Positions 1 through 64,000 of a DNA stretch of 64,000 nucleotides are shown piece by piece. A program made the translations under genes and the position numbers. Source of the stretch: Clostridia bacterium (GTDB lineage: Bacteria > Bacillota > Clostridia > Acetivibrionales > DSM-27016). A model generated the notes under the pieces. The model saw nothing but the letters and a program-made list of their open reading frames with translations, was not told the origin of the DNA and made no database searches. The stretch covers positions 1 through 64,000 of the forward strand of contig JAOAIJ010000010.1 of assembly GCA_026414765.1 (NCBI GenBank). The letters are read 5' to 3'. Position 1 is the first letter of the stretch. Every line of letters begins with the position of its first letter.

Positions 1-62
1 AAAAATATAGACCCTCTGACTACACTAAAAAATTTAGTCATACAGCAACAAAGACAAAACAA

Positions 63-87
63 AAAACCCTTGAGTATCAAGGGTTTT
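63..87 (-). terminator. Intrinsic terminator of tRNA-Arg
   Basis: An 11-bp perfect inverted repeat (63-73 with 77-87, 3-nt loop) lies just beyond the tRNA 3' end. Read on the minus strand it is followed by a run of six T, then a G and four more T. This is the standard layout of a Rho-independent terminator for the leftward tRNA transcript. Confidence 0.85.
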
Positions 88-96
88 CGCATTTGG

Positions 97-170
<74 letters not shown>

Positions 171-171
<1 letters not shown>

Positions 172-1102
172 CGTTTTCAACATGACAGTTGATTCTTTCG
201 TCAAGGAGAACTGTTGATTCGCAGTCACCTTGCAGAAATATATTATACTTGAAAACTTGCTGTGTGTCAATGAACAACAACAATTAAATTTTTCCAGTTT
301 TACAGTCTATTTCAGGGCAGGACAATAAAACTTTCAACACATTTTTAAGCCGACTTGCAGCCTGTGAAAAAAAGTAAAGAAACTGACTTCACATGTATCT
401 TTTTGTCAGAACAATCTTTTGAATGTTGCAAACAAATTTTTCTACATCTCCCCCAGTGGACGAATCCAAAAAGATTTCATTGAATTTGCGCCACACTGTA
501 AGGGACTTTTTTTGACAATGCTTTGTGATGCTGCCACCGGAATTACCTTTCGAACAGTTTGATTTAACTGAAAGGTGTCCGCCGTCTGTGCCCATGCATA
601 ATAAGGCTGTCACAACGCATGATTCCCAATCAGATGTCGGAAACAATACTGTGAAATCAAGGCTTTTCAATCAATTTTTCTGTACAAATCTGTTTCGAGA
701 GCATTTGATTCATTGATGCGTTTTTAAGAGTGGAAAAAAGTTTTGGAGGAACAGGGGGGTAACCTTCTTTTTGAGGACGTTGAAGTATCAGAAAAGGCAG
801 CTGAAAATTTTTATGATTTTCATTGAAAAACAGTCAGTCTTTTCTTTTGATGAATCATTGACGTTGTGTCATGAACTGAAAACAGAAAGGCTTTTTTGCG
901 TGACGAAACGAAGTGAAGTCACAAGCCCAAAGGGCTTAACAACAGTCTTGATGAACTGTTCTTCAAAACCTTCCTTCGTCACAAAATGTAAAGAAATCAT
1001 TCTTTTCTCTTCTTTCTTTTAAGACTTTCAGCTTCAAACACTGATGTTGCAAGGCTTTCATGACAGTATTACCCGTTTCAAAACTGCAAAAAGGGTAGAA
1101 AT
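171..1102. other. Element left arm, no supported gene
   Basis: This 932-bp stretch separates the att site from the helicase-like gene. It holds the tRNA promoter (242-270) and several short AT-rich repeats, including an inverted pair around 899-912 and 972-981 built on CGTGACGAA/TTCGTCAC. The open frames at 389-670 (minus) and 771-1022 (plus) start at TTG codons, lack ribosome-binding sites and resemble nothing I recognise. It could be a decayed gene region or the element's replication origin or recombination arm. Confidence 0.4.
242..270 (-). promoter_or_regulatory. Consensus sigma-A promoter of the rebuilt tRNA-Arg
   Basis: On the minus strand there is a perfect -35 TTGACA (270-265), a 17-bp spacer and a perfect -10 TATAAT (247-242). 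Transcription would start near 235 and reach the tRNA 5' end at 170 after a leader of about 65 nt, to be trimmed by RNase P. The promoter lies inside the integrated element, so the element appears to carry the promoter for the tRNA gene it interrupts. Confidence 0.85.
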
Positions 1103-2398
1103 TTATCCTGCTCGAAGCTGCTTACATTGAATGTTCGTGTCATCATTTTCTTCACTGAACAAAACATCATCATTCAGCCACCTGTTCAACAATGAACGCA
1201 TTCTGCTTGATGGAATATACAGGTTTATCTGTTCTCCATTTCGTATGGCACTTCTGAAAATCCACTGTATCATTTCAGACAGCGCAAATGCTTCAGTGTC
1301 AAACTTTATTTCCTGCTTTTCAAAAAACTGTTGTTCAACAGTGTCCGGAAAACGGTTCAAAATGTATGCAAGATTCCTTTTGTGCCCGTACTCATTTGTT
1401 GCCCTTGCATTACACTCAACAAAACCCTTGGTGTATCTGTTCCCTTTTAACAGGCTTTTTGCGTCCTTCAGTGTTGTCCACATGTTTTCCTCGGACTTTC
1501 CGTTTACAACATTCCGAAAGTAATTGTAAATGCCGTTTTGTATCAGTTTTGAACTTTCAGGCTGCTTCTTTAGGCTGCGAAGTTTTGTTGCTGACAGGGC
1601 ATAATAATCCTGTCCAACATCATTCAGGTTGCCTTCATAGACGTTTATAAGCGGTTTTAAGCTGTATTTGCTGCTGTCTGTACACTGGGTCAGTTCATAA
1701 CGTTCATTGACTGCTTTTACAGACTTTAATTCGTACTGAACGCCATGCATGTCAAAGTAATACCGCTGCAGCTGTGCCTTGAACATGTATGTCATAATAA
1801 ATACCCTGTCAAACGATTCAAAAATGTTTACAGGGAATGTCCACAAAAACAGCTTCTTTCTGTCGCTGTACCTGTAAAGGTTTCCGTTGAATGTTTTTTC
1901 TTTGATGTCTGCAAACCTTCCGTTATAATTGGGGTCAGTTGTCCATGTCACAAGACCTGATACGTCATCAACAGCAATAAAATTCTGCTGAATTAACGTT
2001 TCCAAGTCCTTGTCATTCATTTTGACCTGTTCAACAACAGCCATTGCTTCATCAAGAACAAGAATGTAATTCTGTCTCTGAAGCAGTTCAAAGACTTCAT
2101 TATCACACCTGTAAAACAAGCTGTGCGTGGACACAATGTCTGCACCTTGTTGCAGGAGATTCTTAAAATCCTTCAGCTTTGTACCATCACTGTTTTTGGT
2201 CGTCGGTTCTTTAAAGTCCCTGTTTGTTACTGATGTCTTAATTCGTTCCACTTCAGTCAAAAAAGGCGTGATGTAAATGAACCTTTGAACCACTGGGGCT
2301 TCCTGCATAAGCTGTATTGCAAAGGACGTCTTGCCTGACCCCATCATGCTGTCAATGACAGTAATTTTGTCCTGCTTTTCAATTGGTCTTTTCAACAT
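1103..2398 (-). CDS. Phage-type helicase-like ATPase of the element
   Basis: This 431-aa protein has a P-loop, MMGSGKT, at residues 18-24 and a DEAx-type Walker B, LVLDEA, at 113-118, the arrangement of superfamily 2 helicases. A late segment, WIFRSAIRNGEQINLYIPS, resembles the arginine-finger region (motif VI) of phage DEAD/DEAH-like replication proteins. The start was set at the ATG at 2398 because AAAGGAGGG lies about 8 nt upstream; an open frame continues 27 codons further upstream without a ribosome-binding site. It is transcribed divergently from the HIT operon. By family, such proteins act in phage or plasmid replication; replication of this element is the likely role, but that is inference. 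Confidence 0.7.
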   Translation of the reverse strand: MLKRPIEKQDKITVIDSMMGSGKTSFAIQLMQEAPVVQRFIYITPFLTEVERIKTSVTNRDFKEPTTKNSDGTKLKDFKNLLQQGADIVSTHSLFYRCDNEVFELLQRQNYILVLDEAMAVVEQVKMNDKDLETLIQQNFIAVDDVSGLVTWTTDPNYNGRFADIKEKTFNGNLYRYSDRKKLFLWTFPVNIFESFDRVFIMTYMFKAQLQRYYFDMHGVQYELKSVKAVNERYELTQCTDSSKYSLKPLINVYEGNLNDVGQDYYALSATKLRSLKKQPESSKLIQNGIYNYFRNVVNGKSEENMWTTLKDAKSLLKGNRYTKGFVECNARATNEYGHKRNLAYILNRFPDTVEQQFFEKQEIKFDTEAFALSEMIQWIFRSAIRNGEQINLYIPSSRMRSLLNRWLNDDVLFSEENDDTNIQCKQLRAG

Positions 2399-2490
2399 TC
2401 TGGTTTCCCTCCTTTCTTCGTATTTTGGCAACTGTAAGCGCACGCTGCGCCTTGGACAGTGTACAGGAAAAGTGAACATTTGTCACTGGA

Positions 2491-2556
2491 AATCATCAGT
2501 AAACATAGCTGTGTATGTATCTAAAATGTGATTGTAAATTACTGTAATCATCAGTA
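2491..2556. promoter_or_regulatory. Repeated operator-like motif AATCATCAG in the divergent intergenic region
   Basis: The 11-mer AATCATCAGTA occurs at 2491-2501 and 2546-2556, the second copy running into the -10 of the HIT operon promoter. A third 9-mer copy, AATCATCAG, is at 5195-5203 in the integrase upstream region. Repetition only in regulatory DNA of the element suggests a binding site for a regulator, but none is encoded within the element. Confidence 0.4.
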
Positions 2557-2560
2557 TAAT
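2532..2560 (+). promoter_or_regulatory. Promoter of the HIT-GNAT-Nudix operon
   Basis: A -35 TTGTAA (2532-2537), a 17-bp spacer and a perfect -10 TATAAT (2555-2560) lie about 50 bp upstream of the HIT start codon. The repeat AATCATCAGTA overlaps the spacer and -10. Confidence 0.7.
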
Positions 2561-2608
2561 CATTATAAACATATTGAAAAATGGATGAAAGTGAAAGGAG
2601 GGCAAAAA

Positions 2609-3088
2609 ATGTATAATCATGAACCAAGTAATTACATTTGTCCTTTCTGTTTAATTGTTAAAGGGGTTGAAAATGAACATGTTGAAACAAAACAGTCAGA
2701 TGTTTTTTATAGAGATGATTCTGTCATTTGTTTCATTGGGTCCCGTTGGGTGACAAACAATCCAGGTCACGTGTTGGTTGTTCCAATCAAGCACATTGAA
2801 AACATATATGACATGCCAGTTGAGCTTTTAACAAAAATACACTGTTTGGAAAAAGAAATTGCAATCGCTTTAAAGGCTGTTTATAAATGTGATGGTGTTT
2901 CATCAAGGCAGCATAATGAACCTTCGGGAAATCAAGATGTCTGGCATTATCACCTTCATGTTTTCCCACGTTACAAAGGTGATAATCTTTACAGTTCAAA
3001 AATGCGTATTTCAGCCCCTGCTGAACGTGTTGAATTCTCCAGTAAATTAAGAGAATATTTTCGCAACATAAGTCTTCCTGAATGCTGA
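2609..3088 (+). CDS. HIT family protein (histidine-triad hydrolase/transferase)
   Basis: This 159-aa protein carries the histidine triad HYHLHVF (H113, H115, H117) near the C-terminus, a CPFC zinc-type pair at residues 11-14, and the upstream HVLVVPIKH segment typical of HIT proteins. The family hydrolyses or transfers nucleotide phosphoramidates and dinucleoside polyphosphates. Start: ATG at 2609, preceded by GAAAGGAGGG; an in-frame extension to 2528 lacks a ribosome-binding site. It is the first gene of the element's cargo operon, 33 bp ahead of the GNAT gene. Its substrate cannot be read from the sequence. Confidence 0.88.
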   Translation: MYNHEPSNYICPFCLIVKGVENEHVETKQSDVFYRDDSVICFIGSRWVTNNPGHVLVVPIKHIENIYDMPVELLTKIHCLEKEIAIALKAVYKCDGVSSRQHNEPSGNQDVWHYHLHVFPRYKGDNLYSSKMRISAPAERVEFSSKLREYFRNISLPEC

Positions 3089-3121
3089 AAAGAAAGTCTG
3101 TATGAAGAAGGGAGAAGGGGA

Positions 3122-3601
3122 ATGTTTGAAATTCATGAAATCAATGAAATGAACAGAAGCGAAATTTCCAATCTGATTGAAAAAAACTGGGGTTCAACAA
3201 AAATGATTACAAAAGGGAAAGTTCACTTTGTTGATAAACTGCCAGGGTTGATTGCCACAGTGAACAATGAAATCAAGGGCTTGATTACATTTGAAATCAA
3301 TAAAGGTGAGTGTGAAATTCTGTCATTAGACAGTTTCGTTGAAAATCAGGGGATTGGAAGCAGTTTGCTGGAGAAAGTTGTTTGCATTGCAGCAGGACAA
3401 GACTGTAAAAGGGTCTGGCTTATCACAACAAATGACAACACACACGCAATGCGTTTTTACCAGAAAAGAGGATTCAACATGGTCGCACTTCATTATAATG
3501 CTGTAAACAAAGCAAGAGAAATTAAACCGGAAATTCCACTGAAAGGCTTTGATGACATTTTAATATGTCATGAAATCGAATTTGAGAAGGTTTTACTGTG
3601 A
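3122..3601 (+). CDS. GNAT family N-acetyltransferase
   Basis: This 159-aa protein has the acetyl-CoA pyrophosphate-binding motif ENQGIGSSLLEK (Q76-G-I-G79), followed by ITTNDNTHAMRFYQKRGF, the conserved C-terminal GNAT strand and helix. It is a complete single-domain acetyltransferase. GAAGGGAGAAGGGG lies directly before the ATG. It sits between the HIT and Nudix genes in one transcription unit, with 20 bp to the Nudix GTG. The acceptor is unknown; small-molecule modification or resistance is possible, but unsupported by sequence alone. Confidence 0.85.
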   Translation: MFEIHEINEMNRSEISNLIEKNWGSTKMITKGKVHFVDKLPGLIATVNNEIKGLITFEINKGECEILSLDSFVENQGIGSSLLEKVVCIAAGQDCKRVWLITTNDNTHAMRFYQKRGFNMVALHYNAVNKAREIKPEIPLKGFDDILICHEIEFEKVLL

Positions 3602-3620
3602 AGGATTGGGAGAAAGTATT

Positions 3621-4124
3621 GTGATTAGATTGTGAACATCAGCGACTGCTTATTTGATGAACAACGGTGATTTTCTCCTGATGAAACGTTCAGTAAATCA
3701 AAAATTTGCACCTGGCATATGAGCAGGGGTTGGTGGACATCTTGAACCAGATGAAATTAACTGTCCACAATCAGCATGTTTGCGGGAAATCAAAGAAGAA
3801 ACAGGGATAACTGAAAAAGACATTTCAAATTTGAAATTGAAGTACATCATTCTACGCAGAAGTAAAGATGAAATCAGAGTACAATATGTCTTTTTCGGCT
3901 GTACAAGTGCAAGAGATGTTATTGACACAGACGAAGGGGAACTTTTTTGGCTTAAAGAAAGTGAACTGTTTGACAGAGTATTGTCAGTAACCACAAGAAT
4001 TTCTCTTGAACACTTCATGAAATTCGGTAATGAAACTGAAGACATTTTCGTTGGTACTGTAAGTGCAGAAGACAACAGTCCTGTAATGCACTGGAATGCA
4101 GTTCAAGACTGGGAAGGAATCTGA
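3621..4124 (+). pseudogene. Nudix hydrolase interrupted by two in-frame TGA codons
   Basis: From GTG 3621 the frame reads VIRL-TGA-TSATAYLMNNGDFLLMKR...KFAPGI-TGA-AGVGGHLEPDEIN and on through a full Nudix box ending in REIKEETGI, to a normal stop at 4122. The TGAs are at 3633-3635 and 3720-3722. Related Nudix proteins usually have Trp at both places (MIRxWTSA and PGxWAGVGGH), so each TGA is one base from TGG. No other frameshift or stop occurs in about 165 codons. The uninterrupted part (from 3723) lacks the first strands of the fold. TGG is used for Trp later in the same gene (ELFWLKE, VMHWNAVQDWEG). This is most simply a recently broken gene, or one dependent on TGA readthrough. Confidence 0.75.
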
Positions 4125-4152
4125 CACAAATATTATGAGAGAGGAATGAATC

Positions 4153-4175
4153 AGGGACGGTTGAAAGTCGTCCCT
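4153..4175. terminator. Possible terminator between convergent Nudix and integrase genes
   Basis: A 7-bp stem, AGGGACG/CGTCCCT (4153-4159 with 4169-4175), is followed on the plus strand by a pyrimidine-rich stretch TTCTCCTGTTTC. It sits between two convergent genes. The T run is imperfect. Confidence 0.5.
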
Positions 4176-4184
4176 TCTCCTGTT

Positions 4185-5123
4185 TCATTTCATCTTGATT
4201 CTCTGCTGTTGCACCTGCAGTCGTTCCAACAGATTAAACTTTTCAAAATCCTTCTTTAAGTCAGTGTCGTAAAGATTGGCATAACGTTTGGACACGTCAA
4301 GGGTACTGTGCCCCAACTGCTTTTGCAGTCTGAAAACATCTCCACCACTTAAAATGAAATTTCGGGCAAATGTATGCCTGTAAAGGTGTACACCTGTTTT
4401 TTCAATTCCCCGTTCCCTGTTGTACTTGCATAAGCTGTGATTCACTGAACTTTCCAACAGCTTTGACCCTGCTTCTGAACAAAAGAGAACGTCATCGGGA
4501 TTGCCCCTGCGGTGCTTCAGGTAATCTTTCAGGATTGTCAGCATTGACTGCGGAAGCGGTAAAAGCTGCGGTTTTCTGTTCTTTGTTGTTGTGACCTTTA
4601 AAAAGCCATTGTCAAAATCGACATCTCCCACCTTGATGTTTACAAGGGAGCGCAAACGAATACCTGTAGCAACAAGGACGTTTATAACTGTCCAGTTCCT
4701 GTATTCACTGAAAGAACATCTTTTGATGTCAGGCTTCTGAAGCAAAACCTTCAGTTCAGTATCTGTATAACAATCCTTGATTTTTGTTTCCGTTTTCAAC
4801 AGCTTGATTTTGCTGGGTTGGCAGTAGTCCTGTTCACACCAGTAATTCAACATTGAACGTAAGTGCCGCAAAGAAGTGTTGATACTTTCGGCATTGCTGA
4901 ATTTCCTTTGAAGATACTGTGTGTAAGCTGTGACAGTTTGCTGGTCAATACAGAAGACAGGCTGGCTGTCATCAAAAAACTGGGTGAACACTTTGAATTG
5001 ATTGTCGTAATTTTTCAACGTTGCTTTTGAAAGATTCTTCAACTTGCAGCTTTCAAGAAATTCCTGAAATGCTTGTTCCACTGTCATGGAATTTACTGAC
5101 TTCATCAACCTGATTTTCGACAT
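4185..5123 (-). CDS. Tyrosine recombinase/integrase of the element
   Basis: This 312-aa protein has an N-terminal SAM-like core-binding domain (about residues 14-105) and a C-terminal catalytic domain with the tyrosine recombinase set: Arg156 in ATGIRLRS, a Lys in the TTKNRKP hairpin near 181, HLYR (His247/Arg250), His272 in LGHS, and the nucleophile Tyr281 in KRYANLY. Start: ATG 5123 with AAAGGGG upstream; the frame extends six codons further without support. It lies about 155 bp from the right att repeat and reads away from it, as expected for the element's own integrase. It would catalyse integration into and excision from tRNA-Arg. No excisionase gene is evident. Confidence 0.93.
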   Translation of the reverse strand: MSKIRLMKSVNSMTVEQAFQEFLESCKLKNLSKATLKNYDNQFKVFTQFFDDSQPVFCIDQQTVTAYTQYLQRKFSNAESINTSLRHLRSMLNYWCEQDYCQPSKIKLLKTETKIKDCYTDTELKVLLQKPDIKRCSFSEYRNWTVINVLVATGIRLRSLVNIKVGDVDFDNGFLKVTTTKNRKPQLLPLPQSMLTILKDYLKHRRGNPDDVLFCSEAGSKLLESSVNHSLCKYNRERGIEKTGVHLYRHTFARNFILSGGDVFRLQKQLGHSTLDVSKRYANLYDTDLKKDFEKFNLLERLQVQQQRIKMK

Positions 5124-5277
5124 TAAAAAAGCCCCTTTCAAAACAGTTTTTCTGTTTCAAGGGACTGCCATTGATTCCTGTTCACCTGACGTATAATCAT
5201 CAGCTGTTCAATTTGCTTCAAACGCGCCATTTCACTGGGTTTTACACTTTGAAAGAACTGTTTTCCACTGGTCTTCT

Positions 5278-5317
5278 TCCGTAGTCAGACGCTCTATCCA
5301 ATTGAGCTACGGGCGCA
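5278..5317. repeat. att site, right copy (truncated tRNA-Arg 5' half)
   Basis: This second copy of the 40-bp repeat contains the acceptor 5' strand, D arm and anticodon-loop portion of tRNA-Arg(ACG), then breaks off into element sequence, so it cannot fold as a tRNA. The chromosomal sequence to its right (from 5318) should be the original upstream region of the tRNA gene. The spacing between copies fixes the element length at 5,146 bp. Confidence 0.9.
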
Positions 5318-5478
5318 TTAAAAACGTGCATATAATATATTAATACAAATCTAAAAAAAAATCAACTAGAATATTCGGGCAAAATAATATCAAATATTGC
5401 CTCGGACAAACTAGCTCAAACATGTGCAATAATCTTCTGCAATATCTGCAACAAACCGTTTCTCATAGTTTATTAGTT

Positions 5479-5508
5479 TTGTATTCTGGCAAACTTATAT
5501 GATATAAT
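5479..5508 (+). promoter_or_regulatory. Promoter upstream of the dnaD-like gene
   Basis: TTGTAT (5479-5484), an 18-bp spacer and TATAAT (5503-5508), with a TG one base before the -10 (extended -10). It lies about 48 bp upstream of the ATG at 5556. Confidence 0.65.
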
Positions 5509-5555
5509 TAGAAAAAATATGCAGTCAAACCTATGCTGTTGAAAGGTTGAGCGTT

Positions 5556-6539
5556 ATGTATTTCGAATCGTACAAATCAATTTTATACTCTGATACTTTA
5601 ATTCCTGACATTTTCATTACCGAATACATGCCCTCTATGGACTGTGAGCATGTAAAGGTATATATGTACTGCCTTTTTCTGAGCAAGCACAACAAAAATG
5701 CCTCAACCGAAGAACTGTCAAAAAAGCTGGAAATAGACATTCAAAAAGTCAAGGAAGCTTTGATTTTCCTTGAAAGTATTGGGGTTATAATAAGAAAAGA
5801 TGACAACATCATCATGGTTGACCTGAAGGAAAAGGAAATCAGGAAAATGTACAGGCTGAAAACTACCTCTTCTCCTGAAGAAGCTATTCTGAGTGCTGAA
5901 AGAAACAAAAAACGAAACAGGATAATAACTGCCATAAACAATTCCTTTTTCCAGGGTGTCATGTCTCCTTCCTGGTATACAGACATAGATGCATGGTTTG
6001 ATAAGTATAAGTTTGAAGAGGACGTAATGTACGCTCTCTTCCAGCACTGCTACGATCATAAGGGATTGGCCAAGAACTATATAATAAAGGTTGCCGACAA
6101 CTGGTACAACAAGAATATTAGGAACTCCTTTGATTTGGACAAATACTTCATGGAGTATCAGAAAATAAGAGATATAAGAACAACCATAGTGAAAAAGCTG
6201 AAACTTACCCGGAACCTCACAGAGTATGAGGAAGAATATGTGGAAAAGTGGATTGTTGATTACAAATACAGTTTTGATATCATAGATTTATCTCTAAAAA
6301 AGACTACAGCTAAAACAAACCCAAATTTCAAATACATACATACCATACTTACGGATTGGTACAATAAAGGCTTGAGAAGCAGAGAGGAAATAATAGCTTA
6401 CGAAAAGAGCAAAAAACAAACTTCTCAGAAACCTCAGGCAAAATCTCCTGCAATTCCGCAGCATGAAAATTTTGAGCAGAGACGCCATGATGAAGACTAT
6501 TACAACAACTTCTTCAGTAATGTGGCGAATGAAAAATAA
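5556..6539 (+). CDS. DnaD-like primosome component
   Basis: A 327-aa protein of the DnaB/DnaD type found in Firmicutes. An N-terminal winged-helix region (about residues 1-105, with STEELSKKLEIDIQKVKEAL as the helix-turn-helix) is followed by two DnaD C-terminal domains. The second ends in IHTILTDWYNKGLRSREEI, close to the family's YIxxIxxxW motif. The tail is Lys/Gln-rich. In the cell it helps load the replicative helicase during restart or initiation. It is followed after 13 bp by a DnaI/DnaC-like ATPase, so the two form a helicase-loading operon. Start: ATG 5556, with GAAAGG about 9 nt upstream; an in-frame TTG at 5547 is the alternative. Confidence 0.85.
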   Translation: MYFESYKSILYSDTLIPDIFITEYMPSMDCEHVKVYMYCLFLSKHNKNASTEELSKKLEIDIQKVKEALIFLESIGVIIRKDDNIIMVDLKEKEIRKMYRLKTTSSPEEAILSAERNKKRNRIITAINNSFFQGVMSPSWYTDIDAWFDKYKFEEDVMYALFQHCYDHKGLAKNYIIKVADNWYNKNIRNSFDLDKYFMEYQKIRDIRTTIVKKLKLTRNLTEYEEEYVEKWIVDYKYSFDIIDLSLKKTTAKTNPNFKYIHTILTDWYNKGLRSREEIIAYEKSKKQTSQKPQAKSPAIPQHENFEQRRHDEDYYNNFFSNVANEK

Positions 6540-6552
6540 CAGAGGGTAAAAC

Positions 6553-7569
6553 ATGAGCAGAGGCATCCATAACCTTATTAAAAATGAATATGAAAGAAGG
6601 CAAAAAACCGCTTTTGACAATATGATGGCAAGAAAAAGCGAAGTTTATTCCTCCATACCAAGAATTCAGGAAATAGACCATGAAATACAGCTCTCAGGTA
6701 TCAGGTATAACAAGGCCATTCTTTTGGGCAATGGTTCTGCAGGTACAGTAGTTAATGAACTTGCTGTAAAAATTGACGATCTGAAACATGAAAAGGCACT
6801 TATATTATCTCAATACAAATATCCGGCAAATTATCTTGAGATGTCATATTCCTGTGAAAGGTGCAGGGATACGGGATTTATAGATAGTTCCTACGGCTCG
6901 GAAAAGTGCTCCTGCTATAAGCAGCAGTTGGTTAATCTGCTTTACAGCCGGTCAAACCTCAGGCTGACTGAAAAGGAGAACTTCGCTTGCTTTGATGAGA
7001 GTTACTATCCGGAAAAGCCGGATGAAGCAAAATATGGGATAAAAACATCCCCACGGGAAAATATATTAGCCATAAAAGAACGGTGTCACAGGTTCATAGA
7101 AAGCTTTGGCTCCCCTGATGAAAGAAATCTGTTCTTCAGCGGCCCTACAGGTGTAGGAAAAACCTTTATGTCCAACTGTATAGCCATGGAGCTTATAAAC
7201 AAGGGAAGAACCGTTCTTTACCAGACTGCCCCTGTTCTTTTCAATACCATAACAGAGTATAAAATGAAAGCTTACAAGGAAGATGAGTTTGAGGACGAAG
7301 GCTATAATAGCATATTTGACGCGGAGCTCCTTATAATAGACGACCTGGGAACCGAAACTCCAAGTGCGGCAAGGTATTCTGAGCTTCTTAACATATTGAA
7401 CACCAGGTATACAAATAACCTGACAAAGCCGTGCAAAACCATAATATCTACTAATATCGGTGCCAAAAAATTATATGAGTATTATACGGAAAGAGTGACC
7501 TCTCGTATAGTAGGCTACTTTGACAGGCTTATGTTTGCAGGTGAAGATATCCGGGGCATAAAAAGATAA
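6553..7569 (+). CDS. Helicase loader, DnaI/DnaC-type AAA+ ATPase
   Basis: This 338-aa protein has an N-terminal coiled region, a likely zinc site (C101-x2-C104 and C119-x-C121), then an AAA+ domain with Walker A GPTGVGKT (197-204) and Walker B LLIIDDLGTE. An arginine near YTERVTSRIVG fits the sensor or arginine-finger position. By family it delivers the replicative DNA helicase to the origin or a restarted fork. It is co-transcribed with the DnaD-like gene immediately upstream, the usual Clostridia arrangement. It converges tightly with the CPBP gene on the other strand (8 bp between the two stops). Confidence 0.9.
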   Translation: MSRGIHNLIKNEYERRQKTAFDNMMARKSEVYSSIPRIQEIDHEIQLSGIRYNKAILLGNGSAGTVVNELAVKIDDLKHEKALILSQYKYPANYLEMSYSCERCRDTGFIDSSYGSEKCSCYKQQLVNLLYSRSNLRLTEKENFACFDESYYPEKPDEAKYGIKTSPRENILAIKERCHRFIESFGSPDERNLFFSGPTGVGKTFMSNCIAMELINKGRTVLYQTAPVLFNTITEYKMKAYKEDEFEDEGYNSIFDAELLIIDDLGTETPSAARYSELLNILNTRYTNNLTKPCKTIISTNIGAKKLYEYYTERVTSRIVGYFDRLMFAGEDIRGIKR

Positions 7570-7577
7570 TCCGGATT

Positions 7578-8642
7578 TTACCTGAGACCCATAATCCTCA
7601 TAATAGTCTCTGCTAAAGGGCTTGCTGAATTCCTAAGCCTTAAACCTTCCGCAATATACATAATAAAGACAAAAATCAGACCGGGTGCAAGCCAGAATAA
7701 ACCGGTCTTTTTTATTGCTATATTTTCTTTTTGTACCCTCTGAACCTTTTCCGAGGTAATTCTTATAAAGCCGATCATCAACCCAGAAATAATACTTACA
7801 CATACAAGAACTATGAAGCTCCAGGTAATTATCAGCATTATCAGCTGCTCCTGGGGCATATTTGCAAAGCTCGCAAACAGATCGTCGATATTTCCACCTG
7901 CTTTGTCCATTCCAGGAGACTTGAACAGTTCGTTAAGCTTCGTTCCCATATACCCTCCCAGTACAGCAAAAGAGTTATTGCAAAAATGCGCAAACATACC
8001 GCTATATAGTGAGTTGCTTCTATATACTATAAAACCTATCAGCGCTCCAAGCAGAAATGTACCCAGAAATCTTTGAAAGTCGAGGTGTATAAGCCCAAAT
8101 AAAAATGCGGATATCAAAATAGCCTTTACTGCACCAAACCTTTCCATACCCCGCTGTATAATACCCCTGAACATAACCTCCTCACAAATCGCAGCAGAAC
8201 CTGCGATGATAAGTATGTTCCTGATAAGCTCAGTGGAATTGCCGGCGGCAGGAATATCGGGCAATATTACCCTGCCGAAGATACTATCGATAACCAGAAG
8301 ATTAATCAGGTTAAGCACTCCTACTATCGGTAGTGCAAAAAGCATTATGCCAAAAACCAGAAGGAGATTAAGCGGTCTTGTTTTGTATAGCCTCAAAGTG
8401 CTTTTCACATCATATCTGTATATAAATAAAAGAGCCAGTGAGGGAATAAGTATCAGGCCGAATTCAGTTATCAAAAGGCCGGAGTAAACACTGTACCTCT
8501 GCGCCCTGAAGCCTACATACAGCAGGAGTATTACCGCAAGAGAGTATAAAACACTTATTTGTGCAAGAGAAGGTTTTGTATTTGCAGCTCTTCCCAGATC
8601 CTGTTCTGTCGAAATATTAGTAGTGTAAAGCTTATTTTTCAT
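7578..8642 (-). CDS. CPBP family intramembrane metalloprotease
   Basis: A 354-aa multi-pass membrane protein with about eight hydrophobic segments. The diagnostic CPBP (Abi/Rce1-like) motifs are EEVMFRGIIQR and, further on, FGLIHLDFQRF, which supply the two Glu, Arg and His residues of the active site inside the membrane. The family processes prenylated proteins in eukaryotes and is linked to bacteriocin immunity or membrane proteolysis in bacteria; the substrate here is unknown. Two ATGs are adjacent (8645 and 8642); the second has the better distance (5 nt) from GGAGG. It stands alone on its strand. Confidence 0.85.
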   Translation of the reverse strand: MKNKLYTTNISTEQDLGRAANTKPSLAQISVLYSLAVILLLYVGFRAQRYSVYSGLLITEFGLILIPSLALLFIYRYDVKSTLRLYKTRPLNLLLVFGIMLFALPIVGVLNLINLLVIDSIFGRVILPDIPAAGNSTELIRNILIIAGSAAICEEVMFRGIIQRGMERFGAVKAILISAFLFGLIHLDFQRFLGTFLLGALIGFIVYRSNSLYSGMFAHFCNNSFAVLGGYMGTKLNELFKSPGMDKAGGNIDDLFASFANMPQEQLIMLIITWSFIVLVCVSIISGLMIGFIRITSEKVQRVQKENIAIKKTGLFWLAPGLIFVFIMYIAEGLRLRNSASPLAETIMRIMGLR

Positions 8643-8806
8643 CATTACCTCCGATATTACAATATATATATAATAATATTACCGGAAAAAATATGCAATA
8701 ATTATACTTTTACATACGGATCAATATCAGCTATTGAATTAAAGCATCAGTTATAGTATGTTATTATTTATTATTAATAATAGTTATGAATGAAGGAAAT
8801 TTCAAA

Positions 8807-9799
8807 ATGTCTATAGATTCAAATAGAATAAAGAACTATTTAGATGATCAATTCCCATACAAGCATATCCTGGAAGTTTTTGACCTAAAACAGCTTAGTT
8901 CAGGCTGGGCAGGAGATGTGTATTCTTTTTCTGTAGCCCTGGATACACAAACAGAGACTGCAAATGAAAGCTATATTATAAAGACATATTCAGAAAGTGA
9001 CTCAGGAGTAAAGTCTATAATTAAAGAGTATAAAGCTCTGGATTTCCTATATAGCAGTGGCTATCCCGTGCCAAAGCCCATTATTCACAACACTGATACG
9101 GTTTTTTTCGGTAAACCCTTTATCATTATGGAACAGATCAAGGGAATGCTTCTTTTCGAATCTTATACTAATTCACCATTAGATAAAAAGGCCTCTGTAT
9201 TGAGAACCTTTGCGCACCTGCTTTTCCACCTGCATTCAATTGACGCGAAAGGGATTGAACCCGGCTTCAGCTCCCGCGGACAAGCCTTGCTTGATACAGA
9301 GATCGGAGAAATCAAGGCATTGATAGACCTGTACCAGATTGACAGTCTTAGAAGAATATACGAGTGGATAATCAATAACAAAAAAACAGTTTCTGGTATA
9401 AAGCCCTCCATCCTTCACAGGGATTATCACCCCTGGAATGTAATTGAAGATACTGCTGGGCATCATTTTGTGATAGATTGGATATGGAGCATAGGCGACT
9501 TCCGGTTTGATTTGGCCTGGACTGTTACGCTTATGGAAAGGGCAGGCTTCGAATCTTTTGCTAAAGGGTTTTTAGAGGAGTATGAATTAATGTGTGGCAG
9601 CAGGATAGATAATCTGGAGTATTTTAAAGTAATGGCAGCATTGAGATGGCTCTTGAACGTAACAGTTTCAGTAAAGACCGGAGATAATCTAAGGGGAGGA
9701 GATTCAAAAGCTTTCAAAGAATTTCTTGAGCCTCTGGTAAATAAAGCTTTAACCATGTTTCAAGCAATTACTGGTATACTCATAGAATATTCTCTATAA
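8807..9799 (+). CDS. APH-fold phosphotransferase
   Basis: A 330-aa protein of the aminoglycoside phosphotransferase/choline kinase fold. The catalytic loop is LHRDYHPWNV, with the metal-binding segment VIDWIW just after, and the nucleotide-binding N-lobe is seen in SYIIKTY and the Glu-rich helix following it. The family phosphorylates small molecules (antibiotics, homoserine, fructosamine) or spore-coat targets; no feature identifies the substrate. Start: ATG 8807, with GAAGGAA at a good distance; the in-frame ATG at 8786 has no ribosome-binding site. A monocistronic unit closed by a terminator. Confidence 0.8.
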   Translation: MSIDSNRIKNYLDDQFPYKHILEVFDLKQLSSGWAGDVYSFSVALDTQTETANESYIIKTYSESDSGVKSIIKEYKALDFLYSSGYPVPKPIIHNTDTVFFGKPFIIMEQIKGMLLFESYTNSPLDKKASVLRTFAHLLFHLHSIDAKGIEPGFSSRGQALLDTEIGEIKALIDLYQIDSLRRIYEWIINNKKTVSGIKPSILHRDYHPWNVIEDTAGHHFVIDWIWSIGDFRFDLAWTVTLMERAGFESFAKGFLEEYELMCGSRIDNLEYFKVMAALRWLLNVTVSVKTGDNLRGGDSKAFKEFLEPLVNKALTMFQAITGILIEYSL

Positions 9800-9804
9800 C
9801 TGTA

Positions 9805-9848
9805 GAAAAGAGATAAATCTTGCCACTCCAAGATAATCTCTTTTCTTT
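9805..9848 (+). terminator. Terminator of the APH-fold gene
   Basis: An outer 9-bp stem AAAAGAGAT/ATCTCTTTT and an inner 6-bp stem ATCTTG/CAAGAT are separated by one mismatch, followed on the plus strand by TTTTCTTTTC just after the stop codon at 9799. Confidence 0.75.
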
Positions 9849-9908
9849 TCAAACAAATATCCCCGATAAATGTAAAAGTTATCGCTATGACACTGCAGAT
9901 TACCTCTT

Positions 9909-11300
9909 CTATATTGTCAATATTCCCTGCGGAGAATCAATAATCATCAGAATATTTTCCTCTTTGCCAGTCTCGGCATTAATATATACCAGGAAATCCT
10001 TATCATTCAGCTTTCCCTTAAATTCGTAAGTATACAGTTCAGTCCTATAGTCTGTAGGGATAATGGCCATACCGGACCCTGCAAGCTTTACTCTGGGATT
10101 AATCTTGGTTTTTGCTTCCTCTAGCGTAATTTTTGCCTTTGGTATTTTTCTTTCAGTATGTGAAGAAAGATATCCCTTGCTCTCAAAGCCTACTATTTCT
10201 CCATTATCCAGGGCCACCTTAACCTTTATCAGATCAGGATATACAGTAACATCCCCCTGCTGATATGCATAGTTTATTATTGCCGTATTATCTTCTTTAA
10301 TATAGTAAGTATCCTTCATACTGCCATAGCCATGGCTGTCAAGAAATTTCTTACCTGCCGCCTTTGCCTGGTCAACATTTAGTGAAGCCTTGCTTACAGA
10401 CCTGTTATTAAGCATCTGGTAAATATATCCGCCCTTTTGGGTGATATCTACCACTGCTACCTGGTCATCAGGCGCATTTTTAAAAGTAACCCTGAAACTG
10501 TATGTGGAAAATACGTCGGCATTGTTAGTTCCATTATCAGTTATTGCTTCTATCTTTCCGGCACCAAAAATATCACGGACTTTCTTTTTTGCCTGCTCAC
10601 GGGTTATCTTATCTCCTTTAAGTCCCTTTGCTTCAGTCTTAACCAGATGATCTGAAAAAGGACCGTCGTATATAAGTGTAGGGTACTGCTGGAACTGCTT
10701 GTCAATATTTTCAAACTGCTGCTGGGGAAGTGATGCAGACGTTTTTCTGAATAGAGGCGTTCCCTTTCTAGCCAGTTCACCCCACCTGATTCTACCGGAC
10801 GTTATTTGTGCCTGCAGATCATTCAGGCTTCTACTTAAAGATACTGAATATCCATAAAGTTTTTCAATGGTTTTAAACTGTTGATCTGACATCGGCTTGC
10901 CTTGAATCGCCTGATTATTCAGTGAGTAGGAAAGATCTCCTACCTGTGTCAAAAACTTTGAAGTGTTCGCAAGTACCTGCTGTGATACCGGGAGCTGACC
11001 AAGATTGGTCTGTGCCAGGTTTGCTTGTCTCCAGGCCTCCTGAAGCGTTGCAGCAGTTTTTGCCGGTGATGCTGATATAAGTGATTTTATAAGTAATACA
11101 TCTACATTGTTAACATAACCTACCATTTCATAAAATGCACGGTTATATTGGTTATCAAGCTGTTGTCTCAGATCTGCTGCATGCTTGTATTGATACAATC
11201 CCCATACTGCGACAGCACCTATAATAACAATTATTACGCTGTACATTTTCCTGTCGGACAGTCTACGCTTTAAATCCAGTAATTTATCTCTGAAACCCAA
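9909..11300 (-). CDS. ypeB: Germination protein YpeB
   Basis: A 463-aa protein with one N-terminal transmembrane segment (about residues 18-35, YSVIIVIIGAVAVWGLYQY). A helical N-terminal region is followed by tandem PepSY/YpeB domains, seen in repeated patterns such as ITREQAKKKVRDIFG, VDQAKAAGKKFLDSHGYG and ITLEEAKTKINPRVK. YpeB is needed for the stable incorporation of the cortex lytic enzyme SleB in the dormant spore. The gene directly follows sleB on the same strand (38 bp gap), the classical sleB-ypeB operon. The start codon is TTG, preceded by GGAGGTG. Confidence 0.95.
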   Translation of the reverse strand: MGFRDKLLDLKRRLSDRKMYSVIIVIIGAVAVWGLYQYKHAADLRQQLDNQYNRAFYEMVGYVNNVDVLLIKSLISASPAKTAATLQEAWRQANLAQTNLGQLPVSQQVLANTSKFLTQVGDLSYSLNNQAIQGKPMSDQQFKTIEKLYGYSVSLSRSLNDLQAQITSGRIRWGELARKGTPLFRKTSASLPQQQFENIDKQFQQYPTLIYDGPFSDHLVKTEAKGLKGDKITREQAKKKVRDIFGAGKIEAITDNGTNNADVFSTYSFRVTFKNAPDDQVAVVDITQKGGYIYQMLNNRSVSKASLNVDQAKAAGKKFLDSHGYGSMKDTYYIKEDNTAIINYAYQQGDVTVYPDLIKVKVALDNGEIVGFESKGYLSSHTERKIPKAKITLEEAKTKINPRVKLAGSGMAIIPTDYRTELYTYEFKGKLNDKDFLVYINAETGKEENILMIIDSPQGILTI

Positions 11301-11338
11301 GGTTACACCTCCATATTTGTATCCTCAATACCTTCAAT

Positions 11339-12034
11339 CTAATTTCCAAAATTATGTTTACCTATCTTCTTAACAATTTTCCTGGTCCATATCCACTTGC
11401 TTGTTGCTGTTGCCGGGTTCCAGTAATATATACACCCATTAGTCGGATCCCATCCCTGCAGAGCGTCACGGGCGGCCTTAACAACTGTAGAACCTTCCTT
11501 AATCGGTACATTTATCTGTCCATCTGCTACCGCAGTAAATGCCCCAGGCTGGTATATCACCCCTGCCACGGTCTTTGGAAATTTAGGATTCCTTGTTCTA
11601 TTTATGATTACAGCACCGACAGCTACCTGCCCCTCATACGGCTCCCCTCTTGCCTCTCCGTTTATAGCTCTCGCAAGGAGCTGCTCCTCTCCTACACCTC
11701 GGCCTTCAGCATGTGCTACTCCTCCGCGCGAAATCGTCGTAATTCCCATTGAAGCTAATGTATCAACTCCTGCTATACCATTTGGAACAAGCCCTGTTTT
11801 CCTCTGATACTCCATAACGGCAATGAAAGTTTTTATACCATATTTCGCATCTACTTCTCCTGTATAATAGCCCCAATTCTTTAGCCTCTGCTGTACTTCT
11901 TCGACATTGCTGCCCCTGCTTCCCAAACCCAAGGTCTCAGATACGGTAGATACAAAGAAATTATTCTCTGCAGTTATTGATATGAATATAGAAAATACTA
12001 TGGCTAATACGATAGCAACTCTGAATTTTTTCAC
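11339..12034 (-). CDS. sleB: Spore cortex-lytic enzyme SleB
   Basis: A 231-aa exported protein with an N-terminal signal/anchor helix (RVAIVLAIVFSIFISI), a peptidoglycan-binding domain (about residues 45-100, SNVEEVQQRLKNWGYYTGE) and a cell-wall hydrolase domain starting near EEQLLARAINGEARGEPYEG, with the catalytic Glu in INGEARGE. SleB is a lytic transglycosylase acting on muramic-delta-lactam cortex during germination. Start: GTG at 12034, with GGGAGGGG about 7 nt upstream; upstream in-frame codons lack support. A CATATTA element in the upstream region resembles a sigma-G -10, consistent with forespore expression, but the -35 is weak. Confidence 0.94.
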   Translation of the reverse strand: MKKFRVAIVLAIVFSIFISITAENNFFVSTVSETLGLGSRGSNVEEVQQRLKNWGYYTGEVDAKYGIKTFIAVMEYQRKTGLVPNGIAGVDTLASMGITTISRGGVAHAEGRGVGEEQLLARAINGEARGEPYEGQVAVGAVIINRTRNPKFPKTVAGVIYQPGAFTAVADGQINVPIKEGSTVVKAARDALQGWDPTNGCIYYWNPATATSKWIWTRKIVKKIGKHNFGN

Positions 12035-12351
12035 ATAATCCCCTCCCTTCAAACCTGTTCCAGATATTTTTCCTAATCCAGTCAAATGATATTTTTTGTT
12101 CTAATATGAAAAATATACACGTATAAGCTCTTGTTCGTATATTAACAATGAATTTCAGACATCCGCATTTATTGCACTTACGTAAGAAATGCTTTATAAT
12201 CAATATTAATAGCATTATTATACTGTTTATGACACAGCGCTTTAGCTTAGGGACAGGCAGCAATTTTTTTTAGGTTTAGCAATTACATATCCGTGTTTGC
12301 AGTTTTTATATAATTAATAGCATATGATATATCTTTTAGAGGTGTTTGATT
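12035..12351. other. Divergent intergenic region, sleB and glycosyltransferase
   Basis: This 317-bp AT-rich region separates sleB (leftward) from the MGDG-synthase-like gene (rightward). It must hold both promoters. A CATATTA box on the minus strand near 12103-12109 is sigma-G-like. I see no convincing sigma-A promoter for the rightward gene and no other element. Confidence 0.45.
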
Positions 12352-13494
12352 ATGGATACTTTAATTCTGTCTGTATCTGCAGGCGGAGGGCACATGAAAG
12401 CGGGAGAAGCTATAAAGGAATGTATCGAGCATAAATATCCAGGTGCAAGAACGATGATAGTCGATACACTGAGGTACGTAAATCCTATAATAGATAAGTT
12501 TATTGTAGGAGGCTTATATCTGAATACGGTTAAGAATGCTCCCATTTTATGGGGTATATTATATGAACTCGCTGAATCAGGAGATAACGTAACAGATTTC
12601 AGCAAAGCAGTGAACAAATTATTATCAGTAAAAATCAAAAATCTTATAAATGACTTCAAACCTTCGGTAATTGTTTGTACTCACCCCTTTCCTCTGCAGA
12701 TGTTGTCAAATCTGAAGAAAAAAGGGAAAGTTAACATACCCACTGTTGCAATACTTACGGATTTTGCAACTCATCCCTTCTGGCTGCATGAGCACATTGA
12801 CGCATATGTTGTTGCACATGATTATATGAAGTATGAAGCTGTAAATAGAAATTTATCCGAGGATATTATACACCCCTTTGGTATCCCCATATCAAAAAGC
12901 TTCCTTCAAAAGAAGGACCGGGCTGCTATATTGAGAGAACTTAAGCTTGAAGACAAGCTGACTGTACTTATGATGGGAGGAAGCCTTGGTTTTGGAGAAG
13001 TACGTGATACCTTCCAGTCTCTGTTAAACAGTAAAAAAGACCTGCAGATAATAGCCATTACAGGAAAAAATACAAAACTGAAAAGACAGCTCGAGAAATA
13101 TACTGAAGCATCCAAGAAGAAGGTAGTGATACTGAGCTATACAAACCGTGTAGCAGATCTGATGGATATATCGGACCTGTTAATAACAAAGCCTGGTGGA
13201 ATGACCATAGCCGAGGCATTGGTAAAGGAGCTCCCTATAATAATCATTTCACCTATACCGGGACAGGAAGAGCGGAACGCGCATTTTCTGACCAACATAG
13301 GCGCAGCGGCAAGGATTCTTGATACGGATAACGTGGATGCAGTGCTGAATCAGATAATCGATAACCCTTTAAGGATAAAGCATATGAAGGAAATGTGCCG
13401 GTTCCTGGCTAAGCCGAATTCCAGTGAAAACACAATGGAGCTGCTGGAACAGCTCGTCAGGGAAAATGAGAGAATCAATGAAAAATACAGTTAA
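12352..13494 (+). CDS. MGDG-synthase/MurG-type glycosyltransferase (GT28)
   Basis: A 380-aa protein. Its N-terminal domain begins LILSVSAGGGHMKAGEAI, the glycine-rich loop of the MGDG synthase family, and its C-terminal half has the GT28 donor-binding motif LLITKPGGMTIAEAL and PIPGQEERNAHFL. In Firmicutes such enzymes (UgtP type) transfer glucose or galactose to diacylglycerol to make membrane glycolipids and anchors. No signal peptide; peripheral cytoplasmic membrane location is expected. Start: ATG 12352 behind AGAGGTG. It is a single gene, and the terminator just after it serves mainly the opposing gene. Confidence 0.87.
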   Translation: MDTLILSVSAGGGHMKAGEAIKECIEHKYPGARTMIVDTLRYVNPIIDKFIVGGLYLNTVKNAPILWGILYELAESGDNVTDFSKAVNKLLSVKIKNLINDFKPSVIVCTHPFPLQMLSNLKKKGKVNIPTVAILTDFATHPFWLHEHIDAYVVAHDYMKYEAVNRNLSEDIIHPFGIPISKSFLQKKDRAAILRELKLEDKLTVLMMGGSLGFGEVRDTFQSLLNSKKDLQIIAITGKNTKLKRQLEKYTEASKKKVVILSYTNRVADLMDISDLLITKPGGMTIAEALVKELPIIIISPIPGQEERNAHFLTNIGAAARILDTDNVDAVLNQIIDNPLRIKHMKEMCRFLAKPNSSENTMELLEQLVRENERINEKYS

Positions 13495-13496
13495 AA

Positions 13497-13528
13497 AAGG
13501 CCGGTTCAGCAAAGACTGACCCGGCCTT
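13497..13528 (-). terminator. Terminator between convergent genes
   Basis: A GC-rich stem, AAGGCCGG(T)TCAG paired with CTGACCCGGCCTT, has a loop of 6. On the minus strand it is followed by six T, so it ends the leftward yhaN-like transcript. The plus-strand side lacks a T run but may still pause the incoming glycosyltransferase transcript. Confidence 0.8.
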
Positions 13529-13538
13529 AAATCTTGGC

Positions 13539-16196
13539 TCACAGTTCAACTAAATTCAGACTATTGCCAAATATCTGTCTCACTATCTCTACTTCCCTGC
13601 TTTTACAGGTAAATAATATAATCTGTCTCTGTTCAGATAATCCTTTTAAAAATGCCAAGGTTTCTCTTGTCCTTGTGTCATCATACTGGGCAAAAATTTC
13701 GTCCATAATGAATGGCAGCCTCTCTCCAGCCTGTACAACCATGTCCGACATGGCTACCCGCAGAGCAAGGTACATTTGATCTACTGTTCCCCCGCTTAAG
13801 GCTGATACCGAAACGACATCCCCTGTCTCCGGTGCAATGGCTTTAAGTACAAATGAACTATCAGCCCTCAGGTCTCTATACCTTCCTCCTGTTATTCTCT
13901 TAACTGTATCTGCCATTTTACAGTTTAGCAGCGGGACAAAATCCTTTTGGATTTCGGTACTGGCCTCAGTAAGCACATCAAGGGCTGTTTTAAGTGATAA
14001 ATTAATATCCTCAAGCTGGCTTTTCCTTGCTTCAAGTTCTTCTATCTCTGCCGCTATGCTCTGAAGCTCAGATTCATCACCCGAGACACTTTTAATCAGG
14101 GTTTCATATTCCCGTATGTTCAAAAGAACGTTTTTGAGCTCTTCACAAACCTTACCGTATTCTTCTTCAACGAGTAAATACTCTCTGGACCAGTCACTTT
14201 TAAGTGAAAGTAAATCTGTTTTATCATTACTGCAGGCTATTTCCGGAAGTATTCTAACAAAAAGACTGTCGTATGAGTAACAGGACAGCTCTTTTATTTC
14301 TGCTTTCATATCTGTTTCTAGCTTTAAAAGACTTTCATTAATCTCATTTATTTTCTTCTGAAGACATTCCTTGCTCTCAAAAGCTTCCTCACACAAAGAC
14401 GCAGCATTTTTGTAATGCCTCGCCAGATTTCTATTTATGTCTTCCAGCTTCTGTGCCGTATAGTTTATGCTTGGTTCAATTCCCTTATACCTTCTTACCC
14501 CGTACTTAAATGCTTTTATATGTTCTTCCTCAAATTCACCCTCACAGTTATCAACAATGTCCGCTTCTATCAGTTTGGAAAGTATATCGTTCTTCAGTCT
14601 GGAGACTTCTCTGTCATTTATGGCAAGCTCACTTTCCAATCTGTTAATATCACTATTCAGAGCAGCTATAAGCTTTGATTTCGCATCGTATTCCGCTTTA
14701 AGCCGTAAAAAGTCCTCTATTCCTGCGGCACCGACTTTTTCATAGATAGAAACAAGGGTCTTTTTCTTTTTGTTTATTTCTTCTATAACACTATTAATAT
14801 TAATAAATGACATTCTTTTTTCATCCAACAGCCTGGTAAGCTCTCTCGAAACTTTTCCTCTAAGTATCAGGGAAATCACGGCAATTGCCAGGGCAGCTGC
14901 AGAAATAATGAAGCTTACATGTACCTCGGCAAAGCCCGCTGCAAAAAGTATTATTGCCATAACCGCAGAGATGATTGATACAGATTTATATTGCTTGACT
15001 TTGCTTTCTGTTGTTTTTATTTTTTCATTAAGTATTTCCAGGTTGCTCTTTTCATAATCCCTTTTCAGATATTCGAGGTCCTTGTTTATCTCAATAACAT
15101 GGCTTTCTATCCCGTCTCCCAGCTCACTGAAAGAAAGGATAGGCCGAAGAGACCTTCTGTTCTCCTCCAGTTCCTTCTCTTTATTTCCTATTTCAGTTCC
15201 CAGCTTCCTGCTATTATCCATGCTGTTAAGAAGTTTCTGATACCATACGTCCAGCATATCAATGTCATCATTGTCATATGCTGAAAACCGGGTAAACTCT
15301 GCTTTTGTCTTACTAAAATCCTCAGAACGCTCCAGTATTATTCTCAATTCCTCTTCATCGCTGTTTATGCTCCGTAAAATTTCCTCAGCATGAGCCCTTA
15401 TGCCTTTATTTTTTTCAATCTCTTTTCTCACTTCTATTATCTTCTTTATCTTTTCTAGAAATGATTTTTTACCTTCAAGGTTGTTTTGAAGCGTTACAGT
15501 ATTGTTAAGTTCGCTTTCAATACCAAAAATAGAATTCTTTTTTTGTAGCAGTTCTTCCTTTTTGGTTCTCAATTCGGAAAGCCTGCCTACAACCTTATCA
15601 AGGGGGCGGGTGGAAGTCTTGTCTGTACCCACATAGTTCTTAAGTGCCTCTTTTAGTGCTTCCTGTGCCTTTCTGAAGGAAATATCCTCAAAGCCAGTCT
15701 CACTTATATTCATCATCCTGTTATAAAGCTCCCTGCTACCCTCTTCACCGATTTTTGCCTCCATCTGCCTGACAAATACCGTTTTGTCAAAGCTTGTCTC
15801 GTCTATCCCCAGATGCCTTTCTGCAAAGTGTATTCCCCTTTCCTTGCTTGCATCAAAAGTGTTTGTAATATCATTGAATAGAGAATCGAATACCCGTACG
15901 GAATTTGTAGCGAAATTTCTTCCTATCCTGTAAAGCTGCCCGTTATCGAGTCTGTATTCCATAAAACCGGTATAGTCGCCTTCATTCCATGGCCTATATC
16001 TTTTTAAGGGCGGCAAAGTTCCGTCTTTTGCAGCTTTTCCCCCTTTTAGCCCAAAAAACATGGCTTTTATAAACCATTGTACAGTTGATTTCCCTGCTTC
16101 ATTGTTTCCGAAAATTATATTAAACCCCTTATCCAGTGGCAAGATGACATTGCTTAACTTACCAAAGCCTCTTATCTCCAGTTTTTCTATCTTCAT
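13539..16196 (-). CDS. YhaN/SbcC-type AAA ATPase
   Basis: An 885-aa SMC/Rad50-like protein. The N-terminal ATPase half starts MKIEKLEIRGFGKLSN with Walker A FGNNEAGKST; long coiled coils (about residues 180-720) follow, with a hydrophobic hairpin near residues 415-455 that could insert into the membrane (ISAVMAIILFAAGFAEV). The C-terminal half has the signature ALSGGTVDQMYLALR and Walker B LPFIMDEIFAQYD. A membrane-hairpin Rad50-like protein is typical of YhaN. It pairs with the nuclease gene immediately upstream to make an SbcCD-like DNA end-processing complex. Start: ATG 16196 behind GGGGG; the TTG at 16208 is less likely. Confidence 0.87.
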   Translation of the reverse strand: MKIEKLEIRGFGKLSNVILPLDKGFNIIFGNNEAGKSTVQWFIKAMFFGLKGGKAAKDGTLPPLKRYRPWNEGDYTGFMEYRLDNGQLYRIGRNFATNSVRVFDSLFNDITNTFDASKERGIHFAERHLGIDETSFDKTVFVRQMEAKIGEEGSRELYNRMMNISETGFEDISFRKAQEALKEALKNYVGTDKTSTRPLDKVVGRLSELRTKKEELLQKKNSIFGIESELNNTVTLQNNLEGKKSFLEKIKKIIEVRKEIEKNKGIRAHAEEILRSINSDEEELRIILERSEDFSKTKAEFTRFSAYDNDDIDMLDVWYQKLLNSMDNSRKLGTEIGNKEKELEENRRSLRPILSFSELGDGIESHVIEINKDLEYLKRDYEKSNLEILNEKIKTTESKVKQYKSVSIISAVMAIILFAAGFAEVHVSFIISAAALAIAVISLILRGKVSRELTRLLDEKRMSFININSVIEEINKKKKTLVSIYEKVGAAGIEDFLRLKAEYDAKSKLIAALNSDINRLESELAINDREVSRLKNDILSKLIEADIVDNCEGEFEEEHIKAFKYGVRRYKGIEPSINYTAQKLEDINRNLARHYKNAASLCEEAFESKECLQKKINEINESLLKLETDMKAEIKELSCYSYDSLFVRILPEIACSNDKTDLLSLKSDWSREYLLVEEEYGKVCEELKNVLLNIREYETLIKSVSGDESELQSIAAEIEELEARKSQLEDINLSLKTALDVLTEASTEIQKDFVPLLNCKMADTVKRITGGRYRDLRADSSFVLKAIAPETGDVVSVSALSGGTVDQMYLALRVAMSDMVVQAGERLPFIMDEIFAQYDDTRTRETLAFLKGLSEQRQIILFTCKSREVEIVRQIFGNSLNLVEL

Positions 16197-16232
16197 AAAA
16201 ACCCCCAAATAATAATTGATAGGTATGAGTTA

Positions 16233-17396
16233 TCAATTAATTTCCACTTTCCCTGTTTCAAGCGCCTCCAGTCCATAATAAAGAGCTTTCATAAGCAGCC
16301 TCTTTTCATATGCATCTTCTGTTTTTTCTATAAGCGAATAAATCTTCCGTGTAAAGAGACCCCTCAGGCCAGCTTCCTTCATTAACTCGCCAAAGTCATA
16401 ATTTATGTCCGTTTCATCACATACCTTTATGAAGAAGGTTTTATCGTATAAGCATTCTTGTATAAAAGAGGAATCTATTTTGAAGTCTTTGTCGGTATAC
16501 CCAGTTAAAGTAATAGAGAATAAACCGCTTTTTGCATCCGTTGCAGAGTCTCCGAACTTTACCAGAGAGTCTTCTATCAGACTGGCTATTTGTTCATTAG
16601 TGCAGCAGCCACTGACATCTATTTCTATCTTTTTGTAAAACCGCTTTCCCAGTTTTATAAATTCAATATCCAGCTTTCTATTTCCACTGTAATCTTTTGA
16701 TAATGTACCTATAAAGGCACCATGGTTCCCCGTTTCGTCAAACCCCAGTGCTTCAGGACTTCCAGGATTATATATGACACCATATCCACCTATGTCATCT
16801 ATCCTGTTGTGAAAATGCCCAAGGGCTATATAATCCATGCCCATCCCTGATAGATTTTTGCTATCCATAGGGTTGTACATGTTCTGTTTAATATTCACAT
16901 CCACAGTACCATGTACGAGTAGTATATTGATGTAGGTTTTATCAATTGATGTTATGTTATAGGTAAGAGACTTTTCCTCATAAAAATTCCTGAACCCTAC
17001 ACCATATATGCACACCCCCATATCATCCAAAACAACATAAGGATTTTCACTTGTCAGTATAAAAACATTTTCACTCCATTTAAAGTTATAGTAGTAAGAG
17101 TTGATAATGAAAGGGTCGTGGTTTCCCGGAACGATGAAAACTTTTGTGTCAGGTATCTCCCTGAACAAATCATTAATATGATTAATTGTAGATTTTCTCA
17201 CATAATTATGCTCATACAAATCTCCGCTAATCAGCAGAAGCTCTACATTTTCACTCTTTACCCTGTAAATTATATCCCCAAATACATCCTTCAAATCCTG
17301 TCTTCTTATGGAAGCTCTTCCTTTTCCTCCGCTGAGTGATGTAAAGGGTGTATCAAGGTGTATGTCTGCACAATGTAAAAACTTAACTTTCTTCAA
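16233..17396 (-). CDS. YhaO/SbcD-type DNA repair exonuclease (metallophosphoesterase)
   Basis: A 387-aa calcineurin-like phosphoesterase with all five metal-binding motifs: FLHCADIHLD, LLISGDLYEH, VFIVPGNHDP, LLVHGTVD and IALGHFHNR. This is the Mre11/SbcD nuclease fold. It is translated just ahead of the YhaN-like ATPase (36 bp gap) and should act with it on DNA ends. Start: TTG 17396, with AAGGAG about 10 nt upstream. The frame runs further upstream (to 17453), but that part is within the leader and lacks the conserved start KVKFLHCADIH. Confidence 0.88.
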   Translation of the reverse strand: MKKVKFLHCADIHLDTPFTSLSGGKGRASIRRQDLKDVFGDIIYRVKSENVELLLISGDLYEHNYVRKSTINHINDLFREIPDTKVFIVPGNHDPFIINSYYYNFKWSENVFILTSENPYVVLDDMGVCIYGVGFRNFYEEKSLTYNITSIDKTYINILLVHGTVDVNIKQNMYNPMDSKNLSGMGMDYIALGHFHNRIDDIGGYGVIYNPGSPEALGFDETGNHGAFIGTLSKDYSGNRKLDIEFIKLGKRFYKKIEIDVSGCCTNEQIASLIEDSLVKFGDSATDAKSGLFSITLTGYTDKDFKIDSSFIQECLYDKTFFIKVCDETDINYDFGELMKEAGLRGLFTRKIYSLIEKTEDAYEKRLLMKALYYGLEALETGKVEIN

Positions 17397-17451
17397 ATTT
17401 GTAACACTCCTTGTATTAATAAATAAAGTGCACCTATATCGGAAAATATTC

Positions 17452-17476
17452 AAAAAGCGAGATAACTAATCCTCGC
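17452..17476 (-). terminator. Terminator after acpS
   Basis: Stem GCGAG/CTCGC (17457-17461 with 17472-17476) followed on the minus strand by TTTTT. It lies downstream of acpS and upstream of the yhaO-like gene, so the nuclease/ATPase pair probably has its own promoter just after it. Confidence 0.65.
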
Positions 17477-17513
17477 CTCAGATAACCGGTTCTGTGTATT
17501 TTTTTATTGCATT

Positions 17514-17897
17514 TCATGGGGTTTGCACAATAACATATGCTACCGCATACTCGTGGCAGTGGGAGATGCTAAGAGATATTTCCTGTCCTCCAAGCTCGTT
17601 ATATATCTGTCTGGCTTTTCCCTTAAGAATAACATAAGGTTTTCCATAATCATCATTTAGAATTTCTATATCCTTTAGTTCGATTCCTTTTCCTATTCCC
17701 GTCCCAAAGGCTTTTGATACCGCTTCTTTTGCTGCAAACCTTGCTGCATAGCTCTGATACTTCACAACTTTTCTGCTTTCACAGTATAGAATTTCTCTAT
17801 CCGTATAAACTCTCCCCTTGAAAGCACCTCCGGTACTTTCAATAGACTTTCTTATCCTCTGAATCTCTATTATGTCAACACCACACAATATAGCCAA
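17514..17897 (-). CDS. acpS: Holo-[acyl-carrier-protein] synthase
   Basis: A 127-aa protein of the AcpS family. It has the N-terminal GVDIIEIQRI with the metal-binding Asp, the AARFAAKEAVSKAFGTGIG segment with the conserved Lys/Glu, and SISHCHEYAVAYVIV at the end. It transfers 4'-phosphopantetheine from CoA to acyl carrier protein for fatty acid synthesis. Its length is normal for the family. The start codon is TTG at 17897, supported by GGAAGGTG 7 nt upstream. It follows the GAF-domain gene on the same strand (22 bp gap). Confidence 0.95.
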   Translation of the reverse strand: MAILCGVDIIEIQRIRKSIESTGGAFKGRVYTDREILYCESRKVVKYQSYAARFAAKEAVSKAFGTGIGKGIELKDIEILNDDYGKPYVILKGKARQIYNELGGQEISLSISHCHEYAVAYVIVQTP

Positions 17898-17919
17898 ACA
17901 ATTACACCTTCCGTTCAGA

Positions 17920-19845
17920 CTAAAACAGTTTGAAGAATTCCTGAAAGCTCCTGAAATCCTTGCCTAGTTTTAATCTTTTTACATTAATATCATTAGAGCT
18001 TGCTATTTTTTTGAGCTTCTTGCCTATATCCTTATCATCGGAGCAAATTATGAATATATCGTTGTTTGAGAACGGATAAACCTTTTTAAAAGCTGTCTCC
18101 AGTTTCCCGACAATAGTATTCCCTTTAAATACAAATTTCCTTGTATCAACTACCTGCAGCACCTCCAAATCTAAAGAAAACTCCAATGCCTCACTTATGC
18201 TTTCCTTTAGATCCTTCTTGAACATCTCAATATAGTTAGGCAGTAAAAACCGCTTCTGTTCTTCTATTGTAAAAAGATTGCTCAATACAGGTGCAATATG
18301 TCCGGCGACGGTTTCCATGGTAAGAATGTTTTCTTCATCGTTTATAGCAGTTTTTTTGTATTTGAAGAAAATCAGTACCCCCAGGAGTTCTATCTCCAGC
18401 CTGTCCAGATATATGGGTATAATCAATATGCCCGAGCTATCCCCAATATCCTCTATCAGGGCTTTATCGATATATTTGAGGACTCCGTCTTCCCTTGCCT
18501 CGTATACCGTATCCCCCTCCATGACTCTTTTCCAGCTATCTGTAAGTTTTATCTCCCTTTTTTTGGTTGATATATTCAAGGTCTTTTCAACATGAAACGA
18601 TCCTTTTTCCTTATCAAATAAAGCTATTAAAGCCTTGTCCACAAGGAACGATATCTCAAAAGTCCTCAATGTCAGCTCTATAAGTGTCTGAACACTTGAT
18701 GAGCTGTTAATATTCTTCATCAAATCATTAAGGGAAGTAAGCTTTTCAAGCTTGCTCTGTATAATTTTCTTCTGTTCGTTTACCTGCTTGAACAGCTGAG
18801 CGTTGGAAAGGGCTATGTATGTGGCAGAAGCAAGACTTTCTATAAGTTCAAACATACCTGTCTTGTACTCCACTCCGGTGACAGATTGTCCGAGAGTAAC
18901 AAAGCCAAGTATCTTACCATTTTTTATGAGTAGAATTATGTAGTGGACTTTTAGTGCTTTAAGTCCGTCAATCCCCTCTGTAAAAAGGCTGTTAAAGTAT
19001 AAAACATCCCTCTTTTCAGAAGTATTTATTATAACCCTGTTTGTATCCACTCTCGCTTTTTTGTTTAAAGTCAGACCTGTATTGGAATCAATATCATTGT
19101 AGTATATATCTTTAAAGGCCTTCAGTATAAATTTTTCACTCTTTTCATCAAACAGTACAAACCCGGTAATACTGTTTTGAGTCAGTTCGGAAAAAACATC
19201 GACAGAAAGGTTGTATAATACATCGAGGCTTAATTCGCTTAAAAGCGCTTTTGATGATTGGTTTATGGCAAAAAGGTTGAATATCTTTTCATCAAGCTCC
19301 TTGTTTGCCTTCTGGAGCTCTTCATACCGTTTATAGTTCTCAAGTGCGTTATTAAGCAGCTTCATTAATGCTTCTGAAATTATGTAGTCTTCCTCGTTAA
19401 GCTGCCCAACCATCTTGTTGTCAATAAATATAAACCCAAACAATACGTTATCCATTATTAATGGAATTACAACCGAAACATTATACTTACTTAATATATC
19501 ACCTTCAAAAAACCTTTCCAGGTGCTCCCGGTCATGGAGTATACCTCCGTGTAATACTGCAAAGTTTTCAAGCTTTTCATTGTTTTTTACTATAGCTGCC
19601 CCATTTTCATAGCCTTTAAGCTTCCTCAGTATGTAGCTGTTACCTTGTAGCACAAAAACAGCAGAATGCTCAACAGTTAAGAGCTCATTTACAAAATCAA
19701 ATCCCGCATCCAAAATCTGATCAAAATTCAGCTTCTGAGAAAAAAACTCAATAGCCTGTATAAGACCTGCATATCTGAACAGTTTTGCAGAAAGCAGATC
19801 TTTTTTCTGTTCCTCAATTCTATCTAAAATGGAGTTGTATTCCAT
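17920..19845 (-). CDS. Multi-GAF-domain protein of unknown role
   Basis: A 641-aa soluble protein. Three GAF-type segments can be seen at about residues 35-175 (LTVEHSAVFVLQ...VSVVIPLIMDNVLFGFIFIDN), 195-345 (ITGFVLFDEKSEKF...IILLIKNGKILGFVTLG) and 370-530 (KALIALFDKEKGSF...LIIPIYLDRLEIELLGVLIFF). They are joined by helical linkers. The last 100 residues form a basic tail, VKRLKLGKDFRSFQEFFKLF at its end, that I do not recognise. There is no kinase, GGDEF or DNA-binding output domain, so its signalling mechanism is unclear. It sits between the FapA-like gene and acpS on the same strand. Clear AGGGGGAAAAGCT ribosome-binding site. Confidence 0.75.
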   Translation of the reverse strand: MEYNSILDRIEEQKKDLLSAKLFRYAGLIQAIEFFSQKLNFDQILDAGFDFVNELLTVEHSAVFVLQGNSYILRKLKGYENGAAIVKNNEKLENFAVLHGGILHDREHLERFFEGDILSKYNVSVVIPLIMDNVLFGFIFIDNKMVGQLNEEDYIISEALMKLLNNALENYKRYEELQKANKELDEKIFNLFAINQSSKALLSELSLDVLYNLSVDVFSELTQNSITGFVLFDEKSEKFILKAFKDIYYNDIDSNTGLTLNKKARVDTNRVIINTSEKRDVLYFNSLFTEGIDGLKALKVHYIILLIKNGKILGFVTLGQSVTGVEYKTGMFELIESLASATYIALSNAQLFKQVNEQKKIIQSKLEKLTSLNDLMKNINSSSSVQTLIELTLRTFEISFLVDKALIALFDKEKGSFHVEKTLNISTKKREIKLTDSWKRVMEGDTVYEAREDGVLKYIDKALIEDIGDSSGILIIPIYLDRLEIELLGVLIFFKYKKTAINDEENILTMETVAGHIAPVLSNLFTIEEQKRFLLPNYIEMFKKDLKESISEALEFSLDLEVLQVVDTRKFVFKGNTIVGKLETAFKKVYPFSNNDIFIICSDDKDIGKKLKKIASSNDINVKRLKLGKDFRSFQEFFKLF

Positions 19846-19927
19846 AGCTTTTCCCCCTCATTATTACACACATAAATGGATTTATCAGTAAGTCCCTTTA
19901 TAGCTGCAAGCACAAATGATCAGATCC

Positions 19928-21517
19928 CTATAGCTCTTTTAGCTCCCCATCCTGAACATAATAGCTTGTATTTGTGGTAACCACATTGATCTCCTTCACT
20001 ATCTTCTTTATTTCAAGCACCGTTGCTGGATAAGCCTTTTTCAAAATAGCAATCTCCCCTTCACCGTGAGTCTTGAGATAGTTTACCAATGCTTTCTTCT
20101 CATCTTCCAGATGCTTCAGGTCTTTCTTCAAGTCAAAAAACCTGTCTTTCGTATGCTCGTATATGCTGTTCTGCTCACGGGTGAGCTCTTGTGCTCCTGA
20201 AAAGATTGCTATCTCCTGTTTGCACTTGTTTAGATCATTTTTCATTACTTCCGCCCTTGAAATAACTTTTTCAAGACGGTCTCTCAAAAAGTTCCTGTCA
20301 AACCCTTTTACAGATATTACTGTCCGTTTCTCGCTTGCAGAGCCTATAATTGATGATACTACTTTTATTTCCGCTTCAATATTTCCTCCGATTATTTGCC
20401 CTTTAGGAGAATCCAGTATTACCTCTTTCGCTACAATATTACTATTTAAACAGTAAAACCCTATATGTACACTTCCCTCGCAAACTATGGTCGCATCAGA
20501 AACAAATTTTGTATATATATCCTTTTGGGATTTTATTACGGCCTTGTTCTTTCCCGCTATACCTCCCTTTATATATATGCTTCCTTCCCGGCTTACGATC
20601 TCCCTTACACTTCCTACCCCATAATCACCAAGAACTTCTACATCCTGGTCGGCTGCTATAGAGAAATTATCTTCAATAGAGCCTTTCACAGTCAGGAAAC
20701 CTTCAAAATCTATATTACCTGTTTTAAAGTCTACATTTCCCGTTATCTCCAGGTGATTGGAAACGCCTACCCTCTCCCCTTCGTAGAAGACAGCTCCGTC
20801 AAACAGGGCTTTAAGCGTTGTCACGCCATTTTCATATACTTCCCTTACGGACCTTTTATCAAAAAGGATGGGATATTTCTTTCCCGGCATAGGCATAACA
20901 GTGTCACCCCGGACTGACTTGCCCGGAGTTCCTAATGTAGGATCTGTCCTTTCACCCAGCCACTCTCCGGCCTGGACTTTGTTTATCAGATTAAGCTCAT
21001 AATGGTCTACATTTCCATCTTCCTTCGCTTCAGGCTTAGGTTCTCTCAATTCGTACATCTTTATTATGGAATCCTCGCCGTTAACGGGTGGAATTCCTTC
21101 AGCTATCAAAATCTGCTTATTGTTACACAACTGGTTTAGTATGACATCATGTTTTACACCAAATACTACTCCGTTTTCTCCCAGCTTCTTTAGTATTTCC
21201 TTAGCCAGTAAGGCTTTCTTGTCACTCTGGATTTCAGTTTCCATAACACAAAGCGTTATATAGGCTTTAAGTTCATCACTGGAAATATCCACAGTTATCC
21301 TTTCCTTTATCTCCCCGAATTTAACAGCAGGTTTGGGCGCAAAAACAAGAGCATTCTTTATGGCAATAAAGCTGGTAATCCTGATTTCATTATGCTCACT
21401 CATCAGCTTATTAAACTGCTCAACAGACATGCCGCTTTTGAAAGATTCAATATAAAAACCATCCTGACGTTTTGTTATCAATATGTGCTCAGAGGAGAAA
21501 ATGATATCTTGTTCCAT
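19928..21517 (-). CDS. FapA family protein (DUF342)
   Basis: A 529-aa protein of the FapA/DUF342 family. It has an N-terminal alpha/beta region (about residues 60-170), then a right-handed beta-helix-like central repeat (GDYGVGSVREIVSREGSIYIKGG, KAVIKSQKDIY, IVCEGSVHIGFY), and a C-terminal coiled coil (DRLEKVISRAEVMKNDLNKC onward). The family is also described as bactofilin-like polymers or flagellar assembly-associated proteins; the exact role is uncertain. Start: ATG 21517, chosen because the upstream extension is low complexity and lacks a ribosome-binding site. A TGTCGAA box lies 50 bp upstream. Confidence 0.8.
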   Translation of the reverse strand: MEQDIIFSSEHILITKRQDGFYIESFKSGMSVEQFNKLMSEHNEIRITSFIAIKNALVFAPKPAVKFGEIKERITVDISSDELKAYITLCVMETEIQSDKKALLAKEILKKLGENGVVFGVKHDVILNQLCNNKQILIAEGIPPVNGEDSIIKMYELREPKPEAKEDGNVDHYELNLINKVQAGEWLGERTDPTLGTPGKSVRGDTVMPMPGKKYPILFDKRSVREVYENGVTTLKALFDGAVFYEGERVGVSNHLEITGNVDFKTGNIDFEGFLTVKGSIEDNFSIAADQDVEVLGDYGVGSVREIVSREGSIYIKGGIAGKNKAVIKSQKDIYTKFVSDATIVCEGSVHIGFYCLNSNIVAKEVILDSPKGQIIGGNIEAEIKVVSSIIGSASEKRTVISVKGFDRNFLRDRLEKVISRAEVMKNDLNKCKQEIAIFSGAQELTREQNSIYEHTKDRFFDLKKDLKHLEDEKKALVNYLKTHGEGEIAILKKAYPATVLEIKKIVKEINVVTTNTSYYVQDGELKEL

Positions 21518-21566
21518 TTTAAGACCCCATTTGAATAGGATTTTTGTAGGTATGAATACATATATT

Positions 21567-21573
21567 ATTCGAC
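21567..21573 (-). promoter_or_regulatory. Spo0A box candidate upstream of the FapA-like gene
   Basis: A perfect TGTCGAA on the minus strand, 50 bp before the start codon, within an AT-rich promoter region. TGNCGAA is the Spo0A-binding consensus; a 7-mer alone is weak evidence. Confidence 0.4.
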
Positions 21574-21675
21574 ATAAAATAAATATTTCCTTTTTTTGTG
21601 ACAAAAAGGATTTCTATAAAATATGCCCTTGCTTCTTTGCCTTAAAGCAGAATATCAAACAAGTAACAGTATTTA

Positions 21676-22692
21676 CTATATTTTCCGTTTCCTCAATGCG
21701 TTGCCAATAGAAATAATAACCGTCCCTAACACAGCACCGGCAGTATCTATAAGCACATCTGTAAATTGTGAACTCCTCCCGGGAATATATAGTTGGTGCA
21801 ATTCATCAAATATAGCTAGAATTACACAAAGAAGCAATGTTAGTAGCATTTTTAGCTTTATTTTGAGTTTAAAAAAACTAAGAGCAATAAATATCAAAAA
21901 GGCTAATACTAAAAAGCTTGAAAAATGCAATACCTTTCTAAGTTTATAGTTATAATCTATTCCTAATGCGATTTTAGTTTTCAATACAGAATTAACCTTA
22001 TTGTCATTTCTCCAGTGAAATACAAACACATCGGAAGGGGTTATCATCAAATCAGAAAACTTATCTGATAAATCAAGCTTATTCCTCACCATTATACCGC
22101 TCTTTATCCGGCTGTTTGCTTTACTGCTATAATTGATTCTGGCGGAGATTGAAAAATCACCATATACCTCCTTGTATAAGTATCTAAATCCAGAACATGC
22201 ATCTACACCTGAGCTATTTATTATGTATTTATTTTCAACATATTCAGTACTACCTTGTAATTTAGCTTTACCTATATCGGCTTGCTTCCAAAAGCTTAAG
22301 TCCTGTATCTCTTTTGAATTGTCTATCGTGATTTTGTCAAAAATAGCAGAACTGAGGAGATTGGGGTCTGGAGATATTACAGCCATACCTATATAAACCG
22401 TATTATTTAGCGGGATATGGACAGGCTGACTGATTAATAACCATTTCTTATTATCTGCAGAACCATATGAGAATATTTTATCCCCTTTTCTTACTATCTT
22501 TAGGTATGTTCCCTCATAGTCCGGGAAAAACGTCCTTATGATTTCATCTTTAATTGTCTTTGTAATACTATTAGAAACAGTACCATTTTGGTTGGAAAAT
22601 AAAAATGACATTGAAACAAATATTACTACCAGTATGATGCTGGCACTTAATAAAGCTTTTTTTTTCATATTGTTTACGGAAACTCTTCCCAT
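21676..22692 (-). CDS. VanZ-like membrane protein with an inserted beta-sandwich domain
   Basis: A 338-aa protein. An N-terminal transmembrane helix (ALLSASIILVVIFVSMSFLF) is followed by about 200 extracytoplasmic residues, then the rest of a VanZ domain: RKVLHFSSFLVLAFLIF, LLLCVILAIFDELHQLYIPG with the conserved DExxQ, and FTDVLIDTAGAVLG. The insert has GDFSISARI and SGIMVRN (the first half of a DUF1349/LamG-like sandwich) but places them after GTYLKIVRKGDKIFSYGS and VYIGMAVIS, normally the second half. This suggests a circularly permuted domain. The gene closes the exopolysaccharide region on the same strand. VanZ proteins are linked to surface glycan or antibiotic responses; the function here is unknown. 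Confidence 0.7.
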   Translation of the reverse strand: MGRVSVNNMKKKALLSASIILVVIFVSMSFLFSNQNGTVSNSITKTIKDEIIRTFFPDYEGTYLKIVRKGDKIFSYGSADNKKWLLISQPVHIPLNNTVYIGMAVISPDPNLLSSAIFDKITIDNSKEIQDLSFWKQADIGKAKLQGSTEYVENKYIINSSGVDACSGFRYLYKEVYGDFSISARINYSSKANSRIKSGIMVRNKLDLSDKFSDLMITPSDVFVFHWRNDNKVNSVLKTKIALGIDYNYKLRKVLHFSSFLVLAFLIFIALSFFKLKIKLKMLLTLLLCVILAIFDELHQLYIPGRSSQFTDVLIDTAGAVLGTVIISIGNALRKRKI

Positions 22693-22735
22693 ATCCCTAT
22701 ACCCCTTGGCAAGTGTTGTAATCCACTGTTTTATT

Positions 22736-23956
22736 CTATAAACTTTTGAATAATGATAAATACTTCTCTATAGCCTGACCCTTTCGCAGATAAGTTTCCA
22801 GATACTTTCTTCCTCTGATTCCTGACATGGCCAGACTCACCTTGTCTGTATCAATAATAGCCTCAATAGTACTATGCAGCCTGCTATAATCACCTGGTTC
22901 AATGATACAGCCGCAACTACTGTTTTCTATTAGGCTTGCTGCTTCACTACCACCCTCAAGAATACCAAGTATGTATTTGCCTGATGCCATAACGCCGTAG
23001 ATTTTTGACGGAACAGACACCCCTTTGATACCTTTTTTATTTGCTACAATATGTACATCTGCGGCATTTAAAGAGTATATTATTTCCTCTTTCTTCTGAT
23101 AGGGTATAAATCTGATATTGTTTATACAATTTGTTTTTACCCATAGCTCCAGTTCTTCTCTTTTTGCTCCATCACCTACAAATGCGAATACTATATCTTC
23201 TCTATGTTTGAACTTGCCAAGCACCTTTATAATGTTTTCAAGATCATAATAGAGTCCTATATTCCCCGAATACATAATAATAAGTTTGTTGTCTATCCGG
23301 TATTTCACCTTGAACTCTTCGACTTTTTCATCTGCCAACGGATACACACATTCTTCGTCAATCCAATTGTTGATTAGAAAAATCTTACTGTCTTCTTCAA
23401 TTCCCCTTCTCCTCAGAGTTTCCTTCATATCGCTGCCTACAATAACTATTTTGTCTGCCTTTTTGCATGTACTTGTGTCTATCATTTTCAGAATTTTATA
23501 AATAAAGCTGAATTTGAAATATCCTACCGCCTCTGCCTGTTCAGGGTTAAAATCATGTATATTGTAAATAAATTTGGCCTTGTGAATTTTTTTTGCGTAA
23601 ATACCTTGAAGTCCTCCCAGTATAGGTGGTTGAGATATTGCTAATACGATATCTTGTTTTTCCAGCTTTCTTATAGCCTGTCTTACAAGAAAAAAATATT
23701 CAACTATATGCTTAATTCTGCTGAATTTGCTCCTCTTATCAAACGGCTTAGTTTTTATCCTTACTAACCTTAAGTTCTGATAATTCTCGTAATTAATCGC
23801 CTCACTATATTGATCGGTGTTAGACGATGGGACAGATGTAAGTACTGTAATACTAAAATCGTTTTGAAGTTCAGTACATAATTCTGTCAAAATCTGTCCC
23901 GTCGACTGTACATCCGGATAAAAATAATCTCCCATTACCAATATTTTTTTAGTCAC
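22736..23956 (-). CDS. Glycosyltransferase family 4 (WbuB-like)
   Basis: A 406-aa GT-B fold enzyme. The N-terminal Rossmann domain opens ILVMGDYFYPDVQSTGQILTEL, and the donor domain has IMYSGNIGLYYDLENIIKVL and GVSVPSKIYGVMASGKYIL, as in GT4 enzymes that use NDP-sugars, including WbuB-type fucosaminyl or fucosyl transferases. It would add one sugar to the lipid-linked repeat unit on the inner membrane face. The GTG start overlaps the 3' end of the acetyltransferase gene by 8 bp, with GGGAGGG upstream, indicating translational coupling. Confidence 0.85.
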   Translation of the reverse strand: MTKKILVMGDYFYPDVQSTGQILTELCTELQNDFSITVLTSVPSSNTDQYSEAINYENYQNLRLVRIKTKPFDKRSKFSRIKHIVEYFFLVRQAIRKLEKQDIVLAISQPPILGGLQGIYAKKIHKAKFIYNIHDFNPEQAEAVGYFKFSFIYKILKMIDTSTCKKADKIVIVGSDMKETLRRRGIEEDSKIFLINNWIDEECVYPLADEKVEEFKVKYRIDNKLIIMYSGNIGLYYDLENIIKVLGKFKHREDIVFAFVGDGAKREELELWVKTNCINNIRFIPYQKKEEIIYSLNAADVHIVANKKGIKGVSVPSKIYGVMASGKYILGILEGGSEAASLIENSSCGCIIEPGDYSRLHSTIEAIIDTDKVSLAMSGIRGRKYLETYLRKGQAIEKYLSLFKSL

Positions 23957-24500
23957 TTCTCAAGACCCTCCCTTTAACAGGTTTGCACGGAGTACCATAA
24001 CAAATCATGTTGTCAGGTAAATCATTAAAGACGCTGCTCCTTGCACCTACCACACAATTCTGTCCAATCACTACACCTTGTCCAACAAAACAATCAGCCT
24101 GTATCCATGCACCGTCTTTGACTGTTATAGGCTTAACGACAAGACCGAAGTAGGGGTCCTCTATATCATGGTTACCGGTACAGAGAAAGCTCCTTCTGGT
24201 TATTGAACAATTTGAACCAATTACTATTTTATCAAGGCTATATATCAGTACTTCATCGTCAACCCAGCTATTATCCCCTATTTCAACCTTCCAGGGATAA
24301 GTTATCTCACAAGTACGCCTGACTTTGACATTTTTACCTGCTTTACATCCGAAAAGCCTGAGCCAGAAAGCTCTGTACCCATACATGTTATGAAGGGAAA
24401 ACTTAAATAAGGTATGCTGCACTATGTACCAGATAAGCACAGTTATACTGCTTCTCCCACGGTCAAACCATTGCTGGTTATATTTGCTCAAATCAACCAT
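23949..24500 (-). CDS. WcaF-type hexapeptide-repeat acetyltransferase
   Basis: A 183-aa left-handed beta-helix acetyltransferase. It begins VDLSKYNQQWFDRGRS, as in colanic acid acetyltransferase WcaF and its relatives. The hexapeptide repeats are VEIGDNSWVDDEVLIYSLDK, IVIGSNCSITRRSFLCTGNHD, and WIQADCFVGQGVVIGQNCVVG. It likely O-acetylates a sugar of the exopolysaccharide. Start: ATG 24500, just after GGAGG; the upstream in-frame extension to 24560 would overlap the previous gene needlessly. Confidence 0.85.
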   Translation of the reverse strand: MVDLSKYNQQWFDRGRSSITVLIWYIVQHTLFKFSLHNMYGYRAFWLRLFGCKAGKNVKVRRTCEITYPWKVEIGDNSWVDDEVLIYSLDKIVIGSNCSITRRSFLCTGNHDIEDPYFGLVVKPITVKDGAWIQADCFVGQGVVIGQNCVVGARSSVFNDLPDNMICYGTPCKPVKGRVLRSD

Positions 24501-24556
24501 ATGAACCTCCACACCCACAAAATATCCCATTGTTACACTCTTTGATAATGAGGCTT

Positions 24557-25648
24557 TCAAATTAACTCATCATCAAATAATTTTTCTAAATTCTTTATGT
24601 AATGTTCCTGTAAGAAATATTTTTTTACTTTATCTCTATTATTTAGATAGATTTCTTTAAGCTTACCCCTGTCACTTGATATTTCTCTTATCTTGTCATA
24701 CATTTTTTTGTAATCTCCATATGGCACTAAAAACCCATTTTCCCTATCCGTAACCAAATCTGGAATGCCTGCATGCTTAGTAGTTATAATACACATACCG
24801 TCAGCCATAGCTTCTATTATGGATATGGGTTGTCCCTCTTTATTATAGTTTGTAGGCAGAATAAAAACATGGCTTCCTCTAAGTAATTCTCTTTTTTCTA
24901 ACCCTGTAACAATTCCCTTGTATTCTACAGTTTCTGATAATTGATGCTTTTTAGTAAAATCAAAAAAGTATTCCTCATCAGCCTTTGAGAAAAAACCTCC
25001 TGCAAAAATGAATCTATATTCTTCCAGCCTATTTTCTTTACAAATCTTTGAAATTTCAAGTACAGTCCTATAGCCTTTGCTCTCTATCATATTACTTAAG
25101 AACAGTATATTAACTGTTTCCAAGCAGTCTATTGACTGCAGCTTTTCATCAAACTCATACTCAGAAATAAATATTTCATCATCAATACAATTGCTGACTA
25201 TCTCAATTTTATGTTTTGGTAATATGCCTTCAAAGGAATTTTTAAGTGACTCTGAAAGGACAATAGCTTTATTTACATTTGAGAGTAATATCCTATTTAG
25301 GAACCGCATTACTATGCCCATATCAGATTCGTACAATCTTCCGTAGTACCCTCCATGAAGATGTATAATTATTTTCTTTCTTTTTAATAAGAGAATGAAT
25401 AGAATGCATAAATCTCTCAAGTTTCCGAATTTAGTCTGAGAAATTGTAAGGTAGTATAATTGGCTTCTGTTCAAGACAATATTCATCAGATTAAATAAAA
25501 ACTTCCAGTTCTTTGTAAGATCAATCATAGAAAATTTGTATTTTATTGATAGTCTGGAGTTATACAGCGTATCAAGAGCTTTTGAAAGACCATGAATAGG
25601 TGGAGGAAACTGTCCAATGATACATATCTTGGGTTTTATAGGAATCAC
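24557..25648 (-). CDS. Glycosyltransferase family 4
   Basis: A 363-aa GT-B enzyme with an N-terminal PKICIIGQFPPPIHGLSKA glycine-loop and a C-terminal donor-binding signature FVFILPTNYNKEGQPISIIEAMADGMCII, close to the EX7E motif of GT4. It would extend the repeat unit. The start is unusual: GTG at 25648 overlaps the AGAGGTG ribosome-binding motif itself, and the next codons ATT CCT ATA include rare start codons, so the true start may be 3-9 nt inside. It follows the polymerase gene by 20 bp. Confidence 0.84.
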   Translation of the reverse strand: MIPIKPKICIIGQFPPPIHGLSKALDTLYNSRLSIKYKFSMIDLTKNWKFLFNLMNIVLNRSQLYYLTISQTKFGNLRDLCILFILLLKRKKIIIHLHGGYYGRLYESDMGIVMRFLNRILLSNVNKAIVLSESLKNSFEGILPKHKIEIVSNCIDDEIFISEYEFDEKLQSIDCLETVNILFLSNMIESKGYRTVLEISKICKENRLEEYRFIFAGGFFSKADEEYFFDFTKKHQLSETVEYKGIVTGLEKRELLRGSHVFILPTNYNKEGQPISIIEAMADGMCIITTKHAGIPDLVTDRENGFLVPYGDYKKMYDKIREISSDRGKLKEIYLNNRDKVKKYFLQEHYIKNLEKLFDDELI

Positions 25649-25668
25649 CTCTGTCTAATTTATAAATT

Positions 25669-27015
25669 TTATTTAATACTGGTACTATATGTATCAATAG
25701 CAAGGCTATATATAAATACAAGGTAATACATGCCTATAACATCGGTTGTTGATATAGCCTGAAAAATAAAAACCGCAGAGGAGATTATTACAAAATCGGA
25801 TATAAAATTCAATTTTGAACCTCTTAACCTTCTAATACTTGTCCATGCATTTCTGATCAGTATAAGAAGCAAAATAACACCCAAAGCCCCGTAACCTGAT
25901 ACATAGCTCGGAATAAAAGCCCCTGCACCCGGCCATTTGGTGCGATCGTAATAAAGTTCTGCTGCCTCAAAGGACTGAAATCCCCAATCAGGGAAGTACT
26001 TAATATAGAAAAATCCTTGATTTCCATTGCCTACTCCTAGAATGGGATAATCTAAAACAGCCTTCATATTTGTATATATTGAGGTTGATCTTTGCATCGT
26101 TGATAAATTTTCTGAATCGGACAGCTTGACAAAGGTTGTCTGATATATTGTAGACTGCTCTATTGCCTCAAAATTATCAATTACAATCCATAACGCAATG
26201 ACGGCTACTAAAGCAGCTATTGTCAAATGTATATGTACCCGCCTTTTCTCCATACTCCGTTTTAAATCAAGCATATAGTAGCAAAGAACAGCAATGACGA
26301 AACCGATGTAACCGCTTGTGCTTTGCGTAAAGAATAATATAGGAAGATAGAGAGCTATAAGCAGTACTATAAAGGACTTCTTATACACGTTGTTCTTATA
26401 TATGGAAAACAACAATGGAAAAACATAAACACTCAGTAAACATCCGGCTTTTGAGGCTTCTGTACTTGTTAAGTTAATTTTACCTCTGTCCAATACATAA
26501 GGTATATCAACATTTTCCAGAAAACTCATAGCCAAGTTTAAAATACCAATATTAACCCGCATGAGCAATAGTTGTATATATCCATAAATCAGCAGCAAAA
26601 TAAAACTGAACATTATCCACCGGACAATTTTTTTCATGCCGACTTCGTTAAAAATATAGCTATTGTAAATAATTATCAGTATATATTGTGAGTAATAGAT
26701 CAGATATGGAAAAACTGCCTTGTATGTATCTCTCCCTATCAACACACCTAGATTTTCATGCAGCACCACAGCCATTAGCAAACTGGAAATATTCAAAATG
26801 GTAAGTATATAAACTGACATCTTAATTCTATAATCCAGATTTAGCCTTTTGGCTTTAATACAGCTAAAGACCATCAGTACCATTCCTAATATGTGTACAT
26901 AAAAAGATAAGGAATTACCCGCCGTGTATATCTTATCTTTTAAAAAAGTGATATTAGTTACGGGTAGGAAAACAATATATAATAAAATTATTACTCTTTC
27001 GATTTTTCCCATCAT
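25669..27015 (-). CDS. O-antigen ligase/polymerase-like membrane protein (Wzy)
   Basis: A 448-aa protein with about 11-12 predicted transmembrane segments and a long extracytoplasmic loop (about residues 280-375) that holds ILGVGNGNQGFFYIKYFPDW, as in O-antigen ligase/Wzy proteins. Sequence similarity in this family is low, so the call rests on topology plus context with Wzx (flippase) and Wzz (chain length). It would join repeat units at the outer face of the membrane. The start has two adjacent ATGs after AGAGGTCTT. Confidence 0.78.
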   Translation of the reverse strand: MMGKIERVIILLYIVFLPVTNITFLKDKIYTAGNSLSFYVHILGMVLMVFSCIKAKRLNLDYRIKMSVYILTILNISSLLMAVVLHENLGVLIGRDTYKAVFPYLIYYSQYILIIIYNSYIFNEVGMKKIVRWIMFSFILLLIYGYIQLLLMRVNIGILNLAMSFLENVDIPYVLDRGKINLTSTEASKAGCLLSVYVFPLLFSIYKNNVYKKSFIVLLIALYLPILFFTQSTSGYIGFVIAVLCYYMLDLKRSMEKRRVHIHLTIAALVAVIALWIVIDNFEAIEQSTIYQTTFVKLSDSENLSTMQRSTSIYTNMKAVLDYPILGVGNGNQGFFYIKYFPDWGFQSFEAAELYYDRTKWPGAGAFIPSYVSGYGALGVILLLILIRNAWTSIRRLRGSKLNFISDFVIISSAVFIFQAISTTDVIGMYYLVFIYSLAIDTYSTSIK

Positions 27016-27035
27016 AAGACCTCTTTACCATACTA

Positions 27036-28163
27036 TCATGAGAATAAAATTCTTCTATACGCCTCTACGAATCCATCCAGGCTGCAAATTTCACAATACT
27101 TCTTTTGGTTTTCCAATATTCGGCTCTTTATGACCTCAGCGTTGTCGATCACCTTCCCCAACGTTTCTGCAATATTTGTTACATTCTCGGCTTCAAAAAC
27201 TTCCCCAAGGCGGTAATGCTGTATTGTGTACCCAACTTGTCCAACATCCGGGCCTATAGCAATACATCTATGGTTTGCAGCTTCTGTCAAAGGTCCGCTC
27301 TGCCCTGAAAAAAACTTTCTGTACGGTAAAACAACAATATCTGCAGCTGAAAAGTACATACTCATCATGTTCTCGGGAATATACTGCAGTTTTAAAAACA
27401 CCTTGTTTCTGATACTGCTCACCATACCTTCAATATATTGTCTCTTAAAGTACTGTTCTTCTCCTACTATCAAGAGAGAAAACTGTTTTTCCTGAATCAG
27501 GTTGACTGCGCTTAGCAACAGGTCTAAGCCCTTGTCGTAGCGTGTTCCTCCAAAACATAGGACAAAAGGCCTGTGATAATACTGCAGCTCAGGTAAATCA
27601 AGCTGAATTTCTTTATTATTAATAGTGTTTTTACTCATTATAGGGTAGTGTACAGAAAAAATTTTATGAGCAAATCTGTCACCCAAGCTCTCTATTAGCC
27701 TATTCCTTAAGTATTCGCCATGAACTATCACAATATCAACTACGCTATACTTTAATAGAAAACTTAAGATATAAAGTTTTATTCTTTGTTTTGGGAGCCA
27801 ATGCAGCGTTGCTGATACTTTTATACTTCTTCCAAAGAATATCTTCAATAATAAATGGACTATTACCTGGTCAAAATATAAAATGTGTAAACGGTCATAT
27901 CTATTCTTTTCTGCAAACCTGATTAGCCTCAATGTATTAAGTAAATTTAGCACCAGCCTGATAAACTTGTTTTTGGATGTCAAAAGTTTGACAGTATGGA
28001 TTTTTACACTAGCACTATCCAGCTGCTCCGCCATACCGCTTTCACTCCCGCTTAACGAAGTGTAATAACAGCAGTCATAGTCACTAAATCCTTTTACCAG
28101 GTTAAAATTATAGTTCCAATGGTGTCCATCGTTCAATAAGTCGTAGAACAGGATTCTATTCAT
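27036..28163 (-). CDS. Glycosyltransferase family 4
   Basis: A 375-aa GT-B enzyme: N-terminal ILFYDLLNDGHHWNYNFNLV and C-terminal FVLCFGGTRYDKGLDLLLSA and ADIVVLPYRKFFSGQSGPLTEAANH, the GT4 donor-site pattern. Start: ATG 28163 behind GGGAAGGGAAAAG; an upstream in-frame extension would overlap the next gene by 50 bp. The chosen start overlaps that gene by 8 bp, suggesting coupling. It probably adds a sugar to the repeat unit; its specificity cannot be read. Confidence 0.83.
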   Translation of the reverse strand: MNRILFYDLLNDGHHWNYNFNLVKGFSDYDCCYYTSLSGSESGMAEQLDSASVKIHTVKLLTSKNKFIRLVLNLLNTLRLIRFAEKNRYDRLHILYFDQVIVHLLLKIFFGRSIKVSATLHWLPKQRIKLYILSFLLKYSVVDIVIVHGEYLRNRLIESLGDRFAHKIFSVHYPIMSKNTINNKEIQLDLPELQYYHRPFVLCFGGTRYDKGLDLLLSAVNLIQEKQFSLLIVGEEQYFKRQYIEGMVSSIRNKVFLKLQYIPENMMSMYFSAADIVVLPYRKFFSGQSGPLTEAANHRCIAIGPDVGQVGYTIQHYRLGEVFEAENVTNIAETLGKVIDNAEVIKSRILENQKKYCEICSLDGFVEAYRRILFS

Positions 28164-29283
28164 GCTTTTCCCTTCCCTGAAAACTATGAAACTTGTTGAT
28201 TGCATTTAAATATTGCTTAACCATATTCTTTATTGTGTAATACTGGATTTTCTCAAAGCTTTTTTTAGAAAACTCAGCCCGCACTTCAGCGTTATCAATT
28301 AAGTATGCCAACTTAGACTTTAACTGCCCTATATCTTCCGAATCAACAACATAACCATTTACACCGTCTTCTATTAAGTCAAAGGCTGCTCCGGTTTTAT
28401 TCGTAGCAATAACCGGAAGGCCGAAATACATAGCTTCATTCACTACCAGGCCCCATATATCGTACCTGGTTGGTAGTACAAAAATATCTGCAATTTTATA
28501 GTACTTGACTAGCTCATCTTTCTGCATAAAATCTTTAATGACAACGTTTTGGAGGTTATTTCCGGAAACATAACTGCCATATTCCTCCTTTAACGGACCG
28601 TCACCAATAATAACCAGGCTTACATTTTTATTACCTATTTCTTTAAAAGCGCTCAAGAGAACATCTATACCCTTTCTGTGTATAAATTGTCCCACTGTTA
28701 ATACCACTACGTCATTTAAATTGTCCCTATTTTTAAGCTCCAGACGTTCTTCACAGGTTAAGGAAGTCTGTCCTTCCACCTTAAAATCCACTGAAAATGG
28801 GTATTCAAAAATTAACTCCTTATCCGCCCCATAATGATTCAGGTATCTAGTGCAATTACTCCCGGAAGAAAGCCATTCTCTTGCAGATGAAATAAGATAT
28901 TTCTTTAATAGGTATTTTATCTTTATATCTTTCTTTGGAAATCCTCCATCAGAAGTAAAAATAAAGGGTATTTTCTTTATATTCAGCCATGTTATTACCA
29001 ACATTTCACTAGGTGAATTGTAACAGCTTATTATTAATACATCATATTTTTCCTGTTTCAGTTTTCTGAACATACCGATATTAAACTGTCTCCCGGCGCC
29101 AAACATTAAACCCTTCAGAAATTCATACTTAAAATTCAACCCAAGGTCTCTTATGTCCCATTTCCTGTGTTTATAGTTAGCAGCTTCAAACCAAACTGTC
29201 AAATCTACATGTTTACCGAGCTCATTCCAAAAATCAATTCTATATGGAGTGGGTATATTTGTAATATAAAGAACTCTTAACAT
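28156..29283 (-). CDS. Glycosyltransferase family 4
   Basis: A 375-aa GT-B enzyme. It starts VLYITNIPTPYRIDFWNEL and has the donor motif VVVLTVGQFIHRKGIDVLLSA and FVLPTRYDIWGLVVNEAMYFG (EX7E), a textbook GT4 pattern. AGGAGGAAG precedes the ATG. It is the first of the four GT4 genes in transcription order and follows the CDP-alcohol phosphotransferase by 25 bp. Confidence 0.86.
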   Translation of the reverse strand: MLRVLYITNIPTPYRIDFWNELGKHVDLTVWFEAANYKHRKWDIRDLGLNFKYEFLKGLMFGAGRQFNIGMFRKLKQEKYDVLIISCYNSPSEMLVITWLNIKKIPFIFTSDGGFPKKDIKIKYLLKKYLISSAREWLSSGSNCTRYLNHYGADKELIFEYPFSVDFKVEGQTSLTCEERLELKNRDNLNDVVVLTVGQFIHRKGIDVLLSAFKEIGNKNVSLVIIGDGPLKEEYGSYVSGNNLQNVVIKDFMQKDELVKYYKIADIFVLPTRYDIWGLVVNEAMYFGLPVIATNKTGAAFDLIEDGVNGYVVDSEDIGQLKSKLAYLIDNAEVRAEFSKKSFEKIQYYTIKNMVKQYLNAINKFHSFQGREKHE

Positions 29284-29308
29284 TCTTCCTCCTGAAAAGG
29301 TTATTGAT

Positions 29309-30112
29309 TTACTTCAGCTTGTTAACCCAATAAATAGACTTTCTTGTAGTATTTATGACAGAGAATACAGTAAAAGACAGCAGATAAACAAGTCTGAAGC
29401 TGAATACCTTAAGCGTGAGCATATCTAAGATACATACTGCTGACAGTACTACCAGACAACCCGGAAATGTTATCAATTCCCTAATCAGTGCAAATATCTT
29501 AACTTTGACACTTTTACTACTGATAACATCTTCCATGTTGTGCCTTTTTTCGAAATCTTCAAATATCCTCTTTTCTAAAACTTCTGCTTTTACATTTTCT
29601 TTATAAACTCCAGATTCGATTACGGAAAAAGCAATACATAGATTTGGGAAGTTGCTCATTCCTATACATGAAATAAGGCCGCTTATTAAAATAAGCGAAT
29701 TTCCATATAGATTATATAGACCCATTCCCATGAAGAAAAACATTAAGTTGCTGGAAAAGTAATGTACAAGAAAGTCAAAGTATTTTCCTGACATTGAAGG
29801 CTTTTTAATGCCGCTTCTTATATAATACCTTGCTACCTCTCCATCACAATGGTCTAAAACGAAGTAAAACGAAATAAATGCGGCACTTAAGAACAAAGCT
29901 GTAGCAGTATTGTAAATGAGAAAATAACAGCTGGCAAGTGCAGCTAAAAGGCTTAAAAATGTAACTGTATTCGAACTTAATCCTATTACCAAAAAAATTT
30001 TGGTAAAGTAGATAGACCAATATCTATAACCGTATTTACTTATCAGAAACTCATCCTTGTCTTCCTTCTGACAAACTGTCCTGAGTTCTTTTATACTTTC
30101 TTTGACCTTCAT
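29309..30112 (-). CDS. CDP-alcohol phosphatidyltransferase family protein with altered active-site motif
   Basis: A 267-aa membrane protein with about six hydrophobic segments. The family motif is recognisable as DHCDGEVARYYIRSG...GKYFDFLVH: the first three Asp are present, the Gly-x3-Asp element is present, but the last position, normally the catalytic Asp, is His. The spacing between AR and G is also longer than usual. The family transfers a phospho-alcohol from CDP-alcohol to another alcohol. In an exopolysaccharide operon it could add a phospho-substituent or glycerol/inositol phosphate, or have lost activity. Confidence 0.75.
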   Translation of the reverse strand: MKVKESIKELRTVCQKEDKDEFLISKYGYRYWSIYFTKIFLVIGLSSNTVTFLSLLAALASCYFLIYNTATALFLSAAFISFYFVLDHCDGEVARYYIRSGIKKPSMSGKYFDFLVHYFSSNLMFFFMGMGLYNLYGNSLILISGLISCIGMSNFPNLCIAFSVIESGVYKENVKAEVLEKRIFEDFEKRHNMEDVISSKSVKVKIFALIRELITFPGCLVVLSAVCILDMLTLKVFSFRLVYLLSFTVFSVINTTRKSIYWVNKLK

Positions 30113-30257
30113 TGCTTTTCTCCTTAATCCAATCTGTTAATACAAAAATCAGCTGCTTCACTATATCTATCGAAAAAATTCTTATATCTATTAACTCACT
30201 TTGCAGACAAGCATAACACGTGGTACAAATATAAACATGATATTATACTCTTCAGCC

Positions 30258-30770
30258 CTAGTCCCTATTCAGTCTCCGTCCCGGTATTCCTGCTATTGTG
30301 CTTCCGTCTGGAAAGCTGTGTACTACAACTGAATTTGCACCAATTTTGCAGTTGTCCCCAATTTTTACTCCTCCCAATACCTTTGCTCCGGCTCCAATCA
30401 CTACGTTATCTCCTATATATGGATAATCATGCCTGTCATCCTTATAGTTTTCACCACATGTTACTTGCTGAAGTATAGTTGCATTTATCCCTATGTAGGT
30501 ATTCCCTCCGATTACAATCCCGTTAGGATGCTGGATAACCAATCCCGGGCCAATCTTACATCCTAAACAAAACTCTGCACCCGTACATTTAATATTGTGA
30601 TTCCTGATAAGCTTCGCTAGCAGATATAACTTCCTAGAACTGAAGTAATCAGATATCCTGTAAAGTGCTACAGCTCTAAAACCCATGTGTAAAAAGTAGT
30701 ACTTTATAATAGCATAAATTCCTACATCCCTATTTACTAATCTCCCTAAATCCTTCTTTAAAGCACTCAT
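30258..30770 (-). CDS. Serine-acetyltransferase-like hexapeptide acyltransferase
   Basis: A 170-aa protein of the SAT/CysE-like left-handed beta-helix family. The conserved catalytic stretch is FCLGCKIGPGLVIQHPNGIV, then YPYIGDNVVIGAGAKVLGG and KIGDNCKIGANSVVVHSFP. It is shorter than a housekeeping CysE (about 230-270 aa), and its operon context points to O- or N-acetylation of a polysaccharide sugar, not cysteine synthesis. A ribosome-binding site GGTGATATA lies before the ATG. A 145-bp gap separates it from the CDP-alcohol transferase gene. Confidence 0.8.
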   Translation of the reverse strand: MSALKKDLGRLVNRDVGIYAIIKYYFLHMGFRAVALYRISDYFSSRKLYLLAKLIRNHNIKCTGAEFCLGCKIGPGLVIQHPNGIVIGGNTYIGINATILQQVTCGENYKDDRHDYPYIGDNVVIGAGAKVLGGVKIGDNCKIGANSVVVHSFPDGSTIAGIPGRRLNRD

Positions 30771-30795
30771 TATATCACCATATTTCTATTTCAAT

Positions 30796-32334
30796 CTAAT
30801 GTAGATTCCTCTTTAATACCTTATTGAAAGTAATATTAACCTTTTTACCAAATTGCCTTAACCTGTTTATATCTTCACTGTCAAAATATCTAAAAACAAA
30901 GCATACCGCCAGAAAGGCCAGAACAGATAATGCCCCTAAAAAAGCCAGCACTAATATATTCACACCACTATAATCAATAATACTAAAACCAAATATTACT
31001 ACAGCGCTTGAAACAGCCAGAGGTAGATACACTCTAAACAAAAAGTATAATGTCTTTATATTCAATACCCTTTCAAAATAACAAATGAAAAAAGGTACCG
31101 GTATCATACTTGCAAGAAACGCTATTGCAGCTCCCGATACTCCATATATCGGAATGAAAGCTACGGATAAAACAACTCTCATAACACTCGTAATAATAAC
31201 ATAGATTGTGTTAATTTTAGGCATATTTAAGCCGTTAAACATATAGTAGCATATTGCATTACCTGATAATAACAGGTTTGAAACTAACAGTATACGAAAT
31301 ACATTTGCAGATTCAAGTGAAAAATCCTTACCCATCCATAACGTAAGCAAGTTTTCTGAGTATAAAAAAACAGGGATTGTTATACAAAAACTTATTAATG
31401 ATATATACTTTAGAGATTTACAGTACAAACGCCTTATTTTATCAGTATTGCTTGTTGCCGATAGCTCACTGGTCAGAGGAAAGATTACATTTGTGATATT
31501 AGTTATCACATTATTAAACTTTACTGCTGCCCCGGCAGGAACTACGTAATATGTAACTGATGAAACATTTACCATGGAACCTAAAATTAGACGGTCAAAC
31601 TGACCGAAAAAAGCCTGACTTAATTGAGTAATCATGTTGTACACGCTGAAAGAGAACATTTCTCTGAAAAGCACTCTATTAAAGTAAAACTTAACGGACA
31701 GTTCCGGTATCAATTTTCTATCGGTAACATAATAAACAATAATTGCAGCAATGCTGGATGCCAACTTTATCAGCATTACAGCTTTCAAGCCGTATCCAAG
31801 AATCAAGCAGAGAGCTATTCCAAAGTTTGTGAATGTCGATAGCATAATATTGCATTTTGCTTGTACTACATTCATCTGCAGTGCATAGGGTATGTTGCTG
31901 AAAACTGACAATACCATGTTCAAAATGATATTTGCACTTGCTATGTATAATGAAAACTTTAAATCTGTCATAAGGCCGGCATCAATCTTAAAGTAGTATA
32001 AATATCCAGAATTAATAAATAAAATTAATAAGAGTGATGCTATCACTCCCATTATTGTATAAATTATTAATGACAGATTTACAACATTCCTAACCCTTGC
32101 TATATCTCTCTTTGCATAACTTTCAGATATCTGCTTTACAGCTGCTCCTGTAAAACCTAAATCCAAAAACCCGAGAAAACCCGTCAATGTAGCTGTAAGC
32201 GCAATTATACCGTAGCTAGCGGCCCCAAGCTGATTTACCATAAACGGTGTCAAAAGAAAAAACAATAATGAATTCCAAACAAAACTAATCAAGTTTGCAC
32301 TAGAGTTTTTAAATACCTTTTTAGCTATACTCAA
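30796..32334 (-). CDS. Oligosaccharide flippase (Wzx)
   Basis: A 512-aa protein with about 13-14 transmembrane helices and the N-terminal motif [20 protein letters not shown], typical of the polysaccharide biosynthesis/MOP flippase family. It moves the lipid-linked repeat unit across the cytoplasmic membrane. The start is a TTG preceded by AGGAG and overlaps the stop of fcl by 4 bp (TTGA), so the two genes are translationally coupled. Confidence 0.9.
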
Positions 32335-33341
32335 GATAATTCTCCTATTTTCTCCGGTAAATTACACTTTTCTTTATATGAGTTATATACACTTTTCAAG
32401 CCATCCTCTAATTCTATGCGATACCTCCACCCAACTTCTTGTAGTTTACTTACATCCAATAGTTTTCTTGGTGTGCCGTCAGGTTTACTTGTATCAAACC
32501 TCAATTCTCCGCCAAATCCTATAGTTTTTTTTATTAACTCGGCCAATTCACGTATACTGATTTCTTTTCCCGATCCTACATTAAAAAAGTCATTTCCGTT
32601 ATACCTTTCCATAAGGAACAGGCACGCATCTGCCAAATCATCTACATGGAGAAACTCCCTAAGCGGTTTTCCTGTCCCCCATATTTCAACATGGGGTAAT
32701 TCATTGACCTTTGCTTCATGTATCTTTCTAATTAGCGCAGGCAATACATGTGAATTATTTAAATCATAATTATCATTAGGCCCATATAGATTTGTAGGCA
32801 TTACACTTATATAGTTAGTACCATATTGGGTGTTAAAATATTGGCACATTTTCAGTCCAGAAATTTTAGCCAGTGCATATGCCTCATTTGTAAGCTCAAG
32901 TGGGCCTGTAAGAAGATATTCCTCTTTTATCGGCTGAGGGCACATTTTAGGGTATATACATGAACTTCCAAAAAACATTAGTTTTTTTACATTATGCTTA
33001 TGTGCACTCTTAATTATATTGCACTGTATAAGCTCGTTTTCCATTATGAAATCCGCAGGGTAAGCAGAATTTGCACCAATTCCCCCTACTTTAGCCGCAG
33101 CTAGAAAGACATACTCAGGTTTTTCTTCTTTGAAGAATCTCTCAACAGCTGCCTGATCAGTTAAGTCAAGCTCCCTATGAGTTCTCCCCATAATATTCTT
33201 ATAGCCCCTGCCCTCTAAATTTCTAAGTATTGCAGATCCTACCAGACCTCTGTGACCCGCAACGTATATTCTGCTATCCTTATTCATAACATTCTCTTTA
33301 TTTGAATAAACTTCTTTCGAATTATCTCCCATATATATCAT
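32331..33341 (-). CDS. fcl: GDP-L-fucose synthase
   Basis: A short-chain dehydrogenase of the GDP-fucose synthase family. It has the NADPH-binding loop [12 protein letters not shown], the catalytic [20 protein letters not shown] with Ser, and [15 protein letters not shown] with Tyr-x3-Lys. It catalyses epimerisation and reduction of GDP-4-keto-6-deoxymannose to GDP-L-fucose. The start is uncertain: the ATG at 33341 has GAGG but adds about 18 residues ahead of the family's usual start near [14 protein letters not shown] (33287). It overlaps manC by 20 bp if the long start is right. With gmd and manC it completes the GDP-fucose pathway in this operon. Confidence 0.93.
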
Positions 33342-34752
33342 CTATCCTCACAATATCATCTTCCTCAAGATAAGACCCGCATTGTGTTTCAATAATTTCA
33401 AGGGCAACAAAGCCCGGATTTTCAAGTCTATGTATAGTCCCTACAGGTATAAAAGTAGACTCATTTTCATGAACAAAATACTCTTGATTTTCTCTTGTAA
33501 CTTTTGCCACTCCTCCGACCACAGTCCAATGCTCACTCCTGTGGTGGTGATATTGTGTGCTGAGCCGTTCTCCGGGCTGTACCACAACTTTTTTTATTTT
33601 ATAGCCCGGACCTTTATGTAAAATCCTGTAATGTCCCCAAGGTCTATCCACTGTTGTATGCTCAATATGCTTGGTACTATTCTTTTCCTCAAGCTTATCA
33701 ACTACTTCCTTTATCCTGTATGTCTGATCAAGAGGTGCCACTAGTAATGCATCGGCAGTATCTATTACTGCAACATCTGATAACCCCAGAGATACTACTA
33801 GCCTGTCAGTTCCGTATATATAGCAATTTTTCGTATCAATGCATATGTGTTCGCCATTAGTTATATTCCCATCGTCGTCTTTATCGCTTGCTTCATATAA
33901 GCTCTTCCAATTTCCTACGTCACTCCAGCCTATATCAGCTTTAATTACAAAAGCCTTTCTTGTATGTTCCATTATCGCATAGTCAATTGACATGGGGCTT
34001 ATACTTTTAAATGACAAGCTTACATCACTCTCATTATCCGGATTGATATCACAAAATGCTCTATAAATCTCAGGACTATACTTCGATGCTTCCTCTAATA
34101 AAGTTCCTACATGAAAAATAAACATACCGCTATTCCATAAGTTCATTTCTTCTTCCAACAACTTAATGGCTACTGCCTTATTGGGCTTTTCAATGAAACG
34201 ATCTACCTTATAAATATCTCTTGAAGAATTCAGCACTTCCAGAGTCTTTATATATCCGAAGCCTGTTTCAGGGTACGTAGGAAGTATACCAAATGTAAGC
34301 AGACATCCTTCACTTGCTTTTTCAATACCTTTCTTCAATACTTCTAAAAACATATTTTCCCTCATTATCAAATGATCAGAGGGGAGAATAACCATTACAG
34401 AGTCATCCCCATACATTTTTCTACACTTTATAGCTGACCATAAAATCGCAGGTGCTGTATTCTTTGATTCAGGCTCAGTCATAATATGAACAGAATTCTG
34501 AGAACCAGAGGAATTGACCGAATCTTTATCATACAAGTTCTTCAACTGTGTCTTAACCTGGCTATACAGGTCCTTGTTAGTGATAACCCACTGGTTTTCC
34601 TTGCTTATCACAGACAAGACACGTCTGCTTGTCTCCTGAAGGAGCGTGTTGTTACCAGTTAAGTTAAGTAACTGTTTCGGAACCAGCCTTCTGCTTAACG
34701 GCCACAGTCTTGTTCCACTTCCCCCAGCTAAAATCACCCCTATTACTTTCAT
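33322..34752 (-). CDS. manC: Mannose-1-phosphate guanylyltransferase / mannose-6-phosphate isomerase
   Basis: A 476-aa type II enzyme. The N-terminal nucleotidyltransferase domain has the signature [20 protein letters not shown] and [14 protein letters not shown]; the C-terminal cupin (about residues 350-470, [27 protein letters not shown]) is the phosphomannose isomerase domain. It produces GDP-mannose for gmd. No phosphomannomutase gene is present in the cluster, so that step must be supplied elsewhere. Start: ATG 34752, with AAGG at suitable distance; the first in-frame ATG (34761) has no space for a ribosome-binding site. Confidence 0.94.
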
Positions 34753-34770
34753 ATTTATCATCCTTTTAAT

Positions 34771-35850
34771 TTATGCTCTATTCATGGTATATTGATATTG
34801 TAGAGATGTTATGCTACTAAAAACTGTATGATTGCAATCCGCCTGAACCATCATCCTTACAAGACCCTCAAAGTCTACTTTCCTCTTCCAGCCTAAATCT
34901 CTCTCTGCCTTTGATGGATCTCCCAACAACAGCTCAACTTCAGTTGGCCTAAAATATCTCGGGTTTACTTCGACCAGCAATTTACCCGTTTTTTTATCAT
35001 ACCCTTTCTCACTTACCCCGTAGCCGTCCCATCTGATATCTATACCCACCTCACCAAACGCCAGTTCAACAAATTCTCTTACTGTATGAGTTTCTCCTGT
35101 GGCAAGAACGTAATCCGCCGGTTTTTCCTGCTGGAGCATAAGCCACATACCCTCAACATAATCTCCTGCAAAGCCCCAGTCTCTCTTTGCATCCAGATTA
35201 CCAAGCGCTAATTTTTCTTGCTTCCCTGCAATAATGTTTGCAACAGCCCTTGTAATCTTCCGGGTAACAAAGGTTTCTCCCCTGCGTGGCGACTCATGGT
35301 TAAAGAGTATTCCATTGCATGCATACAAATTATATGCCTCTCTATAATTTACAGTAATCCAGTATGCATAGAGTTTTGCTACCGCATATGGACTCCGGGG
35401 ATAAAAAGGCGTATTTTCGTTCTGAGGCTCAGAGCCTGGAATCCCTCCGAAAAGTTCACTTGTCGAGGCCTGATAAAACTTAGTTCTAATACCACTTTCC
35501 TTTATAGCATCAAGCAATCTTATAGTACCTATTGCATCTACTTCAGCAGTATATTCAGGTACTTCAAAGGACACCTGTACATGGCTTTGTGCCGCTAAGT
35601 TATATATCTCATCAGGGTTTACCTTTTCTATCAGCCTGTTCAGATTACTGGAATCCGTCAAATCCCCATGGTGCAAAAATAATGTTTTATTACCGATTTC
35701 CGGGTTCTCAAAGAGGTGATCAATCCTTTTCGTATTGAAGCTACTGGCACGACGTATTATTCCATGCACCTCATAGCCTTTTTCCAATAAAAATTCTGTC
35801 AGATAAGATCCGTCTTGACCGGTGATACCTGTGATAAGTGCCTTTTTCAA
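34771..35850 (-). CDS. gmd: GDP-mannose 4,6-dehydratase
   Basis: A 359-aa extended SDR. It has the N-terminal NADP site [18 protein letters not shown], the [11 protein letters not shown] segment, the catalytic Thr/Glu area ASTSELFGG, and [19 protein letters not shown] with Tyr-x3-Lys. It converts GDP-D-mannose to GDP-4-keto-6-deoxymannose. Next to manC and fcl it forms a three-gene GDP-L-fucose module, so the polymer very likely contains fucose or a derived 6-deoxyhexose. Full family length. Confidence 0.96.
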
Positions 35851-35871
35851 ACAAGAGACCTCCTTAAATAT

Positions 35872-36540
35872 CTAAAATGCGTGCCTATCCCCAAATAAAA
35901 CAGGAATTGTCCTAAAAATAATTTTTATATCATAGCAAAAATTCCGTTCTCGTATATATTTAAGATCTAATCGTACCATTTCATCAAACCCAAGCTTATT
36001 ACGCCCACTCACCTGCCATAGACCTGTTATGCCAGGTTTAACCGACATTCTCAAATTATGCCATCTGTCATATCTGATTACCTCTCTTGGAAGCGGAGGA
36101 CGGGGACCGACCAGAGACATATCTCCTTTTAGAACATTAATCAACTGAGGTAGTTCATCTATACTTGTTTTTCTAATAAACCTCCCTATCCTTGTTACCC
36201 TTGGATCTTCCTTAATTTTAAACATATAACCGGATATTTCATTCTTCTTTTCCAAACGCTCCAGATGCTCTTCTGCATTTACTATCATTGAGCGGAATTT
36301 ATACATTTTAAAAATCTTTCCTTTATGACCTACTCTTTCCTGCTTAAATATTACAGACCCTTCAGAATCAACCTTAATAAGTATCCAGATACCTAAAAAA
36401 ACAGGCGATAACAGTAATAGTGCAAAAAAAGAAGCAGCTATATCAAAAATACGTTTACTAAACAAGTATAAGACAGTTACATTATCATAAATTATTCTAT
36501 CTTCAATAGTCTCCCTAATGTCTTCTTCGGATATCTTCAT
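35872..36540 (-). CDS. Initiating sugar-phosphate transferase (polyprenyl-P glycosylphosphotransferase)
   Basis: A 222-aa protein with one membrane segment (IAASFFALLLLSPVFLGIWI) and the bacterial sugar transferase domain: KVDSEGSVIFKQERVGHKG, FKMYKFRSM, and VGPRPPLPREV. It moves a sugar-1-phosphate to undecaprenyl phosphate, the first step of the repeat unit. It is the short, single-helix form lacking the extra N-terminal domain of WbaP. RBS AGAAGGTG precedes the ATG. Confidence 0.92.
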   Translation of the reverse strand: MKISEEDIRETIEDRIIYDNVTVLYLFSKRIFDIAASFFALLLLSPVFLGIWILIKVDSEGSVIFKQERVGHKGKIFKMYKFRSMIVNAEEHLERLEKKNEISGYMFKIKEDPRVTRIGRFIRKTSIDELPQLINVLKGDMSLVGPRPPLPREVIRYDRWHNLRMSVKPGITGLWQVSGRNKLGFDEMVRLDLKYIRERNFCYDIKIIFRTIPVLFGDRHAF

Positions 36541-36551
36541 TTTAACACCTT

Positions 36552-37274
36552 CTAAAAACTATGTATCTTCTGTGTCTGACTGAAATCAACCAAGTGCTGT
36601 GCATTTCTATTAAAGACAGCTTCTGCATAATCCAAGCTTGTCCACTTTCTTACTCTATAGAGAGCATTTATATAGAACTTGCTGTAGTCATCAGAAAAAT
36701 GAGCATTTGACGCAACAAAACTTGGAATATTAAGCTTTAGTAATTTCTTAGCTACCCTCTTGATACTATAACCATAGACTCCTGCTATACTTGCTGCATC
36801 AAGTTGTATCACACATCCTGCTTCTATAAGTCTATGCAGAGCATCAATATTCTTTACAAAATACCTGCTTCGTTCAGGATGGGCAATAATAGGAACAATC
36901 CCTTCTTTTTGCATGCGCTTAAGGTTTTTTATATATTCACTTGAAAAAAGACAACATGGGAATTCTATAAGAATATATGGCGAATGGTCCATCCTAAGTG
37001 TCATAATTTTACTAATATTGTTACTATTAATACTGTTTATATGCACTTCATACCCCAGCCTTATATCCAGATCAAAATCCTTTGCTCTATTAACAACCTC
37101 TTTATATTTCTCTTTTATTCTCTCATTACCAAACACATTTTCATGATAATGTACTGTAGAGAAGATAGTATTGATTCCAGCCTTTTTTGCCTCGCAAATC
37201 ATTTTTACAGAGTTTTCTATACTTGAAGCCCCATCATCTATTCCATAAAGTAAGTGGGAATGGATATCAATCAT
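36552..37274 (-). CDS. CpsB/CapC-type protein tyrosine phosphatase (PHP family)
   Basis: A 240-aa PHP-domain protein beginning IDIHSHLLYGIDDGASS, with further metal-binding residues in FSTVHYHEN, LGYEVHI and PIIAHPERSRYF. It is the manganese-dependent phosphatase that removes phosphate from the partner BY-kinase and so tunes polymer export. It overlaps the kinase gene by 8 bp. Confidence 0.92.
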   Translation of the reverse strand: MIDIHSHLLYGIDDGASSIENSVKMICEAKKAGINTIFSTVHYHENVFGNERIKEKYKEVVNRAKDFDLDIRLGYEVHINSINSNNISKIMTLRMDHSPYILIEFPCCLFSSEYIKNLKRMQKEGIVPIIAHPERSRYFVKNIDALHRLIEAGCVIQLDAASIAGVYGYSIKRVAKKLLKLNIPSFVASNAHFSDDYSKFYINALYRVRKWTSLDYAEAVFNRNAQHLVDFSQTQKIHSF

Positions 37275-38025
37275 TATACTTTACCTCATTTTGCTTTACC
37301 CTCTTAAATCTACCCTTGACAAATCTATTGGTCTGTCCTTTTTCATTATAATAATAAAAATCGTACGTATGCGTATAGTAGAGCTTATAATCCCTTTTAC
37401 TTACTTTATTCAAAGCTACACCTAATATATTTGCGTTTGCTTTCTCAAGCTGCTCTTTTAGTCTTTTTGCTTTTCGCGCGTTTAGCTCTCTGCTGGCAAC
37501 AACGATAAGTGTGCCATCTGTTTGAGATGCTATCAGTGCAGCGTCAATAATATTTCCAAGTGTAGTAGTGTCAATCACAACCATATCATATATTTCTTTC
37601 ACTATTTCGAGAAACTCAGAAAATCTCTCTGAACCAACCAGTTCAGTCGAATTCACATATCTTTGACCGCAGGCAATATAATATAAGTTTTTTATGCTTG
37701 TGTGGGATACAACTTCTTCTAAAGAAACTTCTCCTAGTAGGAAATTAGATAGCCCGGTATAGTTATTACCCCCTAAACGTTTTATTCCCATAGGTTTACG
37801 CATATCCGCATCTATCAGTAAAACCTTTTGCCCCGAGCGCGCCAGAGAAATCGCAAGATTAATAGAAATTGTAGTTTTTCCTTCTTTATTGTTGCAGCTT
37901 ACTATTGATAACGTCTTGACCTTTTTCTCATTACTACAAAATTGTATATTTGTTCTAAGTACTTTATAAGCTTCTTCAATTGGAGGATTAATACTATCAT
38001 ATACCTCATATGTTTTCGCACACAT
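37267..38025 (-). CDS. CpsD/CapB-type bacterial tyrosine kinase
   Basis: A 252-aa BY-kinase with Walker A VSCNNKEGKTTISINLA, Walker A' VLLIDADMRKP and Walker B YDMVVIDTTTLG. A Tyr-rich cluster in RDYKLYYTHTYDFYYYNEKG near the C-terminus supplies the autophosphorylation sites. It works with the separate Wzz-like membrane protein encoded just upstream (12 bp), as usual in Firmicutes. Confidence 0.93.
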   Translation of the reverse strand: MCAKTYEVYDSINPPIEEAYKVLRTNIQFCSNEKKVKTLSIVSCNNKEGKTTISINLAISLARSGQKVLLIDADMRKPMGIKRLGGNNYTGLSNFLLGEVSLEEVVSHTSIKNLYYIACGQRYVNSTELVGSERFSEFLEIVKEIYDMVVIDTTTLGNIIDAALIASQTDGTLIVVASRELNARKAKRLKEQLEKANANILGVALNKVSKRDYKLYYTHTYDFYYYNEKGQTNRFVKGRFKRVKQNEVKYND

Positions 38026-38037
38026 TTGAGAATCTCC

Positions 38038-38724
38038 TTATTTTGTTCTGATTTTTAAATCGGGAATCGTACCTAAAACTTTAAGTCCAAAAATGTCTTC
38101 TACATCATCAATTGTCTTTAACGTATCATCCAGCTCCTCTATAAGGAAAATAATTAATAATGACAATAATAGTCCGACTACTCCCCCCAAAAGTGCATTC
38201 TTTTTAAGATTAAACGGTATTGGTGAGCCTGGCTGGTCAGCCTTATCAATAATAACAACATTTTCAGTTTTCATCAGTTCGTGTACTTTCTGAATAAAAA
38301 CCTCGCTTGCTTTATTTGCTATTAATTGAGCTACTTTAGGGTCAATATGCTTGACCTTTAACTCAAGTATTCTTGTATCAGGCTTTAGATTAACACTCAT
38401 TATGTTTACATAATCACGATAAGTAATACTACTTATTGCCAGATCTTCAATAACTGCCTTACCCACAAGCTTGCTTTTAATGATTTCTTTAAACTCTTTA
38501 ACAAGCTGCTGATCTACAAGCACGTCATTGTATGATATTATCTCAGTTACATTTCCAATTTCACTTGAATTATTTTTAATTACTAATAAGGTAGCACTAG
38601 CTTCATACAGAGGTATATAATTACTATAATATATGTACGTAGTTGCTGAGCTTGATAAAACAGACAACAAAATAACTAACCAAATTTTTTTGATAATAAT
38701 ATAAAAATAGTACTTTATATCCAC
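38038..38724 (-). CDS. Wzz/CapA-type chain-length and kinase activator protein
   Basis: A 228-aa membrane protein with two transmembrane helices (LVILLSVLSSSATTYIYY near the N-terminus and LLGGVVGLLLSLLIIFLIEE near the C-terminus), a Wzz extracytoplasmic domain and the Pro-rich signature ADQPGSPIPFN before the second helix. It controls chain length and activates the BY-kinase. Start: GTG 38724 is preferred because AAAGGTG lies 6 nt upstream and family members begin VDIKYYFYIIIKKIW; the ATG at 38754 has no ribosome-binding site. It is the first gene of the exopolysaccharide operon. Confidence 0.88.
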   Translation of the reverse strand: MDIKYYFYIIIKKIWLVILLSVLSSSATTYIYYSNYIPLYEASATLLVIKNNSSEIGNVTEIISYNDVLVDQQLVKEFKEIIKSKLVGKAVIEDLAISSITYRDYVNIMSVNLKPDTRILELKVKHIDPKVAQLIANKASEVFIQKVHELMKTENVVIIDKADQPGSPIPFNLKKNALLGGVVGLLLSLLIIFLIEELDDTLKTIDDVEDIFGLKVLGTIPDLKIRTK

Positions 38725-38791
38725 TGTAAACACCTTTTTTCTGTCAGCCGACATTGTGTGCTTAATAAGCTGACTAATATTATATATAGAT

Positions 38792-38830
38792 AAAAAAAGA
38801 GCCCTTTAAACAAAATTTAAACTCTGCTCT
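38792..38830 (-). terminator. Leader terminator (attenuator) of the exopolysaccharide operon
   Basis: On the minus strand, AGAGC...GCTCT encloses an inner TTTAAA/TTTAAA stem and is followed by seven T. It lies between the operon promoter (38903-38931) and the first gene. A terminator in this place would stop transcripts before the genes unless antitermination occurs. Confidence 0.65.
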
Positions 38831-38902
38831 TAATATACTAAAAAGTAGTGATTACGTTATTAATTACAAAATAATAGCCAAATTTTATACCTATTATATA
38901 AA

Positions 38903-38931
38903 ATTATACAACCGGCAATACTTAAAGTCAA
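38903..38931 (-). promoter_or_regulatory. Promoter of the exopolysaccharide operon
   Basis: TTGACT (-35, 38931-38926), a 17-bp spacer and TATAAT (-10, 38908-38903) on the minus strand. Transcription would begin near 38896, giving a leader of about 170 nt to the GTG at 38724 that contains the attenuator. Confidence 0.75.
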
Positions 38932-38946
38932 TTAATTGTTGATATA

Positions 38947-38953
38947 TGTCGAA
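38947..38953 (+). promoter_or_regulatory. Spo0A box candidate upstream of the exopolysaccharide promoter
   Basis: A perfect TGTCGAA lies about 16 bp upstream of the -35 of the exopolysaccharide promoter, a typical place for activation or repression by Spo0A. Support is by consensus only. Confidence 0.4.
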
Positions 38954-38964
38954 TTTTATAAATC

Positions 38965-38985
38965 AGGGGGCCTCGACGGCCCCCT
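38965..38985 (-). terminator. Strong hairpin after the FN3/PA14 gene
   Basis: An 8-bp stem, AGGGGGCC/GGCCCCCT, with loop TCGAC, 48 bp past the stop codon of the surface protein gene. No long T run follows on the minus strand, only GATTTATAAAATT, so termination efficiency may be low. Confidence 0.6.
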
Positions 38986-39033
38986 ACCCAACCTGCAATT
39001 TTTTTATCAAATTAATCTATTGTGCTAGTTGAT

Positions 39034-42000
39034 TTATGTATTAGCTACTGCTACAAGGCTCCACTCCCCGGTGCCCGACGAATTTTTCGCCCGTACCCTA
39101 TAAACGTGTTGTGTTCCTGACAATTCATCACTTAAAGTAAAACTAGTATTTGCAGTACTACCTGCTACCAAGCCATCAACCTCAATTTCATAATATTCAG
39201 CACCTATTACCGTGTCCCATGTTAACAGAGAGTCTGTATTACTGAATTTGAGATTTAGCGGAATTTCCGGAACCGGACTATACAGCTGGCTTTGAGGTAT
39301 TATTTCTTTAGCCAGTCTGTCGCACGACCACATAAGCTTCATAGACGCAGCTCCTGTATAGTCAAAATACTCAAGTCTTATCTCATATTTCTGTCCAGCG
39401 GTAAGGTCTATAGTTCCGACTTCTTCTCCGAAGGAATCCGTCCATCTGTCAATTATCTTCTGTCCGTTTACCCATAACCTTACTCCGTTGTCTGCAAAGG
39501 CATGGAATTTATATGTTCCAGTATACCTTGGCTCGACGTACCCTGTCCATCTTACGCTGAAAAATTCGTTTTTTACTGAAGTATCAGGCGAACCTGTCCC
39601 CCAATTAAAGTCTATAGAACTGTCAATCCTTGTGAGTATTTTTGTATCCAGGTTCCAGCCATTAAAGTACTCTGCACTTAATCCATTACCGTTTCCAACT
39701 GGCGCAAGCAGTGTCCTTTTTGCAAGGGCTGAACTCCACTCACCTGTACCTGATGAATTCTTTGCCCTAACTCTGTAAGTATGTTGTGAGTCGGGTTGCA
39801 AGCCTGTATGCGTATAACTTGTACCTGTTCCGTTACTTATTACAGTACCGTCAACCTCTATATCATACCCTTCAGCTTCTATTACACTTCCCCATGTAAC
39901 CGTGATTGTCGTCTCTGTTCCATTAGCACTTATACCTGAAGGTGTCTCCGGTACCGGCAGATACAGATAACTCTGAGGGATCACTTCCTTGCTCTGCTTA
40001 TCACTGGACCACATAAGCTTTACAGATGCTGCCCCTGTATAGTCGAAATATTCAAGTCTTATCTCATATTTCTGTCCTGCGACAAGGTCTATAGTTCCTA
40101 CTTCTTCTCCGAAGGAATCCGTCCATCTGTCAATTATCTTCTGCCCGTTTACCCATAACCTTACTCCGTTGTCTGCAAAGGCATGGAACTTATATGTTCC
40201 GGTATACTTAGCCAGGACATAGCCTGTCCATCTTGCACTGAAGAATTCACTCTTTACCGAAGTATCAGGAGAACCTGTTCCCCAGTTGAAATTAACTGCG
40301 CTGTCTATCCTTGTAAGCTTCTTGGTATCCAGATTCCACCCGTTAAAGTATTCTGCCTTTAATCCTGTCCCATTACCCTGTGCAGGTAATGTCCTCACCG
40401 TTACAGGCGCACTCCACTCTCCTGCACCGGAATTATTCTTTGCTCTCACCCTGTAAACATACTGTGTATCAGGGAGTAATTTTGTATGTAAATAATTATT
40501 GTTATTTGCTTCGCCAACATATGCCCCATTAATCTCAATATCATATTTTTCTGCACCAAGTACACTATCCCATGTTATTGAAATCTCAGATTCAGAGGAA
40601 AGAGATAATATATTTGCCGGACTATCAGGAGTCGGGCAATATAACTGGCTCTGAGGGATTATTTCCTTTGCCAGTCTGTCACACGACCACATAAGCTTTA
40701 CAGATGCTGCCCCTGTATAGTCGAAATACTCAAGTCTTATCTCATATTTCTGTCCTGCAACAAGGTCTACAGTCCCCACTTCTTCCCCAAAGGAGTTAGT
40801 CCATCTATCGACTATCTTCTGCCCGTTTACCCATAACCTTACTCCGTTATCCCCAAAGACATAAAACTTATATGTTGTTGTATATCTTGGTTGGACATAA
40901 CCTGTCCACCTTGCACTGAAGAATTCACTCTTTACTGAAGAATCAGGCGTACCTGTTCCCCAATTGAAGTTAACAGTACTGTCTATCCTTGTAAGTTTCT
41001 TGGTATCCAGATTCCACCCGTTAAAGTATTCTGCTTTTAGTCCTTTACCAATACCAACCGGTGCAAAATTAGTACGCTGCACAACCGGAGCGCTCCATCC
41101 ACTAGCCCCACTGCCGTTTACTGCTCTTACCCTATAAGTATATTGAGTATCGGCATACAACCCGTTATGTACAAAACTTGTAGATTCATTACATTTTATT
41201 ACTACTCCATCAGCCTCAACTTCATAGCCCGATGCCCCCTCCGCTTTATCCCATGTGACAGTAATGGTATTGTCCGTTGGAGACGTATTAATATTTTGAG
41301 GCGTTGATGGCTTAGAGATTTTGCTAATTGTCCCGATCACTACACTCCACTCGCCTGTAGCCGAATCATTCCGTGCTCTTACCCTGTATGTATGCTCCGA
41401 ACCTGCCTCCAGACTTTCATGTGTAAAGCTTGGTGCCTGTACGCTCACAATAGCGCCATCATCTATTTCTACATCATAACCTGTCGCGCCAGGAACTGTA
41501 TCCCATTCCAATGTAATAGTACTTTCAGTGTTAAACGCCCTGAAATTATCAGGTACTCCTAACTGGGTCACCCTAGTCTGCATTATGCTCCATTCGCCCG
41601 AAACAACCGCAGTTTTTGCTCTTACTCTGAATGAGTACACTGTACCGGGAAGGGGATTGATATCAGTATAAGATGTATTATCACCCAGCTCCACTACAGT
41701 TCCGTTTACTTCAATTTCATAGCTTGTAGCACCTGAAACTGCATCCCATATTATAGTGATACCCGTTTCATTTACTACTGAGCTGATGTTTGAAGGTGTG
41801 CCCAATGATGTACTGTTAGTTACCGAATCGCTCCAGTCTCCTGTTACATCCTGAGTTTTTGCCCTCACTCTGTATACATACTGAGTTCCTGGAACAATCC
41901 CGCTGATTGTGTAAGTAGTCGCCTCAGCATTATCTGCAAGATTTTCATTGATTTCTATATCATAACCTGTTGCTCCTGTTACAGGCTCCCAGGTAATCGT

Positions 42001-44199
42001 TAAAGAGTCCCCGTTCACACTCTCTGTGATACCTGAAGGAATTCCGAGTAGTGTTGCCTTTGCTACAGCATTACTATACTCTCCTAAAGCATTTCCAGCC
42101 TTAGCCCTTACTCTATATACATGATTTCCTCCAGGTATCAAGCCGTCATGGGTATAGGAAGTAACATTTCCAGCATCTATTACACTTCCATCAACTTCAA
42201 CGTCATACCCTTCCGCGCCTTTAATTGCTTCCCAAATAACAGTAATTGTATTCTCTGTTGCTGCACAGCTCACATTCTGTGGTACCCCAACAGGTATAAC
42301 CGCATTAACAGGAACACTCCAATTTCCAACAATAAACGCGGTCCTGGCTCTTACACGGTATACATAACTGTAACCCGGTGTCACATCACTAATTGTATAG
42401 CTGGTACTTGTACCGTTATCTGTTATGGTGCCGTTTACTTCTATATCATAACCTACAGCCCCATCGACAGCATTCCATTGTGTTAATATACTGTCTTCAG
42501 TTACAGATGCGGTCACATTTTGAGGAATTCCAAACAAAGTATTTACTGTAGTACTCCCACTCCACTCCCCGGCTATCAGACTATTCTTTGCTTTTACCCT
42601 ATATGTATGAGTAGTTCCGGGCAGTAGTCCGGTATGAACATAAGAAGTATTTGTCCCATTTTCAATTACATTGCCGTCAACTTCAATTTCATAACTCTCC
42701 GCTCCTGCCACTCCATCCCAGGTAAGAGTAATCTCATTTCCTGACGGTGTGACATTAAAATACGAAGGAACTCCCAGCTTTGTTACCTGACTTGCAATAT
42801 CTGACCATTCACTCCGGGCATAAGCAGTCTTTGCCCTAACCCTGTAAACATGCTGTGTTCCCGGATTTAAGCCACTAAATCTATAAGAAGTTGCTTCACC
42901 TACATCTATGGCAGTTCCGTCAGCTTCTGCTTCATAACCGTCAGCTCCTGCCACCGGATTCCATGCTAAGGTTATAGATGTTTCGTCACATACAGTCGAC
43001 AATCCGGAAGGTGTGTCCAATAGTGTTATTGCAGTTACAGGCTGACTCTTCTCACTTTCGGCAAAAGCTGTCTTAGCCTTCACTGTATAGGAATGCATGG
43101 TACCGGGTATAATATCTGCGTGTGTATACTCTGTATCCTGACCGCTGTATATTACTGTACCGTTTTCTTCAACATCATAGCTAGTCGCTCCCTCAACCTT
43201 ATCCCATCCTATTGTGATATATGTGGTATTCGGTTTTACTATTACATTTAAAGGTTTATCCAACAGAGTCGTTTTATCAACAACCGAGCTCCAGTAACTG
43301 GCAGTACCGATACCTCTTGTTCTGACCCTATACTTGTGAGCAGTACCCGGCGTAATATTTTTATGGACGTATTTTGTATCTGTACTGTTGTTTACAATAA
43401 CCCCATCAACCTCTATATCATATCCAGCAGCCCAATTGACCTTATTCCATGTAACAGTAACAGAGTTAAAATCTGCATCTGCAGATATACTGACAGGTGC
43501 AGAAATATAAGGCTTTCTTGCCGCTGACTTATTTGCAGTAGCTTTAAGGGTAGTGCCGTCAGGATTTTTTATTGTCCAGACCAAAGTGTCTCCACTGAAT
43601 ACAGTTGAAAATTTATCGATCTGAAGACCTGATGAAAATACAGCAGGGGGAATAGTAGTTTCATCTGTCACAGTCCCTGTAAACATTGAGTCGGCTTGAG
43701 GTACATCGATAGAAAAAGAGTTGATATTCAGCCATCCCCAGAATGCTGTACAGGTTCCATCCGAATTTAGCACCACATATTCCAGTATTGGCTTAACAGG
43801 AGCTGCGACCACTTTCTTAACAGGATTGCTCCATTCACTTACTTCTGTTGAATACCTTGCTCTCACTCTGTATGTATGCCACGATTTTGGTTCCAGATTT
43901 TTGTGTATATATGTATTGCTTTTTTTATTATCTTTTACTACACCATCTATTTCTATATCATACCCTGTAGCTTTGGATTCTTTATTCCACTTAACGAATA
44001 CCGTAGTGCCTATTAGCTCAGCTTTAAGATTCTTTGGAATACCCAGCTTACTTTCTTTTTTATCGGATTTTTCATTTTTAGCAATAGTGCTATCCGAAGA
44101 TATGCGGTTTAATATACTTTCATTCGCAATTGCGAAAGTCTGTACAGGGAATATGAACAGCATTAAAATCGCAACTAATGTACTAAGCCTTTTCCCCAT
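39034..44199 (-). CDS. Giant secreted protein with 14 FN3 and 3 PA14 domains
   Basis: A 1,721-aa protein with a signal peptide (LSTLVAILMLFIFPVQTFAIA). FN3 domain 1 is at about residues 50-135; an unclassified stretch of about 100 residues follows, then FN3 domains 2-11 in tandem, each marked by GYDIEVDG-like and HxYRVRAK-like motifs. The last third alternates PA14-FN3-PA14-FN3-PA14-FN3. PA14 domains have LKAEYFNGWNLD, GVRLWVNGQKI and YEIRLEYFDYTG, and are carbohydrate-binding in many proteins. No LPXTG, SLH or dockerin module is present, so it is probably released or held non-covalently. Start: ATG behind GGGGGGTTGGG. A role in the matrix or adhesion is inferred from the neighbouring exopolysaccharide operon. 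Confidence 0.85.
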   Translation of the reverse strand: MGKRLSTLVAILMLFIFPVQTFAIANESILNRISSDSTIAKNEKSDKKESKLGIPKNLKAELIGTTVFVKWNKESKATGYDIEIDGVVKDNKKSNTYIHKNLEPKSWHTYRVRARYSTEVSEWSNPVKKVVAAPVKPILEYVVLNSDGTCTAFWGWLNINSFSIDVPQADSMFTGTVTDETTIPPAVFSSGLQIDKFSTVFSGDTLVWTIKNPDGTTLKATANKSAARKPYISAPVSISADADFNSVTVTWNKVNWAAGYDIEVDGVIVNNSTDTKYVHKNITPGTAHKYRVRTRGIGTASYWSSVVDKTTLLDKPLNVIVKPNTTYITIGWDKVEGATSYDVEENGTVIYSGQDTEYTHADIIPGTMHSYTVKAKTAFAESEKSQPVTAITLLDTPSGLSTVCDETSITLAWNPVAGADGYEAEADGTAIDVGEATSYRFSGLNPGTQHVYRVRAKTAYARSEWSDIASQVTKLGVPSYFNVTPSGNEITLTWDGVAGAESYEIEVDGNVIENGTNTSYVHTGLLPGTTHTYRVKAKNSLIAGEWSGSTTVNTLFGIPQNVTASVTEDSILTQWNAVDGAVGYDIEVNGTITDNGTSTSYTISDVTPGYSYVYRVRARTAFIVGNWSVPVNAVIPVGVPQNVSCAATENTITVIWEAIKGAEGYDVEVDGSVIDAGNVTSYTHDGLIPGGNHVYRVRAKAGNALGEYSNAVAKATLLGIPSGITESVNGDSLTITWEPVTGATGYDIEINENLADNAEATTYTISGIVPGTQYVYRVRAKTQDVTGDWSDSVTNSTSLGTPSNISSVVNETGITIIWDAVSGATSYEIEVNGTVVELGDNTSYTDINPLPGTVYSFRVRAKTAVVSGEWSIMQTRVTQLGVPDNFRAFNTESTITLEWDTVPGATGYDVEIDDGAIVSVQAPSFTHESLEAGSEHTYRVRARNDSATGEWSVVIGTISKISKPSTPQNINTSPTDNTITVTWDKAEGASGYEVEADGVVIKCNESTSFVHNGLYADTQYTYRVRAVNGSGASGWSAPVVQRTNFAPVGIGKGLKAEYFNGWNLDTKKLTRIDSTVNFNWGTGTPDSSVKSEFFSARWTGYVQPRYTTTYKFYVFGDNGVRLWVNGQKIVDRWTNSFGEEVGTVDLVAGQKYEIRLEYFDYTGAASVKLMWSCDRLAKEIIPQSQLYCPTPDSPANILSLSSESEISITWDSVLGAEKYDIEINGAYVGEANNNNYLHTKLLPDTQYVYRVRAKNNSGAGEWSAPVTVRTLPAQGNGTGLKAEYFNGWNLDTKKLTRIDSAVNFNWGTGSPDTSVKSEFFSARWTGYVLAKYTGTYKFHAFADNGVRLWVNGQKIIDRWTDSFGEEVGTIDLVAGQKYEIRLEYFDYTGAASVKLMWSSDKQSKEVIPQSYLYLPVPETPSGISANGTETTITVTWGSVIEAEGYDIEVDGTVISNGTGTSYTHTGLQPDSQHTYRVRAKNSSGTGEWSSALAKRTLLAPVGNGNGLSAEYFNGWNLDTKILTRIDSSIDFNWGTGSPDTSVKNEFFSVRWTGYVEPRYTGTYKFHAFADNGVRLWVNGQKIIDRWTDSFGEEVGTIDLTAGQKYEIRLEYFDYTGAASMKLMWSCDRLAKEIIPQSQLYSPVPEIPLNLKFSNTDSLLTWDTVIGAEYYEIEVDGLVAGSTANTSFTLSDELSGTQHVYRVRAKNSSGTGEWSLVAVANT
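39275..39700 (-). repeat. PA14-coding DNA repeat, copy 3
   Basis: This is the segment of the surface protein gene encoding the third PA14 domain. It is very similar at DNA level to the copies at about 39957-40385 and 40634-41060; stretches around the SFGEEVG and YEIRLEYFDYTG codons are almost identical, implying recent duplication or gene conversion. Confidence 0.75.
39957..40385 (-). repeat. PA14-coding DNA repeat, copy 2
   Basis: Second PA14 segment. It shares with copy 3 the codons for FHAFADNGVRLWVNGQKIID nearly base for base, and with copy 1 those for LDTKKLTRID. Confidence 0.75.
40634..41060 (-). repeat. PA14-coding DNA repeat, copy 1
   Basis: First PA14 segment. It is slightly more divergent (FYVFGDNGVRLWVNG, DRWTNSFGEEVGTVDL) but still highly similar in DNA to the other two. 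Confidence 0.75.
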
Positions 44200-44271
44200 T
44201 TTCCCAACCCCCCTATATAAAAGGTAATATTTAAATAAATATATAATATAAAATAATTACCGGTTAAGCTT

Positions 44272-44370
44272 TCATTGTGCTAAAAAAGGCATACTTAGCC
44301 ATTTACCAAGTTGCCTGATTAATACCAGTTTCATCTTTTGTTTTTTATCGCCCAAAGGAACTATTTTCAT
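44272..44370 (-). CDS. Small ORF (32 aa) in the leader of the FN3/PA14 gene
   Basis: A 32-codon frame starting ATG at 44370, with GGGAG five nt upstream, and ending TGA at 44272, 72 bp before the ATG of the giant protein. The peptide begins MKIVPLGDKKQKMKLVLIRQ and is basic and partly hydrophobic. It follows a sigma-A-like promoter by about 27 nt, so it would be the first translated frame of the transcript. It matches no family I know; it could be a leader peptide, a small regulator or a chance frame. Confidence 0.45.
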   Translation of the reverse strand: MKIVPLGDKKQKMKLVLIRQLGKWLSMPFLAQ

Positions 44371-44403
44371 AGGTCTCCCGGACTATAAACTTATACATAA
44401 TAT

Positions 44404-44431
44404 ATTATAGATTAAATTCGACAAAAATCAA
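44404..44431 (-). promoter_or_regulatory. Promoter of the small ORF and FN3/PA14 gene
   Basis: TTGATT (-35, 44431-44426), a 16-bp spacer and TATAAT (-10, 44409-44404) on the minus strand. The spacer contains a TGTCGAA box. Confidence 0.6.
44417..44423 (-). promoter_or_regulatory. Spo0A box candidate inside the FN3/PA14 promoter
   Basis: A perfect TGTCGAA between the -35 and -10 elements of the promoter at 44404-44431. Binding there would be expected to repress. Confidence 0.4.
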
Positions 44432-44552
44432 GACATTTTTTGGCTTTACTGCTTGTAATTTGTAAAATAATATAGTATTGCGTTTATCCCTTCTATATAT
44501 TTGTATCAGATAAACTAAGCGACTATGAAAAAAGAGGGTTTTTTATTAATAA

Positions 44553-44559
44553 TGTCGAA
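44553..44559 (+). promoter_or_regulatory. Spo0A box candidate upstream of the RiPP cluster
   Basis: A perfect TGTCGAA about 40 bp upstream of the first RiPP gene. A possible promoter, TTGTAT (44501-44506)-17-TATGAA (44524-44529), lies just before it, so the box would be near +17 and could repress. The promoter assignment is weak. Confidence 0.35.
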
Positions 44560-44599
44560 ATATACAGATTAACAAAATATTTCTATAGGAGGGCTGCCA

Positions 44600-44866
44600 G
44601 TGAAAATCAAAGAAGGTTTCCTGCTCCGTGAAATTGCCGGGTCATGGGTAGTAGTGCCTGTGGGTAATCGGGTAGTCGAGTTTAATGGTTTATTGACCCT
44701 TAGTGAAAGCGGCGCACTCCTGTGGAGATTAATGGAAAAAGGTACAGAGAAGGACGCATTGGTTGGATTACTCCTGAAAGAATATGATATCGATAGTACT
44801 ACTGCAGAAGCTGACGTAGAAGAGTTTATATCATTAGTATCTGAAAAAGGGTTGTTTGAACGATGA
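44600..44866 (+). CDS. PqqD-family RiPP recognition element protein
   Basis: An 88-aa stand-alone PqqD-like domain: a winged-helix-type fold with VVPVGNRVVEFNGLLTLSES and ALLWRLMEKGTEKDALVGLL, then the C-terminal helix TTAEADVEEFISLVSEKGLF. Such RREs bind the leader peptide of a precursor and present it to the modifying enzyme; in lasso clusters the same fold is the B1 protein. GTG start with AGGAGGG at 6 nt. The stop overlaps the ATG of the radical SAM gene by 4 bp, so the two are translationally coupled. Confidence 0.9.
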   Translation: MKIKEGFLLREIAGSWVVVPVGNRVVEFNGLLTLSESGALLWRLMEKGTEKDALVGLLLKEYDIDSTTAEADVEEFISLVSEKGLFER

Positions 44867-45987
44867 GCACGTCATGGAGCCAGCTAAATGACAAGATAAT
44901 GGAACAGGCTGCGAAAAAAAAGGTGCCTGTCGTAGGGCAATTCGAATTAACTCCGCGCTGCAATCTACAATGCAAAATGTGCTATATATGCAGACGGGAA
45001 AATGATTATGAGATACTGGCTGAAGAAATTTCAGCCCACGCTTGGATACAGCTTGCCGCAGGTGCTCGCGATGCAGGAATGCTCTATCTGCTGCTTACCG
45101 GTGGAGAAGTATTTTTGCGGCAGGATTTTAAAACCATATATGAAGAAATCTCTATGATGGGATTTGTCACAGAAATATTTACTAATGCAACATTGATAAC
45201 ACCTCAGGTAGCAAAATGGCTTGGGAGAATCCCGCCCTCAAAAGTAGCAGTATCAATATACGGCGCCTCTCCCGAAACATACAGGGTAGTCTGCGGTAGT
45301 GCCAGCAGCTACGAACGTACTGTACGGGGTATAGATTTATTGCTGTCTGAGGGTATTACTGTAGATTTGAGAACAACCATAATAAAAGGAAATAAAAACG
45401 ATTTTACGAAGCTTGCAGACTTTGCAGAAAAGCGGAATCTTGAATTCGGGATTGTGAACTATATATCCCCCCGCCGGGAAAAGGGCGATACCTCCCCGGA
45501 AGCTGAACGCTTGTCTCCTGACGAGTTAGCCGAATTTGAAGTATATGTACAAAGCTATTATCAAGATAAGGACCCGGATAAGAAGGAAAATGAACAGACT
45601 TTTGAGAGCTGTTCTGATAATACTGCTGCCGATAGACTGAAAATATCCTATTTACCGGATAATTCATGCGAATCATTCAGATGTACAGCAGGACACAGTT
45701 CTTTTTGGATAACGTGGAATGGGCAAATGATACCTTGCGGACAAGTAAATACTCCCACAGTTTCCCTAATTAAGAACAATTTTTCTGAAGCCTGGACTAA
45801 GTTACAGCGTCTCTGTTCACGTGTCCCTGCCTGCAAAGAATGTGATATTTGTTCTCTTAGCGAGTATTGTATGTCATGCCCTGCAGTACTTGAAGCAGAA
45901 ACCGGAGCTTTTGATAAACCTTCACCATACCTTTGCGAGTTAGCAAAGAAAAGAATGAATCTGAAACTAATTAATAAAAATACATAA
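44863..45987 (+). CDS. Radical SAM/SPASM peptide maturase
   Basis: A 374-aa radical SAM enzyme. The SAM cluster motif is TPRCNLQCKMCYIC (C33-x3-C37-x2-C40), followed by the glycine-rich LLTGGEVFLR. The C-terminal SPASM domain begins CTAGHSSFWITWNGQMIPCG and continues with CKECDICSLSEYCMSCP and a final YLCELAK, enough Cys for two auxiliary [4Fe-4S] clusters. Such enzymes make thioether, C-C or C-O cross-links, or other changes, in ribosomal peptides. It is coupled to the PqqD gene upstream and followed after 31 bp by the 41-aa precursor gene. The exact bond formed cannot be read from sequence. Confidence 0.93.
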   Translation: MSTSWSQLNDKIMEQAAKKKVPVVGQFELTPRCNLQCKMCYICRRENDYEILAEEISAHAWIQLAAGARDAGMLYLLLTGGEVFLRQDFKTIYEEISMMGFVTEIFTNATLITPQVAKWLGRIPPSKVAVSIYGASPETYRVVCGSASSYERTVRGIDLLLSEGITVDLRTTIIKGNKNDFTKLADFAEKRNLEFGIVNYISPRREKGDTSPEAERLSPDELAEFEVYVQSYYQDKDPDKKENEQTFESCSDNTAADRLKISYLPDNSCESFRCTAGHSSFWITWNGQMIPCGQVNTPTVSLIKNNFSEAWTKLQRLCSRVPACKECDICSLSEYCMSCPAVLEAETGAFDKPSPYLCELAKKRMNLKLINKNT

Positions 45988-46018
45988 TTGTTCGTATTTA
46001 GTACCGGAGGTGTCTCTA

Positions 46019-46144
46019 ATGAAAAAATATGTAAAACCAACCCTTGAATTCGTTGAACTCAGGCCGGAAGAAAGACTGGCCGCATGTGTATTTGTAGGAC
46101 GAAACAAAGGGAGGAACTGTCCTCTGAACCGGACAGCCAGTTAA
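46019..46144 (+). CDS. RiPP precursor peptide (41 aa)
   Basis: A 41-codon frame with a strong ribosome-binding site (CGGAGG, then TGTCTCTA, then ATG). The leader begins MKKYVKPTLEFVELRPEERL and contains Y4-x2-P7-x-L9, the YxxPxL motif bound by RREs in lasso-peptide systems. The presumed core after the leader starts near residue 21 and reads AACVFVGRNKGRNCPLNRTA, then the final Ser41. It has two Cys (C23 and C34) and ends in Ser. Its place right behind the radical SAM gene, its size and its composition mark it as the substrate of the cluster. It falls below usual ORF length cut-offs. Confidence 0.85.
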   Translation: MKKYVKPTLEFVELRPEERLAACVFVGRNKGRNCPLNRTAS

Positions 46145-46158
46145 TTCGGACCATGTTA

Positions 46159-46183
46159 AGGCCTGTCTCAAAAAGACAGGCCT
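46159..46183 (+). terminator. Hairpin between precursor and downstream RiPP genes
   Basis: A perfect 10-bp stem, AGGCCTGTCT/AGACAGGCCT, with loop CAAAA, 14 bp after the precursor stop codon. It is followed by GTTATCTG, not a T run, so it is more likely a partial terminator or a 3' stabilising structure that raises precursor mRNA over the rest. Confidence 0.65.
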
Positions 46184-46216
46184 GTTATCTGATTATGCTT
46201 ACAGGAGAAATATCAT

Positions 46217-47095
46217 ATGTTGAATCTGAAAATAAGTGATATAAATATTGATATAATGTTTGACACTGATGATTTCAACAAGTCTGACGATACGGATTGT
46301 ATAGCCAGTCGTTTTAAAGCATTCCTTTCAAAGCCTGCACAGGCAAATCCTGACATGACGGTATACTTGAAGCATAAAGACTATATACCTCAGCCTGAAG
46401 GCATTGTCTTATATGATGAAGGAATTAAGTGGACCAAAAACTATAATAATGCTTTTTATATGTCAATCAGTATGCATGACATAGCTTCAACCGAGATAAT
46501 CTCACTGCTTGAGGTAAACAATAAATGGTCAAAAGCTTGCATAACCTGTATTAACGATACCTCAAAAAGTAGCTGTTCTATGGCTGTGCCGTTAAGTGAA
46601 ATTCTCTTCCGAAACAGAATATTATTTTACGGAGGAATAATCCTTCATGCTTCAGCTATCAGGTGGGCGGGAAAGGGGATTTTGTTTTCAGCACCGGCCG
46701 GAACCGGAAAATCTACACAGGCAAAACTCTGGAAAAAACTGATGGGGGCTGAAATTCTAAATGACGACCGGCCTGCTGTAAGGATAGTAGACACGCAGAC
46801 TAATATATACGGTACCCCATGGAGCGGTTCCACACCCTGCTTTTCAAATAGTAATTCGCCATTATCAGCAATAATACTATTGGAACAATCAGATGAAAAT
46901 GTTATTAAGCATCTTTCGGTTGAGGCTGCGCTACCCCTTATTATGCCCAGATGCTTTCTGCCATATCACGACAGTTTGTTAATGGAAATGGCACTGGAAA
47001 ACCTGGAAAAAATCATTGGGACATCTCCTGTTTACTTGCTGAAGTGTCGTCCCGATAAAGAATCTGTGGAGCTGGTATATAGATGCATAAGGTAG
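46217..47095 (+). CDS. HPr-kinase-like kinase of the RiPP cluster
   Basis: A 292-aa protein with the HprK/PadeK-type catalytic domain in its second half: LHASAIRW, then Walker A SAPAGTGKSTQAKLW (160-167 core), and the acidic LNDDRPAVRI (DD at 183-184), as in HPr kinases and their RiPP relatives. The N-terminal half is not related to the HprK N-domain. In paeninodin-type lasso clusters the homologous kinase phosphorylates the C-terminal Ser of the precursor, and the precursor here ends in Ser. Ribosome-binding site AGGAG at 9 nt. It overlaps the peptidase gene by 13 bp. Confidence 0.85.
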   Translation: MLNLKISDINIDIMFDTDDFNKSDDTDCIASRFKAFLSKPAQANPDMTVYLKHKDYIPQPEGIVLYDEGIKWTKNYNNAFYMSISMHDIASTEIISLLEVNNKWSKACITCINDTSKSSCSMAVPLSEILFRNRILFYGGIILHASAIRWAGKGILFSAPAGTGKSTQAKLWKKLMGAEILNDDRPAVRIVDTQTNIYGTPWSGSTPCFSNSNSPLSAIILLEQSDENVIKHLSVEAALPLIMPRCFLPYHDSLLMEMALENLEKIIGTSPVYLLKCRPDKESVELVYRCIR

Positions 47096-47541
47096 TAGAA
47101 TTAAGTTCGGCTAGGATATTTCCATTAATTAATGAATTGCTTGATAGTGGATCAAGTGTACGCATTACTGTCACAGGCACAAGTATGTACCCTTTTCTAC
47201 GTAATAGTGTCGATAGTGTAGAACTTTCTCATACTGATTTTAAAAACCTGCATCGTGGAGACATCATACTGGTTCATACCGATAATAAGGAGTATATCCT
47301 CCATAGGGTAGTAAGAAAAGAGAAGGATTACCTTTATATATGTGGTGATGCCCAAAAACACATGGATGGGCCAATATACCCCAGGAATATCCGGGCTCTT
47401 GTAACCGCAGTCTGGCGAGAGGGGAAGCGAATAAAACATGACAATTTCCTATGGAAGTTACTATCTTCAACTTGGCTTTATTTATTACCCTTCAGGGCTT
47501 TTATTATCAATGCATACTGGAAGCTAAAAGGCTTCAAATAA
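47083..47541 (+). CDS. S24/S26-family peptidase, likely leader peptidase
   Basis: A 152-aa protein with the S26 active-site box VTGTSMYPFLR (nucleophile Ser34), LHRGDIILV, and YILHRVVR (His74). A His at this position, in place of the Lys of bacterial signal peptidases, resembles the Sec11/archaeal type. It lacks a clear N-terminal membrane helix; a hydrophobic stretch, FLWKLLSSTWLYLLPFRAFI, is near the C-terminus. Because the ABC transporter has no C39 peptidase domain, this enzyme is the best candidate for removing the leader. It overlaps the kinase gene by 13 bp. Confidence 0.82.
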   Translation: MHKVVELSSARIFPLINELLDSGSSVRITVTGTSMYPFLRNSVDSVELSHTDFKNLHRGDIILVHTDNKEYILHRVVRKEKDYLYICGDAQKHMDGPIYPRNIRALVTAVWREGKRIKHDNFLWKLLSSTWLYLLPFRAFIINAYWKLKGFK

Positions 47542-47562
47542 CTCTTTGTGGGAGGACTTCAG

Positions 47563-49239
47563 TTGAAAACCCGCTTTGCAATTATAAGATGGATGCTAAG
47601 CCAGGTGAGACCCTTCGGTACTTCACTGTTTTTAGTTATAGCACTTGGAGCCATAATACCCCTAAGCGGAGTTGGCATGGCTATTGCTTCTAAAGAATTG
47701 ATTGACTCTGCTTCAGCCGGCGAGTGGCAAAAAACTCTATTTTGCGCTGCTTTATTTATTGCACTCATACTTGTACAGGTAATCGTGCAGTCCGCCTCCT
47801 CTGTAATGTCTGTACGTATATCGGAATCAGTATCCAATAGTATCCGTAAAAACCTTGTTTTTCATATGACACAAGTTCAATGGTCAAACTTTTCAAAATA
47901 CCACAGCGGAGATATATTAACCAGAATAATCAGCGATGTCTCTTCTGTTACAAATGGTATTGTAAATAGTTTACCAGGAATGCTTGCACTTGTGGTGCAG
48001 TTTCTGGCTGCTTTTATCACATTACTGGTGTTCGAGCCCGCATTAGCCATACTTGCTATTATTTTAGCTCCTTCTGCTGTATTATTCAGCAGGTTTCTTG
48101 GTCATCGCCTGAAACAGCTTCACACTGCTATACAAGAAACAGAAAGTGAATACCGTTCTTTTCTCCACGAAATTCTGCAAAATATACCTGTCATCAAAGC
48201 GTTCTGTGTCGAAAAAGAGTATAGCATTAGATCCGGCAGCATCCTGAGTAAAAAATTCGGGTTGATAATGAAGCGCAGCCGTATACAGGCAGCAGCAGGA
48301 TCCATGATTTCACTCAGCTACTGGATAAGTTACTTTATTGCTTTTTTTTGGGGAGTTATGAATCTCTCAAAGGGCATCGCTACCTTCGGAACCCTCGCAG
48401 CTTTCCTTCAACTGGTAGAACAAATACAGACGCCCTTCTTTGAACTTTCAAATACACTTCCTCAGTTCATTTCCTCAATCTCCTCTGCCGACAGGCTAAG
48501 AGAACTCGAAAAGCTGGAACCTGAGAAAGTGAATTGCCCAATACCACCTTTACCTTCTGCTGGAATAATCGCAGAGAATGTTTGTTTTTATTATGATCAG
48601 AGCAAACCTGTTTTAAAGGATGTCTCCATAATAATAAACCGGGGCGAGATAGTAGGTATATCCGGTGCGTCAGGTGAAGGCAAGACCACCCTTATACTTA
48701 TGCTGCTTTCACTTATTACTCCACAAAAAGGTCACATATATTTTGTAGATGAGTCGGGGAGGCGTATAGAAGCATCAGCAGATAGCAGGGCAATGATATC
48801 ATATGTGCCTCAAGGCAGTTCCTTGTTCTCTGGAACCATAGCAGAAAATTTACTGGTAGGTAACCCGGCTGCTACTGATACAGAATTGGAAGCTGCCTTA
48901 TGCTCAGCATGTGCCTGGGAATTTATAAAAGATTTACCCGAAGGTATGAATACAAAAATAGGTGAGCGGGGGCTGGGTCTGTCCGCAGGGCAGGCGCAGC
49001 GAATCGCCATCGCCCGGGCAATGCTCCGTAATGTGCCTGTTCTGATTTTAGATGAAGCAACCTCCCAGCTCGATATTGATACAGAAATTAGAATACTAAA
49101 GTCAATTAATACTTTAGATCCATCCCGCACATGCATTATTATATCCCACAGACCTGAAGCACTCAGGATGTGCCATAGGGTAGTAAGGCTGGAAAACCAG
49201 TGTATCAGTGAAACGAGAAGTGAAGTTACTTCAGATTAA
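47563..49239 (+). CDS. ABC exporter (fused permease and ATPase) of the RiPP cluster
   Basis: A 558-aa half-transporter with six transmembrane segments in the first 300 residues and an ATPase domain with Walker A SGASGEGKTTLI, signature GLGLSAGQAQRIA and Walker B VPVLILDEATSQLD. There is no N-terminal C39 or other peptidase domain. As a homodimer it would export the mature peptide and could give self-immunity. Start: TTG 47563 with GGAGG at 7 nt; an in-frame GTG at 47548 lacks support. Its last 14 bp overlap the convergent NTase gene. Confidence 0.9.
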   Translation: MKTRFAIIRWMLSQVRPFGTSLFLVIALGAIIPLSGVGMAIASKELIDSASAGEWQKTLFCAALFIALILVQVIVQSASSVMSVRISESVSNSIRKNLVFHMTQVQWSNFSKYHSGDILTRIISDVSSVTNGIVNSLPGMLALVVQFLAAFITLLVFEPALAILAIILAPSAVLFSRFLGHRLKQLHTAIQETESEYRSFLHEILQNIPVIKAFCVEKEYSIRSGSILSKKFGLIMKRSRIQAAAGSMISLSYWISYFIAFFWGVMNLSKGIATFGTLAAFLQLVEQIQTPFFELSNTLPQFISSISSADRLRELEKLEPEKVNCPIPPLPSAGIIAENVCFYYDQSKPVLKDVSIIINRGEIVGISGASGEGKTTLILMLLSLITPQKGHIYFVDESGRRIEASADSRAMISYVPQGSSLFSGTIAENLLVGNPAATDTELEAALCSACAWEFIKDLPEGMNTKIGERGLGLSAGQAQRIAIARAMLRNVPVLILDEATSQLDIDTEIRILKSINTLDPSRTCIIISHRPEALRMCHRVVRLENQCISETRSEVTSD

Positions 49240-50455
49240 GCCAGCGCAGAAGACCGGTACGCTCTTCAAAGGTCGCCAGGGATCTACGCGGATGTAAAAA
49301 GGCTGTCCTGACTATAGAAACAAAGTTCTTACGGCAGATATTGTAAAGCAACCTGTGCAGCCATGCCGCAGGAATAAGAAAAGGAGATCTACGTGCATAG
49401 GAATACCTTTTTCTCAACCTGTCTGCCGTTGGAAACAAAAATGATATATAATATTTTATTTTCCCGGACGAATTTTCAGAACCGTCGTAATTTACATATC
49501 TTAGTAGTGAGTTCCCTATATGCCTGCTGAAGTCTGTATGTCCATGGACTCCACCGGAAAGAATATCGTTTATAAATACTTCCAGATATGGATGGTCGGC
49601 GACCTCCCGGCAGAATAGCCCATTTGGCAACTCCATTCCAAACAACTTATGACAGGTAACAAAAACCGCAAATACAAATCTTTCTATACCAAATGCTTTT
49701 ATATGGCTATATAAATAATCCCAGTCCAATTTATCCTTATAAGACTCTATAAAAATCACTATATCACATAACTGACGAAGTCCAAAACCATATGAAGCTA
49801 TATGCTCTGCCAAATGCAGGAACATATATAACAAGCTATCATCTGATGAAAGCAGTAAAACAGGCATACCGTTTATTTGAGCCGGAGCTGTACTACTCCA
49901 TATGCTCTTTTCAAAGCATTCAGCCGCCTTTAGGCTTTCATGGCTCATAAGCATATTATGCAGCTCTATTACCAGATCTGCATAGCGTAAAACTGTATGC
50001 TTGAAATCAGAGTCATCCTCTACGTAACCCATACAAAGAAGAAGATTTTTTGCCCTTTTCTTATGTTCATCACGCACGAGAATATCTACATCTGCCATAG
50101 TCCGCAATTCCGGCTGCGGATATAGCTCCCGGAGTACTATACCCTTTAATGCAACTACCGGTATCCCTGCATCATTAAAGCACCTGAACACTTCCCCCAA
50201 TTTTTCCATATGCTGTATCTGTGTCATACCGGCAAAAAGGACTGCCCTCTCCCATTTTAACATAAGGTCTCTGTCAGGACCGTATTCGGGACTCAAATCC
50301 TTTACCGCAGGATACATTAAGGCATACACATCATGTGACACTGCTTGCTCAAATATGCTTTTCCAATCAGCTTCTCCGATTACAAAGTCCTGAGGTCTCT
50401 TCCCCCGTATCGCCAAAGAAAGAAGGTATACAAGTACTTGTTGGTCTATATCCAT
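49226..50455 (-). CDS. Nucleotidyltransferase-fold protein (NTP_transf_5 type)
   Basis: A 409-aa protein of the NTase family that accompanies lasso and related RiPP clusters. The NTase core is GIPVVALKGIVLRELYPQP followed by RTMADVDILV (Asp-x-Asp) and LVIELH; the rest is helical (LLYMFLHLAEHIASYGFGLR). Start: ATG 50455 behind GGGGGTG. It is on the opposite strand, but its end overlaps the ABC gene, and homologues in pseudomycoidin-type clusters modify the phosphorylated C-terminal Ser, so a role in this pathway is likely. Substrate unproven. Confidence 0.82.
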   Translation of the reverse strand: MDIDQQVLVYLLSLAIRGKRPQDFVIGEADWKSIFEQAVSHDVYALMYPAVKDLSPEYGPDRDLMLKWERAVLFAGMTQIQHMEKLGEVFRCFNDAGIPVVALKGIVLRELYPQPELRTMADVDILVRDEHKKRAKNLLLCMGYVEDDSDFKHTVLRYADLVIELHNMLMSHESLKAAECFEKSIWSSTAPAQINGMPVLLLSSDDSLLYMFLHLAEHIASYGFGLRQLCDIVIFIESYKDKLDWDYLYSHIKAFGIERFVFAVFVTCHKLFGMELPNGLFCREVADHPYLEVFINDILSGGVHGHTDFSRHIGNSLLRYVNYDGSENSSGKIKYYISFLFPTADRLRKRYSYARRSPFLIPAAWLHRLLYNICRKNFVSIVRTAFLHPRRSLATFEERTGLLRWLNLK

Positions 50456-50518
50456 ACAGCACCCCCGTATACCCATTTTATCATACTTTTCTGTCGTTTA
50501 AGCAGGGCCACATAAAAA

Positions 50519-50541
50519 AAGAACCCGAAAAGTGGGTTCTT
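50519..50541 (-). terminator. Terminator after the coiled-coil membrane protein gene
   Basis: Stem AAGAACCC/GGGTTCTT with loop GAAAAGT; on the minus strand seven T follow the stem, so it ends the 50551-51375 transcript before the NTase gene. On the plus strand it has a short TTTT. Confidence 0.85.
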
Positions 50542-50550
50542 TTGCTCATA

Positions 50551-51375
50551 TTACAGATTAATTTTATTTCTCCGTCTTTCTTCAAGCACATTATCAAGAG
50601 CAGTAGCTTCATTAACAGCTGTCTCAAGCTTTTCAACCATTTCGGCTGTTTCTATACTCGACATTATCTGATGCCTGAACATATTGACGGTACTTTCCAT
50701 ATAATCAAGTTTTGCCGCTATCCTCTCGATATCTTTCTTCTCTTCCTTCAGCCTGTTTATTATTCTTTCATCCATTTCAATAAGATTTTTTATATCCTGA
50801 ACTATATGAGGGTCGCTGGCAAAGTTCAACTTACGCATATTTGCATTTATCCTGTTTGCAATATCACCTACATCCATCTCACTTAGCTCTCTGCTCCTTT
50901 TGCAGAAGTTGACGGAAAGCTTTATATATGCCTGTACAAGGTTTAGTGTCTGCTCCACAATCCTTTCTTTAATAAAGCTGTGTTCTCCTTTAAAGAAAGA
51001 ATTTACTATATCGGTTTTATCCTCCATTACTTTGCGGAGTTTTTGCAGATAGGTAGAACTGACATGCTTCTTGGCTTCGTTAGCCAGCCGTGAGCATGAA
51101 AAATTCAAATCCTGTATATTTCTTATCTTTTCCTTCCTGTTAAATTTCTCGTGAAAATCCTTGTTTAAGAGAGTTTGACCTACAAAAACAAGGTATAGAA
51201 AAATAGCAGGAACGTAAGTTATTGCCGTACTGGTGTTTAGTTCAAATGGTATAAGGGACTGGAGAACACCTACATCCAATACTGCCACCAGGGCAGCCGA
51301 TATACCGGCAAACAACAAAAGCAGCCCCAGATTCCTGGGTTTAAAAATTGCACTCATAAACATCCTGAATTTCAT
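50551..51375 (-). CDS. Membrane protein with long cytoplasmic coiled coil, unknown
   Basis: A 274-aa protein with two hydrophobic segments at the N-terminus (LGLLLLFAGISAALVAVLDV and TYVPAIFLYLVFVGQTLL) and an all-helical C-terminal 190 residues that look like coiled coil (VEKLETAVNEATALDNVLEE at the end). I do not recognise the family. It lies with a PspA homologue and an AAA ATPase on the same strand, so a role in membrane stress or membrane remodelling is a reasonable inference. GAGGGATAACT precedes the ATG. Confidence 0.7.
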   Translation of the reverse strand: MKFRMFMSAIFKPRNLGLLLLFAGISAALVAVLDVGVLQSLIPFELNTSTAITYVPAIFLYLVFVGQTLLNKDFHEKFNRKEKIRNIQDLNFSCSRLANEAKKHVSSTYLQKLRKVMEDKTDIVNSFFKGEHSFIKERIVEQTLNLVQAYIKLSVNFCKRSRELSEMDVGDIANRINANMRKLNFASDPHIVQDIKNLIEMDERIINRLKEEKKDIERIAAKLDYMESTVNMFRHQIMSSIETAEMVEKLETAVNEATALDNVLEERRRNKINL

Positions 51376-51449
51376 AGTTATCCCTCATAAAAAGCCAGCT
51401 TAATTTATCGTGTTAGGTCTGGCAGATTTCAGTATTCAAAAATCCTAAA

Positions 51450-51505
51450 TTGAAAAAGCGCTAGAAGTTAAGCCCTTATGGCGCTTAATTAAAGGCGCTT
51501 TTCAA
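51450..51505 (-). terminator. Possible terminator after the PspA homologue
   Basis: A pairing of TTGAAAA-x0-1-GCGC with its complement across about 35 bp (51450-51461 with 51495-51505) ends in TTTTT on the minus strand. The loop also contains repeated GCGC units. A long-range stem, so uncertain. Confidence 0.45.
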
Positions 51506-51584
51506 TATTATATACGTATTATATTAATTTATGTCTGCAAAAACTAAAAAATATTTATCTTTTTCAAAATAATTATTAATAATA

Positions 51585-52313
51585 TTAATTAGTTGCTTTA
51601 TTATCTGTTCTTTCCTTTACTTCAAAACCCTGCTCTCCGCCCAGCATTGCCTCTGCCCTTGCGCGCGCCCTATCTCTTGCAGAGTTCATGTCAAGTCTCT
51701 TTAGTTTCATATCCATATTAGTATCATTTAGTGATTCTATAGCATTTGCCCTTGCAGTTTTCTTGTTAACAAGGTCTCTTGCTCTATCCATACTTTCGTT
51801 CACACTACCGACTGCATTGTTCTTTGAGGTATATTTTGCATTTACAGAGTTTATGTTTTCCTTTAATGTAGCCATCTTAGCCTGGGATTTAAGAGTTTTT
51901 AATTCATTGAGTTTAGCGTTCATTTCAGACTCAAATATCTTATAATCTTCCCTTATCCTTGCAACATCGGACATAGCACTTTCGTAGGTAGCCTTATGCG
52001 TATCGAATACGGTCTGATACTCTTCTTCCTGCACAAGAAGCTCGATAAGCACATCTTTGTCTCCCTGCCTCTGAGCCGCTTCGATACGGGCTTTTATAGC
52101 ATTAAGGTTCTTCTCTGCATTTTTCATTTCTATCTTAATCAACTCTGCATTTGTCTGAATTTCTATAATCTGATGTTCTGCTTCCTTTCTGGCCCTATCA
52201 ATCTGATTCTTAATATCTTCAAAAAGTGCATCAGGATTTCTTTCTTCTATTCCTCCTACAAAGAGTCCAAAAAATCCTCTTATAACAGCACCTAATCTAC
52301 TAAACAAACCCAT
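51585..52313 (-). CDS. PspA/IM30 family protein
   Basis: A 242-aa, almost entirely helical protein with the PspA layout: an amphipathic N-terminal helix (MGLFSRLGAVIRGFFGLFVG) that can insert into the membrane, then long charged coiled coils (about residues 25-200) and an acidic C-terminal tail. Family members form rods or rings (ESCRT-III-like) that protect or reshape stressed membranes. Context with a membrane coiled-coil protein downstream and an AAA ATPase upstream suggests a membrane-maintenance module. GGGGAGG ribosome-binding site. Confidence 0.85.
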   Translation of the reverse strand: MGLFSRLGAVIRGFFGLFVGGIEERNPDALFEDIKNQIDRARKEAEHQIIEIQTNAELIKIEMKNAEKNLNAIKARIEAAQRQGDKDVLIELLVQEEEYQTVFDTHKATYESAMSDVARIREDYKIFESEMNAKLNELKTLKSQAKMATLKENINSVNAKYTSKNNAVGSVNESMDRARDLVNKKTARANAIESLNDTNMDMKLKRLDMNSARDRARARAEAMLGGEQGFEVKERTDNKATN

Positions 52314-52512
52314 AAAACTGCCTCCCCATTATTATTCTTATACAAAACCAAGAACATTGATTTATTTGAATATTTACTCTACATTAATAATTTATTATAA
52401 ATACAGAACCTTGTAAATACATAAATATAAATTCTACAGACATTTTGCATGAACCCCTGGTAATTTATTTATACGCTTATTACAGGCTTTTGTCTGGTAT
52501 GAAACAAATTTC

Positions 52513-54144
52513 CTATTCCCTAATTTCTGCAAATTCAAGTGAATCCTTATTATCCAGCCATTCTTTATACTTATCCGGCAACAAGTCCTTATCATCACAT
52601 TCTCTGACAGCAAGCATGGTCATAAATTCAACTTCCTGAGTGCTCGGTCGGCATTTTTCTATCGCCCTATCCAGTATATCACCGGTAAGGACACTCCCCT
52701 CAGCTTCATCCTCATTTGCGAGCTCGTAGGCTTTTCTTACAACAGTTTCTATTTCCGCGCCTGTATAGCTTTCTGTTTTCTCAGCAAAAGGTAAAAAATC
52801 CGCAATGTCAGTTTCAAAGCCATACTTTTTTATCATAATCTTAAATATTTCTGCCCTTTCAGGTGCCTCAGGAAGAAGAATAGGTATCTTTTTATCAAAT
52901 CTGCCTGCCCTTTTCAGTGCAGCATCAAGCAAGTCAGGTCTGTTAGTTGCTGCAATGAAAATTACTTTCCCTCTATTATTAGTATTACTGGTAAACTGCA
53001 AAAATTCACTGAATATATTTCTACTCACACCGCTGTCCCCACTCTCACCTCTTCTAAAGGCAGTGTCTATTTCATCGACAAAAACGATTACAGGCTGCTG
53101 TGACTGGGCTCCCAAAAGACATTTTTTGAAATTCTTCTCGCTCTCACCCACATATTGACCCAATATCCTTGACATATCTATCTTTACACAGTTAAACCCG
53201 CTGGATTTTGCCAGGGCATTAACCAATAAAGTCTTTCCTGTTCCAGATGGCCCGCATAATAGTATTCCCATGGGCACTCTTCTCAAATCTCCCTTTTTGA
53301 TAGGGTTGACGATATTTTTTACAAGGTAGTTTTTTGCCATTTCCATGCCCCCTATATCCTCAAAACCGATTTCGGGGTAAATAAACTCTAAAACATCTCC
53401 ATATTCCTTTTTTAGAACAGAATGCTTCTTCTCCTTAATGAATTCGAAACTTACAGGTACATCCTCAGCTTCCGCTTTTAGCTTTATATCTTTTATGGAC
53501 TTCTTACTGAGTCCTGAAGACAGTTTCGCAAATTCGTCCGACGAAATATTTGACTTGACATTTTTGTCATTCAAAAGATACTCTATATACTCTTTTCTAT
53601 CGGTTTCGCCAGGTAACTCAACCAATACAGGCTCGATTCTGTAAGAGGACTTTAAAGTTTCCCTGCTTACATCTGCAATATTGTCTGCAAGCATTATTAT
53701 TGTACTTCCCACGTTGGATATCTTGGGATCCACAGACCATTCGCAAAGCCATATAAGGGCTGCCCTTTCTTCAAGAGACATGCTTCCTACATCTACGGCA
53801 GGAATTATCTTTTCGGCATGGTTTATAAAAAGTACCATTTTTGTACCTCTTAAAGCCATATCTATATAAGGAAATATCTTGGATGGAAGAGCATGAAGCA
53901 GATTTACAGCTTCATTTGAGGTAATCTTATGGAATTCTCTTTCCATACCAGGATCGATAAATGTAAGCCCATGGGAAATATCATAAAAAGCAACTATCCC
54001 AAAACCCCTCTGCTTAATGAATTCATCATAAAGAAATCTGTCTACATATCTGTAATTATCAACAAGGTCCCTTACATTGAAATATAAGAGGAACTCATGT
54101 GAAATACCTGCCTTATATTTGCTCAAAAATTCTTCATACCACAT
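52513..54144 (-). CDS. AAA ATPase with N-terminal degenerate domain
   Basis: A 543-aa protein. The N-terminal 250 residues look like a degenerate P-loop domain (IVAFYDISHGLTFIDPG, TIIMLADNIADVSRETLKSS). The C-terminal AAA domain is classical: Walker A GILLCGPSGTGKTLL, Walker B PVIVFVDEIDTAF, sensor and arginine-finger region ATNRPDLLDAALKRAGRFD. It resembles the membrane-remodelling or unfoldase AAA group (FtsH/Vps4 like) without a protease domain. About 200 bp upstream of pspA on the same strand. No good ribosome-binding site is seen close to the ATG. Confidence 0.8.
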   Translation of the reverse strand: MWYEEFLSKYKAGISHEFLLYFNVRDLVDNYRYVDRFLYDEFIKQRGFGIVAFYDISHGLTFIDPGMEREFHKITSNEAVNLLHALPSKIFPYIDMALRGTKMVLFINHAEKIIPAVDVGSMSLEERAALIWLCEWSVDPKISNVGSTIIMLADNIADVSRETLKSSYRIEPVLVELPGETDRKEYIEYLLNDKNVKSNISSDEFAKLSSGLSKKSIKDIKLKAEAEDVPVSFEFIKEKKHSVLKKEYGDVLEFIYPEIGFEDIGGMEMAKNYLVKNIVNPIKKGDLRRVPMGILLCGPSGTGKTLLVNALAKSSGFNCVKIDMSRILGQYVGESEKNFKKCLLGAQSQQPVIVFVDEIDTAFRRGESGDSGVSRNIFSEFLQFTSNTNNRGKVIFIAATNRPDLLDAALKRAGRFDKKIPILLPEAPERAEIFKIMIKKYGFETDIADFLPFAEKTESYTGAEIETVVRKAYELANEDEAEGSVLTGDILDRAIEKCRPSTQEVEFMTMLAVRECDDKDLLPDKYKEWLDNKDSLEFAEIRE

Positions 54145-54409
54145 AGAAATTATAGCCTTGCCTCCCTAGTTAATTAATATAACGCTATTTATAAGTATAT
54201 AACTAACGATCTGTCCATGTATTTATTATAGACTCGATATCTATAGTATATATTACTACTCTCTACATTGTTTGTCAATAAAATACTTCATATACAGTTA
54301 TGACAATCCTGAACTTAAAAAAAAATTATGTATGAGGAGCCGGATTATATATAAATAATTTTTATCATATGGAGCTAAACTATAATATCATTAATTTCAG
54401 GAGGATTTT

Positions 54410-54619
54410 ATGGAAACTACTACATTTACTGTTCCATCAATAACCTGCAACATATGCTCGGACAAAATTCAAGAAGGTTTAAAAACTCTAGACGGTGTCG
54501 GTAATATTTCCGTTGATTTGAAAACTAAAATGGTTAATGTTGAATATAACCCAAATGATGTACAACCTCAGGATATAAGAAAAAAGGTTTCAAGCCTGGG
54601 CTATGAAGTGGTCCAGTGA
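54410..54619 (+). CDS. Heavy-metal-associated domain protein (copper chaperone-like)
   Basis: A 69-aa HMA domain. It starts METTTFTVPSITCNICSDKI, with the metal-binding T-C-N-I-C, then GVGNISVDLKTKMVNVEY and DIRKKVSSLGYEV, the full beta-alpha-beta-beta-alpha-beta fold. It would carry copper or another soft metal. No transporter or regulator for copper is adjacent. AGGAGG precedes the ATG. The stop codon is inside the terminator palindrome. Confidence 0.9.
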   Translation: METTTFTVPSITCNICSDKIQEGLKTLDGVGNISVDLKTKMVNVEYNPNDVQPQDIRKKVSSLGYEVVQ

Positions 54620-54654
54620 CAAAAGTACATGCTCATGCATGTACTTTTGTCACT
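54615..54654. terminator. Bidirectional terminator shared by convergent genes
   Basis: A perfect 18-bp inverted repeat with loop TCAT; each arm includes the stop codon TGA of one gene (54617-54619 plus, 54650-54652 minus). The arm contains CAAAAG, giving ACTTTTGTCACT on either strand as the exit. Confidence 0.8.
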
Positions 54655-55393
54655 GTGAGAGGTGAGCAGTAACAGCTATCACATCACTTGACTTATCCAC
54701 ATCATTTCCTATTTCCGGATATTCCGAAACAAAAACCCTTGCTTTGATTCCTGACAATTCAGAAAACTTTTTTTCCATCTTATCAATAGTCAGCCTTCCC
54801 ATAGCAAACTGAGCTGCAAAGCCAGGACTTACTATGGTAACCATTTTCAGGGGGTTTTTCCGCGCTTCTAAAAGCTTACTGGCTAAAGCATAGCCCTTTT
54901 CAATTATTTGAGGATTAAGATAAAAAATATTCCCTCCTGTGAACGTTCCTTCTTTTACCTTTATGTAAGTCCTTTCAAATTCAGGATATTTAGATATATT
55001 AATACTTTTTTCCACTATAGGGTAGCAAAAGTCTGCACCCATATCCCTGGCATTAAAAATAAAATCCTTTACCGCATCTGCAGTAATCAACGGTATGTCG
55101 CAGGAACTGATGAGTAGCGGCATCTCCTTCCCCAGATACTTTACTCCTGCGATTATATTATCCACTATCAGGCCTTCAGGGGCAATAACTGCATCTACCT
55201 TATCCTTAAGCACGGTCTCCAGTTCATCTACATTACCAACAACTACTATTTTCTTTATGTATTCAACATTCCTAAAAGCATCTACAACATAATCAATCAT
55301 AGCTCTGCCGTTAATTTTTAGTAAAGCCTTATTGACAGTATCATTCCATTTGTGCGTACCGTGATCACTGGCAAGTATTATTACATTCAGCAT
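54650..55393 (-). CDS. MobA-like NTP transferase domain protein
   Basis: A 247-aa protein of the NTP_transf_3 type: an N-terminal NVIILASDHGTHKWND (a variant of the LAGG/RMG nucleotide-binding start), NKALLKINGRAMIDYVVDAF, and LLISSCDIPLITADAVKDF (the PLxxxD element). The usual GGxxxRMG loop is changed to ASDHGTHKWN, so the nucleotide specificity is unclear. It is the last gene of the ispE-gntR-NTase strand. Start: ATG 55393 with GGAAAGGG upstream; the GTG at 55441 falls inside the preceding terminator. Confidence 0.75.
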   Translation of the reverse strand: MLNVIILASDHGTHKWNDTVNKALLKINGRAMIDYVVDAFRNVEYIKKIVVVGNVDELETVLKDKVDAVIAPEGLIVDNIIAGVKYLGKEMPLLISSCDIPLITADAVKDFIFNARDMGADFCYPIVEKSINISKYPEFERTYIKVKEGTFTGGNIFYLNPQIIEKGYALASKLLEARKNPLKMVTIVSPGFAAQFAMGRLTIDKMEKKFSELSGIKARVFVSEYPEIGNDVDKSSDVIAVTAHLSQ

Positions 55394-55415
55394 TAGCCCT
55401 ACCCTTTCCCCGTTT

Positions 55416-55456
55416 AAAATATTAAGAGAGGTGTTTTTCACCTCTCTTAATATTTT
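55416..55456 (-). terminator. Terminator after the GntR gene
   Basis: An 18-bp inverted repeat AAAATATTAAGAGAGGTG with loop TTTTT; its right arm includes the GntR stop codon. On the minus strand the exit is AATATTTTAAAC. The NTase gene starts just downstream, so some readthrough or its own promoter is needed. Confidence 0.75.
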
Positions 55457-56138
55457 AAGTCAAATTATGCTTTTTTATTGAATTAATTATTATTTCTTCC
55501 TGTCTTCTTATATGTTTTTGCGCTACAGTCTCTGCAATTTCATTATTTTTAGCCGATATGGCCTCAATAATATCCGTATGCTCCTTAATAATATCCTTGG
55601 GGCTGCTGTAATCCTTCAGGTAAATAACCCTGAACCTATGGATTTGCTCTCTTAAATTGCTGGCTATCTGAATTAGCTTGTCATTCCTGGAGGAGCGGTA
55701 AATAATATCGTGGAATTCTACATCCTTTTTAATAGTCCCTTGAAGGTTGTCCTTTTCCATGTAGTTAACAAACTGCATATTTACATGCTTTAACTCCTTG
55801 AGCTCTTCCTCTGTTATTCTCTGTGCAGAAAGTGCTGTTGCCAGACCATCCAGTGTTGCCCTCACCTCAAGCACATCCATTATATCCTTTACAGAGAGAT
55901 CGGCAACTTGTGCACCCTTCCTCGGAACCATGTTTACCAAACCTTCAAGTTCCAGCTTTCTTATGGCTTCCCTTACCGGAGTCCTGCTCACACCCATCTT
56001 CTCCGCGAGCTGGACTTCCATCAACCTTTCTCCCGGCTTTAGTTCCCCTACTATAATTGCCTCCCTTAATGTGTTGAATATTACTTCCCTTAAGGGTTTA
56101 TAATCGTTTAAATTTACTTTTGAAAGTTTTCCCGCCAT
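55455..56138 (-). CDS. GntR family transcriptional regulator (FadR/FCD subfamily)
   Basis: A 227-aa regulator. The N-terminal winged helix has PLREVIFNTLREAIIVGELK, GERLMEVQLAEKMGVSRTPV and REAIRKLELEGLVNMVPRKG; the C-terminal all-helical FCD ligand domain has FHDIIYRSSRN and HTDIIEAISAKN. Its ligand and targets are unknown; the neighbouring ispE or NTase genes are possible. Start: ATG 56138, with AGGAGAG upstream; a GTG at 56156 is the alternative. Confidence 0.9.
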   Translation of the reverse strand: MAGKLSKVNLNDYKPLREVIFNTLREAIIVGELKPGERLMEVQLAEKMGVSRTPVREAIRKLELEGLVNMVPRKGAQVADLSVKDIMDVLEVRATLDGLATALSAQRITEEELKELKHVNMQFVNYMEKDNLQGTIKKDVEFHDIIYRSSRNDKLIQIASNLREQIHRFRVIYLKDYSSPKDIIKEHTDIIEAISAKNNEIAETVAQKHIRRQEEIIINSIKKHNLT

Positions 56139-56279
56139 ATTTTTATCTCTCCTCACTTATAGTTAAGACTTTGCAGCTTGAATCTGCATCCGTTTAAATA
56201 TCTGGGATTACTCAATCATTCTGTTGAAAATCGCCTGTACTAAACTAAAACTTCCAGACTGGCATATCATATCAGTTAT

Positions 56280-57134
56280 TTACTGTACGGATTTAGTCAG
56301 AAAGCAGTCCCAATTACTTTTCTTAATTTCTATATAGGCTTTTTCAGCCGATTGGCTATTGTCAAATATACCGAACACAGATGGCCCGCTGCCACTCATC
56401 ATACTCCCCAATGCCCCCAGTGCCAACAGTGCTTCCTTTATCCTCTGAATTACGGTATATTTAGGGATAGTGACAGTTTCCAGTACATTTACCATATTAG
56501 CCGCCAGATAATGCTTATCATGGTTTTTTATGCTATTTATAAGTAGTTCAGTATCAGGCCTCTGACTTATAGTATCCAGCCTGAGATTTTTATACACCCA
56601 TGGTGTAGATACTCCTATCTTAGGCTTTACAAGCACAATATGTGTTTCCTGTAGAGCGGGCAGCTCCGTCAATACTTCTCCGATACCTTCAGCCAGCATC
56701 GTTCCCCCTTTTATACAATAAGGAACATCCGCTCCTATCTGTTTCCCCAATAGCATCATTTCCGCTTCGTTAATACCAAGATCAAATATTTTGTTAATTC
56801 CCTTTATCACAGAAGCCGCATCAGAACTTCCTCCGGCTAGCCCTGCTGCAACAGGAATATTTTTGTTAATTCTTATCTTTATTCCACCCTTTATGTTATA
56901 ATTATCTACAAGCAATTGGGCAGCCTTATAGGCTATATTATCACAGTTTTCCGGAACCCATGGGCAGCCGCACTCTATACTGATCCCATGATCCGTCTGC
57001 TCAATAAATATATCATCATACAAATCTATTGTCTGCATTATCATTTTTACTTCGTGATATCCATCAGGCCTCTTTCCTACAACATCAAGAGATAAGTTTA
57101 TCTTAGCCCTGGCCTTTAATTGAATCATTTGCAT
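56280..57134 (-). CDS. ispE: 4-diphosphocytidyl-2-C-methyl-D-erythritol kinase
   Basis: A 284-aa GHMP kinase of the MEP isoprenoid pathway. It shows KARAKINLSLDVVGKRPDGYHEV with the catalytic Lys/Asp region, the glycine-rich ATP loop PVAAGLAGGSSDAASVI, and GSMMSGSGPSVFGIF at the C-terminus. It phosphorylates CDP-ME on the 2-hydroxyl. Full family length; GGGGAG lies 7 nt before the ATG. The order relative to veg and yabG resembles B. subtilis, where ispE follows veg. Confidence 0.96.
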   Translation of the reverse strand: MQMIQLKARAKINLSLDVVGKRPDGYHEVKMIMQTIDLYDDIFIEQTDHGISIECGCPWVPENCDNIAYKAAQLLVDNYNIKGGIKIRINKNIPVAAGLAGGSSDAASVIKGINKIFDLGINEAEMMLLGKQIGADVPYCIKGGTMLAEGIGEVLTELPALQETHIVLVKPKIGVSTPWVYKNLRLDTISQRPDTELLINSIKNHDKHYLAANMVNVLETVTIPKYTVIQRIKEALLALGALGSMMSGSGPSVFGIFDNSQSAEKAYIEIKKSNWDCFLTKSVQ

Positions 57135-57196
57135 AACTATACTCCCCTAATTAGTTACGTATATTATATACAAAAAACATAATACTTTCAACAAAA

Positions 57197-57224
57197 AGTG
57201 CCTGAAATCTAAATTTCAGGCACT
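57197..57224 (-). terminator. Terminator after the SipL-like gene
   Basis: A 12-bp perfect stem AGTGCCTGAAAT/ATTTCAGGCACT with loop CTAA, followed on the minus strand by TTTTT. Confidence 0.85.
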
Positions 57225-57288
57225 AAAATCCCACTTATTATTAATTTTTAGTACATTGTGCAAAATATTATCTTAATCATTTACCGGT

Positions 57289-58857
57289 TTATATCCTTCT
57301 TTTAGGAATAACCAATTGCTGTCCGGGATATAGGATTTCTCTGTCATTTATATTGTTTGCTCCCCTTATTTCTTCTACCGTTGTATAATACTTCTTTGCA
57401 ATGTTCCAGAAAGAGTCTCCGGGCTTTACAAAATAAATAGTAATACTTGGCTGGTTTTCGATTAACCTTTCGTCTACAGGCAATTCATTCACTTTTACTA
57501 CTAATGGTATTTCATTATGACTGACGACTTTCGTATTTATACTCATAACCAGTCTGATTTCAACTTCATTGCTTGAAACCATACTGTAATTACAGTGCTC
57601 AACATCCAGGCCCACATCGCACGCCATATCCTGATTTATACCTTTTACATCCATAGTGTGCTTAAAAGGTACTTCCTGGTTACTGCAATATACAGGCTGT
57701 TCTTCACTATTAGCCAGATAAAGTATATTGTTGTCCACAACACCTTCTACAACTATCTTATCATCCAGAACTTTTACTTCAGATACAGAAGGTTTACTCA
57801 AGACATTAAATACCTCTGATATTTCCGGGCTTCCTTCCTGCATGGAAATAGTATCCTTAAGAATTATCTGTCCCTTATTCTCTGCTACAGTTTCTTCTAC
57901 TCTAAAAGGCTCCTTGTCAAGATTAAGCCTTATCTGACGGCTGTAAGCGTCATCAACCATTTCAATATTCTTCTTGTTGAATCCTGACGCAGTAACCTTT
58001 AATTTCACTTCCCCGGTTAGTATCCTTAACTCGCCGTCACTATCTTCTGCTGGTTCAAATCTGGCATCAGTAATTCGGAAATCTACATCACAGGTCGAGT
58101 AGTCGTTAGCTCCTGTCAGATCGACTAACTGCGTGAATGGTAATTCGTGCTCCATATACTGGATACTGTTATTCTCATCATCCCCTGTATAAAGCGTAGA
58201 TACCAGAAGCTCTCCTTTGGTGATAATCTTATTATCACTTACCTTGTAGTCTTTACCTATAATTTTAATATCATTTCTTAAAACTTCCCGTATAGTCGGT
58301 TTTCCTGCCGGTACTTCCATACTCTCTTGCAGGGAAAACTCCTCTGTACTTTCACCTAATGAGCTGTTTACTCTCACATTGCTTTTTAATATCTGGACTT
58401 CATCACTATCTCCAAAGCCGCTTATAACACTCTTTTCAATTTCATCAGTTACTTTTCCCGTTACTTTAACAATGGCTTTTACATTTATTTTACGCCCATT
58501 TAAAATCTCATAATCTATATGTTCTAATTCACACTTTACCCTACCGCTCATTCCAGATCTGGCACTAGGAATATCAAGGCTGCACATAAAGCTGGTATTG
58601 GTATTTATGCTTTTAATACTCCTGTCTTCATCATCGGACACATAGAGTATCTTGTACTGAATTGCCCCATTAACCAGTACCCTGTCCTGTGAAATGTCAG
58701 AGTTGTATGAATAAATGTCTCCGTCTAAGAGTAGTATCCGGTCGACATCCGGCTTAACATCGGGTACGATTATATCATTTTCAACAACAGTCTGTGTTGA
58801 ATCTTCACCAATTACCTGATTAATTCTTATAGAGTCCCTGATAAGTTCAAGCGACAT
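57289..58857 (-). CDS. SipL-like spore morphogenesis protein (DUF3794 repeats plus LysM)
   Basis: A 522-aa protein. Three SPOCS/DUF3794 repeats, each opening with an IVPDVKPDVDRIL-like or RPTIREVLRNDIKI-like motif, fill residues 1-470, and a LysM domain ends the protein (ITIYFVKPGDSFWNIAKKYY to YPGQQLVIPKR). In Clostridioides difficile SipL binds SpoIVA and ties the coat to the forespore membrane; the same role is inferred. Start: ATG 58857 with GGGGGAGG upstream. It stands between veg and ispE, and its long leader holds a short heptad repeat. Confidence 0.9.
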   Translation of the reverse strand: MSLELIRDSIRINQVIGEDSTQTVVENDIIVPDVKPDVDRILLLDGDIYSYNSDISQDRVLVNGAIQYKILYVSDDEDRSIKSINTNTSFMCSLDIPSARSGMSGRVKCELEHIDYEILNGRKINVKAIVKVTGKVTDEIEKSVISGFGDSDEVQILKSNVRVNSSLGESTEEFSLQESMEVPAGKPTIREVLRNDIKIIGKDYKVSDNKIITKGELLVSTLYTGDDENNSIQYMEHELPFTQLVDLTGANDYSTCDVDFRITDARFEPAEDSDGELRILTGEVKLKVTASGFNKKNIEMVDDAYSRQIRLNLDKEPFRVEETVAENKGQIILKDTISMQEGSPEISEVFNVLSKPSVSEVKVLDDKIVVEGVVDNNILYLANSEEQPVYCSNQEVPFKHTMDVKGINQDMACDVGLDVEHCNYSMVSSNEVEIRLVMSINTKVVSHNEIPLVVKVNELPVDERLIENQPSITIYFVKPGDSFWNIAKKYYTTVEEIRGANNINDREILYPGQQLVIPKRRI

Positions 58858-59145
58858 TTTACAATCCTCCCCCTGCTTTATATATGAAACGCACTTCATG
58901 CGCGGCTTCGCCTTCTTTTGAAGACGCTGGCTACGAACTATGGAACGGGCTTTCCTTCTCTTTGTCCCATTGCCTATCGCCTATCACCTATTGCCTGCGA
59001 CTATATTGTAGTATATATATATTGACAAGGTCAGGGAAATATGACTAACTTAAACCCGTAAAATTATTATGAGTAAAAACACTGCATATGCTTTTTACTT
59101 ATTGCCAAACAAAGAGAGTTAATAGTATATGGTTTCAGAAAAATT
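58858..59145. other. Leader region of the SipL-like gene with a heptad repeat
   Basis: A region of about 290 bp between the SipL-like gene and the veg terminator. The part nearest the SipL-like gene (58893-58995) is clearly more GC-rich than its surroundings and ends in the heptad repeat. The remainder is AT-rich with no gene. Confidence 0.5.
58968..58995. repeat. Four tandem 7-bp units (TATNGCC type)
   Basis: The units cattgcc, tatcgcc, tatcacc and tattgcc follow each other without gaps. Related strings of this kind are known as dispersed intergenic repeats in some genomes; only one array is seen in this window. Confidence 0.7.
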
Positions 59146-59173
59146 AAAAAGCCAGGTAATCACCTGACTTTTT
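59146..59173. terminator. Terminator after veg
   Basis: Stem AAAAAG(C)CAGGT / ACCTG(A)CTTTTT with loop AATC. It has T runs on both strands and lies downstream of veg on the minus strand. Confidence 0.8.
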
Positions 59174-59268
59174 AACCAACCTTTTAGAAAAGGGGTCTAA
59201 CTGGTTTCATTTTGTATAATAAGTTAATCTTACTTTGTCCATTGGCGCAATCTTCTACCCTAACACTA

Positions 59269-59535
59269 TCAGCTAACCTGTATCCTTTTATTATCCTTGC
59301 ATACAACAAGTTCAACAGCTTTTGTCAGTATGTCAGTATAGCTATAAGATACTCTTCTAGTTGCTTCATAATCGTTTTCAAACTTTACTATGAAGATGCT
59401 GGGATAGGTGTTTTCAAGGACTCCTTCTCTAATAAATGCCTTTTTCCTACCTTTATTGGCTTTTAGTTGAACTTTTTGACCAATGCAGGTTTCTATGTCT
59501 TTCCTTATTTGGGTCAGGTCATTCTTTCCTATCAT
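59269..59535 (-). CDS. veg: Veg family protein
   Basis: An 88-aa protein of the Veg family: LTQIRKDIETCIGQKVQLKA, KKAFIREGVLENTYPSIFIV and RRVSYSYTDILTKAVEL are its typical blocks. In B. subtilis Veg is an abundant vegetative protein that stimulates biofilm matrix genes. It is followed by the terminator at 59146-59173 and lies 116 bp downstream of yabG on the same strand, as in Bacillus. AGGTGATTC precedes the ATG. Confidence 0.95.
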   Translation of the reverse strand: MIGKNDLTQIRKDIETCIGQKVQLKANKGRKKAFIREGVLENTYPSIFIVKFENDYEATRRVSYSYTDILTKAVELVVCKDNKRIQVS

Positions 59536-59651
59536 TGAATCACCTCATCTTCTGTTTGCAAGTATTATATCACAAACTTTAGTGCTTGTCAAAAAAATTT
59601 AAATATTATAACAGGGGAAATTAAATTATGTCAAGTATTATTTTTGAAATA

Positions 59652-60539
59652 CTAATTATTGTACGGTTCCAAAGGAAATCCATTCCTATATTTCCCGCGC
59701 GTTTCTATCCCACCTATCCCTTCTGCTCCTGTTATCGTATTGCTGATAACATCAGACGGTTTAAGCACTTTATCTATGCCTGAAAGTGCCACCTTCTGAC
59801 AGATAAATACCGGATCAAGTGCGTGTATAAGTACTCTGTAAGGTGCACTGGCATAGTTTGCACCGGCTTTTAGTATAGCATTGTACATTGACTGGCACGC
59901 TCCTGCAAAAATAACCAGACTGTCAAAATCAGGCTCATACCTCCTCGCTTCTCTAACTGCTTCAATGTAATACTTTGAATTCCTATAGTTATCTATGTTG
60001 GAATAGTTGTTATCTCCCTTAATAACACTATCATGGCCTGTTAAGACAAGGATATCCGGTCTATGCCTCCTAAGGAGGTCATAAATTTTTCCCGGCTGCT
60101 CACTTTCAGGTATAAACTCTCCTATAACATCCAAACCAAATTTTCTATATTGATTTAAACAATTCTCTAAATAATCATTATCTCCATCAACGTGTAGTAT
60201 CTTACCCGACCTGGAAAATTTCCGGGCATTGTCTGTCGGAGTGTTTCTATAATATAATTTTTTTGAGCCACCTCTATATCTTGCCATATGGTTTGATGTT
60301 TGAATTTCCCTGCATTTCCTGCTTACAATCGAATTAATCCTCGAGTTATACTCTGTTACATTTTTATCATCCAATACGATCAGATCTGACTCAGGGGCAT
60401 CTGCTTCAATTCTATAACTGATACCTTTAAGTATGATCACCCTTTCCCCGTTTAGCTCCCTGATATCGGTAACTTTGAAATAGACATCGCCGCCATAGGA
60501 TTTCCTAGCTACAATATCTCCGACTTTCAAATCCCCCAT
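59652..60539 (-). CDS. yabG: Sporulation-specific protease YabG
   Basis: A 295-aa protein of the YabG family: an N-terminal KVGDIVARKSYGGDVYFKV domain, then the peptidase core with DILVLTGHDSVIKG (catalytic His) and LVIFAGACQSMYNAIL (Cys). YabG cleaves spore coat proteins (and SpoIVA and CspBA in clostridia) late in sporulation. Start: ATG 60539 with AAGGAAGGTG upstream; the ATG at 60557 is less well placed. Its neighbour veg supports the call. Confidence 0.95.
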   Translation of the reverse strand: MGDLKVGDIVARKSYGGDVYFKVTDIRELNGERVIILKGISYRIEADAPESDLIVLDDKNVTEYNSRINSIVSRKCREIQTSNHMARYRGGSKKLYYRNTPTDNARKFSRSGKILHVDGDNDYLENCLNQYRKFGLDVIGEFIPESEQPGKIYDLLRRHRPDILVLTGHDSVIKGDNNYSNIDNYRNSKYYIEAVREARRYEPDFDSLVIFAGACQSMYNAILKAGANYASAPYRVLIHALDPVFICQKVALSGIDKVLKPSDVISNTITGAEGIGGIETRGKYRNGFPLEPYNN

Positions 60540-60616
60540 CCTGTCACCTTCCTTCATTCAATATTTCGTCTGCTACATAATATGTCTGAAAGACCTGTAA
60601 TGTGAGAAAATGAGTA

Positions 60617-60646
60617 TTGATTAACAGCAATGCTAAACGTTATAAT
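60617..60646 (+). promoter_or_regulatory. Promoter of fhs
   Basis: TTGATT (60617-60622), an 18-bp spacer and TATAAT (60641-60646), with a leader of about 95 nt to the fhs ATG. A small stem AGCGCA/TGCGCT lies in the leader near 60711-60728. Confidence 0.7.
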
Positions 60647-60745
60647 AACATTTAGAGCGTAATTCTTTACGCGGCATAAGGTTGCAGGTAAACGGAAAGA
60701 GATGATAACAGCGCATTCAGCTGCGCTTGAAAGGAAGTATGTATT

Positions 60746-62416
60746 ATGCTTACTGATATTGAAATCGCTCAGGGTTGCAAAATGAAACCGATAGCAGAAA
60801 TCGCTGGAGGTTTGGGAATACAGCCTGACGAACTGGAGTTATATGGTAAATACAAGGCTAAACTTACAGATGATTTATGGAAAAGAATAGAAGGCAATAA
60901 AGATGGAAAGCTTGTTTTAGTAACCGCTATAAATCCAACACCTGCCGGTGAGGGAAAAACTACCACTACAGTAGGTTTGGGACAGGCAATGGCAAGGATA
61001 GGTAAAAAGGCCATTATAGCACTTAGAGAGCCTTCCTTGGGTCCTGTTATGGGTGTCAAGGGCGGAGCAGCAGGAGGCGGATACTCACAGGTTGTTCCTA
61101 TGGAAGATATAAACCTTCATTTTACCGGTGACATGCATGCTATAACGACAGCAAACAACCTGTTGTCAGCAGCGATAGATAATCATATCCAACAGGGAAA
61201 TTGTCTGGGTATCGACCCTAGGCAGATTATTTGGAAAAGAGCTATGGACATGAATGACAGATCACTGAGAAATATAATCGTCGGTCTAGGGGGTAAAGCT
61301 AACGGTACCCCGAGGGAAGATGGTTTTAACATAACTGTGGCATCTGAGGTAATGGCTATATTATGTCTCGCTTCTGACCTAATGGACTTAAAAAAGCGCC
61401 TCGGCAATATAATTATAGGATATAGCTATGGTGGAAGCGCAGTTACCGCCAAAGACCTTAATGTAGACGGTGCAATGACTCTGCTGCTTAAAGACGCTAT
61501 AAAACCAAATCTGGTTCAAACGCTGGAAAATACACCAGCTCTAATGCATGGTGGGCCTTTCGCCAATATTGCTCATGGGTGTAATAGTGTAGCCGCTACC
61601 AAACTGGCATTGAAGCTGGCCGATTATGTAATAACAGAAGCAGGGTTCGGGGCTGATCTTGGTGCAGAAAAATTCTTTGATATAAAATGCAGATACGCAA
61701 ACCTCAAGCCTGATGCAGTAGTTCTTGTAGCAACTATCAGAGCTTTGAAATACAATGGAGGCCTAAAGAAGGAAGATTTGAAGAAAGAAAACCTTGATGC
61801 TTTGAAGAAGGGCTTCGTAAATTTGGAAAAACATGTAGAAAACCTGAGAAAGTTCGGTGTACCGCTTGTAGTTGCAATAAATCATTTCGATACAGATTCG
61901 GAAGAGGAAGTAGAATACATAAAAAGCAGATGCAATAGCATGAATGTAGAAGTAGCTTTCTCCCAGGTTTTTGCAAAAGGCGGTAATGGCGGTATGGAAT
62001 TGGCTGAGAAGCTTGTGAATATTATTGACACCACTGCCTCAGACTTCAAGCCCCTTTATGATGTCAATCTTTCTATAAGAGAAAAAATAGAGATAATTAC
62101 CAGGGAAATATACGGTGGCAGGGGCGTAGTATTAACCGCATCGGCTGAAAAAGCTATTAGGAAAATTGAAGAGATGGGTATGGACAAACTGCCTGTCTGT
62201 ATGGCAAAAACCCAATACTCATTATCTGATAATGCATCACTCTTAGGACGGCCGGAAGGTTTTGATGTTACGGTCAGAGAGGTAAGACTATCGGCAGGTG
62301 CAGGATTTATAGTAGCCCTGACAGGGGAAATAATGACCATGCCGGGTTTACCGAAAATTCCTGCTGCCGAAAAGATAAATATTGACGAAAATGGAGTAAT
62401 TACAGGATTATTTTAG
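60746..62416 (+). CDS. fhs: Formate--tetrahydrofolate ligase
   Basis: A 556-aa enzyme with the family's P-loop-like [19 protein letters not shown] and signatures such as [20 protein letters not shown]. It forms 10-formyl-THF from formate, ATP and THF for purine synthesis and one-carbon metabolism; full family length. AAAGGAAG precedes the ATG. A single gene closed by a terminator. Confidence 0.97.
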
Positions 62417-62429
62417 AGATTATGAGCAG

Positions 62430-62461
62430 AGAACCTTATCTTTTTGATAGAGGTTCTTTTT
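62430..62461 (+). terminator. Terminator after fhs
   Basis: Stem AGAACCT(T)ATC / GAT(A)GAGGTTCT with loop TTTTT, followed by TTTT and more T on the plus strand. Confidence 0.85.
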
Positions 62462-62571
62462 GTTTATAAGAGCCTAAAAAAAGCCACTCTTTTCCCGAAG
62501 AATATCTACTTACAAATGTATCCCGGTACTGATAACATATTACATATTACTTTAAATGGAGGCAATCCTAT

Positions 62572-63786
62572 ATGAAAAAATATATAATGACCAGGTTTGT
62601 TATTCTTCTGGCCTTTGTTATGCTTTTTACAGCCGGATGCTCACCTGCTAGCCCTGAAGAACCGGAATCAAGCTCAACAACTGTAGTGAGTACTGATAAA
62701 ATCGAAGCAGCCGCACCTGCCATGGAACAAGAATCTGAAACTACACCCCCCTACTATCCAACTACAGAGTGGAAAAAATCATCACCGGAAACTCAGGGAA
62801 TGGATTCTAACCAGCTGACAAAAGTATTTCATGATATCAAGAATAAGGAGCTTCCCTTACACAGCATCATTATTATACGGAATGGCTACATAGTTGCAGA
62901 GGCATACTTTGAACCATATACAATAAGTTCAAAACACAATTTATATTCCGTAACTAAAAGCCTTACGTCCACACTGGTTGGTATCGCTATAAATGAGGGC
63001 TATATTAAAGGAGTAAACCAAAAGGTCATTGATATTTTCCCTGATATAAAAATCGAGAAAAACGATTTAAACACAGAAAGCATCACCATAAAAGACTTAC
63101 TCACCATGTCGGCGGGACATACTGAGGATTATGTCGGACATACGTATAGCAGCATGAACTGGCCTCAGGATTTTTTCAACCTGCCTTTCAGCTTCAGACC
63201 CGGAGAAAAGTTTTTATATGACAGCAGCGCTTCTCATTTACTGGCAGAAATAATATACAAAACAACCGGTAAGAAACCTGAAGAATATGCTAAAGAACAT
63301 ATATTTACTCCCCTGGGAATAACGGATTATAACTGGGAAATGCTTAATACAGGGATTAACACCGGAGGCTGGGGACTTCAGCTCAAGCCAAGAGATATGG
63401 CAAAGTTCGGTTACCTATTCTTAAAGAAAGGAAAATGGGAAGAAAAGCAGCTTGTGCCAGAAGAGTGGGTTAAAGAAGCTACCTCAAAACACATTGAGAG
63501 TTATTGGGGAGATAACAAGGGTGACAATTACGGGTATCAGTGGTGGATGAATCCCTACGGTGGATACAGAGCTGACGGCTATGCCGGCCAATACATAGTG
63601 GTTATGCCTGAGTACAATTTGATTACGGTTTTTACAGGAGAAATGAATAATGAAGAAAGAGCTGAACCCTTCAGATATATGAAGGAATATATTCTTCCGT
63701 CAGTAAAATCAGATATCCCCCTGAAAAAGAATGCGGCAGCAAATCGAGCTCTAGGTGAAGCAATAATGCGAGCAGAAGAACCTTGA
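62572..63786 (+). CDS. Lipoprotein serine hydrolase (beta-lactamase class C/PBP fold)
   Basis: A 404-aa exported lipoprotein. The signal peptide ends in the lipobox FTAGC (Cys at residue 23), then a Ser/Thr/Glu-rich linker to about residue 60, and a beta-lactamase-like domain with SVTKSLTS (Ser-x-x-Lys nucleophile) and the YDSSASHLLAEI segment in place of YxN. Such proteins are esterases, D-aminopeptidases or carboxypeptidases; a true beta-lactamase role is not indicated. AATGGAGGC precedes the ATG. Confidence 0.88.
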   Translation: MKKYIMTRFVILLAFVMLFTAGCSPASPEEPESSSTTVVSTDKIEAAAPAMEQESETTPPYYPTTEWKKSSPETQGMDSNQLTKVFHDIKNKELPLHSIIIIRNGYIVAEAYFEPYTISSKHNLYSVTKSLTSTLVGIAINEGYIKGVNQKVIDIFPDIKIEKNDLNTESITIKDLLTMSAGHTEDYVGHTYSSMNWPQDFFNLPFSFRPGEKFLYDSSASHLLAEIIYKTTGKKPEEYAKEHIFTPLGITDYNWEMLNTGINTGGWGLQLKPRDMAKFGYLFLKKGKWEEKQLVPEEWVKEATSKHIESYWGDNKGDNYGYQWWMNPYGGYRADGYAGQYIVVMPEYNLITVFTGEMNNEERAEPFRYMKEYILPSVKSDIPLKKNAAANRALGEAIMRAEEP

Positions 63787-63813
63787 GTTTATTCTTTGCA
63801 ACTTTATGAAGAT

Positions 63814-63858
63814 AAGCGGATTCTCCCGGTATTTCCAGTTCAGGAGAATCCGCTTTTT
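63814..63858 (+). terminator. Terminator after the serine hydrolase gene
   Basis: A 13-bp perfect stem AAGCGGATTCTCC/GGAGAATCCGCTT with a loop of 16, followed by TTTTT on the plus strand; it also lies at the 3' end of the convergent partial gene. Confidence 0.85.
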
Positions 63859-64000
63859 ACATCAGCAGCTCATATTTATCCATAAATTTTTTATGATACT
63901 CTATTTCATCTACTACCTCCTGGAGTTTTGTTACATATATTTTTTCCGACCAGCTCCTCTTGCTGTTATAGTACTTGTTTACAACCCTCCAGAATTTTTG
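63857..64000 (-). CDS. Partial gene (3' end), possibly CotS-family spore coat kinase
   Basis: The last 47 codons of a minus-strand gene run off the window edge. The tail reads QKFWRVVNKYYNSKRSWSEK and on to KLQEVVDEIEYHKKFMDKYE, with a TAA stop at 63857. The NKYYN and SWSEKI pattern and the helical ending remind me of CotS-type APH-fold coat proteins, but 47 residues are too few to be certain. Confidence 0.5.
   Translation of the reverse strand, partial: QKFWRVVNKYYNSKRSWSEKIYVTKLQEVVDEIEYHKKFMDKYELLM

What the first reader, a model, noticed from the sequence alone, without database searches (positions are those of the whole stretch)
44600..50455. RiPP cluster combining a lasso-peptide chassis with a radical SAM/SPASM enzyme
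Seen: PqqD-type RRE, radical SAM/SPASM enzyme, 41-aa precursor, HPr-kinase-like protein, S24/S26 peptidase, ABC exporter and NTase-fold protein in one compact block with overlapping genes. Known: RRE, kinase, S24/S26, ABC and NTase accessories are typical of Firmicutes lasso-peptide clusters of the paeninodin/pseudomycoidin type, which also need an asparagine-synthetase-like cyclase and a transglutaminase-like peptidase. Neither is present here. Inference: the radical SAM enzyme replaces the macrolactam cyclase, giving a cross-linked and probably C-terminally phosphorylated peptide of a type I do not recognise.
Basis: partly seen in the sequence, partly recalled or inferred. Interest (0 to 1): 0.88.

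Follow-up and report, generated by a model that had tools for sequence, protein, structure and literature searches.

The report
Radical-SAM phosphopeptide cluster beside polysaccharide genes
The block encodes a small peptide and a set of enzymes that probably cross-link it, phosphorylate its last amino acid, cut off its leader and export it; related blocks occur in many anaerobic bacteria, often beside surface-polysaccharide genes, and the product is still unknown.

Summary
In detail: RRE, radical SAM/SPASM enzyme, 41-residue precursor, HprK-like kinase, SipW-like peptidase, ABC exporter and NTP_transf_5 protein form one block. The genome has two further copies and, on another contig, a separate true lasso cluster. 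In the best 80 of 232 related loci the kinase lies near the radical SAM gene in 73 and lasso cyclase/B2 probes hit 0; in one genome a lasso cluster lies about 18 kb away. Precursors share a YxxP leader and cysteine-rich variable cores; in 49 of 62 labelled rows all end in Ser. The window precursor's only Ser is its last residue. Many clusters, the window's included, lie beside polysaccharide genes. Minus the radical SAM gene, this is the published LPP gene set (PMC13381572), whose main text never mentions radical enzymes. Best reading: cross-linked, C-terminally phosphorylated, perhaps glycosylated peptides linked to surface polysaccharide. Chemistry untested. New variant of a known kind.

The parts
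44600..44866 (+). PqqD-type discrete RRE (GTG start)
   Evidence: PF05402 56.8 bits; D72 kept in 73 of 74 aligned RREs
44863..45987 (+). radical SAM/SPASM peptide maturase, 374 aa
   Evidence: PF04055; C33/C37/C40 and six SPASM cysteines invariant in 50 rows; model nearest SkfB 6efn Z 25.5, rmsd 3.4, 289 aligned, tied with SuiB 5v1s_A Z 25.0, rmsd 3.8, 319 aligned
46019..46144 (+). precursor peptide, 41 aa; leader YVKPTLEFVELRPEERLA, core with C23 and C34, only Ser is the C-terminal S41
   Evidence: class A leader shared by 32 distinct precursors
46159..46183 (+). 10-bp stem-loop between precursor and kinase genes, possible attenuator or 3' stabiliser
   Evidence: -20.6 kcal/mol for 46145-46215, z -2.48; hairpins after some but not all related precursors
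46217..47095 (+). HprK/PEPCK-fold kinase, 292 aa
   Evidence: model pLDDT 94.5; PEPCK Z 14.8 and HprK 1ko7_A E 1.1e-6; H144, K165, D183, D184 present here; H144 78/79, K165 79/79, D184 78/79 in the alignment
47083..47541 (+). SipW/S24-S26-type serine peptidase, likely leader peptidase
   Evidence: S34, H74, D89 kept in 33 of 33; weak family scores
47563..49239 (+). ABC exporter (TTG start likely; GTG 47548 possible)
   Evidence: PF00664 and PF00005 over cut-off; best NCBIfam hit MsbA 278.9 bits against 602
49226..50476 (-). NTP_transf_5 protein, PsmN/LppN-like
   Evidence: PF14907 201.3 bits
21676..38754 (-). adjacent exopolysaccharide/capsule operon (context, not part of the peptide cluster)
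   Evidence: Wzz, AAA_31 (CpsD-like), CpsB_CapC, Bac_transf, GMD, ManC, epimerase, Polysacc_synt, four GT4-type proteins, Wzy_C, VanZ

Best explanation
A biosynthetic cluster for a radical-SAM-modified phosphopeptide built on an LPP/paeninodin-type chassis. The RRE binds the YxKP leader and hands the precursor to the radical SAM/SPASM enzyme, which most likely forms thioether (sacti- or ranthipeptide-like) cross-links from the core cysteines C23 and C34. The HprK-like kinase phosphorylates the C-terminal Ser41, and the NTP_transf_5 protein may put a hexose or nucleotidyl group on that phosphate. The SipW-like peptidase cuts after the leader, near EERLA, and the ABC exporter releases the product. 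The product probably acts at the cell surface in connection with the neighbouring exopolysaccharide. Shown here: gene content, conservation of catalytic residues, recurrence, neighbourhood. Inferred: each chemical step, their order, the cleavage site and the role.
For: Recurrence: in 80 loci PqqD lies within 9 kb of the radical SAM gene in 70, HprK in 73, S24 in 31, ABC in 21, NTase in 24; many loci are cut by contig ends. Radical SAM and HprK distances correlate (Mantel r 0.886, 71 pairs, 0 of 999 permutations as high). Precursors: core Cys 70 of 914 residues in class A against 4 of 700 in leaders, and 2.2% in ORFs of 150 aa or more; two or more Cys in 28 of 32 class A, 29 of 29 class B, 4 of 4 class C. 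C-terminal Ser: 12 of 32, 29 of 29, 1 of 4, against 111 of 1591 ORFs of 150 aa or more; three further divergent precursors also end in Ser (L164, L167/L169, L168). Kinase residues, SPASM cysteines, peptidase Ser/His/Asp. Fold matches. Polysaccharide markers: at least one in 28 of 69 loci of 9 kb or more against 3 of 45 control stretches; two or more in 23 of 69 against 0 of 45. Known functions: PadeK/ThcoK phosphorylate C-terminal Ser and PsmN adds hexose to phospho-Ser (PMC9266682, passages); LppK and LppS act in LPP biosynthesis (PMC13381572).
Against: No product, mass or activity data. In the two-peptide part of class A (for example L023, L025-L028, own copy B) precursors do not end in Ser although the kinase is intact; 12 of 62 labelled rows have no Ser-ending precursor and 1 is mixed. 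L073 and L079 have Ser-ending precursors but no HprK found. The known HKDD motif is incomplete in the wider family: the first Asp is Gly in 57 of 79. LppK and BsfK phosphorylate internal Ser, not the last one (PMC13381572, PMC10368454). A few precursors with the same leader have 0 or 1 Cys (4 of 32 class A). Conserved Cys do not prove thioethers. The SPASM domain and the kinase pass no curated cut-off. Loci are related, so counts are not independent.
Confidence: 0.6

Rival explanations
1. Same cluster logic, but the radical SAM enzyme does something other than Cys thioethers (C-C or ether cyclophane, epimerisation, backbone change), and the two cysteines form a disulfide or bind metal.
For: The fold resembles many SPASM enzymes of different chemistry: SkfB, SuiB (C-C), anSME, PqqE. 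No NCBIfam maturase model is passed. Some precursors with the same leader lack Cys.
Against: Cys are enriched in cores and nearly absent from leaders across three precursor classes.
Confidence: 0.25
2. It is an ordinary LPP cluster and the radical SAM gene is incidental.
For: RRE, kinase, SipW-like peptidase, NTase, exporter and polysaccharide neighbourhood match LPP.
Against: The radical SAM gene is tied to kinase and precursor in 73 of 80 loci, and its distances follow the kinase's. The loci were found through the radical SAM enzyme, so this does not show how many kinase clusters lack it. The leader differs from the LPP consensus and cores are Cys-rich.
Confidence: 0.06
3. The peptide is consumed to make a small cofactor or is a PqqA-like source, rather than a secreted peptide.
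For: PqqD plus SPASM architecture is shared with PQQ and mycofactocin systems.
Against: Exporter, kinase and NTase; hypervariable cores; up to three precursors in one cluster (L023).
Confidence: 0.05
4. A lasso cluster whose cyclase and leader peptidase lie elsewhere in the genome.
For: The genome has a lasso cluster on contig C14, and one relative has a lasso cluster about 18 kb away.
Against: That lasso cluster has its own RRE, B2, cyclase, kinase and a fitting precursor. 31 of 36 relatives' genomes have no Transglut_core3 match over cut-off. Core cysteines and leader end do not fit.
Confidence: 0.04

Closest known systems
Linear polyphosphorylated peptides, LPP (Popov et al., Nat Commun 2026, PMC13381572; abstract, sections 6, 11, 12 and passages seen)
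   Same: Discrete RRE, HprK-like kinase, SipW-like signal peptidase, NTP transferase, MsbA-like exporter, YxxP leader, no macrolactam cyclase in the cluster, embedded in capsular polysaccharide loci.
   Different: LPP main text names no radical SAM enzyme; LPP leader consensus YxxPxVLxHQxIxFETxxS is not met here; LPP were described from Bacillota, here also Armatimonadota- and Caldiserica-labelled MAGs; cores here are Cys-rich and often end in Ser.
Paeninodin/pseudomycoidin-type lasso peptides (PMC9266682, passages)
   Same: RRE, C-terminal Ser kinase, NTP-transferase homologue, exporter, YxxP-type leader.
   Different: No cyclase, no B2 peptidase; a radical SAM enzyme and core cysteines instead.
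Sactipeptides/ranthipeptides and other SPASM-matured RiPPs
   Same: RRE plus SPASM maturase, Cys-rich cores; model nearest SkfB and SuiB.
   Different: Kinase, NTase and SipW-like peptidase are not part of those systems as I know them (recalled); thioethers not shown.
SynChlorMet cassette (NCBIfam ScmC/ScmD/ScmE/ScmF)
   Same: PqqD relative, HprK-like ScmC and SPASM enzymes in one cassette (names).
   Different: All curated cut-offs missed: ScmE 94.4 of 400, ScmF 73.7 of 400, ScmC 27.3 of 125.
Radical-SAM-linked lasso-like discrete RREs of RRE-Finder (PMC7470986, passages)
   Same: [quoted passage not shown] this cluster may fall among them.
   Different: The main text gives no kinase, precursor family or polysaccharide link for them ('kinase' 0 occurrences).

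Membership tests
LPP | discrete RRE | tested here: met
   PF05402 56.8 bits against 23.4
LPP | HprK-like kinase | tested here: met
   PEPCK/HprK fold and catalytic H, K, D; no curated model passed
LPP | archaeal/SipW-type signal peptidase with Ser/His/Asp | tested here: inconclusive
   S34, H74, D89 in 33 of 33, but TIGR02228 34 of 51.85 and PF00717 21.5 of 23.3; whether D89 is the counterpart of LppS D93 was not settled
LPP | NTP transferase and MsbA-like transporter | tested here: met
   PF14907 and PF00664/PF00005 over cut-off; MsbA is the best NCBIfam hit, under its cut-off
LPP | no macrolactam cyclase or B2 in the cluster | tested here: met
   no PF00733 or PF13471 match on contig C10
LPP | capsular polysaccharide locus | tested here: met
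LPP | leader YxxPxVLxHQxIxFETxxS | tested here: not met
   window leader YVKPTLEFVELRPEERLA; only YxxP fits
LPP | linear product modified by phosphate alone | not testable with these tools
   a radical SAM maturase is present; needs mass spectra
LPP | RRE in the LPP clade | not tested
   published LPP RRE sequences were not at hand
Lasso peptide | Asn-synthase-like cyclase in the cluster | tested here: not met
   5 matches in the genome, none on C10; 0 of 80 loci by the own-genome cyclase probe
Lasso peptide | transglutaminase-like B2 peptidase in the cluster | tested here: not met
   1 match in the genome, on C14; 0 of 80 loci by probe, a weak probe
Lasso peptide | discrete RRE with YxxP leader | tested here: met
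Sactipeptide/ranthipeptide | SPASM-type radical SAM maturase | tested here: met
   no curated subfamily model passed
Sactipeptide/ranthipeptide | Cys thioether in the product | not testable with these tools
   two core Cys only
SynChlorMet cassette | ScmE/ScmF/ScmC at curated cut-offs | tested here: not met
   94.4/400, 73.7/400, 27.3/125

The most novel reading that the evidence does not exclude
The radical-SAM cross-linked peptide is coupled through its phosphorylated C-terminal Ser to a sugar or directly to the exopolysaccharide, so that the cluster makes a peptide-polysaccharide conjugate: a ribosomal peptide as a built-in part of a bacterial capsule or biofilm matrix.
Probability: 0.12. 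Interest if true: 0.87.

Novelty: new variant of a known kind. Interest (0 to 1): 0.62.

Why it matters
If right, radical SAM peptide chemistry and peptide phosphorylation meet in one pathway, and a family of cross-linked phosphopeptides sits inside polysaccharide loci of many anaerobes (14 of 391 sampled genomes of the class, own genome included). That makes two open questions testable: what the kinase/NTP-transferase pair of lasso and LPP clusters is for, and why such peptides live beside capsule genes (called unknown in PMC13381572, section 12). L035 carries a radical SAM set next to an LPP-like set, which gives a natural comparison of one chassis with and without the radical enzyme.

Tried and rejected
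Lasso cluster with missing parts: rejected. Of 36 relatives' genomes searched (36 of the 80 loci were given), 11 had a PF13471 match at E 0.001 and 5 over cut-off. My cyclase probe saw 5 of the 6 fetched lasso stretches and the B2 probe 6 of 6 at E 0.01, two of them above the 1e-4 used, so absence by B2 probe is weak.

Known NCBIfam peptide systems: none passes its cut-off for radical SAM, kinase or the six precursors tried. PDB sequence search gave nothing for the kinase at E 1. Rfam found only a tRNA in the window. The 10 paper searches found no paper that describes this radical SAM plus kinase cluster; the library holds open-licence papers only, and supplements were not seen. Strict link of kinase with C-terminal Ser: rejected as a rule because of the exceptions given above. 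A phylum search with the LPP-like kinase of L035 found it in 3 of 398 genomes, too few for an RRE tree, which I did not build.

Limits of the counts: precursor lists needed a start codon, RBS-like letters and YxxP; the class B filter partly used C-terminal letters such as CYH, though not the last residue; at least one precursor (L030, second, Ser-ending) was missed by the class A filter; for, 7 loci were labelled by hand. In one search, 11 of 80 test loci and 15 of 60 control stretches were dropped as shorter than 9 kb; controls come mostly from contig starts; two of 14 markers come from L008 and L017, and L017 is itself a test locus. In one search at least five of 14 stretches repeat loci.
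Full report
What is there. The block at 44600-50476 holds a PqqD-type RRE, a radical SAM protein, a 41-residue precursor, an HprK-like kinase, an S24/S26-type peptidase, an ABC exporter and, convergent, an NTP_transf_5 protein. RRE and radical SAM genes overlap by 4 bases, kinase and peptidase genes by 13. A 10-bp stem-loop follows the precursor gene.

The radical SAM enzyme. In 50 aligned relatives C33, C37, C40 and the SPASM cysteines C274, C292, C327, C330, C336 and C339 are invariant; C358 is kept in 90% or more. The model (pLDDT 91.4) matches SkfB 6efn (Z 25.5, rmsd 3.4, 289 aligned) and SuiB 5v1s_A (Z 25.0, rmsd 3.8, 319 aligned), which are tied; the 5wgg entry on thioether formation scores 22.7 and PqqE 22.1. 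It is therefore a RiPP-type SPASM maturase by fold. No NCBIfam equivalog cut-off is reached. Its chemistry cannot be read from this.

The kinase. The model (pLDDT 94.5) has the PEPCK/HprK fold: PEPCK 1oen Z 14.8, rmsd 4.1, 237 aligned, and Foldseek lists HprK 1ko7_A at E 1.1e-6. Among 79 aligned kinases (78 from these loci and the genome's own lasso kinase) the His is kept in 78, the Walker Lys in 79, the second Asp in 78; the first Asp only in 16, Gly in 57. The lasso kinases' known motif is His-Lys-Asp-Asp (PMC9266682, passage). The window kinase has all four.

The peptidase and RRE. Ser34, His74 and Asp89 are kept in 33 of 33, in line with the Ser/His/Asp of LppS (PMC13381572, section 11), although curated scores fall short. 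RRE residue D72 is kept in 73 of 74; in LppB an Asp binds the Tyr of YxxP (passages). That the two are equivalent is my inference.

Paralogues and a real lasso cluster. The same genome has two more radical SAM copies on contig C6 (53 and 54% identical). One sits with two precursors, kinase, peptidase, exporter and NTase; the other with RRE, precursor and kinase. On contig C14 there is a separate lasso cluster: RRE, B2, kinase, cyclase and a fitting precursor ending in Ser.

Relatives. A scan of genome contigs found 232 relatives, best 80 kept. Within 9 kb of the radical SAM gene: PqqD in 70 of 80, HprK 73, S24 31, ABC 21, NTase 24, lasso cyclase and B2 probes 0; many loci are cut by contig ends. 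In 14 stretches from a class-wide search, HprK is present in 13 (one is cut off), lasso probes in none; at least five of them repeat earlier loci. Prevalence is 14 of 391 genomes of the class, own genome included. Radical SAM and kinase distances correlate (r 0.886, 71 pairs, 0 of 999 permutations).

Precursors. Three main classes share YxxP. Class A (window): Y.KP......ELR.EERLA then a short core; 32 distinct. Class B (mostly rumen and gut MAGs): Y..P then SQ.IA-like leader end and cores with 3 to 5 Cys; 29 distinct. Class C: Y..P...AQFENVFT-like; 4. On the radical SAM tree class A is one side of a branch (SH-aLRT 95), class C too (94) (quick method). Cys make up 70 of 914 core residues in class A and 4 of 700 leader residues. 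C-terminal Ser: 12 of 32, 29 of 29 and 1 of 4, against 111 of 1591 longer ORFs. Counted by radical SAM rows, 49 of 62 labelled have only Ser-ending precursors, 12 none, 1 mixed; 21 of 83 rows have no label. Related sequences are not independent draws. The exceptions cluster in the two-peptide part of class A, where the kinase is intact; there an internal Ser or Thr may be the target, as for LppK and BsfK. L073 and L079 have Ser-ending precursors but no HprK was found.

Neighbourhood. In the window, the minus strand from 38754 down to 21676 is a polysaccharide operon. With 14 marker proteins, 28 of 69 loci of 9 kb or more have at least one marker against 3 of 45 control stretches from the same genomes, and 23 of 69 against 0 of 45 have two or more (Fisher p 7e-5 and 2e-6, related loci counted apart, so optimistic). 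41 of the 69 show none with this marker set.

What it is closest to. PMC13381572 (May 2026; abstract, sections 6, 11, 12 and passages seen) describes LPP: RRE, HprK-like kinase, SipW-like peptidase, NTP transferase and MsbA-like exporter in capsular loci, YxxP leaders, no cyclase. Its main text has no occurrence of 'radical' or 'SPASM'. Locus L035 holds a class C radical SAM set and, 3.2 kb downstream, an RRE, a kinase and a peptidase with precursors whose leaders fit the LPP consensus by eye. RRE-Finder (PMC7470986, passages) had already seen about 300 lasso-type discrete RREs beside radical SAM enzymes. The window cluster works like LPP with a radical SAM step added; because its leader misses the LPP consensus I do not file it as a member.

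Mechanism. Most likely order, inferred: RRE binds leader; radical SAM enzyme cross-links the core at Cys; kinase phosphorylates S41, the only Ser; NTP_transf_5 protein decorates the phosphate, as PsmN adds hexose in pseudomycoidin; peptidase cuts near EERLA; exporter releases the product. Thioether chemistry I hold at about one in two, C-terminal phosphorylation at about two in three. The bold reading, a peptide joined to polysaccharide, rests on the neighbourhood and PsmN analogy alone.

Noticed in passing
L097 (own genome contig C14), 4557-8409: A separate lasso cluster with RRE, B2, HprK-like kinase, cyclase and a precursor ending in Ser.
   Followed up: partly
L035, 13609-15700: LPP-like set (RRE, kinase, peptidase, two FET-type leaders) just downstream of a radical SAM class C set in a Thermincola MAG; possible bridge between the two families.
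   Followed up: partly
window 46217-47095, residue C277 of the kinase: A Cys near the C-terminus is kept in 78 of 79 kinases; no role known to me.
   Followed up: no
L029, 9985-10833: A second kinase-like gene where the catalytic His position reads Lys and the second Asp Glu: possibly a dead copy.
   Followed up: no
L008, 12371-13216: Kinase of the third own-genome copy has NGD instead of NDD, and its precursor ends in Phe.
   Followed up: no
L023 8401-8625, L025 8456-8677, L028 8103-8393, L031 7266-7445: Extra precursors with the same leader but 0 or 1 Cys, located next to the NTase or a second kinase; perhaps phosphorylated only.
   Followed up: no
window 39034-44199, minus strand: 1721-aa protein with fibronectin type III and PA14 domains between the polysaccharide operon and the cluster.
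   Followed up: no
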